Virus record (IMG/VR): IMGVR_UViG_3300044632_001473
Location: 1-59,911 of that record
Direction: 5' to 3' (one strand)
DNA from: a virus
Length of the DNA: 59,911 nucleotides
Under the pieces are notes generated by a model that saw only the letters and a list, made by a program, of their open reading frames with translations, was not told the DNA's origin and made no database searches. The position numbers were made by a program, and so were the translations under genes. Numbering within the stretch: position 1 is the first letter of the stretch; the number at the start of each line of letters is the position of its first letter. Positions 1 to 59,911 of the stretch are shown here, piece after piece.

Positions 1-940
1 GTGTACTAGTTGGTTCTGGTGTTGGGGTACTAGTAGGGACTGGTGTTGCAGTTGGTTCTGGTGTTGGAGTACTAGTCGGTAATGGAGTTGGTGTACTAGT
101 AGGTACCGGTGTACTAGTTGGTTCTGGTGTTGGGGTACTAGTAGGGACTGGTGTTGCAGTTGGTTCTGGTGTTGGTGTACTAGTTGGTTCTGGTGTTGGG
201 GTACTAGTAGGGACTGGTGTTGCAGTTGGTTCTGGTGTTGGTGTTGCGGTTGGTGCTGGTGTCGGGGTTGGGTCTGAACAATTGAATAAAATAATATTTG
301 TTGGGTCAACATCAAATGAAATATAAAGATAAGGGTCAATTGTTAAGAAATTATCCGTATGTTGTCCTGGTTGTAATGTAATGTTTGTTATGTAGTTACC
401 ACAACAATCATTTCCACTAAATTGCCAGTTTACTGCACTATTATTTGTTAATGTACAACTATAACATTGTGGGGTTGAGGTTGGAGTTGGAGTTGATGTT
501 GGTTCTGGTGTTGGAGTACTAGTTGGTACCGGTGTTGCAGTTGGTTCTGGTGTTGGAGTACTAGTTGGTACCGGTGTTGCAGTTGGTTCTGGTGTTGGAG
601 TACTAGTCGGTACTGGTGTTGCAGTTGGTTCTGGTGTTGGAGTACTAGTCGGTACTGGTGTTGCAGTTGGTTCTGGTGTTGGAGTACTAGTTGGTACCGG
701 TGTTGCAGTTGGTTCTGGTGTTGGTGTTGGAGTTGCAGTTGGACAAGGTATATTAAAAATACATGTTTGATTAAAATCAGCAAAATATAATGAATAATCA
801 CCTAAGTAATTTTCGCTAATATAATCGTAAGGAATTATTTGTGAACCTAAATCAATTGTTCCGCCGCTACAAGGTGAAAATGTAATTGTGGCGGTTTGAC
901 CACTATAGTTTGTTGTTAATATTTTTATTACTGTTGCCAT
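1..940 (-). CDS. Thr-Pro-rich fibre-like protein (3' end beyond window)
   Basis: The frame is open from the ATG at 938-940 to the left edge, so about 313 codons are visible and the C-terminus is missing. The first 75 residues form a small domain (starting [14 protein letters not shown], with [10 protein letters not shown]) that is closely similar to the start of the next gene, so the two are tandem paralogs. Then come Pro-Thr-Pro repeats with Glu-Pro and Val-Pro variants, a Cys-containing module of about 70 residues (roughly positions 285-470, with a Cys-Cys pair), and more repeats. The context is a run of fibre genes. A virion surface or receptor-binding role is inferred; no known family is recognised. 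Confidence 0.75.
473..749. repeat. 42-bp coding tandem repeats, Thr-Pro type
   Basis: About five tandem copies of a 42-bp unit (core ggtgttggagtactagttgg, then a block encoding Thr-Gly-Val/Ala-type variants on the plus strand) encode [14 protein letters not shown] on the minus strand. A similar array occupies about 1-255. Copies are near-identical in DNA, so slippage or recombination can change their number. Confidence 0.85.
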
Positions 941-965
941 TTCTATTTATACTTTAATTTTATTT

Positions 966-1754
966 TTAACATTGTTCGCCAGGTGCAAAACCTGTTACTA
1001 CACCAGTGGATGGATTTACGTTCCACAATGATGTGTTTATGAAAACATAACTATATCCAGTCAACGCATTCGGGAATGTATCAACATAAATTATACATCC
1101 AAGTCCGAATTCAAATGAATCGCAATTTGAATATAATATTTGAGGATTTAATGATGAATTACTACAAGCCGCTTCTGCTGTGTTTCCATAACCACAACCT
1201 ATGTATGAAAATGTTGGTTCTGGTGTTGGTGTTGGTGTAATAGTTGGTTCTGGTGTTGGTGTTGGTGTTGGTGTATAAGTAGGTTCTGGAGTTGGTGTTG
1301 GTCCCGATCCTCCACAAGCAATTGCATTATATTCTATTACATAATCCACTTTACCACAACCATCAGGACCACCTGCAATTTCTTCACGTAAATCAATTCC
1401 ATCACAGAATGTTCTTAATACTGTACCAGGTTCAGGACAAGGTGTTGGTGTTGGTGTAGGTGTTTCGGTTGGTGTTGGTGTACTAGTTGGATTAGGTGTT
1501 ACTGTTGGTGTACTAGTAGGTTCTGGTGTTGGGGTTGGTGTTGCTGTTGGACATGGAATAGTGAATGTGCAACTTTCATTATTACTCACAAAATATAATA
1601 GATAATCACCTAAGTGATTATCATCATTACTTATGTGATTGTAAGGTAACTCATGACTACCTAAATCAATTGTTCCACCACTACAAGGTGAAAATGTTAT
1701 TTGTGCAGTTTCTCCACTATAATTTGTTGTTAATATCTGAACTGTTGTTGCCAT
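966..1754 (-). CDS. Thr-Pro-rich fibre-like protein, paralog of the left-edge gene
   Basis: 262 residues. Residues 1-70 match the N-terminal domain of the left-edge gene ([37 protein letters not shown]). A Pro-Thr-rich linker (about 70-105), a Cys-containing module (about 106-150, CPEPGTVLRTFCDG), a second linker (about 150-183) and a C-terminal Cys-rich module of about 80 residues (IGCGYGNTAEAACSN) follow. There is no signal peptide or membrane helix. The start region AAAAATAAAATGGCA is A-rich without a Shine-Dalgarno sequence, as is usual in Bacteroidetes. A virion fibre or adhesin role is inferred from layout and neighbours. Confidence 0.75.
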   Translation of the reverse strand: MATTVQILTTNYSGETAQITFSPCSGGTIDLGSHELPYNHISNDDNHLGDYLLYFVSNNESCTFTIPCPTATPTPTPEPTSTPTVTPNPTSTPTPTETPTPTPTPCPEPGTVLRTFCDGIDLREEIAGGPDGCGKVDYVIEYNAIACGGSGPTPTPEPTYTPTPTPTPEPTITPTPTPEPTFSYIGCGYGNTAEAACSNSSLNPQILYSNCDSFEFGLGCIIYVDTFPNALTGYSYVFINTSLWNVNPSTGVVTGFAPGEQC

Positions 1755-1766
1755 TTTATTTTTATA

Positions 1767-2192
1767 TTATATCGTTGTTATTTCGTAGTTTATATCACAA
1801 GTCATATCAAATGGTACGACACTATACGTAATGTCACAGTTTTCACTAGATGGTACCATAAAATATGTGATATCACAAGTCATATCAAATGGTACAACAT
1901 TATATGTAATATCACAAGATACTATTGGGGTAGGTGTTGGTGTACTAGTTGGTGCTGGTGTTGAAGTTGCAGTAGGTTCCGGTGTTGCAGTCGGTACTGG
2001 TGTTGAAGTTGCTGTTGGTTCAGGTGTTGATGTTGCGGTCGGTAACGGTGTTGGAGTACTAGTTGCTAATGGTGTTGCAGTAGGTGTCGGTGTACTAGTT
2101 GGCACTGGTGTACTAGTTGGTACTGGTGTTCCTGTTGGTCCATTATTGCTATTTGGGACTATTCTAAGTCCTCCTGTAAATCGTATACCCAT
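1767..2192 (-). CDS. Small Thr-Pro-rich protein with CDITY repeats
   Basis: 141 residues, unknown family. A short N-terminal segment ([13 protein letters not shown]) leads into a Pro-Thr-Ser linker (about 18-90). The C-terminus has four copies of a roughly 15-residue unit with the core Cys-Asp-Ile-Thr/Asn-Tyr ([26 protein letters not shown] and two more). The Cys-Asp start and the tandem arrangement recall the [12 protein letters not shown] repeats of the 2,091-residue protein, though the sequences differ. It lies just downstream of the terminator at 2232-2259, so it probably has its own promoter; an octamer TATTTATA lies 7 bases upstream of the ATG. Confidence 0.7.
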
Positions 2193-2199
2193 AGTATCC

Positions 2200-2207
2200 T
2201 ATAAATA
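2200..2207 (-). promoter_or_regulatory. TATTTATA box upstream of a fibre gene
   Basis: The octamer TATTTATA reads on the gene strand 7 bases before the ATG at 2192 and just after a terminator. The same octamer precedes several other minus-strand starts. A promoter role is inference. Confidence 0.3.
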
Positions 2208-2231
2208 GTTTAATTTATTAATAAGAATAAA

Positions 2232-2259
2232 AAAAGGAGGATTTTTACGTCCTCCTTTT
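2232..2259 (-). terminator. Rho-independent terminator, likely bidirectional
   Basis: A perfect 10-bp stem (AAAAGGAGGA / TCCTCCTTTT) with an 8-base loop. On the minus strand it is followed by a T run, and on the plus strand by TTTTAATTTTATTTTTTTT. It lies about 20 bases after the stop of the 1,128-residue gene, whose transcripts it probably ends. Confidence 0.75.
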
Positions 2260-2279
2260 AATTTTATTTTTTTTGTACA

Positions 2280-5200
2280 TTAGAATGTACCACCATCTAT
2301 TGTATCAGTAAATACTAACCCTCCGTCGGATGATTTGTAACTTAAGAAACCTGAAGCTACAGTACTTCCTACCGTTGTTGAAACTTCACCAAATACGTTG
2401 TTCGCATTTTTGAAAGTAACATTAGATTTTGTACTACTTACTAAGTCACTACCATCAGTTGATACAGTTAATGTACCTGCAACTACTGTATTACCTGATA
2501 CTGATTCAACTGTGAACTTATCTGTATTGAATTGTAATGTTGTACCACTATATTTCAATAAACTATCACCGATTGTATTGTCGGAAGATGCAATTGGAAA
2601 TGTTCCACTTGTTAAACTTGTTTCACTTCCTAATGTACCAGCTGTTGTTCCAATTACTTTACTTGAATTGTTAGAACCATCAACTGTTAACCAATCATTA
2701 TTTACTGAGTCCCATAGTAAAGAACCTGATTGATCCGCTGAACCTGAATCATATCCACTGATACCTGCATATCTTTGGAATGGTGAATAAGCGTTTACTA
2801 AGATAATATTATCACCGATTTCAACTGTACTTGATTGAATATTAACGTTTGTTGATGAACCTAATACTTGTAAGTTTCCTGATACAAATAGATTACCACC
2901 TAACATTGTTGCTGAACCTGAACTTACTGTTAATGAACCTGTGATTGATGTGTTAGAATTAACTTGTAGACCCGCTGCTGTTACCGATGCAGTTACTGCA
3001 CCACTTGCAATCTTGTCTAATTGTAATCCTGTAACTCCACTTGCTGGAATGTTATATAAACCTGCACCATCACCTGTAAATGAACCTGAAATAGTTCCTG
3101 TTGATGTTATTCCACCTTCTACATTTAATACTGTTCCGTTATATGTTAAACCACTTTGACCTTCTACTAAACCTCCTGTTCCTGTTGCGGTTAATAAGTA
3201 TCCATCAACGTTGTTGTTAATTGTTGCTGCACCTGAAGTACCTGAAGAACCTGCGGTTCCACTCGTTCCAGATGAACCACTAGAACCTGATGTTCCTGAT
3301 GTACCCGCTGTACCTGAAGTACCTGATGAACCTGATGTTCCTGATGTTCCTGAAGAACCTGATGTTCCTGAAGAACCACTTGTACCAGAACTTCCTGATG
3401 TTCCGCTAGAACCTGAAGAACCTGATGTTCCTGATGTTCCGCTAGAACCTGAAGAGCCTGATGTTCCACTTGTACCCGCAGTTCCTGAAGAACCACTTGT
3501 ACCAGAACTTCCTGAAGTACCTGATGAACCTGAAGTACCACTAGAACCCGAAGAACCTGATGTTCCACTTGTACCGGCCGTTCCTGAAGAACCACTTGTA
3601 CCTGACGAACCACTTGTACCAGATGAACCATTAGAACCTGAAGTACCTGAAGTACCCGCCGTTCCTGAAGAACCACTTGTACCTGACGAACCACTAGTTC
3701 CTGAACTTCCTGAAGAACCACTAGTTCCAGATGAACCAGAAGACCCACTTGTACCTGAAGTACCTGCAGTTCCTGAAGAACCACTTGTACCAGAACTTCC
3801 TGATGTACCAGAAGAACCAGATGTACCTCCGGAACCTGATGTTCCTGAAGAACCATTACCACCGACAGTAGCAATTACTTTACCTGCTTGAGCAGATTCA
3901 AAGTAAACTGCTAAATTATTACTATCTTGAACTGTAATTCTTGTTGGTATGATTACATTATCGTTTACATCAAATACATTGATTGCTGGATATTTGTAAC
4001 CTAAATTATGATTGAATGACCATGTTGTTAATGCAGTAAACACTCCTGTTTTTGTTTCTCCTGAAACAATTACTGCGTTCATTGCGTGAGATGCGGTTAA
4101 AGCGTAGTTTGCATATGATGCGGTACCTGCGAATTGAGAACTTGAACCTGAAACATATGAGTTAAACGCTGACTCATCTAATTTACCTGTACCTACAGTA
4201 ACACCATTTAACATCAATGAACCTGTGATGTTAACTGAACCAGTGAATTGGTGAGTATCGTCTAATGTATCACCAAATCTAGTTGAACCTGATTGATATA
4301 ATATAGATGATGTTACATAATCAATATGTAATTCTTTTGCTGTTAATATACCATCAATATATGTGTCACCATTAACTCTTAATGCACCGTTTGTAATAGA
4401 TGCACTTACACTTCCACTAACTATTTTATTTAATTCAAGACCTGTAACTCCACTCGCAGGGATATTATATAAACCAGAACCATTTCCTTGGAAGTTAGAA
4501 CCTGTTGCAACAACCACAGAACCACTTACAGTTAAAATTGAACCGTCAAATTGTAAGTTAGATTCACCATTCACTAATCCATCAACTCCTGTAGCGGTTA
4601 ATAAGTAATTGTTTGTATTGTTGTCAATTGTCGCCGCTCCTGAAGTACCTGAAGAACCCGCAGTTCCTGATGTACCAGACGTACCAGATGTACCCGCAGT
4701 TCCTGATGAACCACTAGAACCTGATGTACCTGACGTACCAGAACTTCCTGAAGTTCCACTTGAACCACTAGTACCAGACGAACCACTTGTTCCTGAAGTT
4801 CCTGATGACCCACTTGAACCTGATGTACCTGCAGTTCCTGATGAACCCGAAGTTCCTGATGAACCACTTGTTCCACTAGAACCTGAAGAACCTGAAGTAC
4901 CACTAGTACCTGATGTACCAGAACTTCCTGATGTACCAGAACTTCCTGATGTACCAGAAGAACCACTAGACCCACTTGTACCAGACGAACCAGATGAACC
5001 TGATGTTCCTGATGTGCCAGAACTTCCTGAAGTACCACTTGAACCGCTTGTTCCTGAAGAACCAGATGTTCCAGATGAACCTGATGTTCCACTAGTTCCT
5101 GATGTACCGGCTGTTCCAGATGAACCACTACTACCCGAAGTACCTGAAGTACCTGCGGTTCCTGATGAACCAGATGAACCTGAAGTACCCGAAGATGCTG

Positions 5201-5666
5201 CTGTATATTCTGTTCCGTTTATAAATAAACTTCCTGTTACATTTATTGACCCACTTACATTTGCTTGATTTAATGTTGCAGTTGTACCACTTAAATTTGT
5301 AATGGTCATACCTGAAACGGTATTACCTTCTAAGTTACCTGTTAAATCCAATTTACTGTTACCAACATTATCATTATTTAAAATGTATAATGCTTGATCA
5401 TTACTTGAATAAAATGGTGTACCGTCTAAAACTGAACCGTAAGTTCCCGCTACAATTGTTGGTGCAGCAGCTCCTGAGTAAATTTTAGATACAGCATTAA
5501 ACGCACCTGCAACTCCTTCATTACCTATTACCGGTGAACCGATAAAGATAAAAGGACCTTGTAAGTCGTTAACCGAACCTGAAGCGATGATTAATTCACC
5601 ATTTCTTGCCGTTGTGTTTTTGAGGGTTGATATCGAACCCCTCCTGTGTTTGATAATTTGTGCCAT
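2280..5666 (-). CDS. Giant fibre protein with Gly-Thr/Ser-Ser repeats (1,128 aa)
   Basis: The start (MAQIIKHRRGSISTLKN) is followed by a conserved region, then two long runs of three-residue Gly-X-Ser repeats ([10 protein letters not shown]) at about residues 158-343 and 599-815. Between and after them are beta-rich modules shared with the next two genes: LYNIPASGVTGL, FGDTLDDTHQFTGS, and a module of about 60 residues with KYPAINVFDVNDN before VIATVGG. The C-terminal 300 residues repeat the SGNLQVLGSS-type style. It is probably a trimeric tail or capsid fibre. No signal peptide, no chaperone or S74 peptidase end is visible. An upstream 18-base sequence is shared with the 751-residue gene. Confidence 0.85.
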   Translation of the reverse strand: MAQIIKHRRGSISTLKNTTARNGELIIASGSVNDLQGPFIFIGSPVIGNEGVAGAFNAVSKIYSGAAAPTIVAGTYGSVLDGTPFYSSNDQALYILNNDNVGNSKLDLTGNLEGNTVSGMTITNLSGTTATLNQANVSGSINVTGSLFINGTEYTAASSGTSGSSGSSGTAGTSGTSGSSGSSGTAGTSGTSGTSGSSGTSGSSGTSGSSGTSGSSGTSGTSGSSGSSGTSGSSGSSGTSGSSGTSGSSGTSGTSGTSGSSGSSGTSGSSGTSGSSGTAGTSGSSGSSGTSGTSGSSGTSGSSGTSGSSGTSGTSGSSGSSGTAGTSGTSGTSGTAGSSGTSGAATIDNNTNNYLLTATGVDGLVNGESNLQFDGSILTVSGSVVVATGSNFQGNGSGLYNIPASGVTGLELNKIVSGSVSASITNGALRVNGDTYIDGILTAKELHIDYVTSSILYQSGSTRFGDTLDDTHQFTGSVNITGSLMLNGVTVGTGKLDESAFNSYVSGSSSQFAGTASYANYALTASHAMNAVIVSGETKTGVFTALTTWSFNHNLGYKYPAINVFDVNDNVIIPTRITVQDSNNLAVYFESAQAGKVIATVGGNGSSGTSGSGGTSGSSGTSGSSGTSGSSGTAGTSGTSGSSGSSGTSGSSGSSGTSGSSGTSGSSGTAGTSGTSGSNGSSGTSGSSGTSGSSGTAGTSGTSGSSGSSGTSGSSGTSGSSGTSGSSGTAGTSGTSGSSGSSGTSGTSGSSGSSGTSGSSGTSGSSGTSGSSGTSGTSGSSGTSGTAGTSGTSGSSGSSGTSGTAGSSGTSGAATINNNVDGYLLTATGTGGLVEGQSGLTYNGTVLNVEGGITSTGTISGSFTGDGAGLYNIPASGVTGLQLDKIASGAVTASVTAAGLQVNSNTSITGSLTVSSGSATMLGGNLFVSGNLQVLGSSTNVNIQSSTVEIGDNIILVNAYSPFQRYAGISGYDSGSADQSGSLLWDSVNNDWLTVDGSNNSSKVIGTTAGTLGSETSLTSGTFPIASSDNTIGDSLLKYSGTTLQFNTDKFTVESVSGNTVVAGTLTVSTDGSDLVSSTKSNVTFKNANNVFGEVSTTVGSTVASGFLSYKSSDGGLVFTDTIDGGTF
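3217..3865. repeat. 9-bp-period coding repeat, (Gly-Thr/Ser-Ser)n
   Basis: About 70 consecutive triplets of the form Gly-(Thr/Ser/Ala)-(Ser/Ala) on the minus strand. Synonymous codons are mixed, so the DNA is less uniform than the protein. Confidence 0.9.
4636..5205. repeat. 9-bp-period coding repeat, (Gly-Thr/Ser-Ser)n
   Basis: Second array in the same fibre gene, about 60 triplets, without proline. Confidence 0.9.
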
Positions 5667-5682
5667 CTATTGTGTGGTTTTT

Positions 5683-5700
5683 CTTTTAGATAAATACTTT
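5683..5700 (-). promoter_or_regulatory. Shared 18-base upstream element
   Basis: Reads AAAGTATTTATCTAAAAG on the gene strand, 16 bases before the ATG at 5666. The copy before the 751-residue fibre gene differs at one base. It contains the TATTTAT core found at other starts. It may be a promoter for large fibre genes (inference). Confidence 0.4.
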
Positions 5701-5743
5701 AGTTTTAATCATCTACGAATTATTTCTATTATTTTTTTATAAA

Positions 5744-8700
5744 TTATTCAAAATTTCCTAAATCAATCACTGTATTATTACTTCCTGAAGTCGTTTCATT
5801 AAAAATGACCTTTTCACTATTGAATTTTAAGGATGCTGATAGTATTTGAGAGTTAATATATGCCTGAACAATATTCATAGTTCCTGATACAATTAATGAA
5901 TCCATTAACAAATCAGTTGAACGTAATGTGGTTGTACCATTAACTATCAAATCTCCATCAATTATAACCGAACCTGTTGTTTTTAATGATCCTGTAAATT
6001 GATGAGTATCGTCTAATGTATCTCCGAACTTTGTTGATCCTGACTCATACAATATAGAAGACGTTACATAATTGATATTTAACTCTCTTGCAGTAATTGT
6101 ACCGTCAATAACAACGTCAGTATTAACTTTTAAAATACCATCTTCCAAAGAAGCACTTACACTACCACTAACAATTCTATCTAATTGAAGCCCAGTAACT
6201 CCACTTGCCGGTACGTTGTAAAGACCCGCACCATCACCAACAAATGAACCACTTATAGTTCCGTTGTTAACAGTTAAGTCTCCTGTATTAATAACTAAAT
6301 CACTGTTTGTTAAGTCAACTGTTCCGTCAAACATGTAGAAATTGGAACCGCTTGTTAAGTAGAACGATGAGCTATCCGTCATAATGACGTTAGAGTCAAC
6401 AACACCTAACTGTGAAGTAATATCTAACGAACCAGTAATTTGAACGTTATTTGTTGTAGCCCATACACTTCCTGTTAAGGCGAATAGACTATCACCTGAA
6501 GAACCAGAACTACCAGATGTACCAGAAGAACCACTTGTACCCGAAGTACCTGAAGAACCACTTGTTCCAGACGAACCACTAGTTCCTGATGAACCCGATG
6601 TACCAGAGGTTCCTGAACTACCACTAGTTCCTGAAGAACCACTTGTTCCAGATGTACCAGAACTTCCTGATGTACCAGATGTACCAGATGTACCAGATGT
6701 ACCTGATGTACCGCTAGAACCTGAAGTACCAGAACTACCGCTAGTTCCTGAAGTACCACTAGTTCCACCAGAACCTGAAGTACCAGAAGAACCACTTGTA
6801 CCAGATGTGCCGGCACCACCTACAGTTGCAACTACTCTACCTGATTGAGGTGAATTAAAATAAACTTCTAAATTATCTTGGTCAACAACATGTATATCTG
6901 AAGGAATTACTACGTTATCATCCGCATCAAATACATTTATTACGGGATATTTCTCATGTAAATTATGGAAGAAAGACCATGTACTTTGATTGATAAATGA
7001 TTGTTGTACGTTTGCACCTGATACAATAATAGCATTTAAAGCATAAATTGCATATGATGCGGTACCTTCTAATGAACCTGTAATACCATCACTAACATTT
7101 AATGAACCCGTAATTTGAATGTCGTTTGTTGTTGACCAAAACGATCCCGTTTGTCCAAATAAACTATCTCCACTTGTACCGCTAGAACCTGATGTACCAG
7201 AACTACCAGATGTTCCACTAGAACCTGATGTACCACTCGTACCGGATGTTCCTGAACTACCCGATGTACCAGAAGTACCACTAGAACCTGACGTTCCACC
7301 CGTACCACTTGTACCTGATGTACCATCAACACCACTTATACCAGATGAACCACTTGTGCCGGATGTACCAGAACTACCAGATGTTCCACTTGTACCAGAA
7401 CTTCCCGATGTACCACTAGAACCAGAAGTTCCAGATGAACCTGAAGAACCGCTTGTACCAGAACTTCCTGAAGTTCCACTTGTACCAGACGAACCACTAG
7501 TACCTGATGTTGATGCATTATAAGATGTTCCGTTGATGATTAAATCTCCACCGCTAATTTCTAATCTTGAACCAGTGATATAAACAGAGCCAGTGAATTG
7601 GTGAGTATCGTCTTGTGTATCACCAAATTTTGTACTTCCACTTTGATATAAAATTGAAGAAGTTACATAATCAATATGTAATTCTTTAGCTGTAATTGTT
7701 CCATCAATGTATGTGTCACCATTTACTCTAAACGTTCCGTCTGATTGAATGGACGCACTTACACTACCACTAACTATTTTATTTAACTCTAATCCCGTTA
7801 CACCTGAAGCTGGTATGTTATATAAACCCGCACCATCTCCGAAGAAAGCTGCAGTAATAAATCCACCATTTTCAATAATGATATTACTACCACTTGTTAA
7901 TATTAATGATGAACTATCAGTTAAAAATAAACTTGAATCAAAAATACCCGCTCCACTTGATACTGTTAATGAACCTGTAATTGATGTGTTTGTATTAATT
8001 TGTAAACCATCTTCGTCAATAGATGCTGTGGCACTTCCACTAGCAATTTTATCTAATTGAAGTCCTGTAACCCCGCTTGCTGGAATATTATATAAACCAG
8101 CACCATCACCAAAGAAAGCTGCGGTAATGAAACCACCATTTTCAACATATATATTTGATCCACTTGTTAAAATAAGTGAACCACTATCAGTTAAAAGAAT
8201 ATTAGCATCACTTACACCCAATTGTGAAGAGACACTTAAAGAACCTGTAATTTGAATGTCGTTTGTTGTTGCCCAAAAAGAACCTGTCTGAGCAAATAAA
8301 CTATCACCACTAGTTCCTGATGAACCAGATGTACCTGAACTACCACTAGTTCCTGAAGAACCGCTTGTACCTGATGTACCAGAACTTCCTGAGGTTCCAC
8401 TAGAACCTGACGTTCCTGAAGTTCCACTAGAACCAGAGGTTCCTGAACTACCCGATGTTCCACTAGTACCTGATGTACCAGAACTTCCTGATGTACCGCT
8501 AGAACCTGATGTACCTGATGTTCCAGAACTACCTGAAGTGCCAGATGAACCACTCGTTCCACTACTACCAGAAGTACCACTAGTACCTGATGTACCACTT
8601 GAACCAGAGGTTCCTGAACTACCCGATGTTCCACTAGTACCTGATGTACCAGAACTTCCTGATGTACCACTTGTACCGGCAGTTCCCGAAGACCCACTTG

Positions 8701-10285
8701 TACCAGAACTACCTGAAGTGCCTGATGTACCTGCAGTTCCTGAAGAACCACTTGTACCTGATGTACCACTAGAACCTGAAGTACCAGATGAACCACTTGT
8801 ACCTGAAGAACCACTTGTACCAGAACTACCTGATGTACCACTAGTACCTGATGTACCAGATGTACCGCTAGAACCACTTGTACCTGATGTACCACTAGAA
8901 CCTGATGTACCACTAGAACCTGATGTACCACTAGAACCTGAAGTACCACTAGAACCCGAAGAACCTGATGTACCGCTAGAACCACTTGTACCTGAAGAAC
9001 CACTTGTACCAGAACTACCTGATGTACCACTAGTACCTGATGTACCAGATGTACCGGAACTACCACTTGTACCTGCAGTTCCAGATGTTCCGCTAGAACC
9101 GGAGGTTCCTGAACTACCCGACGTTCCACTAGTACCACTACTACCTGATGTACCACTAGTGCCAGCGGTTCCTGATGAACCAGATGTACCTGCGGAACCT
9201 GATGTTCCTGATGAACCATCAACACCACTTATACCTGAAGAACCACTTGTACCAGAACTACCTGATGTACCACTAGTACCGCTTGTTCCAGATGAACCAG
9301 AAGTTCCACTAGAACCGCTTGTACCTGAAGAACCAGATGTTCCACTCGTTCCTGATGTCATCGCACTAAATGTAACTCCATCTATAATTAAATCACCACT
9401 ATTAATGTTTAATGATCCTGAATGTATAAAAACTGAACCTGTGAATTGGTGTGTATCATCATCAGTGTCACCAAATTTAGTTGAACCTGACGAATATAAA
9501 ACAGAAGATGAAACAATCGTTACATTATACTCTGTTGCGGTAATTGTACCATCAATGAATACATTTGTGTTTATTCTTAAATCACCTCCTTCCAATGACG
9601 CACTTACACTACCTGATGTAATTTTAAATAATTCTAATCCCGTTACTCCACTTGCTGGAATGTTATATAATCCACTACCGTCACCACTAATTGTACCTTC
9701 TTCAACATTTAACGAACCAGTTATTTGAAGGTCATTAGTTGTAGCATAAAAAGATCCCGTTTGTTGAAATAGTGAACTTGCAGCCTGAAAATCTGCTAAT
9801 TCAGTAATCGTATTACCAATAATATCATCAATCCAATAACCTAAATTTGTAAATGCTCCTTCGTTTTGTTGGAGATTTCCCAATTTAGCCGCTCCATCAA
9901 TGACTTCATAAAAGATACCGTTTTGATTTTCATCGGGGAAATTATTCGGTGGATCATAATTAGAATTTATATATTCTCTTAAATTAGTATCTCTTAATTC
10001 AATAATTGCCTCAGTGTCTGTAATTCCCGTAACCCCTATAACATCATACATTTTTGATGTTGGTAACGCAAATTTCATACCAATAGTGATATCATTTGCG
10101 TTATATAAATTAAGATTCAAATTTGAATCGGGATATGCACCTTGTTGGGGTATGATTGTGAAATTACATATGAATGACATGTAAACACCATCGTATGTGT
10201 CTAAAGAGGAATATGTTTCGTTTGGTATTGTTGTACCAAAATCTATACTACCAATTAATAATTTGTCAGGAGCCTCTAATGCCAT
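5744..10285 (-). CDS. Giant fibre protein with Gly-Thr/Ser-Ser repeats (1,513 aa)
   Basis: An N-terminal domain of about 180 residues (MALEAPDKLLIGSIDFG) is unlike its neighbours and may attach the fibre to the virion. Repeat runs follow at about residues 310-665 (the longest in the window), 925-1038 and 1155-1265, separated by recurring modules: LYNIPASGVTGL (four copies), TKFGDTxDDTHQFTGS (three copies), TTNDIQITGSL, and KYPVINVFDADDN before VVATVGG. The tail (LIVSGTMNIVQAYIN) is not repetitive. The modules are homologous to those in the 1,128-residue gene, so the pair probably arose by duplication and shuffling. A structural fibre role is inferred from composition and context. Confidence 0.85.
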   Translation of the reverse strand: MALEAPDKLLIGSIDFGTTIPNETYSSLDTYDGVYMSFICNFTIIPQQGAYPDSNLNLNLYNANDITIGMKFALPTSKMYDVIGVTGITDTEAIIELRDTNLREYINSNYDPPNNFPDENQNGIFYEVIDGAAKLGNLQQNEGAFTNLGYWIDDIIGNTITELADFQAASSLFQQTGSFYATTNDLQITGSLNVEEGTISGDGSGLYNIPASGVTGLELFKITSGSVSASLEGGDLRINTNVFIDGTITATEYNVTIVSSSVLYSSGSTKFGDTDDDTHQFTGSVFIHSGSLNINSGDLIIDGVTFSAMTSGTSGTSGSSGTSGSSGTSGSSGTSGTSGTSGSSGTSGSSGISGVDGSSGTSGSAGTSGSSGTAGTSGTSGSSGTSGTSGSSGTSGSSGTSGTAGTSGSSGTSGTSGTSGTSGSSGTSGSSGTSGSSGTSGSSGSSGTSGSSGTSGSSGTSGSSGTSGTSGSSGTSGTSGTSGTSGSSGTSGSSGTSGSSGTSGSSGTSGTSGSSGTAGTSGTSGSSGTSGSSGTAGTSGTSGSSGTSGTSGTSGSSGTSGSSGTSGTSGTSGSSGTSGSSGTSGSSGTSGTSGSSGTSGSSGTSGTSGTSGSSGTSGSSGTSGTSGSSGTSGSSGTSGTSGSSGTSGSSGTSGSSGTSGDSLFAQTGSFWATTNDIQITGSLSVSSQLGVSDANILLTDSGSLILTSGSNIYVENGGFITAAFFGDGAGLYNIPASGVTGLQLDKIASGSATASIDEDGLQINTNTSITGSLTVSSGAGIFDSSLFLTDSSSLILTSGSNIIIENGGFITAAFFGDGAGLYNIPASGVTGLELNKIVSGSVSASIQSDGTFRVNGDTYIDGTITAKELHIDYVTSSILYQSGSTKFGDTQDDTHQFTGSVYITGSRLEISGGDLIINGTSYNASTSGTSGSSGTSGTSGSSGTSGSSGSSGTSGSSGTSGSSGTSGTSGSSGTSGTSGSSGISGVDGTSGTSGTGGTSGSSGTSGTSGSSGTSGTSGTSGSSGTSGSSGTSGSSGTSGDSLFGQTGSFWSTTNDIQITGSLNVSDGITGSLEGTASYAIYALNAIIVSGANVQQSFINQSTWSFFHNLHEKYPVINVFDADDNVVIPSDIHVVDQDNLEVYFNSPQSGRVVATVGGAGTSGTSGSSGTSGSGGTSGTSGTSGSSGTSGSSGTSGTSGTSGTSGTSGSSGTSGTSGSSGTSGSSGTSGTSGSSGTSGSSGTSGSSGTSGTSGSSGTSGSSGSSGDSLFALTGSVWATTNNVQITGSLDITSQLGVVDSNVIMTDSSSFYLTSGSNFYMFDGTVDLTNSDLVINTGDLTVNNGTISGSFVGDGAGLYNVPASGVTGLQLDRIVSGSVSASLEDGILKVNTDVVIDGTITARELNINYVTSSILYESGSTKFGDTLDDTHQFTGSLKTTGSVIIDGDLIVNGTTTLRSTDLLMDSLIVSGTMNIVQAYINSQILSASLKFNSEKVIFNETTSGSNNTVIDLGNFE
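8296..9357. repeat. Longest (Gly-Thr/Ser-Ser)n array
   Basis: About 118 uninterrupted glycine-led triplets encoded on the minus strand, with one interruption (SGISGVDG) near 9220. A second copy of that SGISGVDG interruption is in the smaller array at 7170-7510 of the same gene. Similar longer DNA blocks recur inside the array, so internal recombination is likely. Confidence 0.9.
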
Positions 10286-10299
10286 TTTATTTTTCTATA

Positions 10300-12555
10300 T
10301 TAAGTTGTTATACCAAATGTTATTATTACGTTCGTACTTCCTCCCGTTGCCGCACCTGTGTTTGCTGACGATACGGAATATAAAACCATACCGGTCCAAT
10401 TACCACCCGAATATTGTTGAAAAACACTGTGTTGAGCAGTGCTAGTTGCATTTGGTGATTTAGATAAAACCTCCGTACCATTAACACCATGTGTCATTAT
10501 ATTCACTATAGGTTGTGATTGTAAACCACTTGGTCTACCAATTTGTAATCTATTTGTTGTTGGTATTGTAAATGACCACCCTAAAGCTTCAAGAGCTGAT
10601 TTATTTTCACCATTAGGACCTAAAACACTCGCAATTGGTGTAGTGGCATCGGTGGATCCTCCTGTCATATTCAATACCACCTGATATCCTTTTATTGTTG
10701 CATCAACATATAAAGGTGATGTACCAGAAGTTCCTGAAGTACCCGCACTACCGCTAATTCCTGAAGTACCTGATGTACCATTAATACCCGATGTACCTGA
10801 CGTACCGTTAATACCTGAAGTACCTGATGTTCCTGAGGAACCGTTAACACCTGATGTACCTGATGTACCATCAACTCCCGATATACCTGAAGTACCTGAA
10901 GAACCATTACTACCACTAGAACCTGAAGTTCCGGCACTACCACTTATACCAGATGTACCTGAAGATCCGTTACTTCCTGACGTACCTGATGTACCATTAA
11001 TACCTGATGTACCTGATGTACCATTAATACCTGATGTACCTGATGAACCTGAAGTACCCGATGTTCCATCAATACCAGATGTACCTGTAAGACCTGGTTC
11101 ACCTAAAACAATTAATAAAAATTCGTCATCACTTGATGGGTCATTACCTCCAACGGCAATTTGTGATACTGTGTAGTTCTCAAAACCAGACTCATATGGT
11201 GAAACTGATGTAATTTGTAATATTTTAAAAATTGATGGGTCAGTTGCCTTAATCAATTTTAATATTGTACCGTTAGTTAAACTATCTAAATAAGTTGAAA
11301 AATCAACATTTGGTGAAAAACTAAAATTTCCAAAAGATATACTTGTTGTTGATAAACCCCAAGAGGATGTGTTTAATTTAAAATATCCGTTATTTGGGTT
11401 AACATTTGTATTTGTATTTGTATTAAACTTCCAAATTGCTAAATGTCCTTGATAACCATCGTTACCTATTGTACCTCCACCTGTTATTTGAACTGTTATA
11501 TTTCCTCCACCATTATCAACTACAGTTGCACCACTAAATGTGATTCCTGAAATATTTGTAATTGGTGAACCACCTTGTTCTTTTACATAAATTGATGATG
11601 ATGTTCCTGAAGAACCACTTGAACCTGATGATCCGCTTGAACCTGAAGAACCGCTTGAACCTGAAGTTCCTGAAACTCCTCCCGTACCACCACTTAAGAT
11701 ATTAACTCTCACATCACCATTACCTAAATTAGTAATTGATGCACCCGAAAAAACTATTCTATCAACCGATGTAACAGTTGTTGAGTTGTCGGTTACAGTT
11801 AATGCAGTTCCACCACCTCCACTTGTTCCACTTACGCCTGAAGCATATAAATTAACTGTCCAATCATTATGAGCACTACCACCTGAAACTTCAGTAACTA
11901 AAAATCTTAATGAACCGTTTGTTGGATTATATGAAATTACACGACCAATTAAATAATCGTTTATATCATATGCAACAATAATCATCTGACCTAAAGAATA
12001 GGAAAGACGTAAATCAACTGTTATAGTAATTTCACTTCCGACAAATTCATCAATGTCATCAATGTATGTTGTTGAAGTTGTTAGATAAACCGCTCCTGAA
12101 GTACCTGACGTACCAGAAGAACCTCTAGCTCCCGATGTACCCGAAGTACCTGATGTACCAGTTAAACCACTTGATCCTGATGAACCACTTGATCCACTTG
12201 TTCCTGATGTACCGTTAACACCATCTAATCCATCACTACCTGAAGTACCCGATGAACCAGATGAACCGTTAGTACCATTAACACCTGATGTGCCCGATGT
12301 TCCTGAAGAACCTCTAGCACCAGATGTACCTGATGTACCGCTAGAACCTGTTGCACCGTTACTACCTGATGTTCCTGAAGAACCGCTTGAACCTGAGGTT
12401 CCACTACCATTACCTGTTATATTATTACCGTTTACAATTAAACTATCGGCATATATTGTGGATAATGGAGTTGACTCAGAACCAAGGTTGACTGTTGACC
12501 CTGATGGAACATATTCACTATTGATTTGGTCCCAATTAATCTGTTGTAATGCCAT
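10300..12555 (-). CDS. Fibre protein with Gly-Thr/Ser-Ser repeats (751 aa)
   Basis: The N-terminus ([20 protein letters not shown]) leads to a short Gly-Ser-rich run with Asn-Gly and Ala-Arg insertions (about 47-157), a beta module, two related modules ([21 protein letters not shown] and a copy near residue 320), a run at about 485-612 with [10 protein letters not shown] spacing, and a C-terminal domain of about 135 residues ([15 protein letters not shown]) that could be the receptor-binding tip. It is the first gene after the redox operon terminator and probably has its own promoter. The glycine triplets contain Asn, Asp and Val more often than those of the other two fibre genes. Confidence 0.85.
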
Positions 12556-12567
12556 TTTATGTAAAGT

Positions 12568-12585
12568 CTTTTACATAAATACTTT
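12568..12585 (-). promoter_or_regulatory. Shared 18-base upstream element
   Basis: AAAGTATTTATGTAAAAG on the gene strand, 12 bases before the ATG at 12555 and right after a terminator, which fits a promoter position. It matches 17 of 18 bases of the element at 5683-5700. Confidence 0.4.
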
Positions 12586-12603
12586 TATTCTACTTATGAG
12601 CAT

Positions 12604-12631
12604 AAAAAAAGAGGTATTTACCTCTTTTTTT
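12604..12631 (-). terminator. Rho-independent terminator after the redox genes
   Basis: A 13-bp stem (AAAAAAAGAGGTA / TACCTCTTTTTTT) with a 2-base loop directly after the glutaredoxin stop. T runs lie on both sides, so it could work in both directions; only minus-strand genes are near. Confidence 0.8.
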
Positions 12632-12633
12632 TT

Positions 12634-12906
12634 CTAAATGTGTTTTTTTATTATATTAATTGCTTCTTCGTCACTCATAAAATCAACTCCAGCAACATAT
12701 ACAGGACCCGTATCTAAGTTTTCTTTTTTAATATAAACCGTAGGTAATGAGTTATGTCCAGTCTGATTTACTACCTCGTTCCAAATTTTTTGGTTATTTG
12801 TAATTTCAATTTCAGTATATGGTATTGATTCAATTCTCAATCTTTTTTTTAAAGATTTACAATGAATACAATCATTTAAAGTAAATAAAATTATAATATT
12901 AGACAT
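12634..12906 (-). CDS. Glutaredoxin-like thiol oxidoreductase
   Basis: 90 residues, the usual glutaredoxin length. The active site C-I-H-C is at residues 13-16 after the first beta strand, and the cis-proline motif SLPTVYI is at 53-59. The fold order (beta-alpha-beta-alpha-beta-beta-alpha) fits. The active-site pair is not the common CPYC. It lies 4 bases downstream of the thioredoxin gene and is the last gene before a terminator. Phage glutaredoxins usually reduce ribonucleotide reductase; no such enzyme is in this window, so the partner is unknown. Confidence 0.85.
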   Translation of the reverse strand: MSNIIILFTLNDCIHCKSLKKRLRIESIPYTEIEITNNQKIWNEVVNQTGHNSLPTVYIKKENLDTGPVYVAGVDFMSDEEAINIIKKHI

Positions 12907-12910
12907 AATT

Positions 12911-13216
12911 CTACAAAGTATCTAAAATATTAGTGTATACACTATCAATATTAGCACCAACTGAACGGTTTACTAATGTAGTTCCGTTATAAATCATTAC
13001 GGTTGGAACTGTAGTAATGTTTAATTCTCTTGCAGAATCCATATTTTCTTCAATATCCAATTTAACAAAGGTAATATCTGAGTATTTGTTTGACAAATTT
13101 GATAACCTTGGTGTTAGTGCCTTACATGGACCACACCATGTTGCTGTATATTGAACTAATACTTTATTTCCTTGTGATAACAATTGTGATAATTGTGTTG
13201 CGTTTACGTTTTGCAT
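12911..13216 (-). CDS. Thioredoxin
   Basis: 101 residues with the classical active site W-C-G-P-C-K at residues 27-32 and the cis-proline in TTVPTVMIYNG (P71). The length and strand order match bacterial thioredoxin. It sits between the AAA+ ATPase and the glutaredoxin gene, probably in one operon, giving the phage two dithiol reductants for ribonucleotide reduction or protein thiols in the cytoplasm. No signal peptide is present. Confidence 0.93.
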   Translation of the reverse strand: MQNVNATQLSQLLSQGNKVLVQYTATWCGPCKALTPRLSNLSNKYSDITFVKLDIEENMDSARELNITTVPTVMIYNGTTLVNRSVGANIDSVYTNILDTL

Positions 13217-13225
13217 TTTTTAATT

Positions 13226-14299
13226 TTAAAATCCTATTTTATTTCCTTTTGAGGATGTTTTATAGACTTCAGTGTCTATGTTATAAATATCAGCTAAGAC
13301 CATACCTTCCTCAACTGTGTGATTTTTTTTCAAAGATTTCAAAAGTTTGTTGGTATCGTCAACTGAAAGTCTCTCAAATTTATGTTCGGCGATTAAACGA
13401 CCTTTACGAAGTAAGGCTTGGTCAATTTTTTCTCTCTTCATATTGAAAGTTGCAATCACTTGAATATTCAAACAATCTCCCAAAATACCATCCGTTAAGT
13501 TAAGGATATTAGACACTCCTGCAGGTGAACCATTACCTTCTCTATCTGAAATAACCCTTTCCGCATCCTCAATAATTAGAATTGAGTTCTTATGGTCCAT
13601 TAAAAACGGAATGATTGTTGGTTCAGATAACATCTCAGCCATTGACGGTGGTATGAAAAGTATGTCTTTATCTTTAATTAAACTTGTGAGATATTTGATG
13701 TAAGATGTCTTTCCCGTGCCAGGGTCACCGTGAAGTAAAATAATCCCTTTGTCGTTTGTCTTGTTTAACCTATCAATAATAACCTTATGTATTTTTTTAA
13801 AGTCCTTACCATAGTTTAATTCTAAATCAATTGGTGGTACCATTAAATCATAGTCTTCGGTATCCAAATGACCCATTTCACTTTTTACCAATTGGATACT
13901 TGCCTTTTTCTTTTTTGTTTGAAATTTTTTCAAAGAATCCAAATCAAGTTGATTACCAATTTCTCCATTTTCAATAGAATAAGCAAAATCTAAATTAAGA
14001 TTACCTATTGTTAATTTGTCAACAGATGTATTTGTTTTAACAATTATTTTTTTATCCTTATGTACAAACATAGATTGTGAAAAAGAATCATAACTTCTAT
14101 TATTTGTTAATATTCTCAATTCTTCCACAAAACCCATCTTCATTAATTCGGTAATAACCAAAGGGTTATAAAGAATTTTACTATTACTAAATTTTGACGG
14201 TAATTTATCAAATAAAATTACATAGTACTGTTCCGTTGGTATTTCATTGCCGTAAACCGTATCGTATAGTGGGTAATTAACCGAAAACTTTTTTTCCAT
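13226..14299 (-). CDS. AAA+ ATPase
   Basis: 357 residues. The N-terminal 170 residues are unrecognised. The C-terminal half is a classical AAA module: Walker A GDPGTGKTS near residue 190, Walker B ILIIEDAE near 238, and a second region of homology with IATFNMKREKIDQALLRKGR that supplies the likely arginine finger. This pattern is closest to BCS1/FtsH-type AAA proteins rather than to clamp loaders. It lacks a visible protease or nuclease domain, so it is probably an unfoldase or remodelling factor. It lies 9 bases before the thioredoxin gene. Confidence 0.85.
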   Translation of the reverse strand: MEKKFSVNYPLYDTVYGNEIPTEQYYVILFDKLPSKFSNSKILYNPLVITELMKMGFVEELRILTNNRSYDSFSQSMFVHKDKKIIVKTNTSVDKLTIGNLNLDFAYSIENGEIGNQLDLDSLKKFQTKKKKASIQLVKSEMGHLDTEDYDLMVPPIDLELNYGKDFKKIHKVIIDRLNKTNDKGIILLHGDPGTGKTSYIKYLTSLIKDKDILFIPPSMAEMLSEPTIIPFLMDHKNSILIIEDAERVISDREGNGSPAGVSNILNLTDGILGDCLNIQVIATFNMKREKIDQALLRKGRLIAEHKFERLSVDDTNKLLKSLKKNHTVEEGMVLADIYNIDTEVYKTSSKGNKIGF

Positions 14300-14335
14300 G
14301 TGGTAAATGTAACAAAAATAAATTTAGAAATAAAA

Positions 14336-14674
14336 TTAATTCAAACAAATCTTTCCAAAATTAGGATACTCAATAAAAATATTTGAGTTTTCTCCGATTG
14401 TAATGTCTATGTCTTCTGTGGGTCTAACAAAAGGTTTTTTGTCTGACGTAATTTTCAATACTAAAATTGTTTTTCTTAATAATTCAAATTGTTCTTTGTT
14501 TAACATTACTTCACCATTTGTTTCAAAATTTTTTTGTGAAATTTCTGATAAATGTTTATAAAATAATTCTTCATCTGCGTTTCCTAAAAAATATTCACGA
14601 GCCTCTTGGTTAGTTTCAAAATAATGTTTAACTGATTGAATATATATTAAAACTTCGGGAGATAGTTTTTCCAT
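14336..14674 (-). CDS. Hypothetical protein (112 aa)
   Basis: Not recognised. It is acidic and mainly helical, with no membrane segment or Cys motif (one Cys at the C-terminus). The start overlaps the stop of the NusG-like gene in a TAATG arrangement, so the two are likely translationally coupled. A role in transcription control by association with NusG is possible but unsupported by sequence. Confidence 0.7.
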   Translation of the reverse strand: MEKLSPEVLIYIQSVKHYFETNQEAREYFLGNADEELFYKHLSEISQKNFETNGEVMLNKEQFELLRKTILVLKITSDKKPFVRPTEDIDITIGENSNIFIEYPNFGKICLN

Positions 14675-15198
14675 TAAGGTTTTTGAATTTGTTCCAAAGT
14701 TAATGAAACTGCTGTATTTCTCCCAAATATTTTTATTTCTACGTCAATCTTATCTCCCTTAATGTCAGATATAACACCTTCAAATGTTTTAAATGGACCT
14801 TCTGAAACGATAACACTTTCTCCAATAACAAATTTTAATTTTTTACTTTCAATATGTTCTTCTAATGTATCGTCTTTTAAGATTCTACGAACATCGGTTT
14901 CTTTTAATAACAATGGCATCTTATCACCCATCATACCCATAATATTTGGAATTGTTGATATTACTTTCAATTGCTCTTCCATTAATCTTTTTGGTGCTTC
15001 AAAATATAAGTAACCACTATATAAGACTTTTTCTCTTATTACTTTTTTATTTTTAACCACAACAAACTCTTTCTCTGTTGGACACACGAATCTAACAATA
15101 TTACTAATCCTTCCAAGAGATATCTCTTTATTAAATTGTTCAGTTAATGATCTTTCTTTTCCTGGTAATACTTTTACCACATACCAATTGTTTTCCAT
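14674..15198 (-). CDS. NusG-like transcription elongation factor
   Basis: 174 residues, close to the usual NusG length. An NGN domain (residues 1-105) starts with WYVVKVLPGKERSLTE and includes the YSGYLYFEA segment typical of NusG; a KOW domain (about 125-172) contains VIVSEGPFKTFEGVI. Such proteins bind the beta-prime clamp of RNA polymerase and control pausing or termination; specialised forms (RfaH, LoaP) act on chosen operons. With the phage sigma factor elsewhere in the window it may redirect host polymerase to long late operons (inference). It follows the Dam gene by 14 bases. Confidence 0.92.
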   Translation of the reverse strand: MENNWYVVKVLPGKERSLTEQFNKEISLGRISNIVRFVCPTEKEFVVVKNKKVIREKVLYSGYLYFEAPKRLMEEQLKVISTIPNIMGMMGDKMPLLLKETDVRRILKDDTLEEHIESKKLKFVIGESVIVSEGPFKTFEGVISDIKGDKIDVEIKIFGRNTAVSLTLEQIQKP

Positions 15199-15212
15199 AA
15201 TTTTTAATATTA

Positions 15213-16055
15213 TTAGTAATTCATTATTAAAACTTCAATTCCTTCGTTTTGTGTTCCGTCTTTTTTAGCTGCCGCAGCCTTTTTAAAACTTTTTTCCGAC
15301 CATTTATATTGTTCCTTAGGGAACCATTCTAAAAGTTTTGGAAACTCGTAATAAGATAAACTAAATTTACCTTTCATATTTTTTAAACACGTGGCTAATC
15401 TTTCGTGAGTTTCAATTGTAAAAATATGATTTGAATAATATCCTTCAGTTTTATAATATGGTGGATCCATATAATAATATGTTGTTGGTGAATCATATTT
15501 TTCAACAACATCTTGGAAATCCATATTTTCAACAAATGTAATCTTATCAAAATGTTCCCTATATTTTGGGTGTTTCAATTTATCCAAAAATATTAAAACT
15601 TTACAGCGATATTTTCCTTTATAATCCATATACGATGCGGTTTCTGGTTTTGAACCTGAAAAAACTTGTGTTAGTACATAGATATACTTACAAGCAATCT
15701 CTAAACTATTTTCATCGGTAATTACTAAATCATCATTGAACACTTCTTTCTGATATTGATTAAACATCTCAGCGTACTCAGGTGGTGTGTCCTCAACTTT
15801 CAATTGTTGACATGGGTATTTTAATAGTTCCGTATGTAGAACATCATATTGTTTAGCCCATTTCATTAAATTAGAGTTTAGTCTATTATAATCATTGTAA
15901 ACTACTGTCTTTAAATTGGGGTACTTACTTAAATCCATATTAAAGAATACCCAAAACATACCTGAAAATCCCTCTACATAGGTTTCAATATCTTTTGGAA
16001 TATGTGGTACAATCCATTTACCTATACGTGCCTTACCTCCAATATAACTTATCAT
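15213..16055 (-). CDS. dam: DNA adenine methylase, D12/Dam class
   Basis: 280 residues, the normal length of alpha-class adenine-N6 methyltransferases. Motif X is MISYIGGKARIGKW at the start, the AdoMet-binding motif I is EGFSGMFWVF (residues 29-38), and the catalytic motif IV is DPPYY near residue 196. The central insert, which sets target recognition, is diverged, so GATC specificity cannot be assumed. There is no endonuclease next to it. It is divergent from the plus-strand pair, with 69 bases between starts. It likely protects phage DNA against host restriction or tunes replication. Confidence 0.9.
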   Translation of the reverse strand: MISYIGGKARIGKWIVPHIPKDIETYVEGFSGMFWVFFNMDLSKYPNLKTVVYNDYNRLNSNLMKWAKQYDVLHTELLKYPCQQLKVEDTPPEYAEMFNQYQKEVFNDDLVITDENSLEIACKYIYVLTQVFSGSKPETASYMDYKGKYRCKVLIFLDKLKHPKYREHFDKITFVENMDFQDVVEKYDSPTTYYYMDPPYYKTEGYYSNHIFTIETHERLATCLKNMKGKFSLSYYEFPKLLEWFPKEQYKWSEKSFKKAAAAKKDGTQNEGIEVLIMNY

Positions 16056-16124
16056 TTAACATTATTTATAATAAAATATACTCAAAATATTTTAAAAAGA
16101 GAAATTAAATGTATATATTTTAAT
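16056..16124. promoter_or_regulatory. Divergent promoter region
   Basis: The only divergent intergenic region in the window. It is highly AT-rich, with tatttata at 16063-16070 (TATAAATA on the minus strand, 7 bases before the Dam start) and tatatatttt just before the plus-strand ATG. Promoters in both directions are expected; the exact boxes are not resolved. Confidence 0.4.
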
Positions 16125-16277
16125 ATGGGATGTACAAAATGTAAAGAAAAAAGGGATATTAAGGAGGAAATGATAAAGTCGGGAGAATTCATAAATAAGG
16201 GAATCATTTGGTTTGCTATCGGATGGTCTTTACTTGGAATTTACGGTTTAATCACACTAATATCAAAAATATTATGA
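16125..16277 (+). CDS. Small membrane protein with CxxC motif (50 aa)
   Basis: The frame is open further upstream into the Dam gene, but the ATG at 16125 (MGCTKCKEKRDIK) gives a compact protein outside the neighbouring gene. A charged N-terminus with Cys-Thr-Lys-Cys is followed by a C-terminal hydrophobic helix (about 27-49, IIWFAIGWSLLGIYGLITL). No family is recognised. Its TGA overlaps the next ATG (ATGA), so the two plus-strand genes form a coupled pair. Confidence 0.65.
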   Translation: MGCTKCKEKRDIKEEMIKSGEFINKGIIWFAIGWSLLGIYGLITLISKIL

Positions 16278-16915
16278 GTAATAAAAAATATTCAATAGTT
16301 CTCTTTTGTAATAAAAAGAGAGTTAGTGTTTTATACAGTTGTATGAAAAGAACAACCGTATATGAATATTGGAGGGAATTTAAAACTCAACTTAGACCAA
16401 GGTATATAAAACAACAAACTGGTACAAGAAAAAATAAGGATTTATTATATGAATTAGCTCTCATATTTCCTAACAATAGATGGGCAACCGCAACATGGGT
16501 GAAGGATAGTTTAGGTAGAAATCAAGAAGCAAAAATAGAAAACGATAAATTAAGAATAAAAGAAATTATACCCTATTGGAAAGAGGAATTAATTTATGAT
16601 TTTAATTTGAAAAAAAGAATTAGGTATCATCAAATGTTAGAATACATTCTTTCAATCTCAGAAATTACACAAATTTTCATATTAAATAAAAATCTATTTG
16701 TACAAATTGAAAATGATGTGAGACTTTTTGGTAATAAAAATAAAGAGGACGCTGAGAGATTACTTGAATTAGTTAGAGAAGATTTAATAAATAAAAAAAG
16801 GGGTAATTTCTTTTTTGTAAAAGACATTAACACCCATCAAAGAAAACTTCTATATAAACTACTTGAATCTAAAGGATTTAATCGTAGAGAATTATTTAGA
16901 CACTACTCGTATTAA
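16274..16915 (+). CDS. Hypothetical protein on the plus strand (213 aa)
   Basis: The ATG at 16274 overlaps the TGA of the membrane protein gene and is preferred to an upstream ATG inside that gene. The protein is basic and rich in Lys, Arg and aromatic residues, with no membrane helix and no motif I recognise. The last 20 bases overlap the minus-strand gene ending at 16896, a convergent overlap. Gene length, codon use like its neighbours and the coupled start support a real gene. Basic composition would fit nucleic-acid binding, which is only a guess. Confidence 0.7.
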   Translation: MSNKKYSIVLFCNKKRVSVLYSCMKRTTVYEYWREFKTQLRPRYIKQQTGTRKNKDLLYELALIFPNNRWATATWVKDSLGRNQEAKIENDKLRIKEIIPYWKEELIYDFNLKKRIRYHQMLEYILSISEITQIFILNKNLFVQIENDVRLFGNKNKEDAERLLELVREDLINKKRGNFFFVKDINTHQRKLLYKLLESKGFNRRELFRHYSY

Positions 16916-17129
16916 AAACAATATCTACACCACCTATTCTTATACTAAATGTATTTTGTGGTTTATCCATCTTCCTACCGTATTTTTTTTGTATGAGTTG
17001 GAATGTTTTCATAAAATCCTCTTCTGACATTTCTAAAACTATTGTGTTAGTTTCGGTCTCACAATTTATTTTTTCTAATAAGTCAGATATAATTGCTAAT
17101 TGGTTTAATAAATCACCTTTTTTTTCCAT
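16896..17129 (-). CDS. Hypothetical protein (77 aa)
   Basis: Not recognised. A helical N-terminus (MEKKGDLLNQLAIISDLLEK) is followed by an acidic stretch and a C-terminal strand pair (SIRIGGVDIVFN). The start overlaps the end of the upstream small gene by 17 bases and the end overlaps the convergent plus-strand gene by 20 bases. Confidence 0.6.
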   Translation of the reverse strand: MEKKGDLLNQLAIISDLLEKINCETETNTIVLEMSEEDFMKTFQLIQKKYGRKMDKPQNTFSIRIGGVDIVFNTSSV

Positions 17130-17229
17130 AACCTAATATCTTTAATATCTTTTCTATTATAGATATCCTCTTTTTTGGTTTTGGTTTAAACATTTCTGTT
17201 TTATCCAATTTTTTTATTTCATTAATCAT
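17113..17229 (-). CDS. Small basic protein (38 aa)
   Basis: The ATG at 17229 overlaps the upstream stop in the arrangement ATGATTAA, which suggests coupling. A longer form from an ATG at 17316 (67 residues) is possible but would overlap the upstream gene by 95 bases. The product is Lys-rich with a Lys-Pro-Lys-Pro-Lys-Lys run. Function unknown. Confidence 0.45.
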   Translation of the reverse strand: MINEIKKLDKTEMFKPKPKKRISIIEKILKILGYGKKR

Positions 17230-17677
17230 CAGATTCTTCTGATTCTGTATCTCCATCTTGTCCTTCTCCATCTCCTTGTCCAACCACTCCTTCGCTTGTT
17301 GTAATCTCTTGTCCATAATTACTCATTAGATTTATGTCTTTTAATTTATCTAGTGACTCATTTTGAAATAACTGTTGTAATTCCTTAACTTTTTGTTGAA
17401 ATAATCTTTGTTTCTCCTCTTCTTCTTTATTCTTGTGAACAATTTCATTTGCACACGCAAATACGACATCGTAACCATTTTGTGTTGATTGTGTAACTAA
17501 AGAAATAAGATTAAACTTTTCATTCTTATCTTGAACTTTAATTGATATTGAACTATACGGTTTTACTACCTCATCATATTTCCATGTCAAAGGTAATTTT
17601 ATATCTAAACTAACATTCTCTTGAACTTCTCTCAATGAATGAAAGTGTGGTCTTAATGTTTTTATATTTTCAAACAC
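17222..17677 (-). CDS. Hypothetical acidic-tailed protein (151 aa), GTG start
   Basis: No ATG lies near the 5' end; the GTG at 17677 is the likely start, with an in-frame stop 10 bases upstream. Residues 1-78 look like a folded beta-rich domain, 79-110 a charged coiled coil (HKNKEEEEKQRLFQQ), and the last 25 residues a Gly/Asp/Glu tail ending in ESEESDD. Not recognised. Acidic tails of this kind often appear in DNA- or protein-binding phage factors, but nothing specific can be claimed. Confidence 0.65.
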   Translation of the reverse strand: MFENIKTLRPHFHSLREVQENVSLDIKLPLTWKYDEVVKPYSSISIKVQDKNEKFNLISLVTQSTQNGYDVVFACANEIVHKNKEEEEKQRLFQQKVKELQQLFQNESLDKLKDINLMSNYGQEITTSEGVVGQGDGEGQDGDTESEESDD

Positions 17678-17681
17678 GTTG

Positions 17682-17861
17682 TTAAATTAAAATGTATGTT
17701 ATTATGAATGATAATGAAATCAATAATAAAGTATCTTCAACCTTAGTTAATTTCATTTGTTCGGGATTTTCTTGTGTAAGTTTAATAACAAACTCAAGAA
17801 AAAATCGTAATGTGTATATAATACTCAATACGAAAAAAAATAGTTTAATCTGTTCCATCAT
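17682..17861 (-). CDS. Small two-helix membrane protein (59 aa)
   Basis: A short frame starting with ATGATG inside the last codons of the Hc1-like gene and filling the gap before the next gene. The product begins MMEQIKLFFFVLSIIY, has a first hydrophobic helix (about 5-28), a polar loop (KLTQENPEQMKLTK) and a second hydrophobic helix at the C-terminus (LLLISLSFIITYILI). Tight packing in the operon supports it. The size and two-helix topology would fit a holin or other small membrane effector, but there is no further evidence. Confidence 0.5.
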   Translation of the reverse strand: MMEQIKLFFFVLSIIYTLRFFLEFVIKLTQENPEQMKLTKVEDTLLLISLSFIITYILI

Positions 17862-18033
17862 GTTTTTTCATTTCTTCAAGAATCTCTTTACGATATACAC
17901 CAATCAATTGTTTAATTTCTTGAGCGTATTTTCTCGCCCTAATTGATGCACTACGATTACCTTTCTCATATACCTTTTGAGTATCCACCGACATCTTCTC
18001 TACGAGTTCCTTGATTTTCTGTAGGGTTTCCAT
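17845..18033 (-). CDS. Histone H1-like Hc1 family DNA-binding protein
   Basis: 62 residues, the normal length of the short Bacteroidetes Hc1-like proteins. The central segment YEKGNRSASIRARKYAQEI matches from memory the family pattern with Gly-Asn-x-x-Ala-x-x-x-Arg-Ala-Arg-Lys, followed by a helix with EEMKK. In bacteria these small basic helical proteins bind DNA and may organise the nucleoid. In a phage it could coat phage or host DNA. It is a strong hint to a Bacteroidetes host. The 3' end overlaps the small membrane protein gene by 17 bases. Confidence 0.75.
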   Translation of the reverse strand: METLQKIKELVEKMSVDTQKVYEKGNRSASIRARKYAQEIKQLIGVYRKEILEEMKKHDGTD

Positions 18034-18073
18034 AATTTATTTCGGTTTTTAATACGAATATATGGAAAAAATT

Positions 18074-18529
18074 TTACTTTTTCAAGTTTTGATCTAACAA
18101 TTTATATATTTCAGTTAACATGTCCAATTCGGACCTGGTTTTCCTATGTTCAAAATGGAATAAAATATAAAAGTATTCCTTTATTCTCATTACATTACCA
18201 TCCAATTGATTATAATAATATGCCTCCAAGAAAAAACTCCAAAAATAATTGTAGGCGGTTCCCCTTTCTTTAAAATAAATTTTTTCGTGACCGAAATTTT
18301 CTATGGTTTTATCCCAACACCAAGTAAAGTGGTTTTTTTGGTCGGTTTCGGTATCAGTAACCTCAGGACCTAAATAGGTTTCATTAATTAAATCATATAA
18401 TGACACAACAAATTCATGAAAAAGTTCTGTTTTTTCATAACTTACATTGTAAGCCTTAAACCACACATCAATTTGTTGTCTATAATTTTCGGAAGTTATA
18501 AATTCCAAATATCCTTCTTTATGTTCCAT
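18074..18529 (-). CDS. Hypothetical protein (151 aa)
   Basis: Not recognised. It is rich in aromatic residues (many Tyr, Phe and Trp), mainly helical and soluble, with no signal peptide. It stands between the large acidic protein gene upstream and the Hc1-like gene, separated by about 50 and 40 bases. Confidence 0.7.
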   Translation of the reverse strand: MEHKEGYLEFITSENYRQQIDVWFKAYNVSYEKTELFHEFVVSLYDLINETYLGPEVTDTETDQKNHFTWCWDKTIENFGHEKIYFKERGTAYNYFWSFFLEAYYYNQLDGNVMRIKEYFYILFHFEHRKTRSELDMLTEIYKLLDQNLKK

Positions 18530-18581
18530 AACTCATTATATATTAATAATATAAGGAGAAAAGAAAATAAAAAAAAGGATA

Positions 18582-19718
18582 TTACTGAGTTTTCTTATCG
18601 TAAGTGAAAATCTTTTTCATTTTCTCCAATTCTTCATTAAGAACATTTGTGAAACTTACTTTAGACTCATTCATTGTTGGTACAGCCTCTTTTTTATATA
18701 ATACTCTTTCTTCCTTATCTTTTTCTCTATCCTTAATTTGTTTTTCCATTTTTTTAACGGCGTCTTTTGATGCAACTACATTAGCAACATCTTCAGAACT
18801 ATTACCCATTAATTTATCACCTTCAATCGCCATCTTTAATCTTTTCTTAAATTGTTCAGATGGTTCATTATCATAATCTAAATTTTGTAAACCCGCAAAA
18901 TTCTTTGCAACTTCCTCATCTTCTTCTTTGGTATTTTGTCTTGCAACTTTTTCACCTTTACCTATTTGTTTAGGGAATTCAGGATTGTCGTTACCTTCCA
19001 CAGAAACCGCTTTTTTAATTTTTTGATCAACATCTGACAAATTAGCTTTATTTTCTTTACCGCTTTCAGTATGTGCTTTATTATATGCATTTAAACCTGG
19101 CACCGATTCTGTTACCATTTTAGCAATTAATTCTGTCAATTCAGTTTCAGTTAAACGTAATATTTTCTTTTTCTTAGATTCATTCATTTCACTACCACAT
19201 TCACAAAGTTCTTTACCACATTTTTCACATGTTTTCTTTTCTTCTTCCATATATGAACCACCACATTCATCACACTCTTCCTCTTCTTTCATTTCTTTAC
19301 TCCAACATTCTTCTACATCATATTCTTTACCATCTACTGTAAATGTTTTTTCACCTGCATCTTTTGCGGATTTAAGAGCTCCTGAGAATGCATTTCCTTC
19401 CATTGGTTGTTTTTCTGTATTTTCCATATTGTCTGTTTCTTCTAATTGGTCATTAATTTCATCTAATTTGTTCATCATATCGTCATGTGACTCATAAACA
19501 CCTTTCTCTATAATCAACTCTTTTCCTGGATGTTTTTCTTTGTAGTCAGGTAAAGCTTCTTCAGCCTCTTCTTGAGATTCAAATGTTGCTAAGGGTAAAC
19601 CTTCACATTTAATGTGATATTTCTCCATTTTACCCATTTCATTATCTTCCATTATGGTTCTTTTAACCTCCTCTGAAATTACTGATTCTATAATTTGTTT
19701 TAATTCACTTACTTTCAT
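18582..19718 (-). CDS. Acidic protein with zinc-ribbon-like cysteines; possible assembly protein
   Basis: 378 residues, very rich in Glu and Lys and mainly coiled. It starts MKVSELKQIIESVISEEVKR; a related phrase (LRLTETELTELIAKMVTESV) recurs near residue 190. A Cys-rich patch (CDECGG, CEKCGKELCECG; about 148-175) could bind zinc. High charge, coiled coil and position before the other presumed assembly genes resemble phage scaffold or head-core proteins, but no conserved scaffold motif is seen, so this is inference. Confidence 0.6.
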   Translation of the reverse strand: MKVSELKQIIESVISEEVKRTIMEDNEMGKMEKYHIKCEGLPLATFESQEEAEEALPDYKEKHPGKELIIEKGVYESHDDMMNKLDEINDQLEETDNMENTEKQPMEGNAFSGALKSAKDAGEKTFTVDGKEYDVEECWSKEMKEEEECDECGGSYMEEEKKTCEKCGKELCECGSEMNESKKKKILRLTETELTELIAKMVTESVPGLNAYNKAHTESGKENKANLSDVDQKIKKAVSVEGNDNPEFPKQIGKGEKVARQNTKEEDEEVAKNFAGLQNLDYDNEPSEQFKKRLKMAIEGDKLMGNSSEDVANVVASKDAVKKMEKQIKDREKDKEERVLYKKEAVPTMNESKVSFTNVLNEELEKMKKIFTYDKKTQ

Positions 19719-19720
19719 AT

Positions 19721-20935
19721 CTAAATAAATATCTGTTTAATCTCATTTAATACAATATTTTCCACCTCTTGATGTGAAATTCCGTATTTTTTTGATACAT
19801 GTGTTATTGCTTCTTGTATTTCTTGGTCTTCTTTAATGAATTCTATTGCACCAGTATTACCTTGATTACAATATGGGAACTTCTTACACTTCTCTTTAAC
19901 CTTGACAAAAACACTATCTGGTCCTCCCCATTTAGGAAAGTTTTTATCTTTAACCGCTCTACCTTGATATTCACTACTTGGTCCGTCTATCTTTAATGGA
20001 TTCTTACGTCCTCCCTTTGTTGTCTTACCAAATGCCGGTACATCAAATGCACCTGAAGATGACGAAGTTGTTGCTTCTTCCACTTCCTCTTCTTCGTTTA
20101 AATCCATATTTGGGATGTGTGATATCTTTCTTTTAACTGTACTTGATTTACCAAATAATGGTGCTGAATATGCTCCTGATGAACTTGAGTCAGTTTCTTT
20201 AGCTTCAATCTTTTTCATTTTCGTGTAGTATGATGGGTCTTCCGATAAATGGTTTGTATCAATTTCGTGATTCTTTTCTTTATTATCAAAATTATTTTTT
20301 ATTAATTCTATATGACCTTCTCCCACAGTCGCTATAACTCTATAACCTTTTTTCCTATAATTTTTAATTTTGGTTACTAAATTTTTATCTCTAATATAAT
20401 TGAAGACATCGGTTAATTTACTCAATTCAGTCTCAGGTTTTCCTGTATCTTTAGGAAAACACAAGTTATACATTAGTTCAATATCTTCTTCGTCTGGTGT
20501 TTTTGGGTTTTTTATCCCAAAACTTTTTATCCATTCAATTCCTTCGTCATTTAATAAATGTGACATTTCTTGTGGGTAACTGGTTTGTCCAACAATAATC
20601 ACATAAATCGCTGCCATTACTTTGTTAGGTGATAATGACGTTTCTGATTGCATTTCTTTAAAAAGTGATGATTTTGGATTTGTAACATTTGTTTCTTTAC
20701 CATCCCAAGAATCATTTATAAAATTGGTGAAATATGTTTGTAATTCATTTTGAATTGCTTCTTGTTCACCTCCCTTTTCATATATGTTATCATCGTCACC
20801 ACCCTCACCCATAAAAACTATTTTATCATTTGGGTTGAAATTTTTTTTAACATAATTTGAAACCTTATCAACATCATCCATGTTATAATGTTGAACTCCA
20901 AAAATTAAAGAATCTCCAATTTTTAAAATTTTCAT
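19721..20935 (-). CDS. Hypothetical protein with paired SSSSGA motifs (404 aa)
   Basis: The N-terminal 220 residues form an alpha/beta domain (MKILKIGDSLIFG, IVFMGEGGDDD, VIATVGEGHIEL) faintly recalling TraB/ChaN-type folds, not certain. The middle has two matching segments, SSSSGAYSAPLFGKSS and SSSSGAFDVPAFGKTT, about 60 residues apart, each after an acidic linker. The C-terminus is helical (ITHVSKKYGISHQEVENIV). The start is adjacent to the stop of the 79-residue gene. Function unknown; a virion or assembly role is possible from the neighbours. Confidence 0.55.
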   Translation of the reverse strand: MKILKIGDSLIFGVQHYNMDDVDKVSNYVKKNFNPNDKIVFMGEGGDDDNIYEKGGEQEAIQNELQTYFTNFINDSWDGKETNVTNPKSSLFKEMQSETSLSPNKVMAAIYVIIVGQTSYPQEMSHLLNDEGIEWIKSFGIKNPKTPDEEDIELMYNLCFPKDTGKPETELSKLTDVFNYIRDKNLVTKIKNYRKKGYRVIATVGEGHIELIKNNFDNKEKNHEIDTNHLSEDPSYYTKMKKIEAKETDSSSSGAYSAPLFGKSSTVKRKISHIPNMDLNEEEEVEEATTSSSSGAFDVPAFGKTTKGGRKNPLKIDGPSSEYQGRAVKDKNFPKWGGPDSVFVKVKEKCKKFPYCNQGNTGAIEFIKEDQEIQEAITHVSKKYGISHQEVENIVLNEIKQIFI

Positions 20936-21174
20936 TACTTAACCGATTTTAATGCACTCTCCCAAAATGACTTTCTTTGCCATAATGTTTTAAATAATTC
21001 AACCACTACCTTAGTTGATAGGTCAACTATCTTATCGTCTATCTTTTTAACCCCTAACTCATCTTGAATCATTTTAACAACCATTTTATGTGCCTGTGTT
21101 GTTTCCATAAAAGATTTAATCTCTTTCTTGGTAATTCTTTCAATTTCTCTTTTATCTTGTTCTGTTAGTGCCAT
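20935..21174 (-). CDS. Small helical protein (79 aa)
   Basis: Unrecognised, highly charged and entirely helical in appearance (MALTEQDKREIERITKKEI). It has no Cys and no membrane segment. Its stop and the next start share one base, so it is coupled with the 404-residue gene. Confidence 0.65.
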   Translation of the reverse strand: MALTEQDKREIERITKKEIKSFMETTQAHKMVVKMIQDELGVKKIDDKIVDLSTKVVVELFKTLWQRKSFWESALKSVK

Positions 21175-21176
21175 TA

Positions 21177-21704
21177 TTAGTTATTGTTTCTTTTTGTAAT
21201 TAATGGTTCCATTGCAGTTTTAAATGTTTCCTCAAATTTAGCCAACTTTTCTAAAGCGGTTCCTGTTTCTGTAGTTAACTTTAACATATCTGCATTTATA
21301 TAAACTCCGTTTTCCTCACCAGCAATAAATACAAAACTAACGTCATCATCGGTTAAGACACCATCTAATCTAATTTGATTTTTATTAATTGTCATTCCAG
21401 GTTCAAAATCAACGATTTGTGAAACTTGTTGTCTAAAATTATCAATAATGGCTGAAATTGCTTGTTTTTGGTCTTCCATTAATTGCATATCCGTTTCATC
21501 CGTAGATAACATATTAACTTCAACATCATTAATAACTATAAAATCGTTTTTTTGAGTTTGAGTTTGTTCTGGTTCTTGTGTTTGTTGAGTTACTTCTTGT
21601 TGCTCTCTTAGGACATTCATAGACGTTTTTGATTCATTAAGTTTCCTTATTGTATTCAACATCTTTTTAGTGTCGTCATATCCTGTCATTTGGTTGTTTT
21701 GCAT
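21177..21704 (-). CDS. Hypothetical protein (175 aa)
   Basis: A helical N-terminus (MTGYDDTKKMLNTIRKLNES), a Gln-Thr-rich linker (about 40-52) and a C-terminal alpha/beta domain (about 53-170) of low complexity in charge. No known family. It overlaps the amidase-like gene by 29 bases and lies 2 bases before the next gene, so it is inside an operon of possible assembly genes. Confidence 0.65.
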   Translation of the reverse strand: MQNNQMTGYDDTKKMLNTIRKLNESKTSMNVLREQQEVTQQTQEPEQTQTQKNDFIVINDVEVNMLSTDETDMQLMEDQKQAISAIIDNFRQQVSQIVDFEPGMTINKNQIRLDGVLTDDDVSFVFIAGEENGVYINADMLKLTTETGTALEKLAKFEETFKTAMEPLITKRNNN

Positions 21705-22296
21705 TGTTAAAAAATATTCTAAAATTAAACGAAGGGTTTATATCTGTATAAATACTTGAAAAGTTGGATTTACATACAATCCCGTGGAAATTTGATGCTC
21801 TCTCTATATATCCTTGAGATGGTACTATCTGTTTGAAAATAAGGTGTTTTTCACATAAGTCTTCACATAACTCCGCTAACGAACTCATTTGACTATCAGT
21901 ATATGAATCCCAAAAATAGTAATTCCTCCAATTTTTTATATGTGGTTCGGACCTATATGGGTCGCCAATCCAATTATTAAGGACACCAGTGATGGTATTT
22001 TTATTTAACCACCCCAAGTTCTCAATTGCAATTTTAATCTGTTTTTTGTCAATTGTGGGGTCATTAAAGGTATTTGAGGTATGGTTGGTATCAAACAATT
22101 GATATATGACCCCCAATTTAGAAACAACAAAATGGGGAACATCTTCATATTCCCCATTCTTCCTATATTTTATCTTATTTAAAAAGTCGTCTAATCTTCT
22201 TTGAGTATCGTATAAAAAAATTTGTGATTTTTTTGTTTTCTTTTTTGTAACATTCAACTTTTTCTTATCTAAAATTTCTACGTCTTGGACTAACAT
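21676..22296 (-). CDS. N-acetylmuramoyl-L-alanine amidase-like protein
   Basis: 206 residues. The segment PHFVVSKLGVIYQLFDTNHT resembles the core of the amidase-2 (T7 lysozyme, PGRP) fold, YTDSQMSSLAELCEDL matches its conserved helix, and FHGIV plus IYTDINPSFNF match the zinc site near the end (H171, D185). The expected first zinc histidine after the first strand is not seen (IFLYDTQ), so activity is uncertain. It would cleave the stem peptide from muramic acid, for lysis or local entry. No signal peptide; overlaps both neighbours by about 30 bases. Confidence 0.6.
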   Translation of the reverse strand: MLVQDVEILDKKKLNVTKKKTKKSQIFLYDTQRRLDDFLNKIKYRKNGEYEDVPHFVVSKLGVIYQLFDTNHTSNTFNDPTIDKKQIKIAIENLGWLNKNTITGVLNNWIGDPYRSEPHIKNWRNYYFWDSYTDSQMSSLAELCEDLCEKHLIFKQIVPSQGYIERASNFHGIVCKSNFSSIYTDINPSFNFRIFFNNAKQPNDRI

Positions 22297-23848
22297 TTCT
22301 TGATATCACATTTTTTGGGGTCGGTGTTGGGGTTATTATTTCTTCTTCGGACGACGGTATTATAACTTGATTGTTTTCCAAATCATATATTATTTGATTT
22401 GGATTGTTATCATCTTTTTCCCAATATAAATCTTCTACTTGAGATTCTGTACTATAATCTATTGATTCTGACGTTTCCATTACCACCTCGGTTTCTAAAT
22501 CCTCCGAAATTACCAAGTCTAACGTTTGTGGTTGGAACTCGGTTAAATTTTTTTTTTCATCTTCTTCTGAAGATGTGTCATCAATTTGAATTTCGTCTAT
22601 GATTTGATTTTCCTCTTCTATTGATTCTTGATTAAATTCGTTAATTGCATCTTCTAACAATGAAGTTGGTATTTCATCAACAAATTTTTCGTCAGTGTAA
22701 CCCTCTGCAGGGGAGTTAAAAAAAGAATTTTCTCTTGCTATAACATTTATTTTATCCAAATATGTTGGAGTTGGTGTTGGTGTACCTGTTTCTGTTGGTG
22801 TGGGTGTTGGTGTAGGTGTATCAGTAGGTAAAGGTGTTGGAGTTTCGGTTAAGACCAACATGTCACTAACCGGTTCTTTTTTCTCAACCTCTTCATTATA
22901 TTTTTCCGCAGCCTGAGTTAAAAATTCATTAGGTGGGGGTGGGTTAAGTAACACCTCTTCTAATTTTTTTAAATCATTTTCAGATAATCTAAGTCTAGAT
23001 ACTTCTGCAACAATATCTTTAGCCTCTAATGTTATTTTTTCATCCACAACTTCATCTTCATCAATATGTGGTTTCGTGGTTTCAATCTCATCTTTACGTT
23101 TATTCATTATTAAACCATTAAAGGCAATAATTAAAGCAACCGCTAATGGGTCAAATACAATTACAATAATGAATATAAAAAATTTAACGACAGTGTTTAA
23201 TTCTAATCCAAACGCATCGGCCACAAAACGAAAACCGCCAACTTCTCTTTCAATTCCAATATTTTTGTTTCTTATTGAATTAATTGAATCTGCGGCAATA
23301 TTATTATCTTGGGTTAGTTTATTAATTTTTGCCGATATTGATGTTATTTCTTTATCTGCAGTTTTAACCATCTGAGTTAAACGAGATGTTGATCCATTTT
23401 TTTCAATAACTTTTGATAAGTTATTTTCTTGTGAATTACGAATATTTTGTTGATTAGTTAACTGTGTAGTATAACGTGTAATTTCAGATTCGTTTTGTTT
23501 AATTTTATTTTGATAAACCGAAACTTCTCTTTCAATTTTTTGTAATTCTAAATTTTGTTGTTGAAATGCATTTGAAAGATATCCAAAAATACCTGCCGAT
23601 GTAATTAACATTAAAGTACCAACTGAAATAGTTAAATACCATTTATTAAATCCTTTAATATTATCCCATTCTTGTTTAAGATATGTTGCCGCAACTAATT
23701 TAGCAAATTCTAAAGAACCCGCCATAACCATTACAGATATTGCCGCACCAGCAAATAATACACCTAATCCTGTCACAGAAAAATAGGCGGCACATCCGGC
23801 AACAACAACCGCCGAAAGTCCAACCAAATATTTTAACCAATTATTCAT
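22265..23848 (-). CDS. Membrane protein with coiled coil and Thr-Pro linker (527 aa)
   Basis: Two hydrophobic helices at about residues 6-50 and one at 72-92 are followed by a long coiled coil (about 95-200), another membrane helix pair (about 218-250) and an acidic cytoplasmic tail. The tail has a Pro-Thr linker (about 338-365, [16 protein letters not shown]) like those of the fibre proteins, and ends in a basic stretch (NVSPRRRNFR). No enzyme motif. It may sit in the host inner membrane. The same linker in a non-fibre protein is notable. Confidence 0.7.
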   Translation of the reverse strand: MNNWLKYLVGLSAVVVAGCAAYFSVTGLGVLFAGAAISVMVMAGSLEFAKLVAATYLKQEWDNIKGFNKWYLTISVGTLMLITSAGIFGYLSNAFQQQNLELQKIEREVSVYQNKIKQNESEITRYTTQLTNQQNIRNSQENNLSKVIEKNGSTSRLTQMVKTADKEITSISAKINKLTQDNNIAADSINSIRNKNIGIEREVGGFRFVADAFGLELNTVVKFFIFIIVIVFDPLAVALIIAFNGLIMNKRKDEIETTKPHIDEDEVVDEKITLEAKDIVAEVSRLRLSENDLKKLEEVLLNPPPPNEFLTQAAEKYNEEVEKKEPVSDMLVLTETPTPLPTDTPTPTPTPTETGTPTPTPTYLDKINVIARENSFFNSPAEGYTDEKFVDEIPTSLLEDAINEFNQESIEEENQIIDEIQIDDTSSEEDEKKNLTEFQPQTLDLVISEDLETEVVMETSESIDYSTESQVEDLYWEKDDNNPNQIIYDLENNQVIIPSSEEEIITPTPTPKNVISRNVSPRRRNFR

Positions 23849-23851
23849 AGT

Positions 23852-24661
23852 CTATAAATAGTTTAAGAGACCAAAACTTTCATTTCTTAGTTTCTTAATT
23901 GCCTTATCACGTAATTGTCTGATACGTTCTTTTGTACATCCAAATTCTTCACCTAAGTCTTCTAAATTAGATTCAACACCCGTAAGACCATAATATCTTT
24001 CTATAATAATCTTTTCTCTATCGTCTAAAACACTTAACATTTGATTAACTTTTTTCTTAACTTCTTCAGGAGAATTTAAAATTGCATCAGGACTTTCCGC
24101 TTCTCTATTTGGTATAATATCAATTAATTGGTCTCCCTCTTCATTAATTTCTTTATATAAACCTATACAATATGGTAAGTTACTATGTACCGGTTGATCG
24201 TTATTATAAACAAAAAAATTATCTTCTTCGTTAATTTCGTCTTTTTTATATTTTTGAGCTTCAGTTACTAAATTTGATGGGAGTCTAATTGTTCTTGCAT
24301 TATCATTTAATGATGCCATTATTGATTGTCTAACCCACCATACTGCATATGATATAAATTTTAATCCACTTGTTGGGTCAAACCTTTCTGCTGCTTTAAT
24401 TAAACCGATATTACCTTCAGATATCAAATCCATTACATCCAATCCTTGATTTTGATACGTTTTTGCAACTGATATTACAAATCTTAAATTACCCTTCACT
24501 AATTCATCATATAAATCTTTCCTATGTTCTTTTGTGATTCTTTTATCATTTAATTGACTGAAGATTTCTTCTTGTCTGATGTGTGAAATAACAGGTATCT
24601 TCTTAATATCTCTGATATACTGTTGAATTTCCTCTGGATTGGTGATGGTGGATTTCTTCAT
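23852..24661 (-). CDS. RNA polymerase sigma-70 factor, RpoD-like
   Basis: 269 residues. It has region 1.2 (about 6-35), region 2 (about 52-130: NLRFVISVAKTYQNQGLDVM, LISEGNIGLIKAAERFDP, FISYAVWWVRQSI), a diverged region 3 and region 4 with a helix-turn-helix (about 213-262: EFGCTKERIRQLRDKAIKKL). Region 1.1 is missing, as in Bacteroidetes RpoD, and the region 2 sequence is very close to the Bacteroidetes primary sigma. It should direct host core polymerase to phage promoters. It differs from the small gp55-type late sigma of T4. Confidence 0.93.
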   Translation of the reverse strand: MKKSTITNPEEIQQYIRDIKKIPVISHIRQEEIFSQLNDKRITKEHRKDLYDELVKGNLRFVISVAKTYQNQGLDVMDLISEGNIGLIKAAERFDPTSGLKFISYAVWWVRQSIMASLNDNARTIRLPSNLVTEAQKYKKDEINEEDNFFVYNNDQPVHSNLPYCIGLYKEINEEGDQLIDIIPNREAESPDAILNSPEEVKKKVNQMLSVLDDREKIIIERYYGLTGVESNLEDLGEEFGCTKERIRQLRDKAIKKLRNESFGLLNYL

Positions 24662-24711
24662 TGGTTGGTTAATTTAAATTAAAATGTATATATAAAAATA
24701 AGAAAAATATT

Positions 24712-25158
24712 TTACTTATCAAAATTGTCAAGGAAGTTTTTTTCCTCAGGTGTTAAAGACTCAAAACCCATGGAATTTAACTTATCTAATACCTCATCCA
24801 AATCAAATTCAATTGATTTTTTTTTCTTATATTCTATTTTTAACATCGCACTTTCAGGTGTGTCGTCCTTAAAAACAAAATTATTGATTGGGTCAGGTAA
24901 ATTGACACTCACAATTGAGTTTCTTTCTAATAAAAAATAAAATTTAACACTATCATTTAAACATAAAAGGTAAATTTCTTCGGATAATTTTCCGTGGTCT
25001 AACTCGGAATCAAATATAACGATTATATTTTTACTATTTTCAACCACATATTTTACTGATTTAATTACGGGGGATTGACCTAAAATTTCTACACAAAAAA
25101 ATTCCATGTCTTCGTAATCGTCAAATATTCCATATACAAATAAAATATATGTCTTCAT
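24712..25158 (-). CDS. Hypothetical protein (148 aa)
   Basis: An alpha/beta N-terminal domain of about 90 residues, then a C-terminal tail (LDEVLDKLNSMGFESLTPEE) that resembles the short helical motif found at the ends of some Bacteroidetes membrane proteins (from memory). No catalytic motif. It lies just downstream of the presumed envelope genes and upstream of sigma. Confidence 0.6.
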   Translation of the reverse strand: MKTYILFVYGIFDDYEDMEFFCVEILGQSPVIKSVKYVVENSKNIIVIFDSELDHGKLSEEIYLLCLNDSVKFYFLLERNSIVSVNLPDPINNFVFKDDTPESAMLKIEYKKKKSIEFDLDEVLDKLNSMGFESLTPEEKNFLDNFDK

Positions 25159-25174
25159 ACTAAGATATAGTATT

Positions 25175-25816
25175 TTATTTTTTCTTTAAATTAAGTCTCC
25201 AATAAACACCACCACCCAAAAATGGTGATAATGTTCCGTTTGTCCCATCTGGTCCGACTATGTTAGATACCCCGACACCTAATTTATATAGGTGTTTATC
25301 ATCTTTATCTTTAAGAATAAACCCAAGACCAATTAAATTAACAACATTAGGTTTATCAAATTTTGCATCAACACCAAAATATAATTCATTCTTTCTCGGT
25401 AATGGTGTGAATATGGTATCTTTAATGACTTTTTGTTTTACTTTACTTGTGAATGAACGACCTAAAATTCTATTGTTAGATATTGTATCAAATAATGTAA
25501 CTGTACCGATATTACCCGGTAATTCTAAAATATCCTTTTTAAATTGTTTATTTTCGGAGTATAATTTGACTATAGCTTCTGTATCTACTTTTTGAATAAC
25601 CTGTACTTCAACTAATTTTTCAACTACAACAGGTACTTCAACTTCCACTTCAACCTCATATGGAATTGTATCATGTACTGCGTACGGTATTGAATCAATT
25701 TGTTTTACATATGTAATCCTATTTGGAAGATATCCTCCTGGATTAAAAAATTCTAAAATACATATTAATAATAATATTAATATTAATACGTGTCTGATGT
25801 CAAAAATTTTTTTCAT
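25175..25816 (-). CDS. Single-helix membrane protein with periplasmic repeats
   Basis: 213 residues. An N-terminal helix (HVLILILLLICILEFF; about 9-25) anchors it, followed by a Val/Glu-rich stretch (YEVEVEVEVPVVVEKLVEVQ; about 53-75), a coiled coil and a beta-rich C-terminal half with Gly-rich strands (LGVGVSNIVGPDG, FLGGGVYW). It is the last of three consecutive membrane or secreted proteins. A role in envelope disruption or spanin-like lysis is a guess from layout. Confidence 0.6.
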   Translation of the reverse strand: MKKIFDIRHVLILILLLICILEFFNPGGYLPNRITYVKQIDSIPYAVHDTIPYEVEVEVEVPVVVEKLVEVQVIQKVDTEAIVKLYSENKQFKKDILELPGNIGTVTLFDTISNNRILGRSFTSKVKQKVIKDTIFTPLPRKNELYFGVDAKFDKPNVVNLIGLGFILKDKDDKHLYKLGVGVSNIVGPDGTNGTLSPFLGGGVYWRLNLKKK

Positions 25817-25818
25817 GT

Positions 25819-26244
25819 TTACTTAAGAAGAAATAAAGATGTCATTATTACACCCGCAAAAGTACCAACCTTATAAAGAAAAGTTTTTCTTCGTTGTCCT
25901 TTTAATTCTTTAAATAAACTTTCAGATTTTTGTCTTTCTAAACCAAATTGTTCATCTTTTTTAGTGATGATAACCTCCAAATTAGAAATTTTTTGACTTT
26001 TGAGACTATCCTTTTGATTTAATAAACCAATATTCTGATCTTTTAAATTGATAACTTTATTTAATTCCACAATCTCCGACTTAGCTCCATCATAACGAAG
26101 TAAGTCTTGATAGACTAGTCTAGCAACTTTTGTTGATATGGTTACTTTAGTTGTATCTAATACTAAAACTTTAGTTGTATCTGTTTGCGAATAACTGCTC
26201 AAGCTCAACATTACCAATAGTGGTAATAGAATTAACTTTTTCAT
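25819..26244 (-). CDS. Secreted or anchored coiled-coil protein
   Basis: 141 residues. A signal peptide of Bacteroidetes type (MKKLILLPLLVMLSLSSYSQ, cleavage after Ser-Gln expected) is followed by a coiled coil (about 45-120) and a C-terminal hydrophobic helix (VGTFAGVIMTSLFLL). No lipobox Cys. Its first 74 bases overlap the 3' end of the previous gene in another frame, an arrangement known from phage spanin genes. An envelope role is likely; spanin function is inference. Confidence 0.65.
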   Translation of the reverse strand: MKKLILLPLLVMLSLSSYSQTDTTKVLVLDTTKVTISTKVARLVYQDLLRYDGAKSEIVELNKVINLKDQNIGLLNQKDSLKSQKISNLEVIITKKDEQFGLERQKSESLFKELKGQRRKTFLYKVGTFAGVIMTSLFLLK

Positions 26245-26506
26245 CTGTTTCGTTTTTAATTAAGGTTATGTTCTTTGTTACATTATTGATATTGCGGTCA
26301 ACCACATCAATATCTTTATCAATTGTAACGATTTGTTCGGTGATTTTGTGATTTTCAACCTGAACAGAATCTATATCATTTTGGATTAACTCTATTTTTT
26401 TATTATATCCATCAACGTCGGTTTTAATTCCGGTTGTTGTAAAAATATTCCAAGCCGCCAAAACGATTATGATTACTAATAAAATGTTGGATTTATTTAT
26501 CTTCAT
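26171..26506 (-). CDS. N-terminally anchored coiled-coil protein (111 aa)
   Basis: An N-terminal membrane helix (ILLVIIIVLAAWNIF; about 8-22) and a long coiled coil in the rest (heptads with Ile, Val and Asn). The topology and size match inner-membrane spanins of the Rz type. It follows the ClpP terminator and has a TATTTATA octamer 13 bases before its ATG, so it probably starts a new unit. The next gene begins inside it. Confidence 0.65.
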   Translation of the reverse strand: MKINKSNILLVIIIVLAAWNIFTTTGIKTDVDGYNKKIELIQNDIDSVQVENHKITEQIVTIDKDIDVVDRNINNVTKNITLIKNETDEKVNSITTIGNVELEQLFANRYN

Positions 26507-26519
26507 ATCTATCTTTTAT

Positions 26520-26527
26520 TATAAATA
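26520..26527 (-). promoter_or_regulatory. TATTTATA box before the envelope gene cluster
   Basis: TATTTATA reads on the gene strand 13 bases before the ATG at 26506 and directly after the terminator, a position expected for a promoter. Confidence 0.35.
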
Positions 26528-26532
26528 TGAAG

Positions 26533-26554
26533 AAAGGGGGTTTTATCCCCCTTT
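26533..26554 (-). terminator. Terminator after clpP
   Basis: An 8-bp stem AAAGGGGG / CCCCCTTT with a 6-base loop 6 bases after the clpP stop; on the minus strand it is followed by a short T-rich stretch. Confidence 0.65.
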
Positions 26555-26559
26555 AACCT

Positions 26560-27234
26560 TTATTTCTTCTTTTTAACAATTTCATCGATAATTCCGTAGG
26601 AAAGTGCTTCTTCGGACCCCAGCCATAAATCTCTGGTTGCGTCATTTTTAACTTGTTCTGCGGACTTTCCACAGTATCCACCTAATAACTCAAATAGGGT
26701 ATCATTGATTTTTTCCCATTCCACCATAGTAATACGAGCGTCTTGGATATTGCCACCAGCTCCTCCTGATGATTGGTGTAACATAGTTCTTGAGAATCTT
26801 AAAGACCCTCTTTTACCTTTAGTTCCCGCACCTAACAATACTGAACCCATAGATGCCGCCATACCAGTGTTGATGGTTCGGATGTCTGAAGTAATATACT
26901 CCATAACGTCCACCATAGATAAACCTGATTTAACAGACCCACCAGGACTATCAATGTGCATTGTGATATCATTATGGTCAATACTATCTAAGAACATTAA
27001 TTGAGCTTGTACGATGGTTGACATGTGGTCATCCACACCTCCAGCAACCCAAATGATACGTTCCATCATCAAACGTGAGAATACGTCCATAACGGTTACA
27101 TTCAAACTTCTTTCTTCTAAAATATATGGGGTTAAACTATCCTCAACTCTTTGGTTATAACGATGTAAGTTTAAAGAACCAACTCCGTGGTCTTTCGCGT
27201 AAAGACCAAAATCTTTGTACTGATTAGGTGTCAT
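26560..27234 (-). CDS. clpP: ClpP-like serine peptidase
   Basis: 224 residues, full length for ClpP. The catalytic triad is S128 in GMAASMGS, H153 in MLHQSSGGAGG and D202 in ATRDLW; the oxyanion-loop SPGGSV is at 96-101. The segment VMDVFSRLMMERIIWV is very close to the Bacteroidetes ClpP pattern, which points to acquisition from the host. Phage ClpP copies may work with host ClpX or serve in head maturation; no prohead signature is visible here. It lies 46 bases downstream of gp46 and is followed by a terminator. Confidence 0.93.
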   Translation of the reverse strand: MTPNQYKDFGLYAKDHGVGSLNLHRYNQRVEDSLTPYILEERSLNVTVMDVFSRLMMERIIWVAGGVDDHMSTIVQAQLMFLDSIDHNDITMHIDSPGGSVKSGLSMVDVMEYITSDIRTINTGMAASMGSVLLGAGTKGKRGSLRFSRTMLHQSSGGAGGNIQDARITMVEWEKINDTLFELLGGYCGKSAEQVKNDATRDLWLGSEEALSYGIIDEIVKKKK

Positions 27235-27280
27235 GATTGTAAATTTAGTTTATTCACAAATATAATGTATAATTTTTAAA

Positions 27281-29617
27281 CTAAGAAATTTTTGTTGTAA
27301 TAAAATCTACAGATGAAACATTCTCTTCTTTCTTAATCATAATGATATTATCTGACCAATTACGTATTAAAGAATTGTGTGATATGACAAGAATATGGTC
27401 AAAATAGTTTTTAATCTTTTTGAAGAATTCTCCCACCATTTCAAGGTTCTCGTCAGCAATTTTACCGAACACTTCATCCATAACCACGATGTTAGGTTTA
27501 GGTAATGACGATATCTTTGTTAATACACTACGAAGTGCTAATGAGGATATTGTTCTTTCGTAACCAGAACCCGCATTAAGGGGTTTAACTATACGTGTCT
27601 CAGTATCTATCATAATAAATTCAACCTCGTTCTTATCGTTTATATTCATTTCTAAAATGAAGTGACAACTATCAACCAATAAACGATATAATTCTTGATT
27701 GATTAATGGAATCATATTTTTAAGAATAATTTTAGATATTCCATTCTTACCATATACCGTTAAGTAAATCTTGAATACTGCAGATAACTCTTCTTCTGAT
27801 GTAATCTTTTTAATTAAGTCTTCATTAATACCAATCTTATCATTCATGTTTGAAATGTTGTTGGTGTGTCTTTCAATATTAGTATTGGTTTGTCTAATGT
27901 CTCCGTTTGCTGTTTCAATCTTTGTTTTAAGGGCGATTACTTCTGAATCAATCTTTTGATTCTCCTCAAGTTTCTTTTTATTATTTTCGTAATTGTCTAA
28001 TCTTTTTTGTTTACCGTCAATCTCCAATTGTTTTTGTTCTACCTCCAATTCATATCTTTCTTTACGAAGTTTATTTCTTTCGTAATTTTCAAATTCAATT
28101 TTTAATTTATCAAACCCTTCAGATTGTTCTTTCAATAAATCAAATTGACTTTGATTTAATTCTATATCTTTAATAATCTCTTCAATTTCCTTTTTAATCT
28201 TTTCAATTTCATCCGTATGGTCTACTTCATCTAATGCTCTATTACAAGTTGGACAAACAGTTCCTTCTTCAAATTGTTTAATTAATTTTTCTCTTTGGGT
28301 TTTTTCATATTTGCACGCAACATCAATTCCTTGAATATTTGCCATTTCACCTCTTAGTTCTTTGTGTTCTTCTTCATTATAGAATTGAGAAGGTTCTATT
28401 ACATTAACTCCGTCAGCATTTGTTTGACTGAGGTTTCTTTGTTTTGTTAAATCATCAACTTCTCTTTGTAATAAAACTGGATTAGTATTGATAAGTTCTT
28501 TATCTACGTCGTTGTTTCTTTTTAAGAATACTTCGTCTCTTTTCTTTTCTAACTTTTGTAAATCCTTTTCAAACTTACCTAATTCTTTTGTAAGTCTTAC
28601 AATTTCACTTTCAGAATTGATTATACTTTCCTTATGTGTTTCATTATCAGTTTCTAAACTAATTTTATTATATGTGTTGGATACTAATTTCTTAGACCAA
28701 TCATTGTACATCTCTTTAGCAATTTCTTCTTTTGCTTTAAGACTTTCTAAACCCATAAACTTTGTTAAAATCTGTCCACGAGCCGTTGGTTTAGATTCAA
28801 TTAATTCTTCTAAATTATAACCGGTAGTAAGAATGGTTGATAAGAAATCTTCTTGTGTACCAATTGCTGAAGATATAAACGCTTCGGTTTCTCTTCTTTG
28901 TTCACCTGATAAGTTTACAATAGAACCGTCTTCGGCTTTCTTAAAAAATTCTAATTCATTTTTAACAGTGTATTCACCTGACTTACTCATCTTACGAGAT
29001 GTGTTTCTTTCAATAACATAATCTTCACCATCAATTGTGATTTCACCACGAACACTTACGTCATTCTTATCGGTAAACCTATTGAAGATTTCTCCATTGG
29101 TTTTTGTTTTAGTGGTTGTATTAAAAAATAAGAACATTAATAAATCTACAGATGATGTGGATTTACCTCCGAAGTTCTTAGGTGTGGATTCAATTACTGT
29201 AATGCCGTCCAAACCTGTAAAATCAATAGTATTGTTATCACCAAATGAAAGAAAGTTTGAGAATTCAACTTTCTTGATGTACCATTTGTTATACCTGACC
29301 TTATTTTCATTTAATTTATCTATTTGAGTGTTGACCTTATTATCTAATCTTTCCATCAACTCCTCTTTAATAACTATGTTGTTATCCGAAAGAAAATCTT
29401 TCATCAATTTCTTTTGATATTGATGATCTAAGATATTGTCAGATGCCTCTAAAGACTCTAAACGTGTTTGATTAACGTTAGTTAAAGTCTTAGTGATTAC
29501 CTGAACGGTCTTTGCATTATATTTTTTCTCAAAATAAGATTTCACCCTTCTGATTTTTTCAGGGGTGAAATTTTCGGGTACATCTTCCCAAGTTACTTTT
29601 ATAAATGGATTACTCAT
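27281..29617 (-). CDS. 46: Recombination nuclease ATPase subunit, SbcC/Rad50-like (T4 gp46 type)
   Basis: 778 residues. An N-terminal ATP-binding half (FSNFLSFGDNNTIDF; P-loop PKNFGGKST near 145-153, with Pro in place of the usual first Gly), two long coiled-coil arms around a zinc hook CPTC (about 453-456), and a C-terminal half with a signature (GSGYERTISSLALR) and Walker B IVVMDEVFG near 712. With the gp47-like protein it forms a double-strand-break resection complex for recombination-dependent replication. The gp47 gene is upstream, separated by four other genes; its start overlaps the methyltransferase stop by 8 bases. Confidence 0.93.
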   Translation of the reverse strand: MSNPFIKVTWEDVPENFTPEKIRRVKSYFEKKYNAKTVQVITKTLTNVNQTRLESLEASDNILDHQYQKKLMKDFLSDNNIVIKEELMERLDNKVNTQIDKLNENKVRYNKWYIKKVEFSNFLSFGDNNTIDFTGLDGITVIESTPKNFGGKSTSSVDLLMFLFFNTTTKTKTNGEIFNRFTDKNDVSVRGEITIDGEDYVIERNTSRKMSKSGEYTVKNELEFFKKAEDGSIVNLSGEQRRETEAFISSAIGTQEDFLSTILTTGYNLEELIESKPTARGQILTKFMGLESLKAKEEIAKEMYNDWSKKLVSNTYNKISLETDNETHKESIINSESEIVRLTKELGKFEKDLQKLEKKRDEVFLKRNNDVDKELINTNPVLLQREVDDLTKQRNLSQTNADGVNVIEPSQFYNEEEHKELRGEMANIQGIDVACKYEKTQREKLIKQFEEGTVCPTCNRALDEVDHTDEIEKIKKEIEEIIKDIELNQSQFDLLKEQSEGFDKLKIEFENYERNKLRKERYELEVEQKQLEIDGKQKRLDNYENNKKKLEENQKIDSEVIALKTKIETANGDIRQTNTNIERHTNNISNMNDKIGINEDLIKKITSEEELSAVFKIYLTVYGKNGISKIILKNMIPLINQELYRLLVDSCHFILEMNINDKNEVEFIMIDTETRIVKPLNAGSGYERTISSLALRSVLTKISSLPKPNIVVMDEVFGKIADENLEMVGEFFKKIKNYFDHILVISHNSLIRNWSDNIIMIKKEENVSSVDFITTKIS

Positions 29618-30485
29618 TTGTCTTTTTTGTTTTATCTAACCACACATTACCTAATTTAACAAATATAGGATTAATTTCAAAACCCACAAACTCACAATTT
29701 AAATCTCTAGCAACAATTAATTCACCACCTGAACCTGAAAATGGTATTAATATTTGTGGAACACTATCTTTAGGTATTGATGAGGATATTAATTTTTTTG
29801 TTAACTCATAAGGTTTTTGTGTTGGGTGATTAATAATTTCGTGTTCTATATGATTTTTCTTTTCAGTCGGATGATACGCAGAATCACAATTTGTACAATA
29901 GAACCATCTTTCTTTTGCACCAGCTCCTCCAGCCAATGCTGACACTTTAAACACATCTCTTGGTAATGCACCATTATCATGTGCCTTATATGTCGTTTCG
30001 GTTTCACCTTTACTAAATCTTCCCTTAGTTGCCCTTCTTTTCTTACCTGCAGCATTTTTTAAAAAAGATTTTGTATACTCTTCTCTAACATCATCAGTAT
30101 TGAATATCTTTTCTTTCCCTTTCCATAAATGTATAATTGACTCATGTGACCTTTGCCAATCTTTTAATGATGGTGTAGTTTTATTTGTGTAATGCCAAAC
30201 TAACCATCTTTTAGTTTTATATTCAATGTCAACAAATATTTGTGCTAATATTTCACTAAATCCGTAAATAAAAATTGAACCGTGTGGTTTCAATACTCTA
30301 TAACATTCAGATATCCATATTTTATTCCATTCGTAATATTCCGACATAACTTGTTTATCGGAGTCATTACCGAAATCCTTACCAATATTATATGGTGGGT
30401 CGGCAATAATAACATCAATAGAATTATCCCCTAATTCTTTTATACCTTCAATACAATCTCTTAATATAACTTTATTTGGTAACAT
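29610..30485 (-). CDS. DNA methyltransferase, beta-class N6-A/N4-C type
   Basis: 291 residues. Catalytic motif IV (ADPPYNIGKDF; D29-Y32) comes first and the AdoMet-binding motif (ILIPFSGSGGELIVARDL) near residue 247, the order of beta-class enzymes. The segment between holds a zinc-ribbon-like CTNC and His residues (about 197-220), probably part of the target-recognition region, and HPTQKP before motif I. It immediately follows a likely restriction endonuclease gene (2 bases apart), so it is probably the modification half of a type II system. The last residues overlap gp46. Confidence 0.9.
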   Translation of the reverse strand: MLPNKVILRDCIEGIKELGDNSIDVIIADPPYNIGKDFGNDSDKQVMSEYYEWNKIWISECYRVLKPHGSIFIYGFSEILAQIFVDIEYKTKRWLVWHYTNKTTPSLKDWQRSHESIIHLWKGKEKIFNTDDVREEYTKSFLKNAAGKKRRATKGRFSKGETETTYKAHDNGALPRDVFKVSALAGGAGAKERWFYCTNCDSAYHPTEKKNHIEHEIINHPTQKPYELTKKLISSSIPKDSVPQILIPFSGSGGELIVARDLNCEFVGFEINPIFVKLGNVWLDKTKKTNE

Positions 30486-30486
30486 T

Positions 30487-31083
30487 CTATTTTTTTAATT
30501 CATATTCATATGTACAAATAATATCCAAATAATCCTCATTAACTTCAAACCATAATTGATTTGACATTGATTTATGAATAAAAAATTTATTGTCTTTTGA
30601 TTTGTATCCTGAAAACATTCCTTTTTTTCCAAATTTTTCAATCCACTCAATATTTTTAAAATCAATCTTTGATTTTATTAAAGAACCCCATTTAACAATA
30701 TGTTTATTAGATGTTTCATATGTTAAACATACCAAATATTTTTCAAATGATTCATCTCTTTTTTGTATTTCTTTATTTATTTCATCAATAGTTTTACAAG
30801 TTGTTAATCTATATGATGAAAGTTTAAATGTGTTTTTATTTTTACTTTTAATTTTGACCGCCTTTAATGAATTTGGTTCTCCCATAATATTCATATCAAA
30901 ACCAGACTTATGAGAACCAGATTTCCATAAAGAATCTCTACCACATCTTTCTTCTGCTTTGTCTGCGGTTATTTCCATAATTTCACCTTTTATATTAGTT
31001 TTACCTCTAGACCATTTATAAGTCTCAATAGTTTCATCTAATAATGCGTTAGAAAATTCTCTTAATTTTTCTTCTTGGTTCAT
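30487..31083 (-). CDS. Possible type II restriction endonuclease
   Basis: 198 residues, the usual size for small type II enzymes. A segment with Gly-Phe-Asp (D63) followed about 14 residues later by SLKAVKIKSKNK resembles a PD-(D/E)xK site, although the expected acidic residue before the Lys is not clear. The downstream pattern (FKLSSYRLTTCKTIDEIN, then KYLVCLTYE) and a C-terminal SNQLWFEV are of the style seen in such enzymes. Position next to a methyltransferase is the main support. It could also be a methyltransferase accessory protein. Confidence 0.55.
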   Translation of the reverse strand: MNQEEKLREFSNALLDETIETYKWSRGKTNIKGEIMEITADKAEERCGRDSLWKSGSHKSGFDMNIMGEPNSLKAVKIKSKNKNTFKLSSYRLTTCKTIDEINKEIQKRDESFEKYLVCLTYETSNKHIVKWGSLIKSKIDFKNIEWIEKFGKKGMFSGYKSKDNKFFIHKSMSNQLWFEVNEDYLDIICTYEYELKK

Positions 31084-31397
31084 TACTTAATTCTACTTTC
31101 TTCAAAGAACTCAATTATGGTGTTCAATGCCCATACAGAACCGGCGGTAACCATCCCGTCAAAAAATAAATGTAAAAACCAAACAGTTTCAAAATATTGA
31201 ACTGATAAACTACCTAATGTTAACGACATAAAAAATCCAACCCATGTGGAAGTACACAACGTACAACTAATCAGGTCTCCAAAAAATTTGGAGTGTTTCT
31301 TTATCCATGTTCTTTGATTTTCAAAAATTGCTCCCCATACTAAAATTGAGGTCATTCCATAAGCCGCTAATACCCAAAATAATAATATCATAATCAT
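31083..31397 (-). CDS. Small membrane protein, DUF1360-like
   Basis: 104 residues with three hydrophobic segments (about 2-24, 44-66 and 76-96) and a Cys motif (ISCTLCTSTWVGFF) at the start of the second, resembling phage DUF1360 proteins (C-x2-C before a Trp-Val/Gly-Phe helix). Function unknown. The stop overlaps the start of the endonuclease-like gene (TAATG). Confidence 0.65.
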   Translation of the reverse strand: MIMILLFWVLAAYGMTSILVWGAIFENQRTWIKKHSKFFGDLISCTLCTSTWVGFFMSLTLGSLSVQYFETVWFLHLFFDGMVTAGSVWALNTIIEFFEESRIK

Positions 31398-31457
31398 TTT
31401 TATTTATAATTAAAATATAAATAAAAGATTCAATAAAAAGAAATATATTGCCGGAAA

Positions 31458-31985
31458 TTATTCATCGTAAAGTGAACCTAAGTCACTATTTTTCATAAAT
31501 CTACCACGACCCATATTATTAATTGAGTTGGATATTTTATTCAAATCTTCTTTTAATTTTTCATTCTCTTTTGTTAATCTGTTTATTTCTTCCATATTAA
31601 CAACTTCTTTTACAACCTCAACAATTTTTTCTACAGGAACTTCTTTTATAACTTCTTTCACAACAGTTTTAGTTTTCCCTTCTTTTTTAACTTCCACTTC
31701 TTTTACAACTTCAACAATTTTTTCCACTACAATCTCTTTAATAACTTCCTTAATCACCTCCACCGGTACTTCAACAATTTTATCAACCTCTTTAATTACT
31801 TCAACTTCTTTAATTACTTCAACCGTTTCTTTTATTCTATTACCATATGGTGTTTCCCCATATTTCAACAAAGAAAACCCTCTTGCGAAGGTTTCTTTTG
31901 CTAATTTATCTATGTTGTCTATGTTATTTAATTCACAATATTGAATAAACTCACTATCCAAGATTAACGTGCTCTTCGGTTTCAT
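31458..31985 (-). CDS. Coiled-coil repeat protein with Glu-Val-Lys-Glu-Val motif
   Basis: 175 residues. A short N-terminal domain (MKPKSTLILDSEFIQYCELN) is followed by a low-complexity run (about 55-125) with many EVIKEV/KIVEVV units, and a helical C-terminus. The run is highly charged and beta-prone or coiled. Phage proteins with such repeats are often structural or spacers; nothing here shows which. The start overlaps the gp47 stop by 32 bases. Confidence 0.6.
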   Translation of the reverse strand: MKPKSTLILDSEFIQYCELNNIDNIDKLAKETFARGFSLLKYGETPYGNRIKETVEVIKEVEVIKEVDKIVEVPVEVIKEVIKEIVVEKIVEVVKEVEVKKEGKTKTVVKEVIKEVPVEKIVEVVKEVVNMEEINRLTKENEKLKEDLNKISNSINNMGRGRFMKNSDLGSLYDE

Positions 31986-32772
31986 TTTCTATATCTTTGA
32001 TATCGTTTATTCTAAAGTGTAAGAAGGGTTGTTCATTTGGTAAATCATGAAATGTATATTCATTTGTTTCAACATCGTATATTCCATACCCGTGATGTTT
32101 TACCGTCTCACCAAAATTTTGTTGTATGAGACTACCAACCATAATTGCATGACCTCCGTTTGGTAATGTGAATTGTTGTCTCTTGTGAATATCTCCACAT
32201 AATAATAAATCCAAATCAACAAAGTTTAATTGGTCATAGGCATCTTCAAACTCATAACCTAAATCGGTTGACAATCCCATAATTGGTCCGTGAAATAAAC
32301 CAACAGTTATTTTGGTCTCGTCTTTCGTAAATTCGGGACGTGAGTTATGTTGATATAGTGAATACACTACCCATTGTATATTTTCATCTATATAATCACC
32401 ACTATCTTTATAATAAGCAATATTTTCATTATCTAATAAATCTACCACAGGGCTAATACTATCTAATCGTTGTGTATTATTCTCTAAGAAATCATGATTA
32501 CCCGGTATAATTACTACATTACCCAAATGAGATAATTCTCTAAGAAACCAACTTGTTAACATCAGTTGTTCATTTGATATATTAATCTTTTGATGTGCGA
32601 TATCTCCAGCAACAACGATTCTTATATTATCCCAAGTTAATCCTTCTTCAACCCAATTCCAATGATGAACTCGTAATTCACTTAATAACTTTTCAAATTG
32701 TTCTTTATACAAATCATGCATTTGAATTGTACGAATATGTAAGTCGGCAATGTGTATTATTTTCTTGACCAT
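31954..32772 (-). CDS. 47: Recombination nuclease subunit, SbcD/Mre11-like (T4 gp47 type)
   Basis: 272 residues with the metallophosphoesterase motifs in order: IADLHIR (D10, H12), VAGDIAH, PGNHDFL, FHGP and CGDIHKR near residue 196. It lacks the long C-terminal domain of cellular Mre11, as T4 gp47 does. It pairs with the gp46-like ATPase for double-strand-end processing. The start overlaps the upstream nuclease gene by 16 bases. Confidence 0.93.
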   Translation of the reverse strand: MVKKIIHIADLHIRTIQMHDLYKEQFEKLLSELRVHHWNWVEEGLTWDNIRIVVAGDIAHQKINISNEQLMLTSWFLRELSHLGNVVIIPGNHDFLENNTQRLDSISPVVDLLDNENIAYYKDSGDYIDENIQWVVYSLYQHNSRPEFTKDETKITVGLFHGPIMGLSTDLGYEFEDAYDQLNFVDLDLLLCGDIHKRQQFTLPNGGHAIMVGSLIQQNFGETVKHHGYGIYDVETNEYTFHDLPNEQPFLHFRINDIKDIENETEEHVNLG

Positions 32773-33626
32773 CTTGAAATGTATTTTGATAAATCCATAG
32801 TAAGGATTGCGTTATTAATTTGTGGGGGAACTTTATATTCAACAAATGTTGCGTCATCTTTTAATAAAACAACAACATTACCTAATAATTTAATATCTTG
32901 GTATTTTGTTCCTTCTAACATTTTACGTAACAATCTTCCATATAATGGTAATTGTAAATAGTAATGACCTAGTGCATTATCGTGATAATTGTTGAATGGT
33001 GGATATAGTTTACCAGTATAATGATGTACCTCAAAATTCTTAGGTTGGTTTGTTTTCCAATCTGTAATAACAAATCCAAATCCATCTTTCTCTTTGTTTT
33101 GCATCAACCATACTTTATCAGGTTGTCCTGTGTATTGTTCAGTTGGGTCACCTAATACAATCTCCGTATCTAATAATATCCCGCCTCTTTCTAACATTAA
33201 ATCAAGAAATTGTTTGCCGGCACTAATCATATTATCACTCTTACGTTGTTGTTCTTCATTGATAGTGAATATAGGTTGTCTAACTTCTTTGTAGTTATCA
33301 AAACGACCAATCAATTCAGATTCCAATTCAAAGTGAACACGACTACCCATATTTGTTGATAGGTCACCAGCTTGTCTCCATTCAGCAAGTAATTGAGCTT
33401 GACCTTCAGGGTCACCTTTGGACATCTTTAGTGCCATACCTTCAGCATCAAATGGTTTATGAAATTTCTTAACGATTTTAGATACTGATGGAAAGTTCTT
33501 TTTTATTTCACCATCAACATCTTTCATATAGTAAATGTGTTCTTCTTCTATAAATGTTAATTCTAATTCTTTTCTTCTTTTTTCTAATAAATCATTAATT
33601 TCTAACGATACGTCTTTTAAATTCAT
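32757..33626 (-). CDS. RecB-family PD-(D/E)xK nuclease
   Basis: 289 residues. The catalytic pattern is GQPDKVW, then ITDWKTN (about 186-193, D and K), followed by the RecB-type QLPLYGRLL motif near residue 220. An N-terminal region with HFELE near 107 supplies another expected acid (HxxE-like). These fit the Cas4/RecB exonuclease family. It lies between primase and gp47, so a role in end resection or primer or flap processing is likely. The stop overlaps the gp47 start. Confidence 0.85.
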   Translation of the reverse strand: MNLKDVSLEINDLLEKRRKELELTFIEEEHIYYMKDVDGEIKKNFPSVSKIVKKFHKPFDAEGMALKMSKGDPEGQAQLLAEWRQAGDLSTNMGSRVHFELESELIGRFDNYKEVRQPIFTINEEQQRKSDNMISAGKQFLDLMLERGGILLDTEIVLGDPTEQYTGQPDKVWLMQNKEKDGFGFVITDWKTNQPKNFEVHHYTGKLYPPFNNYHDNALGHYYLQLPLYGRLLRKMLEGTKYQDIKLLGNVVVLLKDDATFVEYKVPPQINNAILTMDLSKYISRWSRK

Positions 33627-33628
33627 TT

Positions 33629-34573
33629 TTATTCTATTTGTTTCATTTTATATTCATTTAAGTTTCCCTGTAAATCGGCAATATCTTTATCTCCCTCCAA
33701 TTTAATACTCCACACCTTACCCATCAACTTACCACAATTTAATTTATGATATAATTTTTCTTGATCGCCATATGCGTCAGGGTCTAATACTATAATTATT
33801 TTTTTTGCCTTTTCATAAAGTGTCATAAATAAATGTTCACTCATAAATTTTCCTAACATTGGTATTGCGTTTGGTATAAAAATACTATCAAATGCACCTT
33901 CAACGATATAGACGGGTTTAGTCCAATCAATTAAATATTCATTGAATATTATAAGTTCCTTTTGTGCTTCAGGATTTTTATATTTAAATTTTGTTTTCAT
34001 TAAATAAGACCTAGCAATAAAATAATTTAATCTATTATTTTCATCATATGAAGGAATTATTATTCTATTCTCATATAATCCTGTTGCACAAAAACCAATG
34101 TTATATATTTGTAACATCAAATCAGTGATGTTTCTATTTTTAATATAATTGTACGCCTGTTTATATCCAGGTGTCAATTTCATTCCAAATGAGGCATCTT
34201 TAAATGAAACAAATTCTTTAGGTAATTTAACTGGTTTATACGTTCTTTTTGATATATCTTCATCATCTTCAGGTTTCAATAAAAGATATTTCTTTAATTG
34301 CCTTGGATTACCAAATTTCTTAATTAATTTAAATACTGAACCGTGTGTTCCATGTGTTTCAGCACATACCCAACATTTATAAACACCATATTTGTAATTG
34401 ACTTCAAGATTTCCTTTCCCATCACCGTGGTCTAACCCTTTTATCTCATGTGAACATATTGGGCAATCAAAAGATACTTGGTGTCTATAGTCATTGTGAT
34501 TCTTATAGTCACCAAACATATCCTCTAAAATCTCAAATACCGCGGAATAGTCAACTTCTTCTTGGGTGCTCAT
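33629..34573 (-). CDS. DNA primase, DnaG/gp61-like
   Basis: 314 residues. An N-terminal zinc-binding site (C37-P-I-C40 and C67-W-V-C70) precedes a linker and a TOPRIM core with VYIVEGAFDSI (about 220-230) and IIIVLDPDAYGD (about 256-267). It makes RNA primers for lagging-strand synthesis with a replicative helicase, which is not in this window. The upstream region is a double-hairpin terminator, so the primase probably begins a new transcription unit and is followed closely by nuclease genes. Confidence 0.9.
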   Translation of the reverse strand: MSTQEEVDYSAVFEILEDMFGDYKNHNDYRHQVSFDCPICSHEIKGLDHGDGKGNLEVNYKYGVYKCWVCAETHGTHGSVFKLIKKFGNPRQLKKYLLLKPEDDEDISKRTYKPVKLPKEFVSFKDASFGMKLTPGYKQAYNYIKNRNITDLMLQIYNIGFCATGLYENRIIIPSYDENNRLNYFIARSYLMKTKFKYKNPEAQKELIIFNEYLIDWTKPVYIVEGAFDSIFIPNAIPMLGKFMSEHLFMTLYEKAKKIIIVLDPDAYGDQEKLYHKLNCGKLMGKVWSIKLEGDKDIADLQGNLNEYKMKQIE

Positions 34574-34625
34574 TTAGATAAAATACAAAAAATAAACGAT
34601 AATAAAAAATAGTGAGCAAAAAATT

Positions 34626-34678
34626 GGGGCGAGAACACCACCTCTCGCCCCTCCAACCAAACCTGTATTTCTACAGGT
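34626..34678 (-). terminator. Double-hairpin terminator
   Basis: In minus-strand order, a 7-bp hairpin (ACCTGTA stem with loop GAAA) at 34661-34678 is followed by a 9-bp GC-rich hairpin (GGGGCGAGA / TCTCGCCCC, 8-base loop) at 34626-34651 and then AATTTTTT. The second hairpin plus T run is a classical terminator for the dehydrogenase gene. The stems are far more GC-rich than the surrounding DNA. The first hairpin has a stable GAAA tetraloop and no T run. Confidence 0.8.
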
Positions 34679-34741
34679 CCCGTCCTATTAATAAATATAG
34701 GTAAGTTATTTTCAAAAGTAAAATATTAGTTGCCCAATATT

Positions 34742-35566
34742 TTATACTACCGCCCTACCTTTCATATTTTCCCAATCCCTATTAACTCTTACAGTGTTAT
34801 TAGTGTCATTTGTGGATTTTAAAACATTATTTAAGGTACCTAATTGATTTGATAATGATATTAACGCAGATAAATCTTTTGGAAAACAATGACCTCCAAA
34901 ACCATAATCACCATCATGACCAGGTACTGACCAATGTGAATGACCTAATCTTTCATCGTGAATTGCGTATTCAACTACTTTATCGTAGTCAATATTCAGT
35001 TTTTCACATAGTTGGTATATCTCATTTGCAAAAGATACTTTAACCGATAAGAAAGTATTAATAAGGTACTTTACCATTTCAGCATGTGTTGAATCTGTTT
35101 TAATGATTTCCGCCTTAGGAAAAACCTTACTGAATACTTGTTTTAGTTTAGTTGTCGCAGTCCTCGGTCCTCCTAATATTATTCTATTTTGATTTTCGTA
35201 ATCATCAATTGCATTACGTTCCGTTAAAAATTCAGGATTAAAAGCAATCGTAATATTCTCATATTTTGAGTTTAATCCATCTGTGGTACCAGGCGTTATT
35301 GTTGATTTAATAACAACAATTTTATTTTTTGAGGTGTCGTTAATTTTTTTAATTACTCCTTCAACAATATCAATATTACAACTACCGTCTTGATTCATCG
35401 GTGTTGGTAGACATACAAATATAACTTCTGATTTTTCAATTAAATCAGTTTCAGATGAATTACTTTTAGTTTCATCTAAATCGTATGTTAAAACATTATA
35501 ATAATTTTTAAACTTTTGGTATATTGCGTTACCAACAAATCCTTGTCCTATTATTCCAATAATCAT
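34742..35566 (-). CDS. UDP-glucose dehydrogenase-like protein, short
   Basis: 274 residues. The N-terminal NAD-binding site is IIGIIGQGFVGNAI with VFVCLPTP-type strand, followed by the central domain with KSTITPGTT, FNPEFLTERNA and the catalytic Cys in GFGGHCFPKD (about 222-231). Cellular enzymes have about 400 residues; the C-terminal UDP-sugar-binding domain is largely missing and the protein ends soon after the Cys motif. It could be a real short phage form or a truncated enzyme. It may modify cell-surface sugars or nucleotide-sugar pools. Ends in a terminator. Confidence 0.85.
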   Translation of the reverse strand: MIIGIIGQGFVGNAIYQKFKNYYNVLTYDLDETKSNSSETDLIEKSEVIFVCLPTPMNQDGSCNIDIVEGVIKKINDTSKNKIVVIKSTITPGTTDGLNSKYENITIAFNPEFLTERNAIDDYENQNRIILGGPRTATTKLKQVFSKVFPKAEIIKTDSTHAEMVKYLINTFLSVKVSFANEIYQLCEKLNIDYDKVVEYAIHDERLGHSHWSVPGHDGDYGFGGHCFPKDLSALISLSNQLGTLNNVLKSTNDTNNTVRVNRDWENMKGRAVV

Positions 35567-35567
35567 T

Positions 35568-36179
35568 TTATGCAGTTTGTTTGTTCATGTTTACATATCC
35601 GATAACACAACATGCAGCATCTGCCATATCGTAGTTCTCTTTTTTAAGGTTACCTGTTTTTCCATATAACCAATTAACATCGGGACATACACTATTAACG
35701 TGTTCCCAAATAACATGTTTCTTATCAATATCTTTTGGGTACCCACCGAATAAAACATTACGTCCTTTATCATTTGGACCAACCAAATCGGGAAATGCAA
35801 ATTTTCTTGAGTTGTACGTTGAGATAAACGTTGGTAACACTCCTAATACATCGTAACAATTCTTTAAAATTAAAGTGTTATAACGTAATAACGTTCCGAT
35901 AGTGTAAATGTTATTTGATTGTAATAAAGGTTCCTCAATGACGACACGGAGAATTCCCATGTCTTTATAACCCTCTAAATGTTTTTTAAACGCATCCGCT
36001 TTTTTAATCAACTCTTCAATCTTATCTACAGGTTGAGGTTTTATTTTAGGGGAAAAATGAGTTAGTTCTAATAATTTAGAACCTGATATATCAAATAAGG
36101 CAAATCCAATAACTTTAGTACTGATATCAAGACCTAAAATTTTAGGTGTATTTTTTAATTTAATTAACTTGTCATTCAT
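35568..36179 (-). CDS. RuvC-like Holliday junction resolvase
   Basis: 203 residues. The RNase H-type fold is seen in KILGLDISTKVIGFALFD (D18), VVIEEPLLQ (about 85-92) and YDMADAACC (about 184-192), giving the acidic catalytic residues of RuvC. It should resolve recombination intermediates before packaging. The start overlaps the GIY-YIG gene end by 8 bases; the dehydrogenase gene follows after 1 base. Confidence 0.85.
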   Translation of the reverse strand: MNDKLIKLKNTPKILGLDISTKVIGFALFDISGSKLLELTHFSPKIKPQPVDKIEELIKKADAFKKHLEGYKDMGILRVVIEEPLLQSNNIYTIGTLLRYNTLILKNCYDVLGVLPTFISTYNSRKFAFPDLVGPNDKGRNVLFGGYPKDIDKKHVIWEHVNSVCPDVNWLYGKTGNLKKENYDMADAACCVIGYVNMNKQTA

Positions 36180-36897
36180 AATATTTCCATTTATATCCGG
36201 CCGCTGTTTTTATTTTACCTAAACAACATTCACCAATGTGATTATTTTTATACTCTTTTTTTGCTTCCGAAATTGATTCCCATATTTTTATTTTTTTACC
36301 ATCCAAGGTTAACTGTATGATTTTTCTTTTTTGATGTGAATGGGAATTTGATATTTTTTTACCATACTCTTCGTCATATTTTCTTCCTTTATTTGGTGAA
36401 ACTCTACCCTTCGTAGATAAAGATAGATTTTTTCTGTGTAAAAGTGAACGCTCTTTTCCATTATTTAAATGTGGAATTGGTTTACCTTTTTTTGCCAATG
36501 AAATATTTTTTTTTGTTTCCTCAGATCTTTTTTTTCCCTTATTATTTTCTGAAATTCTTTTTAATTGTTCGGGTGTCCATTTTCTTCCTAACGCACTTGG
36601 TGGATTTTCTCCTCCTTCTGATATATTTGTTAATTTACAACCAATAGATTTATAATATGAAATATAATGTTTTTCCCAAAATTCCCAATTACATTCATCA
36701 ACTTCATCTATTATTAATAATTCTGGTTTGTTATTATTTTCTAGTAAAGAAAATATCCATTTATCTTTATAACTTATTTTTTTATTACTGTCCTGTAAAT
36801 GTTTTCTATAACGAGATTGTGGATTAATACTTTTACCAATATATTTTAATTCATTTTTTGATTTATCAACTAAACCATATATATATACTTTTCTCAT
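36172..36897 (-). CDS. GIY-YIG homing endonuclease with NUMOD repeats
   Basis: 241 residues. GIY-YIG domain: YIYGLVD, then LKYIGKS and the conserved Arg in SRYRKHL, with a Glu in WEFWEKHYI near residue 75. NUMOD3-like DNA-binding repeats follow (about 105-165: GRKWTPEQLKRISENNKGKK, SEETKKNISLAKKGK), then a C-terminal NUMOD1-like or helix domain (about 193-241). Freestanding form; no intron or intein is seen around it. It sits between the fibre genes and the RuvC-like gene and overlaps the latter by 8 bases. Confidence 0.9.
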   Translation of the reverse strand: MRKVYIYGLVDKSKNELKYIGKSINPQSRYRKHLQDSNKKISYKDKWIFSLLENNNKPELLIIDEVDECNWEFWEKHYISYYKSIGCKLTNISEGGENPPSALGRKWTPEQLKRISENNKGKKRSEETKKNISLAKKGKPIPHLNNGKERSLLHRKNLSLSTKGRVSPNKGRKYDEEYGKKISNSHSHQKRKIIQLTLDGKKIKIWESISEAKKEYKNNHIGECCLGKIKTAAGYKWKYYE

Positions 36898-36958
36898 ACT
36901 AATAAATATATGAAAAGTGTGAAGAGGATATATTTTGTAGTAATATCTAACCCAAATA

Positions 36959-39100
36959 TTAGAAATCTAATTTAACTGATAAAACTTGAGTACCTAATCT
37001 CTTAATCGGTAACGGAGCCTTTGCAACAACTAATGGTTCTTTATTATCATTTAACAATTGAACTTCAGTTATAACCGGTGTACATGAACTACACGTTGGG
37101 TTTTGTGATGTTACAAATGCGTTTGACGGTAGGTTAATTAAAAAATTCATTTGTTCAATATCGGTAGCTCTAACTAACCTAACACTACCAGGGAATGGTT
37201 GTTCGTCACCAAATTGAGGTTGTGTTGTTGAACTTGTTGTACCTAAATAATCTGTACCAACACTTGTCATATGTGTTTCTAAATTGAAGGTTGTTGCTCC
37301 TGAATAATCTGAATATTTAATTGTAAATGTTGTTGCTAACAAATTATTTTTAGTAAACACTCCATTAATCTGTGAGGTGATATCAATATATTTCCAACCA
37401 TCTGGTGATGGTAAAGATGTAATATTTTCAACTCTTTGGATTAACGCAAATATTTTGTTTGCAACAAGTCCGTTTGATACGTCGTTTAAACTGGTCTTTA
37501 AAAAATTAAATTCATCACCAAATTTAAATGAGATTTGTGATGGAATTGCAGGAAAACATCCGTCTTCAGTACCTCCTAATCTAACTTTATTAAAATAGTT
37601 ACAAGGTAATGCATTAATCGTTTGATTTGATGTAAAGGTCATCATGTATGTTAACCAAACAGTTTGACCTGTTGTACTTAACATTGAACTATTTCCTACT
37701 GTATCGCTTGGTGTTGCATACACTTTTGGTGCAGGTAACGTATATTTTCTATTACTTCTGTAATCTAATGTTGCAACCAATTCTTGGTCGTCAAAAACCA
37801 CTATTTTATTATTGTAAAATACTTTACCTACTCTAACATTAGTCTCATCTAACAAATATCTAAATGGTAATGTAGAAGTTGCATTTTTTGTTGATTTAAC
37901 ATAGTAGTCTATAGAATCCATAGTAAATAATGCTCCGATAGTTGTTCCTGTACTTCTATGATATAATAAAAATGGTATATAAACTTCAAAATAATCTAAA
38001 TCGGTTATTAATTCATCATCATTATCAGTGGCTACATTGTTTGTAATTCCAGTACTAATATAGTCATCATATTTAAAAAATCTTTCTGGATCATTAATAA
38101 CATCACCCAATTCAGAATAATGAATAATTGCAACACATCTTTGTTCAGATGGTAATAATTCAATTACTTCATCATATGAATTTACAAAACTTGTTCCGTA
38201 ATTTTCATTAGTGAAATCTGGTATTGATATACTTGAAGTTGATAATCCCGAAAATGGTACAAATGTTTGTCCTGTACTCGTATATCCTAATCTTTCTTTA
38301 GTTGATACAAATACATTACTTGTATAACCTGATAAAGTTTCATCGCTAGTAGTTCCTCCAATTGGTTGTTGTGTCCAAATTGTATTTAATGTCCAAGAAT
38401 TTAATTGTTGTGATGGGTCAATTGGTGTTGGTAAACATACTGAAGCAATTTCACTTTCAATTGAATACTCCAATTCACATTCATTAGATATAACGGTTCC
38501 TGTTAAACTTAGTGAACCAGTTAAATTTGGTAAGTTTCTATCTAATGTTAATACATTACCAGATTTATTCGTTACTTTATAAACGAAACTATTCAAACTT
38601 GATTGTATTGTTGCAGTTTCACCATATAATTCACCTAACGTCAATGTAACATAACTACCACTTGCAAAATAACTTCCACTAGCCGACGTTGGTATTGTTA
38701 TTGTGTTACTTCCATTAATTGAACCTGAGGTAATTGTGAACGTTTCACATTCAATTGTTGTATTGTTTGGTATGTAATTTGAAACAAATCCCGCAGGTCC
38801 CATTTCATTTTTTATAGTGTATAATGTAGATTGTTGTACAGGATTTCCATATGTACTACTATCACTTGAATTTAACTTTAAAGGATATTTTACACCCGTT
38901 TCTTTATCAAACGGTGAGAAAACTTTTTCGTTTGGTTGAGTTCCTCCTGTATATGATGAAAACGCCGTTGAGTAATCAAATTCAGAATCCCCGACTTGGA
39001 AATAATTTATTTGAAAGTCACCCTTTGCAATTGCCTTTCTACCTTTTTGGGTGATTCTTGCTGATAAGTATTGTGCGTTATCGTTGTTTAAAAAACTCAT
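36959..39100 (-). CDS. Putative virion structural protein (713 aa)
   Basis: The N-terminus (MSFLNNDNAQYLSARITQKG, then INYFQVGDSEFDY) is a pattern common in large phages of this kind (from memory) that may anchor the protein to the virion. The rest is beta-rich with no low-complexity linker, and ends CTPVITEVQLLNDNK. No enzyme motif. It lies last in the fibre and structural operon, before the homing endonuclease, and probably belongs to the tail or baseplate periphery (inference). TATTTATA lies 4 bases before its start. Confidence 0.75.
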   Translation of the reverse strand: MSFLNNDNAQYLSARITQKGRKAIAKGDFQINYFQVGDSEFDYSTAFSSYTGGTQPNEKVFSPFDKETGVKYPLKLNSSDSSTYGNPVQQSTLYTIKNEMGPAGFVSNYIPNNTTIECETFTITSGSINGSNTITIPTSASGSYFASGSYVTLTLGELYGETATIQSSLNSFVYKVTNKSGNVLTLDRNLPNLTGSLSLTGTVISNECELEYSIESEIASVCLPTPIDPSQQLNSWTLNTIWTQQPIGGTTSDETLSGYTSNVFVSTKERLGYTSTGQTFVPFSGLSTSSISIPDFTNENYGTSFVNSYDEVIELLPSEQRCVAIIHYSELGDVINDPERFFKYDDYISTGITNNVATDNDDELITDLDYFEVYIPFLLYHRSTGTTIGALFTMDSIDYYVKSTKNATSTLPFRYLLDETNVRVGKVFYNNKIVVFDDQELVATLDYRSNRKYTLPAPKVYATPSDTVGNSSMLSTTGQTVWLTYMMTFTSNQTINALPCNYFNKVRLGGTEDGCFPAIPSQISFKFGDEFNFLKTSLNDVSNGLVANKIFALIQRVENITSLPSPDGWKYIDITSQINGVFTKNNLLATTFTIKYSDYSGATTFNLETHMTSVGTDYLGTTSSTTQPQFGDEQPFPGSVRLVRATDIEQMNFLINLPSNAFVTSQNPTCSSCTPVITEVQLLNDNKEPLVVAKAPLPIKRLGTQVLSVKLDF

Positions 39101-39104
39101 ATGT

Positions 39105-39112
39105 TATAAATA
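39105..39112 (-). promoter_or_regulatory. TATTTATA box before a structural gene
   Basis: The 16 bases ATATTTATAACATATG, including the start codon, are shared exactly with the start at 50742. The box is only 4 bases from the ATG, so if it is a promoter the mRNA would be almost leaderless; a translation signal is an alternative. Confidence 0.35.
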
Positions 39113-39133
39113 TCTTTATTTAATTTTGTTTTA

Positions 39134-40657
39134 TTAATCTCCTAAATCGTAATTTAATAATATAATGTTGTTTACTTTAATTCTAATATTATCAATCTCA
39201 TCTGATCCACCACTACAATTACTTCTATATCTTGCATACATATCTTGAACAAATGTACTGCCTGTTGGTGTCCATGTTGTATATGTCGTTCCATTTATAC
39301 TATATTCCACAGTTGTATCTGGAGTTACAGGTCCACTTGTTCCATTAAAAGTAAATGTTACAGTTGAGACACCGGCATTATATGGTGTACTACCATCTTG
39401 GCAATATTCATTTAAAGGTGTTCCCTGTCCTATAGTTGCGGTTATACTTACAACATTACCCGCAACACCCGCCCCTCCACCAGAACCTCCAGCGGTAATA
39501 CAATCAGGACATGCATTGGTTCCTGTAAAATATCCATCCATGTATATTGGTGCTGTTTGAGTATATTCAAAATAAAATGGTTTTGCTTTATATGTCGTTT
39601 TAGTTGTAACTCTTCTACATACATTATCATCTAAATCTGTGGTAATAACGTCATTTACCGCCACATCGTCATTATCCGTCCAAATAGGTGACATATATTG
39701 ATCTATTACACCATCACATCTTGTCGTTTCCATCATATAATATAAGTCACAACTATTACAATTTGCAATAGAGCTTCCGTTCAAAACAATACCCGGAGGT
39801 ACCGTTAACGTAGCAAAAACACTATTTACCAATGGACCGTCATATCCACCAATCATACTTCCCCATGTTACACAATAACTATCTAATACATTTCCATTTT
39901 GGTCATATTCAATTACAGGGTAAATTGAACCCGAAACCATTACCGGCGCACTTAAATTATTCGCATAAGCTACATTTTCTGCACCTGATCCACATACTGT
40001 CACAGTGTAACCACTATATGTAAATCCTGCAAATTCACCATATATACAATCATAACATGTCCCATCAAATGGAGATATTCCATCAAGATTTATTGTCCAA
40101 TTTTCAGTTGGTGAAATCTCAATAACTGACCAACAATTATCACCAATGTCATAAACTGTTCCTTCTGTGATTTCAGCGGAAGACCTACCAATTGCCGATG
40201 GTACATATTCCTCCCCGAATCCACATGGGTCGGAATAATCCATAACTAAACTTTGCATTCCCCAATCTATTGTTTCATAATATTCCGCCACCATTGCTTC
40301 AGTCATACAAACATCAATAATTAACTGAGGACCAAATGGAAATTTAGTGACTTCTTTTCCTGCATATCTTAAATCACTACAATCACCTAAAGCATAATAA
40401 TAATATGTTGCGTCAGGTATATTTTGAATTGTTAAAAATCTGTCTGTTCCGTCACAAGTTCCAGTTGAACTCATTTTTATTACCTTAGTGGTATCAGAAA
40501 CTGTGTATACTGCTCCTGTTAATAAACTAGCTCTAGTTACTCCCGTTGCAAGGGCCGTTCCACTACAAGATGCACTACTAACACTGGTACATTCATATAA
40601 ATTAAATGGACCTGTTACTGTTGTTGCGGTTATTGTTATTGTAATTTGAAATGACAT
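39134..40657 (-). CDS. Cys-rich fibre-like protein (507 aa)
   Basis: The N-terminal domain (about 1-115: GPFNLYECT, ATGVTRASLLTG) is related to that of the next upstream gene ([10 protein letters not shown]). The middle has many Cys (for example CYDCIYG and CNSCDLYY), and the C-terminus a separate domain with GSGGGAGVAGN followed by a beta-rich module. No Thr-Pro linker, unlike its neighbours. It is likely a surface structural protein from context. Confidence 0.75.
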   Translation of the reverse strand: MSFQITITITATTVTGPFNLYECTSVSSASCSGTALATGVTRASLLTGAVYTVSDTTKVIKMSSTGTCDGTDRFLTIQNIPDATYYYYALGDCSDLRYAGKEVTKFPFGPQLIIDVCMTEAMVAEYYETIDWGMQSLVMDYSDPCGFGEEYVPSAIGRSSAEITEGTVYDIGDNCWSVIEISPTENWTINLDGISPFDGTCYDCIYGEFAGFTYSGYTVTVCGSGAENVAYANNLSAPVMVSGSIYPVIEYDQNGNVLDSYCVTWGSMIGGYDGPLVNSVFATLTVPPGIVLNGSSIANCNSCDLYYMMETTRCDGVIDQYMSPIWTDNDDVAVNDVITTDLDDNVCRRVTTKTTYKAKPFYFEYTQTAPIYMDGYFTGTNACPDCITAGGSGGGAGVAGNVVSITATIGQGTPLNEYCQDGSTPYNAGVSTVTFTFNGTSGPVTPDTTVEYSINGTTYTTWTPTGSTFVQDMYARYRSNCSGGSDEIDNIRIKVNNIILLNYDLGD

Positions 40658-40681
40658 ATATTATTTATAACTTTTTATTTT

Positions 40682-41857
40682 TTAATCGCACGCACATCCC
40701 GTACCGGTATATGTTTTTATTTCATAATTTGCTGGTGACGTATATTGAATACCATTAAGTGGTGAGAAACAATTGCCTTCAATTGTTATACCTGATGGTG
40801 CACTACCACTAAGTGCTACCGAATATATCGGTGATACACCTGAAGTTGGTCCTGTACATCTAACATAATCATAATAGGATTCTGGTATAGGAGTTACGGT
40901 AGGTCCTGGAGTTGGGGTAGGTGGGTTTGAACAAGAAGTACAAGATGTTTGTGCTGTTCCGGTTTGTGCTGAACCATCTCTTTTAAACTCTCTTTCATCC
41001 GTTCCATTAGACACCCAAAAAGTGTCATCATTTGTCATATCACCATATACGTTACCGTATGTGGGTGATGATAAACCTAATACCTTAGTTAAAGTACATA
41101 ATGATGTACCTCTAACTGTTACATTTACTGCCGCATATTCACCACCGCTACAAGCTGATGGACCATTATTTAAACTCACATAACCACTAAATGTAGTTTC
41201 AAATGGAGTAGGAGTTGGGTCTGGTGTTACAGTTGGTGTTGCAGTTGGTGTTACGGTTGGATTCGGTGTAGCGGTTGGTGTTGGTGTTACGGTTGGATTC
41301 GGTGTCGGTGTTGGTCCCACCGCAGTTGCGGTTGGTGTTACCGTTGGTGTGCTAGTAGGATTTGGTGTTGGTGTTGGTAACGTATTACCATAAACTGCAC
41401 TACCATTGAAATCACAACCCGGTGTTGGTGTTGGTGTAGGTGATGGTGTTGGTGTAGGAGTTGGTGTATTAGTTGGTGGTGGTGTTGGTGTTAAAGTTGG
41501 AGTCGCTGTTGGTGTGGCTGTTGGTGTAGGTGATGGGGTCGGAGTTGGTGTAGGTGTAGGGATACCAATAATACAAATACTTAATGGTGGATTATCTATA
41601 CAAACTCCTTTAAAACGTATTTGTATTTTCTTAGTTAATGGTGATGGTGCTGTGAATGTATAACCAGTACTTGCGGTTAAACCTGTAATACCATCTCCTC
41701 TCGGTACGTCAACTAAAAACGGTGTTGTTGATATTTCACTCGCACTACAATTTTGTCCATAAATTCCCGTATTATCAGTTACCGAATATAAATCAAAGGG
41801 ACCACAACCGGGACCTACTTCATCATGATTAACAAAAATTTTAGCAACAAACGACAT
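40682..41857 (-). CDS. Thr-Pro-rich fibre-like protein (391 aa)
   Basis: An N-terminal [10 protein letters not shown]-type domain (about 1-95), a long Thr-Pro linker (about 96-212) interrupted by [11 protein letters not shown], and then a module (about 217-309: [31 protein letters not shown]) that is related to one in the 2,091-residue protein and probably to one in the 847-residue protein. A last Cys-containing module follows a short linker. The layout of small modules joined by Thr-Pro runs is typical of this locus. Confidence 0.8.
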
Positions 41858-41868
41858 AATAGTTTTTT

Positions 41869-42246
41869 TTAAAATCCAGACACATATAATGCACTTGGGT
41901 TATCATCAAATTCACAACAATAGATACAATCTGAATAGTATTCTTTTTCGTGTATGTTTATATTTTCAATAACATAGTTACCTGTTACGTTATCGGTTAT
42001 TCTTACCCAAAACTTTAAATTATTGTATTGATTTGGAAAAACTTCAGGATTTCTTTGATTCGGCCAATTTGTTGGATTATAATATGAATCAATTGTTGTA
42101 CCAGAAAGATTCAAAGTATTGGTTGTATTATTATTAGAATACGTTTGCCAAGATGTAACACTATTAGGTGTTGCACCCGTTTTAAACTCAACTTTATAGT
42201 TGGTACTAAAACCCGTTATATCATGTAATCTAATAACTAATCCCAT
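41869..42246 (-). CDS. Small structural-type protein (125 aa)
   Basis: [20 protein letters not shown]; a single beta-rich domain with an [11 protein letters not shown] segment and a C-terminal Cys cluster ([10 protein letters not shown]). Not recognised. It lies between paralogous fibre genes and after a terminator, so it may start its own transcript. Confidence 0.65.
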
Positions 42247-42281
42247 ATTCCAATAAATAGTGTTATCTATAAATTAAATAA

Positions 42282-42307
42282 AAAACCCCTTATAATAAAG
42301 GGGTTTT
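42282..42307 (-). terminator. Terminator between fibre genes
   Basis: A 10-bp stem AAAACCCCTT / AAGGGGTTTT with a 6-base loop, followed on the minus strand by TTTATTTAATTT. It lies 24 bases after the stop of the 164-residue gene. Confidence 0.75.
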
Positions 42308-42331
42308 AATATTGTTATTTGTTTAAATAAA

Positions 42332-42562
42332 TTATTCACAATCGGAACAATCAACATTTGTGGTACAAGGTGTTGCGCAAGGCACTGATGTCATTAATCC
42401 AGAGTCAGAATCTATTTCTGTACCATTTCGTACACATACTGTTCTAGAAGAACCTGGTCCAACAAGCAATGAGGATAAAACATTATCTAAACATCTATAA
42501 TATGTGAATGTTATACCACCATCGTCTCGTCCTCCCTCATTATAAACCGTATAACATTCACA
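42332..42562. repeat. Duplicated C-terminal module, copy 1
   Basis: The last 76 codons of the 164-residue gene, nearly identical in DNA and protein to 42874-43101 at the end of the 2,091-residue gene ([28 protein letters not shown]). Confidence 0.9.
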
Positions 42563-42826
42563 AGGTAATACTGGTTCAGATGTGGCCCAAGCTATTTGAG
42601 TTGTACAAAATCCACCACTTTCGGAACCTGTACTTGTAATTGTTCCTCCTGTTATTGAATCCGATAAACCTGTTGCGGTGTATCCAGTTGTAAGTACTGC
42701 TCTTGTTATTCCTGATGCAATAAAAACTCCGTTTAGTGCTCCACCACTTGTTGTGCCTGATATACTATAGTTACCAGATTGTGTGGTTCCTGATGTTGCT
42801 GCCGTTAATTTAAATGTTATGTTCAT
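42332..42826 (-). CDS. Cys-rich fibre-like protein (164 aa)
   Basis: An N-terminal domain (about 1-85: MNITFKLTAATSGTTQSGN, ASGITRAVLTTGY) related to those of neighbouring fibre genes, followed by the 76-residue Cys-rich module ([11 protein letters not shown] to the end) that also ends the adjacent 2,091-residue protein. It looks like a minimal fibre: one base domain plus one tip module, without a linker. TATTTATA lies 16 bases before the ATG. Confidence 0.8.
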   Translation of the reverse strand: MNITFKLTAATSGTTQSGNYSISGTTSGGALNGVFIASGITRAVLTTGYTATGLSDSITGGTITSTGSESGGFCTTQIAWATSEPVLPCECYTVYNEGGRDDGGITFTYYRCLDNVLSSLLVGPGSSRTVCVRNGTEIDSDSGLMTSVPCATPCTTNVDCSDCE

Positions 42827-42842
42827 ATGTCTTATTTCTTTT

Positions 42843-42850
42843 TATAAATA
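42843..42850 (-). promoter_or_regulatory. TATTTATA box
   Basis: Octamer on the gene strand 16 bases before the ATG at 42826, in the 47-base gap after the 2,091-residue gene. Promoter role inferred. Confidence 0.35.
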
Positions 42851-42873
42851 TCTAGTTATTTTAATTATTTTTA

Positions 42874-43101
42874 CTAACACTCCAAACAATCACCATTTGT
42901 AGTACATGGGCCTGGACAAGGCACTGATGTCATTAATACGGAGTCAGAGTCTATATCTGTACCATTTCGTACACATACTGCTCTAGAAGACCCTGGTCCA
43001 ACACTCAATGAGGTTAAAACATTATCTACACATCTATAATATGTGAATGTTATGGCACCATCGTCTCGTCCACCCTCATTATAAACCGTATAACATTCAC
43101 A
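42874..43101. repeat. Duplicated C-terminal module, copy 2
   Basis: The end of the 2,091-residue gene; differs from copy 1 at a limited number of bases, many of them coding changes (for example GAITFTYY against GGITFTYY). Confidence 0.9.
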
Positions 43102-46100
43102 ACTTGAAGGGTTAGGTGTTACCGTTGGTGTACTTGTCGGTAATGGTGTATTTGTTGCAGTTGGTTCTGGTGTTGGTGTTGCTGATGGACAAGTTACACA
43201 AGCCTCTTGTGGATATGCTCTATTAGATGATCCGAATTTACGATAATATCTTGATTGTCCCGATCCTTCACTTAACCAGAAATACCCGTTTATATCAATT
43301 TCTGCTTGAATAATGGTACCTTCAATATAACTATTAGCTTCGCACATTGTTCCATAAAATCCATTAAATTGATATGCAAAGTATGGTGTAAAGCTTCCAC
43401 CATTACACGCATCATATCCACTATCTAAACTAACATATGCCGTAAATGAAGTTGGTGGTATTGGAGTTAGTGTTGGTGTACTAGTAGGTTCTGGAGTTAC
43501 CGTTGGTGTACTAGTAGGTTCTGGAGTTACCGTTGGTGTGCTAGTTGGATTAGGTGTTACAGTTGGTGTACTGGTTGGATTAGGTGTTACAGTTGGTGTA
43601 CTAGTAGGTTCTGGTGTTAGTGTTGGTGTACTAGTAGGTTCTGGTGTTAGTGTTGGTGTACTTGTCGGTAATGGTGTGTTGGTTGCAGTAGGTTCCGGTG
43701 TGCTAGTTGGTAATGGTGTATTTGTTGCTGTTGGTAATGGTGTATTAGTTGGTAATGGTGTTGGTGTATTAGTTGGTAATGGAGTTGGTGTGCTCGTTAT
43801 AATAGTTAAATCCACATCAAAATCACAATTCGGTAATGGGGTTGGTACCGGTGTGTTGGTTGGTAATGGAGTTGGTGTACTTGTTATAATAGTTAAATCC
43901 ACATCAAAATCACATACTGGTGTTGGTGTTGGAGTTACAGTTGGAGTCGGTGTTGGAGTTGGTGTAAATGTTGGTTCTGGTGTTGGTGTTAGAGTTGGTG
44001 TTGCAGTTGGAGTTACAGTTGGGTCAGGCGTAGGTGTTGGTGTTACAGTTGGATTAGGGGTTACTGTTGGTTCAGGAGTTGGAGTGCTAGTAATTATTGT
44101 TAAATCCACATCAAAATCACATACTGGTGTAGGTGTTGGTAATGGAGTTACTGTTGGTTCAGGAGTTGGAGTGCTAGTAATGATTGTTAAGTCTACGTCA
44201 AAGTCACACGCTGGTGTTGGTGTTGGAGTTACAGTTGGAGTCGGTGTTGGAGTTGGTGTACTAGTTATTATAGTTAAGTCTACGTCAAAATCACATACCG
44301 GTGTTGGTGTTGGGGTAACTGTAGGAGTTGGTGTAGGAGTTGGAGTGCTAGTAATTATTGTTAAATCAACATCAAAGTCGCACACTGGTGTTGGTGTTGG
44401 AGTTACAGTTGGAGTCGGTGTTGGAGTTGGTGTACTAGTAATGATTGTTAAATCCACATCAAAGTCGCACACTGGTGTTGGTGTTGGAGTTACAGTTGGT
44501 GTAGGAGTTGGAGTTGGTGTACTTGTTATAATTGTCAAATCTACATCAAAGTCACATACTGGTGTTGGTGTTGGTGTTGGTGTTGGAGTACTAGTAATAA
44601 TTGTTAAATCCACATCAAAATCACATACTGGTGTAGGTGTAACAGTTGGTGTTGATGTTACCGTAGGAGTTGGTGTAACGGTTGGTGTTGGTGTTAAAGT
44701 AGGTGTTGTTGTTGGAGTACTAGTTGGTACTGGTGTTGCAGTTGGTGCTGGTGTTGCAGTTGGTGCTGGTGTTGCAGTTGGTGCTGGTGTTAACGTTGGC
44801 GTACTAGTTGGTAAAGGAGTTGGAGTACTAGTTGGTAAAGGAGTTGGGGTTGTATATAAAAAAGGGCTATTACAATCACGTGCTTCTAAACATTCTGTAT
44901 TTCCGTTATAAGTTCTCGTTAAGGATTCTACTGTTGGTGGTGTTACGTAACATGGGTCTTCGGTATCAAATGGACCACATACAGAATCAATATAGAATTG
45001 TTGTGTCTTTAAATCAACTCCATTATTTTTTACATATTTGTGTTGTAAAATAAATTGTTGATTATTAATACCATTGAATAAAATTAAATTTGTTACCGAT
45101 TGAGAGACATTTATATTAAAATATAAATCCGCGTCACAATACTCTAAATTAACTGAAATTACTTCAAATAGTTCTCCGTTTTTAGAAATTAAATAATCAC
45201 CATAATCGTAATAATCCTCATTATGATTACAACAAGGTTCAATAGGTGTTTCAGGTTTTACTTGTAATTGCTCAGCATATCTATTGTCAATAAAATGACT
45301 TTTAGTTCTAACAACTTCATTACCTGAAATATCTTTATTTGTATAAATCCTTAATTTTGTTGTCGGTAAAACTTCAATCTCAATATTCGTACCTCCTGTA
45401 ATTGGTCTAACTGTTACAACATTCTTTTTTATTGAAGCTAAAGTATCTTTAGATGTTACCGTTAAACCTGTTGTATTGTGTAATTGACTATAATCATTTT
45501 CTTCACTAAAATTTACAAATTGTTGATGTGTAAATCCTGTTAGTGAATTTTGTGTGACTGACATTAAAACATCACCAGGTATAATGTCCTTTACTTGTTT
45601 TGTTGTACCATTATTTAAAACAACATATGTGTCATATTTTAATCCATAATCATATGAATTTCTATATTCAATATTTGGAACAACTGTAAAACCAAGATTA
45701 TTTACATTTATATCGTCTTCAATTAGTCCTGTTGTTGATGGATTATCTTCATGTAGGTATTCTACATATTGTAAACTTAATCCATTAATTCTAACTTTCA
45801 AGTTACAGTTAGCTGCGTCTGTGAATAATAAATCAATAACGTCGTCTTCTTCAAATCCTAAAATAATACTACCACTATTACTACCAACCAATGGTACAAC
45901 ACTAACATTTGTATTTGTAAAATTATCTATTTTATAATAATCACTGAAAGTATCTTTATGGATATATACTGATGGGTATGAACCAATTGAACCACTTTGA
46001 ATAAATTGTGTTGTTCCTGTAATGTTGAATACAATATCTGCGTTTAGTTTACAATCAGTTCCTCCAGTATAAATCACAGGTAAATTATCGTTACATATTG

Positions 46101-49100
46101 TTGTAAATTCAACATCAATTCCACAAGAAGATGTTGCAGTTGGGGTTGTTATAAATCTATAATCAAAATAATCATTTACAGAACAATCATATGTGTCATT
46201 TTTTATTGAATTGAATTTAACTTTTTCAATTCCATCTACGTCAGTAAAAAATTCATACTCAATTTTCTTTTTTGGTAATATTGAACCAGTTAAAGAACTT
46301 ATAGTAGTCCCTGTATTAAAAGAATTATATGATGATGTGTATTGATTAAAAAGTGTTTTACCTGTATAATCTATTTCAGTATATAGTGAGCCTGTCACTA
46401 TTATACTTTTATCAAAACCTGGATAGTTACCTAATTCACCATTTATGTTATCAATAACATTTACCAATGCATTTTGCCATAATGTTTTTATTGAACCTGT
46501 GTCAGGACTAACATGATTTTTATAATCACATATTAAAGGTAAACTACCTGTTATAGTTGTATTACCCGTTAAACCAGTTATTATAAATGAATTAAATAAT
46601 TTTGCACTACTACCTCCATTAGTTGTTCCACTTATAGTTACCGACGCACCACTATACGTTGTACCGTCAATTTCAACTACAGGATAATAAACAAAACTAG
46701 GCACTTGTATAAGTCCTCTAAAATTTTGATATAATCCTGAATTATCTTCTCCACCGGCAAGTAATGTTTCTAAATCTTCTTCAATTGCATTTTCAAAATC
46801 AGGATATAATTCTTCAACGAATTCTTTTGGTTGACATCCGTACTTATATTGATATTTTGAACGACCGAACATACCATTACTAACTAAATTACCTCCAGTC
46901 CACAACGTTGTTGCTGGTATGAATTGTTCCAAAATTTGAACCCAATATGGGCTCATTTTATTGATGAACTCATTTATGTCTATTAAATTATAAGGTGTAA
47001 ATTCAGTACTATTAATATAGTCTTCATAGATTTTCTCTAACTTAATATAATTTTTTCTATACTTAATTGAATGTGAATTTCTTATTTGTTGATTAATTGT
47101 TTTTTCAACAAATTCTGCGAAAGACATTTCTTGTGTTTGACCTGATGTAAGTGTTCCAAAATTTAATGATAAATTTCTTGACTTACGATGTATATCATAA
47201 TCAATACCTTGTGAAGGTGAAATAAAAATATTAATATTTTTTCTACCTAAAATATATGGTGAGACATCGTCAATTAAGTCTGTTTGGTCATTGTCAATTT
47301 CAGATTGTAATTCGTAACCAAAATCTAAACCAGGTAATGTTCTATATAAATCAAAATAATCTTCACCATACGTATATGGTTTATTTTTTGTTACAATATT
47401 TTTTGTCTTACCTGTTGTAGTTGAATTATCTTCATCTATCATTAATGATGAACGATGTTGTAATGTTAAATCATACCAACCAGAACCTTTTTGAAAGAAG
47501 TAGTCTCCCGTAGTTCCCGTAATTGCTCTTGGTGAGAAAGACTCTTCCTCAACAGGATAACCTGCTCTATCCAATATTGTTGAACCTGTAGTTGTTTTTG
47601 ATGTATATGTGTATCCTGAAAGTGTAAATTCTTTTGTTGTTGTTACTCTTGTTCCTGATATTAAATCATATATATCACTTTCTAAATCAAATGACTTAGG
47701 TAATGAGGTTACTTTATAAATGAATTGGTCAATTTGTATTAATGGTTCTGGTGCACCTAAGAACTTTAAGAAAAATTCAATAGATTTTCTAGTTCCTTTT
47801 GATTTATATAAGTGAACTAAATTAACCAACAATCTTCTATAAAATTCATACTCAGCATCAGTTGCTGATATTGGTGAACCGACACCTCCATATTGTGTGT
47901 CTACTTTTGTATATAATAAATCGTCAAGTGTTTTACCTTCAAGTAAATTAACACTTTCTAATCCTAAAGTATTTGCTAAATTTTTTAATAAGATATCAGG
48001 TAGATTATTAACACCATCATAACTTACATTTCTCATGTAAGCAATATTATCTATGAACTTTTTTACTTTATCAAATGACTGTCCGTATAATTGAAAAATT
48101 GATTCCGCTTTTTTATCTTCAGTATCAAATTCAAATAATTGAGGTGATGTTAAAAATCTTACAAATAAATTTGATTTATAATCATCAATTTCATTTGCAA
48201 TATCAATTAAATCCTCAATATATGTTTCGTAATCCAAACCTACAATTTGTAAGTTCCAATTATCTTTACCCGACACCGGCCAATTGTGTTCAACAAAAAT
48301 TATTTCAGTTTTTGAACCGTCAAACGTATCTCTTGGCACATTAAAACTTGCGGTATAAATCGGTGTTGTTTCTCTATTTAAAAGACTTGATTCTAAATCA
48401 TCTAAACCTAAGAAAAACTCTTCGGTAACACCATTATTTGGTCTTATTAAAATACTGTCACTATATTGACTAACTCCATTAAATGGATTACCTTTTACTT
48501 TTAATGTTGATACATTATCAGTATTAGGTTCTGTATATGTTAAAACATCATATGTAATATTATCAATATGTAAAACATATTTTTTATATGATGAATAAAA
48601 ATTTCTTAATGGATTTTCAACTACAACCTCAACATTGGTTAACGGTTTTTGAATTAAAATATCAAATGGGTTGTATAACATACCCGATTCAAAACTAAAT
48701 AATGTTGTATCTGTTAATACATCATATTGTATATTAAAAGCAGTAAACCCGCTTACGGTTACAAAACTATCTTTATCAATTGTAATACCAGCTGGAAATT
48801 TTTTTATTATATTTTTAACCGAAACGTAAATTCTTTGATTTAATGAACCAAATAATGATTTTGCAGCATCTTTCTTTTCACCCTTAAATTTTATTTCCTT
48901 TTTTCTTGGTGTTTTTGCTGACTTTAATTCTCCAGTTTCAGTTTCACCTTTTAAATCATCTAACGTTAAAAAGTCCGAAAATGGATTTGTTTTAAATGTT
49001 TTCGGGTCACGTTGAATAATTGGATTATCTAAATTAAAGTTCGTATTAGTCAATTGACCAGTACCAGTGGTGATTTGAACACCTACTAAATTATCACTGA

Positions 49101-49149
49101 ACGTATCAGCACCACTTGCAGCTTGACTAGGAACTTTTCTTCTTGCCAT
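42874..49149 (-). CDS. Giant virion protein with Thr-Pro repeats and a Hint-like segment (2,091 aa)
   Basis: The N-terminal 1,150 residues are a non-repetitive beta and helical region with a conserved-looking core ([32 protein letters not shown]) and may be a tail or baseplate component. A segment at about 1165-1375 ([20 protein letters not shown]) resembles a Hint domain without an obvious Cys nucleophile. Residues about 1436-1900 are Thr-Pro repeats, with nine copies of [17 protein letters not shown]-type Cys module (about 1900-1990) and the duplicated Cys-rich tip (2014-2091) end it. Its start shares one base with the stop of the 308-residue gene. Confidence 0.85.
43795..44632. repeat. Nine-copy [12 protein letters not shown] coding repeat
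   Basis: Nine units on the minus strand, each with the 12-residue core [12 protein letters not shown] separated by 9-60 residues of Thr-Pro repeats. The core is invariant in protein, while the DNA uses different synonymous codons (for example tccacatcaaaatcaca and tctacgtcaaagtcaca), suggesting selection on the peptide. Confidence 0.9.
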
Positions 49150-50075
49150 TAAACGTTTGTAATTGTATCAAAATCTTGACTTTCGTCTATATCTGGTCTT
49201 TCTTCTCTGATTTCAAATAATGATTCGTTAAGATCATCTTTAATTTCAAATAAGTTATATTGTTTATAGATTGAGTTATTATTGTTGTTATCGTAAATCG
49301 TGTAAATACCTCTCGCAATGTCCTTACTTTGATTACCGTAAAGTGCATGTGCTAATGTAGATGAATCATGTTCTACCATTTCAACCTCAATAGTTGTTGG
49401 GTTGAAATAGGTATTTGTTAAAATAATCTTTTGAGCGGGACTACCTATAAACGGAATTGTATTCGGTTTATTTGATGGTGCGGAAGATGGTGTTATTGTT
49501 AAAAACATCAAATTACTTGCATTTTCACTATATTGGTATCTAACTGATTTTTGAGTACTACTTGATAAGTTAGCGGTAACGGGTGTACAATAAAAAGACG
49601 ATGTTACAACTTTATAAAAATTAGGTATTTTTTGATTGGTTAATGAATTAATATACTCAATTCTATATCCAACTAAACCCTGTGGTGTAAATTTATTTCT
49701 ATCACCTGATGGTACATTAGATAAGTCAATTACAACTCCTCTAACTGATGGTAATGAAGCTAAAACTCCACAATCCGTAATTGTTGTTCTAATTTGTTTT
49801 GGTCTGATGTGAAGTGTATATATACCTAAATCCGTAAAATCATCTGCGGATAGTTTTAAATTATACATTCCACCCAAAATTTCAACATTCTGTGCTTGAT
49901 TATCGTTTGTCGTTCCTGAATTATGATAAACAGGTGTCAAGACACTAATTGATGTTAATTTTTTTAACGTAACAGGTGCGGTTGTGGTTCTACCTGAGAC
50001 ATAATGATAGAATATATCCACATCATCTGGTGATACATCCGCCGGTCTAACTATCCCATAAGATCCAATTGCCAT
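49149..50075 (-). CDS. Putative structural protein (308 aa)
   Basis: A beta-rich protein ([40 protein letters not shown]) with no repeats. An acidic C-terminus ends [12 protein letters not shown]. Position directly before the 2,091-residue gene, coupled by overlapping stop and start codons, suggests that the two proteins act together in the virion. Not assigned to a known family. Confidence 0.7.
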
Positions 50076-50076
50076 A

Positions 50077-50742
50077 TTAAAATATTTTTAATTCTTCTTC
50101 GTTTATTGAACATTTAGTTCTTTTTTTTACATTTTCTTCCCAAGGAATAAATTCTAAGTTTATAATATTACCAATAATCCATGGACTTATCTTTTGTTTA
50201 AATCCCTCAACAATTGAAAATTTATGATCTAAATGATAATTTCCGTCCACCCCAGATACTCCTCTTTTATTAAAATTTAATAAGTTGTGGATTGGTTGTT
50301 TTTTAGTTATACTAACGACCTTTCTTTTGTATTTTTTAAAATCATTTAAATTTTTTAAAAAATCTTCATAAGATATTCCACTAAATCTTTTTAACATTCC
50401 AATAGTTGTACCTTCGCTTTTTGTTCTTCTTTAGTTTTATTTTGAAAGTATTTTCTCAATATAAGATTTATTCAACTTCGTTATTTTTGAGATTTCTTCC
50501 CTATTTTTATGTTCAACAACATATAATTCTTTTATTTTATTTTTTTGTTCTTCGGATAATATTATTTTTTTACCGTCACTTTTACCTTTTTTTAATAAAT
50601 TTAAATCTTTAAGTAATTTATTAATTGGCATTTTACTCATATTAAATGATTTTCCAATTTGTTCACAGGATAAATTTAAAACAGTATATTGATGTACTAT
50701 TTCATTAATGTCGGTTTTAGTAAAAATTATCCTATTACTCAT
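50077..50742 (-). pseudogene. HNH homing endonuclease, split by two in-frame stops
   Basis: Two reading pieces lie in the same frame. The 5' part (50437-50742, 101 codons) has two helix-turn-helix segments (SCEQIGKSFNMSKMPINKLL and NREEISKITKLNKSYIEKIL). The 3' part (50077-50397, 106 codons) carries the HNH-type catalytic region (DGNYHLDHKFSIVEGF, NLEFIPWEEN). Between them are TAA-AAC-TAA and then sense codons (RRTKSEGTTIG) that continue naturally into the second part. So one gene is interrupted by two stops three codons apart, in an A-rich stretch where two compensating base changes could restore the frame. Alternatives are a sequencing error or a two-protein arrangement. Confidence 0.7.
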
Positions 50743-50746
50743 ATGT

Positions 50747-50754
50747 TATAAATA
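50747..50754 (-). promoter_or_regulatory. TATTTATA box before the HNH gene
   Basis: Octamer 4 bases before the ATG at 50742; the flanking ATATTTATAACATATG is identical to that at the 713-residue gene. Confidence 0.3.
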
Positions 50755-50760
50755 TATTTT

Positions 50761-51690
50761 TTATTGTTTTCTCACCTTAAAATATCCATTTCCATAGATT
50801 TCTAATTCATCCATATTATCAATCTCCCCTAATCTTAAGTTATTTTCCATAACACCTTGTTTACCTCTTTCAACAAATATGTCAGAATAAACCTGTGGGT
50901 CATCAATAAATCCAAGAAAATGTTCATTTCTTGTAATTACTTTATTAAAAACTTCTTCTTTTGTATAACCTGTGGTGTTACCTGTAATCATGGTATAACC
51001 ATCCTCAAAATCTCTATATGATAAATTATCTATCGTATAACCAGTAAATAATGAACCTGAAAACGAGCCTGAAGTTAAACCAGTGAAAACCGTAGTTCCA
51101 TATTGACGTAATTCACCAATTCTACTACCCCCTATTGCCATATAGGTAAATGTAGTATAACCTGTATTATTCGTGTATTCTAAATCATTTAAATAATCTT
51201 GAGTTTGTCCAGTTATATTGGTATATGCGGGAATTGTCATACCTGTAAATGTTCCTAAAGGATTAGTAACTGTAATATTTTGTGGTACTGTAATTGTCTT
51301 TTTAAGTACTTCTGTTGACCAAGGTGTTGATGAAGATATTGTAATAGTGTATTGTGTACTACCAGTATATGTTTTTACAACTGAAGGTAAATTATTTCCC
51401 ACTATTCCACTATTAACCGTTAAACCTGATGTTGTTCCATCCCCCCAATTTATTGTGAACGTTTGTTCTGTGATTTTTCTTAACTTATCTGGATTTACAG
51501 AATTATATATGGTAATAGTTGAACCTGATTGTTTGTATGTGAAATTACATAGTTGTTCAATTTGTTCCATATCACCATCAAATGAAACCATAACACCCAT
51601 TTCATCAACTGATGAATCTAAAAACACAGGTATTTGATATGAACCTGTATAATCGTTAGATTTTAATATTTTATGTTCAATTCTTTTCAT
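50761..51690 (-). CDS. Putative structural protein with PKD-like segment (309 aa)
   Basis: An N-terminal helix-strand region (MKRIEHKILKSNDYTGSY) is followed by a segment FTINWGDGTTSGL near residue 80 that fits a PKD or bacterial Ig-like fold, then Gly/Thr-rich beta repeats and a compact C-terminus (GEIDNMDELEIYGNGYFKVR). No enzyme motif. It sits 10 bases after the 847-residue gene within the structural operon. Confidence 0.7.
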   Translation of the reverse strand: MKRIEHKILKSNDYTGSYQIPVFLDSSVDEMGVMVSFDGDMEQIEQLCNFTYKQSGSTITIYNSVNPDKLRKITEQTFTINWGDGTTSGLTVNSGIVGNNLPSVVKTYTGSTQYTITISSSTPWSTEVLKKTITVPQNITVTNPLGTFTGMTIPAYTNITGQTQDYLNDLEYTNNTGYTTFTYMAIGGSRIGELRQYGTTVFTGLTSGSFSGSLFTGYTIDNLSYRDFEDGYTMITGNTTGYTKEEVFNKVITRNEHFLGFIDDPQVYSDIFVERGKQGVMENNLRLGEIDNMDELEIYGNGYFKVRKQ

Positions 51691-51700
51691 CTTTTACTTT

Positions 51701-54244
51701 TTATTCAGGGGTTAGAACTCCTCCGGAGGTTATACATGGTAATGGTGGTGCGTCAGTGATTTGAATACTTTCTCCGACATATGTAACATATATGTCAACT
51801 GGTGATGCTATTGGAATTGAAACTCCGTATATTGTTCCTTGTAATCCAATACCCGTATTGGTTAATATTGCACCTGTTGAATTATCAAATCTTGACTCTG
51901 AAAATGCTCCATCAGCAAACACATTAACCCTTATTTCTCTATAAGCACATTCACCATCTTCAACTCTTCTAAACACACCTAAATTAAGATTTGCTCCTTG
52001 ATTAACACTAAGAGATAATAAGTATGTTCCACTTTCGGTTGATGATTTTTGAATACCTCCAAATGAAGAACCAATAGAACTTAAAGTTGTACTATATGTT
52101 TGATAAATTAATTGAATATTATTAGTTGTTGAATTATATGGAATTCCACTTAATTGACCGTAAATGTTAACCGTAGTTAATGGTATAGGTGTTGGGGTTG
52201 GTGTTGGGTCATTGATATTTAAACAGTTAATACAATTACCACTTGGTAATAAAGTATTTGTTAATCCTGATCTCTTATAAAGTCTAACATAACTACCTAA
52301 TGTTGAGTTGTGTGTTATACCGGTTTGTGATATCCAAATATATTGATTCTGAGTCATTTCATCTAATACCCAGTTATAACCTAGTGAATTATCAGTTTCA
52401 ATAGAAGTGGCATCACAAATATTTGTTGCTGAGTATAGCCACGCATCCACTCCTCCATATTCCGTATTAATAGGACTGGTATGTTCACATGATGTGTCAT
52501 CACCAAATTCAACGTCTCCTGGGTCACCCACCCATAAATCATTTGCAATAATTCTATTTGGTGTAGGTGTAGGTGTTGCTGTAGGTGTAGCCGTAGGTGT
52601 AGGTGTTACAGTAGGTGTTGGACTTGGTGTAGGTGTAGGTGTTGCTGTAGGTGTTGGACTTGGTGTAGGTGTAGGTGTTGCAGGTAAACAAGTTACAGTT
52701 GCATATGTTATATTATTATAATCTTCTTCATTAGGTGAACTTAATGTATTTACTTGGAGGCAATCTTCAATCGTTACAAATCCCGTTGTCGTATAAATTC
52801 TAGATTGTGACACTCCTTCACAATCCAAATAGAAAATTTCAAATGGAGCATCTATAACATTAAATGTCACACCTGTTACACAACTAACTGGATTACTATC
52901 ACAATCAACTACCACGGAATTAACTCTTATGTTATTGTAATCTCCGTTATCTCTCATTACGAAATACCAAGTACCATCTGGTATGTTAGTCCATGATTCT
53001 CCATCGGTATATCCATAATTTGTCGCAGCTAACGCTTCCGCAGATGTTGCAAAGTAATTACGTCCAAACTGATAAACTCCAGAACCGCCACTTCCTTCTC
53101 CAATTGTTACATACCCTATTTGACCAACACAAGTCTTAGTTATTACAAAGTTGACTTGGTCTTCTGAACCAGGTATTGGTGTTGGAGTTGGTGTAGGTGG
53201 TATGAATACCGGTTGTGTTGCTAAAGTACCTCCACCTTTTTCAAAAAATTGTATTGTTTTTGTCAATCCACTATCACTAAATCCGACTCTATCTCCTTTA
53301 GTTCCTCCCGTGTATTTGTATATTTGATAAGTTCTACCAGTTAAATTGAAATCAACTTGATAGTACATATCATTTTTTTCATCTATAGTTGCACCAGTAC
53401 TTAAAGCTCTATTTGTAAAATCTAATATATCACCATCTTTAGCGTTAAAAAATTTAGCAGTCATAAAGAAAGTGTTACTTGTTTCTGTTCCAATTAAATC
53501 ACTATCTTCTAAAACTGTTTCATCTTCAAACCAAAACAAATACATGTTTTCTTTGTTTTTATAATTTGAACCCATAAAAACAGGTACATGAATATTGTAA
53601 CCAAAATTTAATCCCGTATAAAAAAACTTTTCACCTAATGGTAAAGAAAGATTTTTTGCAAAAACTAATCTTCTATTTTGTCTTGTTGGTGGTTCACATA
53701 ATAATGTATTAACACTAGTTAAAGTCCAACCACTACCAGTTTGTGGATTATTATTTATATTATTTGAAATATTTGAAGTATAAGTATTACCTGTAAATGT
53801 CGTTGTAGTTCCACTTGTAGTTGACGCAATATAATAAACTTTATCACCTATACCATAGGTTGTATTATTTATCCAATTTTTTGGTGGAGTCTTAAAAAAT
53901 TCTAATCTAAAAAAACTTTCTGTTGATTGTTTCAACATTAATTCGTTTTCTCTTTTAGTGATTCCAACTGCTTCATAATCTTGTACATATGTTGAACCAG
54001 ATTTGAAATAAAATTGAAACCATATGTCTGTTTGATTTAATGTAACTCCACTAATTGTTTTATTATATGGTTCATGAATATATCTAACGGTTTCATAATT
54101 ATCTGCCGGATTAATAATATCTTTTAAAACCTCATCCTCAAATTGTACAAGATTATCTTGCCAACCCAAATCTGTTTGAAAATTTTGTTCACTATTAATA
54201 ACAATATTTAAATCATTTGTATTTTGTAATATTTTCATTAACAA
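51701..54244 (-). CDS. Structural protein with Thr-Pro linkers (847 aa)
   Basis: The N-terminal 350 residues (MLMKILQNTNDLNIVINSEQ) are non-repetitive and may bind the virion. A short linker (about 350-360), a module with CVGQIGYVTIGEG and Cys pairs (about 362-515), a Thr-Pro linker (about 518-562) and a Cys module (about 563-676: YIWISQTGI, CINCLN) probably related to the YVSL-type modules of the 391- and 2,091-residue proteins follow. A C-terminal domain (about 690-847) carries no repeats. Start overlaps the 602-residue gene by 7 bases. A fibre or baseplate role is inferred. Confidence 0.8.
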   Translation of the reverse strand: MLMKILQNTNDLNIVINSEQNFQTDLGWQDNLVQFEDEVLKDIINPADNYETVRYIHEPYNKTISGVTLNQTDIWFQFYFKSGSTYVQDYEAVGITKRENELMLKQSTESFFRLEFFKTPPKNWINNTTYGIGDKVYYIASTTSGTTTTFTGNTYTSNISNNINNNPQTGSGWTLTSVNTLLCEPPTRQNRRLVFAKNLSLPLGEKFFYTGLNFGYNIHVPVFMGSNYKNKENMYLFWFEDETVLEDSDLIGTETSNTFFMTAKFFNAKDGDILDFTNRALSTGATIDEKNDMYYQVDFNLTGRTYQIYKYTGGTKGDRVGFSDSGLTKTIQFFEKGGGTLATQPVFIPPTPTPTPIPGSEDQVNFVITKTCVGQIGYVTIGEGSGGSGVYQFGRNYFATSAEALAATNYGYTDGESWTNIPDGTWYFVMRDNGDYNNIRVNSVVVDCDSNPVSCVTGVTFNVIDAPFEIFYLDCEGVSQSRIYTTTGFVTIEDCLQVNTLSSPNEEDYNNITYATVTCLPATPTPTPSPTPTATPTPTPSPTPTVTPTPTATPTATPTPTPNRIIANDLWVGDPGDVEFGDDTSCEHTSPINTEYGGVDAWLYSATNICDATSIETDNSLGYNWVLDEMTQNQYIWISQTGITHNSTLGSYVRLYKRSGLTNTLLPSGNCINCLNINDPTPTPTPIPLTTVNIYGQLSGIPYNSTTNNIQLIYQTYSTTLSSIGSSFGGIQKSSTESGTYLLSLSVNQGANLNLGVFRRVEDGECAYREIRVNVFADGAFSESRFDNSTGAILTNTGIGLQGTIYGVSIPIASPVDIYVTYVGESIQITDAPPLPCITSGGVLTPE

Positions 54245-56046
54245 TCAATTGGGTTTATATTATTAAAGTTATTTAATCCATCTGTTTTATTTGTGAACGA
54301 TTTTTCATTTCTCAAATAAAAATTAATGTCTTTTACCACATAATGTAAATTATTAATGAATGGAAAATTTGTTCCGTTTCCATCTTGATCTAAAAAACCA
54401 TGGTCATACAAATCTCTCCATCTCCATAGATTTTCTTTTTCATCATAAATAGTATTTTCAGGTAGATTAAGAATGTCTTTTGTTTTTGATGTTTCTATAT
54501 ATGGTGATAACTCTCTAAGTTTAACTCTATAATGTGGTTGATAAAAGTATCCTACTGTATTACCTGATGTTGCACTAGAATAATTAGAACTTGAATCTTG
54601 TCTATGATTAAAAATCGTTGTTCCTCCTATTGTTTTATTATGTGAAAATTTATGAAATGATTCACTAATAATTCTTTCTTTAAAATCTTTTTTATTATAC
54701 TCAACAAAGGCACCTGTTAATACTGTCCCCAATGGTACTGTATTTCCACTTGTAAAACCAGTGGTACCGGTATTACCGGTAAAAAATGTTTTTCCTATTG
54801 ATGTTTCCGTTGCTGTATCTCCACTAAATTGTGTATCAACCCATGTATTATGAAAATTAAATTTATAACCGACTTTTGGTGGATATGTAAAATAACCATT
54901 TCCATTTCTCAATAATACAGTTATATAAACTTCAGTTGGTGTATACCCTAAATTATTTGTAATACCAGTTAACGTAAATGTTTTTTTAAAATCATACAAA
55001 ATAGATTCTGGTCTATTCCTTTCAACCAACACATCATTTTCTTGTAATGGATTTTCAAATAATATTTTTCTTTCGTGTTCCCAAATTGGCGTTTCAAAAC
55101 CAACTTTATCCATTATATAATCATCTACAGTGGTTAATGTTTTATGTTTATGTACATAATATTGTGAAGTTGTACCTGTGATATCCAATAAACTTAAACA
55201 TCTTTTTCCTAAAACAAATGTTACTGCGTTTAATGTTAAACCTGTGGTAAATTCATTTTTTTGTAAATTAATTACATATTTTTCAGAATCATATGTTTCA
55301 TTACCAACACTTTCAATATAAAAGGTTCTACCCGTAACATTTATAGAACTGTTTAATGTTCCACCTGAAATTGTTATATATTCACCTTGTAACATTCCAT
55401 GTTCTACAGGTGATGTTAAAATAAAATAATTCCCTCCATCGGTAACTCTAAATGGTATACCATCACCAGAAGTGAAACAAAAAGTTTTACCATCACCACA
55501 TCCAGTTGTTGTTCCCGATAATGTATATTTTATTGGAAATGTTGAATCTTGTCCATAAACATAACTCAAATATAAATTCCAATTCTTGTATGGAGCTTCT
55601 ATTGATGTTGTTGTTGTATGTCCTGTATATCTCGTTCCTTCTAATGTCATACCAGATGATACAAATATATTCATAGTACTACCACTATAAGGTGTGACTA
55701 CTTCTCTTAGTACATCATTTCTGAGTAATGCAAATTCATTATAAGGAACATAACCATCATTACTTCCCGTTCCGTCACCAGCAACATAAAAGTTTTTTTT
55801 CAATGGGTTATATTCAGTTGAACCTGAATACATATTACGAAAAATCATTTTCATCTTTCCAAAAATCTTATATGTTTTTGATTGATTTCTTTCATCATCA
55901 AATAAAGTTGGTAAATCTAAAATAATGTTTCTTTCACCTTCTCTCATCAATGTTTCATTATTATCTAATTTAACATTTAGAGTTACATCTTCTTCGTCAG
56001 CCTTAAAGTACCTTTTAGTAGGTAATAATATTTCTTTCTTTTTCAT
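54238..56046 (-). CDS. Putative structural protein (602 aa)
   Basis: Mostly beta-rich and without low-complexity linkers (MKKKEILLPTKRYFKADEED). The C-terminus (NINPIDC) overlaps the next gene. It has many Gly-Thr-Thr turns, and no Cys-rich module. The stop of the upstream giant gene and its start share a base, so translation is probably coupled. Assignment as a virion protein rests on context. Confidence 0.75.
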   Translation of the reverse strand: MKKKEILLPTKRYFKADEEDVTLNVKLDNNETLMREGERNIILDLPTLFDDERNQSKTYKIFGKMKMIFRNMYSGSTEYNPLKKNFYVAGDGTGSNDGYVPYNEFALLRNDVLREVVTPYSGSTMNIFVSSGMTLEGTRYTGHTTTTSIEAPYKNWNLYLSYVYGQDSTFPIKYTLSGTTTGCGDGKTFCFTSGDGIPFRVTDGGNYFILTSPVEHGMLQGEYITISGGTLNSSINVTGRTFYIESVGNETYDSEKYVINLQKNEFTTGLTLNAVTFVLGKRCLSLLDITGTTSQYYVHKHKTLTTVDDYIMDKVGFETPIWEHERKILFENPLQENDVLVERNRPESILYDFKKTFTLTGITNNLGYTPTEVYITVLLRNGNGYFTYPPKVGYKFNFHNTWVDTQFSGDTATETSIGKTFFTGNTGTTGFTSGNTVPLGTVLTGAFVEYNKKDFKERIISESFHKFSHNKTIGGTTIFNHRQDSSSNYSSATSGNTVGYFYQPHYRVKLRELSPYIETSKTKDILNLPENTIYDEKENLWRWRDLYDHGFLDQDGNGTNFPFINNLHYVVKDINFYLRNEKSFTNKTDGLNNFNNINPIDC

Positions 56047-59000
56047 TAATCTTCAGATGTAAATGCGTCTTTAGGACCATACAAGTCAATAAATTTATCC
56101 ATTCCACTTTTTCCCGCAATTAGACCAAAGTAAAATTGGTATGGTGTTGATAGAATTTGTTTATTTCCACTATAATAATCTTCTCTCCTTGGTATTACTA
56201 AATCTGTGGTGTCCGTCCAATTAATTACTTGCCATCCTGTTGCTCCCGACATTGGATTTGTAGTGTCGTTTCCTGCGTTGCCATATCTAACAAATAATTT
56301 ACCCGATGTTGGTACCGTTTCAGTTCCTCCTGTAACATACAAATATGTGAATCCTGGATATTCGGAATTATATTCTGTATATCCACTATTGGTACTTACA
56401 ACATCATAATCTACGTCATCCGTTAAATTTAAATTAGTATTACCTGTTACACCATTATTTGTTTTTGTCATAGGTAATAACATATATTTGTCAGATGGAT
56501 CTGAATATGAACCAGTTAATGTATAACCATATGTCATACCCTGTAATGGTTGTAATTCTAATGAACTATAATTCCATGATTGATTGCTTCTTCCTGCACC
56601 TCCAGGACCAAATCCCGTACCACCTTTGTCCCATAAATAAAATGGAACGGGTTGTGATGATTCTGTTAATCTACCAGGCTCATTTAAACATAATCTAACT
56701 CTTTCACCATCTTCATCTAATTCCATAGTTACAGGTAATGGACCATAACTCCCACTGATTTGAAAAAATGGCTTATTTAATTCTGGATCTAATGTATCAT
56801 ATCTATAACCTAAATATTTTGGATTTTCTAAATCAAATTCTTCAATACCCACTTCATTATTTATTGATAATAATTGAAGAATGTCACCATCTAAAACATT
56901 ACGAATACCTAATTTATATCGGAACCCTTTATTACTAAAAAACATATCTAAGCTACCTGTAGCGTCAGCCACATCCATTCTATAGTTAATTGCTAAACCT
57001 AATAAATCACCTAGTGGTTTATATGATGTTGCTCCTATTGAACGAGCAACAGAACAGTTCGGGTCTAAAGATTCATCAATACAAATTTCTTTTATAAATT
57101 CATCTCTTGGTCCTAAATCAACTATAGTTGTTGGTCTATTTAAATTGTTTTTATCAAATCCTGTTGTTGTTTTAAAAGATGCCGACCTATAATAAAATCT
57201 ATTTTGATCAAAAACAAAACGAGCTAAATTTCTACAATATTTTAAAACTGACTCAGATGTTGCATCTGCTAATTTTCTAAATTTTTTAGCCTTAAATTGA
57301 GTAAAATATAATGAGCCTGATAACCAGTTATCAATAAATCCATAGTTAACAATTCCACCACAAAACATTTTACCGACTCTTTTTCTTCTATAATATTCAC
57401 TTAAAATATCTAATAATCTTTTATTACTTTGTGAACCAGGTACCATATAAAATATACCATTCATAAATTCAGATTTACCAGAAATTGTTGTTCTCGTATA
57501 TGACTTTCCATTGTATGATTTTGGTAAAGCATAACCATCGGAATCTGAAACATTTGTTGCTACCACATCGGTACCATCGGATATAGTTGCAACACCACCT
57601 CTTGATGCTTCGGTTGATCCTGTTTGTGTATAATATAAAGAAATTAAAGATTCATTATATGGTGTATCATATACTCCACATCCTGATTCTAATGGTACTA
57701 TTGGATCAGTAATTGGTCCATTTTCACCATAATCTAAACTTACAACATCATATGTAAATACACCATTTTGTACTATAAAAGAATTACTTGGGTCATTAAA
57801 TACTAATAAATTATTTCCACCAATTGTAGAATATTTAATAAAAAGTTCTCCCGTGGTATTAGAAGCACTTAGTGGAAATACACCCGTATCTGTTTTAATT
57901 CCATAATTTTGTTGTATTGATAAAAAATTATTTACACTTGTTGGTGTTGTGGCATTTACACACTCTCCATTTGTTGGTTGTGTAAATGTTAAATAACCAC
58001 TTGGTGTTGAACCAGTAATAATACCTATTGGATTAGATAATATTCCGAAGTCGGTTACATAAAATTTTACTTCTCCAACAACACAATAATTTAAATCTGA
58101 TTCGCCATTTGATGATAAGGCCTCAGTACTACACTCATCACATTCAGGATATGATACTAACGGTAAACCTTTTTGTCCGGTATCCATTAAACTATAACCC
58201 ACATTTTTCATTCTTCTACCTAAACTACCTAATGGACAGATACCCAAAAAACAGGTATTTTCAAATGAGGTACCAATAGATATAAATAACTTAGATAATA
58301 CATTGAAGAATAATAAAGTAACAATATTAAATAAATTTTCAATTGCTAATAAAACATCCGATATTAATAATTTAAATGTATAATTTTTAACTCCGAAATT
58401 TGATGGTGGTGTTAATTTATCTCCACAATCTTCTTCTTCTGATGGAGTTGTTTCATTTATGTTGGCAAAATTATATTTTGTTGTTAAATCGTCTATTGGA
58501 GCACCAAAAACTCCTACTGTGTAGGCTGCAGTTGGAGCTAATCCTTTAGTTATTGCATCAACACCAAAAAAATGACTGTGAAAAGATGATACAGTATAAA
58601 CTTTGTTATATGTAAATCTATAAAAATAATCCTGTGGATAATATTCTCCATTTTGATTATTTAAAATTAATGACAGTGCATCAGATGGGTATCCACTATA
58701 TTGAGTACCGAAGTAATATGAACTATCGTCAATCGTATAACCAGTTTGTGAAGGTGTTGCACCTGTTTGTATTACTTTTTGAAACTCTCTAATATTAGGA
58801 ACTAAAAAATCTGCATTTGCTCGTGTTCTTTCTAAACTTTTATCATTTAAATTAAATCTAAATCTATAACATGCGGATGTTGGGATACCTTTATTTGGGT
58901 CATTAGTGATTTCATTCTCACCGAATTCGTTAGTAATAACATAATCCATGTTCATCTCCACAGGTAATACAAAACCACCATCATCTGGTATGTCTTCATC

Positions 59001-59911
59001 AATTGGTAAAAATTCTAAATAAGGTCTATTAAATTCATCCTTAATTGGCATAAATCTAATCGCCTCAATGTTGGCTGATTTAGTGACTAAGTCACATTTT
59101 CTACCCATTTTTCTTCTTGGAATACAGTTTTTATTAACTGAATTTTTACTTGAGTCAGTAAAAACTCCTCCAATCAAATATGCTTTAGGTTGTATGTTAA
59201 CACCTCTTTCTGATAAATCAAAATCGGTTCTTGTTATTCCTATTTCACATAATTCTTCGTTACCCCAAAATGGATATACCTCAACACTTCTATCAAATGA
59301 AATAATTTGTGGTAATGAATTCAAATCTTCAGATGATTTGAATGTGTAATTATTTTTAAAACTATCAACTCCAATACCCAATCTTTTAAAATCCGCAGGT
59401 CTTAATGAAAAACATCCAATGTCCGATAAATCAACATCTACATGTACTGTTTGTACTCCGATAGGGACACCCCATATCATAAAGTCGCCTGCACTATTTG
59501 TTTTAACGGTGTAATTATAATATTTTTCGTAAACTTCTAAAACCGCCTCATTTTCTAAAATATCAGATTGATCAGGAAATGTACCAGTTGATGCGTGACC
59601 TCCATGTTGTTTTCTTGATGGTAACAAGTTATATCTATACCCATCATCATTTTTATCTGTAACTTCCTTATATGGGTACAATACAGATATTACAGGGTCA
59701 TTTTCATCTTCTTCTAATAGGGGTATGAATATAGAAACTCTAGCATTACCAATACCAAATCCGTTGTTTGCTGTAATTCTACCACAAACAACACCATAAT
59801 CGGAACACATTGAGGTATAGATTTGCTGTTGTGTAAACTTTAAGGACAAAATTTCAAGTACGTCAAAATCTTGTTTGAGTTCAACAGTTACTTTTTGGTC
59901 CTTACCAATAT
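56046..59911 (-). CDS. Giant virion protein, 5' end beyond window
   Basis: The frame stays open through the right edge: upstream of the TTG at 59849 it reads IGKDQKVTVELKQDFDVLEI, so the true start is outside and that TTG is unlikely to be it. At least 1,287 residues are visible. The N-terminal part contains GRITANNGFGIGNARVSIFI, recalling a carboxypeptidase-regulatory or Ig-like domain; near residue 560 is a hydrophobic segment (LLFFNVLSKLFISIG) followed by Cys-rich CFLGICPLGSLG. The rest is beta-rich. It is probably a large tail or baseplate component; no enzyme motif is seen. Confidence 0.8.
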   Translation of the reverse strand, partial: IGKDQKVTVELKQDFDVLEILSLKFTQQQIYTSMCSDYGVVCGRITANNGFGIGNARVSIFIPLLEEDENDPVISVLYPYKEVTDKNDDGYRYNLLPSRKQHGGHASTGTFPDQSDILENEAVLEVYEKYYNYTVKTNSAGDFMIWGVPIGVQTVHVDVDLSDIGCFSLRPADFKRLGIGVDSFKNNYTFKSSEDLNSLPQIISFDRSVEVYPFWGNEELCEIGITRTDFDLSERGVNIQPKAYLIGGVFTDSSKNSVNKNCIPRRKMGRKCDLVTKSANIEAIRFMPIKDEFNRPYLEFLPIDEDIPDDGGFVLPVEMNMDYVITNEFGENEITNDPNKGIPTSACYRFRFNLNDKSLERTRANADFLVPNIREFQKVIQTGATPSQTGYTIDDSSYYFGTQYSGYPSDALSLILNNQNGEYYPQDYFYRFTYNKVYTVSSFHSHFFGVDAITKGLAPTAAYTVGVFGAPIDDLTTKYNFANINETTPSEEEDCGDKLTPPSNFGVKNYTFKLLISDVLLAIENLFNIVTLLFFNVLSKLFISIGTSFENTCFLGICPLGSLGRRMKNVGYSLMDTGQKGLPLVSYPECDECSTEALSSNGESDLNYCVVGEVKFYVTDFGILSNPIGIITGSTPSGYLTFTQPTNGECVNATTPTSVNNFLSIQQNYGIKTDTGVFPLSASNTTGELFIKYSTIGGNNLLVFNDPSNSFIVQNGVFTYDVVSLDYGENGPITDPIVPLESGCGVYDTPYNESLISLYYTQTGSTEASRGGVATISDGTDVVATNVSDSDGYALPKSYNGKSYTRTTISGKSEFMNGIFYMVPGSQSNKRLLDILSEYYRRKRVGKMFCGGIVNYGFIDNWLSGSLYFTQFKAKKFRKLADATSESVLKYCRNLARFVFDQNRFYYRSASFKTTTGFDKNNLNRPTTIVDLGPRDEFIKEICIDESLDPNCSVARSIGATSYKPLGDLLGLAINYRMDVADATGSLDMFFSNKGFRYKLGIRNVLDGDILQLLSINNEVGIEEFDLENPKYLGYRYDTLDPELNKPFFQISGSYGPLPVTMELDEDGERVRLCLNEPGRLTESSQPVPFYLWDKGGTGFGPGGAGRSNQSWNYSSLELQPLQGMTYGYTLTGSYSDPSDKYMLLPMTKTNNGVTGNTNLNLTDDVDYDVVSTNSGYTEYNSEYPGFTYLYVTGGTETVPTSGKLFVRYGNAGNDTTNPMSGATGWQVINWTDTTDLVIPRREDYYSGNKQILSTPYQFYFGLIAGKSGMDKFIDLYGPKDAFTSED

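What the first reader, a model, noticed from the sequence alone, without database searches (positions are those of the whole stretch)
23852..24661. Phage-borne RpoD-like sigma factor of Bacteroidetes type
The protein has all main sigma regions and a region 2 almost like the host primary sigma, unlike the small diverged late sigma of T4. Together with the NusG-like factor it suggests that the phage takes over host RNA polymerase with host-derived parts.
Basis: partly seen in the sequence, partly recalled or inferred. Interest (0 to 1): 0.55.

Follow-up and report, generated by a model that had tools for sequence, protein, structure and literature searches.

The report
Phage sigma factor beside late-type sigma
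A virus, probably of Bacteroidota bacteria, carries its own version of the host's main transcription-start protein, and many of its larger relatives carry a second, very different one as well, which suggests a staged takeover of the host's gene-reading machine.

Summary
In detail: 23852-24661 encodes, on the minus strand, a 269-residue sigma-70 protein whose region 2.3/2.4 residues are Bacteroidota-type. It is not a recently stolen host gene: its phage clade (100/99) groups with Bacteroidota RpoD against other sigmas but lies outside the sampled cellular RpoDs, lacks about 14 residues of region 3 and has K for R at the -35 contact. Of 15 large relatives chosen for carrying it, 10 also hold a weakly gp55-like second sigma; nine have a strong T4-type capsid match with bS21 beside it, as in the published freshwater bS21 jumbo phages. 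Two promoter-like types replicate in held-out genomes: host-type TTTG-N-TAnnTTTG, and a phage-only box TATTTATA without -35 element, found at many structural genes. Phage -33/-7 sites relax the final G that hosts keep, and base composition does not explain it. A third type (TTT-N-TATATTAT), near replication genes, is clear only in the closest relatives. The sigma gene's last codons spell TATTTATA more often than codon use explains. Best reading: an early-made sigma for early/middle promoters, with gp55-like late control. Enterobacterial jumbo phage CBB is a precedent; this is a Bacteroidota variant. Sigma-to-promoter pairing is inference.

The parts
23852..24661 (-). RpoD-like sigma factor, 269 aa
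24293..24502 (-). sigma region 2 (residues 54-123)
   Evidence: Pfam Sigma70_r2 match; coordinates checked
23882..24037 (-). sigma region 4 (residues 209-260), with K244 where E. coli has R584
   Evidence: Pfam Sigma70_r4 match; K in 30/30 phage rows, R in 31/32 cellular rows
24692..24700 (-). -7-like box TATTTTTAT of a possible promoter of the sigma gene
   Evidence: a comparable box in 45 of 60 distinct upstream regions of the near clade, 0 of 10 in the far clade, (pattern chosen after looking)
24720..24724 (-). -33-like TTTTG of the same possible promoter; it lies inside the conserved 3' end of the upstream gene, so its conservation may be due to the protein
   Evidence: with -7 box in 42 of 60 vs 2.5 shuffled
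23853..23860 (-). late-type box TATTTATA formed by the last codons TAT TTA TAG of the sigma gene, just before the 527-aa gene
22265..23848 (-). downstream gene (527 aa, no PHROG match), next to the late-type box
24712..25158 (-). 148-aa gene directly upstream of sigma, an ortholog in the same place in three relatives (G001, G002, G008)
27257..27284 (-). host-type promoter-like site (TTAGTTT ... TATATTTG) upstream of the ClpP-like protease gene, ahead of the gene run that leads to sigma
   Evidence: same box in G001, G002, G008, not in G007
26560..27234 (-). ClpP-like head maturation protease
   Evidence: phrog_94 2.7e-35
21747..21754 (-). late-type box TATTTATA upstream of the 175-aa gene 21177-21704, also before its orthologs in G001, G002, G007, G008 (not G012)
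   Evidence: phrog_6386 3.1e-22; orthologs in G001, G002, G008

Best explanation
The protein is a working sigma factor of an old Bacteroidota-phage clade. It is probably made early, from a host-like promoter in front of its gene and/or the host-type site before the protease gene. It then binds host core RNA polymerase and steers it to phage promoters with a -33 box (TTT[T/G]) and a -7 box of the TAtaTT[T/A] kind, in which the G that host promoters keep at the end of the box is relaxed. These would be early and middle (replication) genes. A second, gp55-like sigma then reads the box TATTTATA without a -35 element at late structural genes, one copy of which lies in the last codons of the sigma gene itself. 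Shown: gene, family, phylogeny, second sigma in relatives, the two main motif classes, the relaxed G. Inferred: that the protein is active, which sigma reads which motif, and the timing.
For: The region 2.3/2.4 residues that read and melt the -10 region (roles by recall) are those of Bacteroidota RpoD, while parts of region 1.2, region 3 and the -35 contact K244 differ in a nearly fixed way: same architecture, altered details. Phage upstream regions without TATTTATA hold a real -33/-7 motif (information of the -7 box 6.31 and 6.97 bits against at most 1.92 in eight antisense and Markov controls). Its final G is 0.85 in host loci but 0.39, 0.54 and 0.36 in three phage sets; composition does not explain this: host regions as A/T-rich as the phage (G+C 0.26) keep G at 0.90, the G+C-richer half of the phage regions has 0.45 and 0.50. 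Class C (TTT-N-TATATTAT): among 25 genes scanned are matches to helicase (three members, orthologs), ssDNA-binding protein (three members), primase and helicase loader. TATTTATA genes: tail fibres, head protease, terminase, baseplate, tail tube, endolysin among 48 of G001. TATTTATA has no -35 element, as expected of a gp55-type sigma, and is at chance in Bacteroidota loci (5 sense, 4 antisense, 5.0 expected). Second sigma: best PHROG is late sigma phrog_234, best PDB chain is T4 gp55. Sigma gene: TATTTATA[AG] at its end in 44 of 55 thinned genes, last Leu codon TTA in 0.94 against 0.29-0.74 at 12 other conserved Leu columns.
Against: Class C hardly replicates: held-out G011 4 sense / 4 antisense, G005 5 / 0, and 6 / 4 over 743 far-clade genes; of ten held-out homologs of class C genes two carry C and three carry B. 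So a separate middle class is shown only near G001/G002. Class A is not enriched by my pattern in G002 (5/7) and G008 (4/5). Around the gp55-like gene, in the structural part of the genome, TATTTATA is only twofold over expectation (21 sense, 6 antisense, 11.2 expected). The -33 box alone is not clearly above one shuffled control (3.34 against 2.93 bits). The gp55 identity is weak: 1 of 9 family matches is over the cut-off, E 0.0012-0.004 to gp55, model pLDDT 62.9, gp55 not among the 50 fold matches shown of 63. The window, a 60-kb fragment, does not contain it. gp33 and gp45 were not found (0 of 15 each). No experiment links a sigma to a motif.
Confidence: 0.48

Rival explanations
1. The phage sigma reads the same host-type promoters as host RpoD and simply replaces it, for example after host sigma is inactivated or outcompeted; there is no separate middle class.
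For: Region 2.3/2.4 residues are the same as in Bacteroidota RpoD; host-type class A is enriched in G001, G007, G012, both held-out genomes and the far contigs; class C is weak outside the closest relatives.
Against: K244 at the -35 contact, shortened region 3 and a different region 1.2; phage -33/-7 sites have relaxed the final G that hosts keep, beyond what composition gives.
Confidence: 0.27
2. The RpoD-like sigma is the late sigma and reads TATTTATA; the gp55-like protein does something else.
For: The gp55 match of the second sigma is weak; TATTTATA lies at the RpoD-like gene's own end.
Against: TATTTATA has no -35 element although this sigma keeps region 4; the second sigma best matches late sigma families and lies 7-10 kb from the capsid gene in the nine contigs with a strong capsid match; the five contigs where it was not found have no strong capsid match, so may lack that part.
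Confidence: 0.1
3. It is a decoy that sits on host core RNA polymerase to silence host genes and starts no phage transcription.
For: Changed -35 contact and shortened region 3.
Against: The region 2.3/2.4 DNA-reading residues listed are kept in 30 of 30 (W108 in 29), which a decoy would not need.
Confidence: 0.08
4. It is a recent theft of, or contamination by, a host RpoD gene.
For: Nearest cellular sequences are Bacteroidota-group RpoD.
Against: 36-43% identity; own clade with 100/99 support outside the sampled cellular RpoDs; similar gene order around it in several phage contigs.
Confidence: 0.02

Closest known systems
Jumbo phage vB_PcaM_CBB (and GAP32), PMC5259590, passages read
   Same: T4-like jumbo phage with a full sigma (regions 2, 3, 4; CBB_513) plus a gp55-like sigma (CBB_244), no gp33 or gp45 found, and three predicted promoter types: host-like early, a -35 variant with many DNA-synthesis genes, and an ATAAATA late box
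   Different: Host is enterobacterial; late box there is ATAAATA, here TATTTATA in sense orientation; early type here is Bacteroidota TAnnTTTG; the sigma here groups with Bacteroidota RpoD
Group 2 jumbo phage sigma factors (Iyer et al. 2021, PMC7824862, passages read)
   Same: gp23-type capsid, no own RNA polymerase, minimal and RpoD-like sigma types; authors suggest the RpoD-like type could have come from cells
   Different: gp33 reported there, not found here (0 of 15); promoter classes and the tree of this clade are not in the passages read
bS21 freshwater Bacteroidetes jumbo phages (Chen et al. 2022, PMC9723584; abstract, section 4 part 1 and passages)
   Same: Probably the same group or close kin: 293-331 kb, GC 31.0-33.7%, bS21 on the opposite strand beside capsid genes, predicted Bacteroidetes hosts (relatives here: bS21, GC 30.0-32.3%)
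   Different: The words sigma and promoter do not occur in that main text; I did not compare its genomes directly
T4 gp55 late transcription (PDB 7d7c/7d7d)
   Same: Likely the model for the second sigma and the -35-less late box
   Different: The protein in the finding is not gp55: it has region 4 and matches RpoD; the T4 box TATAAATA is only mildly enriched in sense (53 against 31 expected; TATTTATA 182 against 39)

Membership tests
sigma-70 family | regions 2 and 4 | tested here: met
   Pfam E 2.6e-18 and 2.7e-12, above curated cut-offs
Group 1 RpoD (housekeeping sigma) equivalog | NCBIfam RpoD curated cut-off | tested here: not met
   TIGR02393 170.3 bits against a cut-off of 354
Group 1 RpoD (housekeeping sigma) equivalog | lies among cellular RpoDs in a tree | tested here: not met
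   outside the sampled Bacteroidota-group RpoDs; phage rows together 96/86, cell rows 80/80
Bacteroidota-type sigma | groups with Bacteroidota RpoD against other sigmas | tested here: met
   100/99 (57 rows; the 10 outside rows are nine RpoD-like proteins from records filed as phage but apparently bacterial, and one Microcystis phage sigma); cellular rows were found with patterns that include [KR]FISYAVW, a bias
T4 gp55 late sigma | best match to late sigma, no region 4 (this protein) | tested here: not met
T4 gp55 late sigma | same, for the second sigma of the relatives | tested here: inconclusive
   top PHROG phrog_234 at 1.8e-4 to 2.7e-3 for three members, top PDB chain gp55 at 0.0012 and 0.004; fold search inconclusive
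Group 2 (T4-superfamily) jumbo phage | gp23-type capsid | tested here: met
   PF07068 over cut-off in 10 of 15 relatives, nine of them at about 1e-63 to 1e-65; the window itself was not searched for it
Group 2 (T4-superfamily) jumbo phage | gp33 coactivator and gp45 clamp | tested here: inconclusive
   0 of 15 for PF16805 at E 1 and PF02916 at E 0.1; short or diverged families may be missed
bS21 jumbo phages | bS21 beside the capsid on the opposite strand | tested here: met
   bS21 in 9 of 16 records, on the strand opposite to the capsid in all nine, in relatives only; none in the window
Phage middle sigma | directs transcription of middle genes | not testable with these tools
   needs in vitro transcription or infection RNA-seq

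The most novel reading that the evidence does not exclude
In a Bacteroidota jumbo-phage lineage, T4-like control has been rebuilt with two phage sigmas on host RNA polymerase: an old Bacteroidota-type RpoD paralog that runs replication (middle) promoters without MotA/AsiA, reading a -7 box whose host G is lost, and a gp55-like sigma reading TATTTATA, the reverse complement of the T4 late box used in sense orientation. A late promoter sits inside the stop-codon end of the middle sigma gene, so that the two stages are physically joined.
Probability: 0.3. Interest if true: 0.66.

Novelty: new variant of a known kind. Interest (0 to 1): 0.5.

Why it matters
Phages of this kind turn up in many viral contigs and no close isolate was found in the collection searched. 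The work gives testable promoter classes for them, names the two sigmas that could run their cascade, and offers a natural RpoD variant in which the DNA-reading core is kept while the -35 contact, region 1.2 and region 3 have changed: a way to learn how Bacteroidota sigma reads its unusual promoters. If active, TATTTATA and the sigma genes would also be useful parts for expressing genes in Bacteroidota laboratory strains.

Tried and rejected
Recent host theft: rejected by the trees. Close isolate: no DNA match of window 20000-32000 in the phage collection; all 186 tblastn records under 60% identity, the best of the 60 listed about 34-36%; several top hits there are bacterial contigs filed as phage. 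T4 late box TATAAATA: 53 in sense against 31 expected, far less than TATTTATA. MotA and AsiA: none over cut-off in 8 of 8 (one MotA match at E 0.058 in G001), but no control genome rang, so absence is not shown. A two-component EM split gave a rubbish second component, so class C was taken from octamer counts, then tested on held-out genomes, where it hardly replicated; I lowered the claim for that. G at the -33 box does not go with G at the -7 box (p 0.31), so two clean sub-classes are not shown. Structural proof of the gp55 identity failed: weak model, gp55 not among the 50 matches shown of 63. Nine large window proteins between 36959 and 59849 gave no useful Pfam hit. Paper searches: TATTTATA with phage and promoter 0 papers, RpoD-like with phage and gp55 1, bS21 with jumbo phage and sigma factor 0; only open-access text is held. 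Counts across related phages are not independent; one search was thinned at 92% identity to reduce this. The 15 relatives were chosen because they carry the RpoD-like gene, so '15 of 15' for that gene is by construction.

Full report
WHAT IS THERE. The finding's coordinates are right; the gene is on the minus strand, 269 codons from ATG. It is a sigma-70 protein: Pfam regions 2 and 4, phrog_351 at 1.2e-55, and 85 distinct PDB sequences at E up to 0.001 (60 shown), the best being primary sigmas SigA and RpoS. NCBIfam's RpoD and RpoS models match, far below their curated cut-offs. The window is an IMG/VR record of 59,911 bases; all 43 genes that my caller found in it run on the minus strand. Neighbours are phage genes: ClpP-like head protease, SbcC- and SbcD-like proteins, primase, exonuclease, RuvC-like, DNA methyltransferases, tail fibre, transcription antiterminator.

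RELATIVES. Contigs are up to 335 kb. No record of the phage collection is close: 186 tblastn records, all below 60%. Of 15 long contigs (145-335 kb) chosen because they carry the gene, 10 have a gp23-type capsid match over the cut-off, nine of them very strong, and the same nine have bS21 close to it on the opposite strand; the window has none. That is the arrangement, size and roughly the G+C content (30.0-32.3% in five relatives) of the freshwater bS21 phages of Chen et al. 2022 (PMC9723584; abstract, section 4 part 1 and passages read), for which Bacteroidetes hosts were predicted.

ORIGIN. Nearest cellular proteins are Bacteroidota, Ignavibacteria and Kapaibacteria RpoD at 36-43% identity (the scan's patterns include [KR]FISYAVW, which favours such proteins). 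A first quick tree of 76 rows put the phage clade (100), the cellular rows (96) and several other phage sigmas, among them Lak phages and Salisaeta phage 1 on very long branches, together against Salmonella and Enterococcus RpoD at 86. For a careful tree, eight long or fragmentary rows (these among them) were dropped, 17 rows thinned out and six outside rows added: 57 rows. There the phage clade has 100/99; phage clade, two outlying phage sigmas and Bacteroidota-group RpoD together stand against the ten outside rows with 100/99; the phage rows group at 96/86 and the cellular rows at 80/80. So the sigma is of Bacteroidota type but not nested in the sampled modern RpoDs: an old acquisition or fast early divergence. 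The two outlying phage rows have long branches, so their join with the clade is less sure.

ANATOMY. Against 32 Bacteroidota-group RpoDs, 30 phage sigmas keep F102, I103, S104, Y105, A106, V107, W109, Q112, I114 in all rows. Differences fixed in at least 90% on both sides include K244 (30 of 30; R, E. coli R584, in 31 of 32 cellular rows), S117, N119, I125, residue 133 (Q in 29 of 30; the window itself has T) and region 1.2 residues E11, I12, D18, V24. E. coli 486-498 have no counterpart in 30 of 30 phage rows, 485 in 29. An AlphaFold model is fair for regions 1.2-2 and 4 and of low confidence at 142-176 (mean pLDDT 70.2); Foldseek finds sigma chains of RNA polymerase complexes (193 matches at E up to 0.001; the 50 listed are sigma chains).

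A SECOND SIGMA. In the same 15 contigs a family search found a diverged sigma (open frames of 232-242) in nine, one of them over the family's cut-off; tblastn added G012 at 54%, so 10 of 15. All nine contigs with the strong capsid match carry it, 7-10 kb from the capsid gene. A scan for it in viral contigs gave 146 encoding stretches. Its best PHROG is phrog_234, late sigma (1.8e-4, 2.7e-3, 4.7e-4 for three members), and its best PDB match is T4 gp55 (0.0012 single, 0.004 profile). The identity is likely, not proved: its model is poor (pLDDT 62.9), and the fold search returned general sigma chains at E 0.07 and worse, without gp55 among the 50 shown of 63. The window does not contain it.

PROMOTER MOTIFS. 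In 741 upstream regions of five relatives and the window, TATTTATA occurs 182 times in sense against 39 expected and 53 antisense; TATAAATA 53 times against 31. TATTTATA begins 10-29 bases before the start codon in 139 of 182 cases, has A or G in front in 80%, and no -35 element. TATCTTTG-type boxes with an upstream TTTG are enriched too: the Bacteroidota housekeeping promoter (TAnnTTTG, reported for Flavobacterium psychrophilum, PMC9723704, passages). Over all 1628 called genes class B (TATTTATA) is found at 242 sense / 85 antisense / 49.8 expected, class A at 95 / 42 / 19.6 and class C (TTT or TTG, 18-20 bases, TATATTAT) at 43 / 12 / 5.4. Orthologs share class: B 0.54 (permuted 0.16), C 0.29 (0.03), A 0.24 (0.05). 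In Bacteroidota-group genome loci (323 upstream regions) A is strong (91 sense, 14 antisense, 25.2 expected), B at chance (5, 4, 5.0), C absent (0, 0, 0.2). In further phage loci B is weaker than in whole genomes: 21/6/11.2 around the gp55-like gene, 17/10/8.0 around the RpoD-like gene; C is 3/0/1.6 and 16/2/1.8.

HELD-OUT TEST. Two further near-clade genomes and four far-clade contigs were fetched after the patterns were fixed. B replicates in each set (49/11/9.0 in G011, 46/14/9.9 in G005, 57/22/10.7 in G016-G019), and so does A (21/5/4.7, 33/9/3.6, 39/16/4.8). Genome by genome in the discovery set, A is not enriched in G002 (5/7/2.3) and G008 (4/5/1.9). C is clear in G001 and G002 (27/6/2.2 over 584 genes) but not outside: 4/4/0.9, 5/0/0.4, far contigs 2/2/1.3, and G012 of the discovery set 4/2/2.2; G007 and G008 have 6/1/1.7 and 6/2/0.8. 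Held-out homologs of class B genes keep B in 37 of 67 against a base rate of 67 of 415; of class A genes 5 of 19 keep A (base 33 of 415); of class C genes 2 of 10 carry C (base 7 of 415) and 3 carry B (all). I therefore treat C as tentative.

THE RELAXED G. Fitting one -33/-7 model to each set, leaving out regions with TATTTATA near the gene, the final G of the -7 box is 0.85 in host loci and 0.39, 0.54 and 0.36 in near, held-out and far phage sets. The -7 box carries 6.31 and 6.97 bits in two phage sets against at most 1.92 in eight antisense and Markov controls; the -33 box 3.11 and 3.34 bits, one control reaching 2.93. Composition is not the cause: the A/T-richest third of host regions (G+C 0.26) has G at 0.90, while the G+C-richer half of the phage regions (0.31, 0.33) has 0.45 and 0.50.

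FUNCTION OF THE CLASSES. PHROG scans took 25 of 26 class C genes, 46 of 48 class A genes and 48 of 54 class B genes of at least about 119 residues that bear one class only; C and A came from G001, G007, G002, G012, B from G001 alone; G008 was left out, and so were genes across piece borders. C: helicase phrog_62 (three members, orthologs), single-strand DNA-binding protein (three members), primase, helicase loader, DNA methyltransferases, glycosyltransferases, and terminase matches. B: tail fibres, endolysin, head protease, terminase, baseplate, tail tube, but also PhoH, endonucleases, chitinase. A: RNA ligase, protease, PhoH, methyltransferase, ParB-like, SbcD-like, many unknown, and one virion protein. 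The tables show only the 25 commonest families of 38, 84 and 56, so this is a tendency, not a test.

THE SIGMA GENE'S OWN SIGNALS. A host-like -7 box lies 15-75 bases upstream in 45 of 60 distinct regions of the near clade (antisense 7, shuffled 10.1), with a -33-like box in 42 (shuffled 2.5); in 10 far-clade regions there is none. The pattern was chosen after looking, and the -33 part overlaps the conserved end of the upstream gene. The host-type box before the protease gene is the same in the window, G001, G002 and G008, absent in G007. The last codons of the sigma gene read TATTTATA[AG] in 59 of 71 distinct genes and 44 of 55 after thinning; the last Leu is TTA in 0.94 against 0.29-0.74 at 12 other conserved Leu columns, the last Tyr TAT in 0.96 against 0.44-0.81 at four others; the next ATG triplet follows within 22 bases in 47 of 55. 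This points to selection for the DNA box as well as the protein end; selection for an A/T-rich start region of the next gene is a possible alternative.

READING. No RNA polymerase beta' match was found in 8 of 8 relatives' records, so host enzyme is probably used. A sigma with host-type DNA-reading core, a -33/-7 promoter set with relaxed sequence, and a separate gp55-like sigma with a -35-less box at many structural genes make a cascade the simplest account. Its closest precedent is phage CBB (PMC5259590, passages), which has a full sigma, a gp55-like sigma and three predicted promoter types. Iyer et al. (PMC7824862, passages) had already described RpoD-like sigmas in such jumbo phages. What I did not find in print, within the searches, is the Bacteroidota version, its tree, the TATTTATA box, and the overlap of that box with the sigma gene's end. 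Which sigma reads which motif remains inference.

Noticed in passing
24712-25158 (-): 148-aa gene directly upstream of sigma, orthologs in the same place in G001, G002 and G008; conserved C-terminal stretch like LDDVLDKI..GIESLTPEEKKFLDNF; N-terminal part unknown. A partner or regulator of the sigma is possible.
   Followed up: partly
L220:5001-5138: One relative's sigma reading frame stops after 45 residues although tblastn matches over the whole length: a broken copy or an assembly error.
   Followed up: no
G016:C1:50331-50525 (-): A further sigma region 2 match (2.0e-12, 206-aa frame) in a far-clade contig, stronger than the gp55-like matches: possibly a third sigma.
   Followed up: no
L257-L261, second sigma: The C-terminal part (LREMTSLSTKEIRISLKR) looks by eye like a helix-turn-helix, so the gp55-like sigma may keep a remnant of region 4, unlike T4 gp55.
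   Followed up: no
21747-21754 (-): TATTTATA inside the 3' end of the 206-aa gene, present before the orthologs of the 175-aa gene in G001, G002, G007 and G008: another late-type box embedded in coding sequence.
   Followed up: partly
L262, L270, L433 and fecal 'Bacteriophage sp.' clones: The phage collection holds contigs that look bacterial (Salmonella, Acinetobacter, fecal SigA loci) filed as phage, which inflate apparent phage sigma hits.
   Followed up: partly
G001 gene 212, G002 gene 108, G007 gene 68: By eye, a class C box follows directly after a terminator-like hairpin in front of an orthologous gene, probably the ssDNA-binding-protein matches.
   Followed up: no
12634-13216 (-): Two small thioredoxin-like genes side by side (phrog_22).
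   Followed up: no
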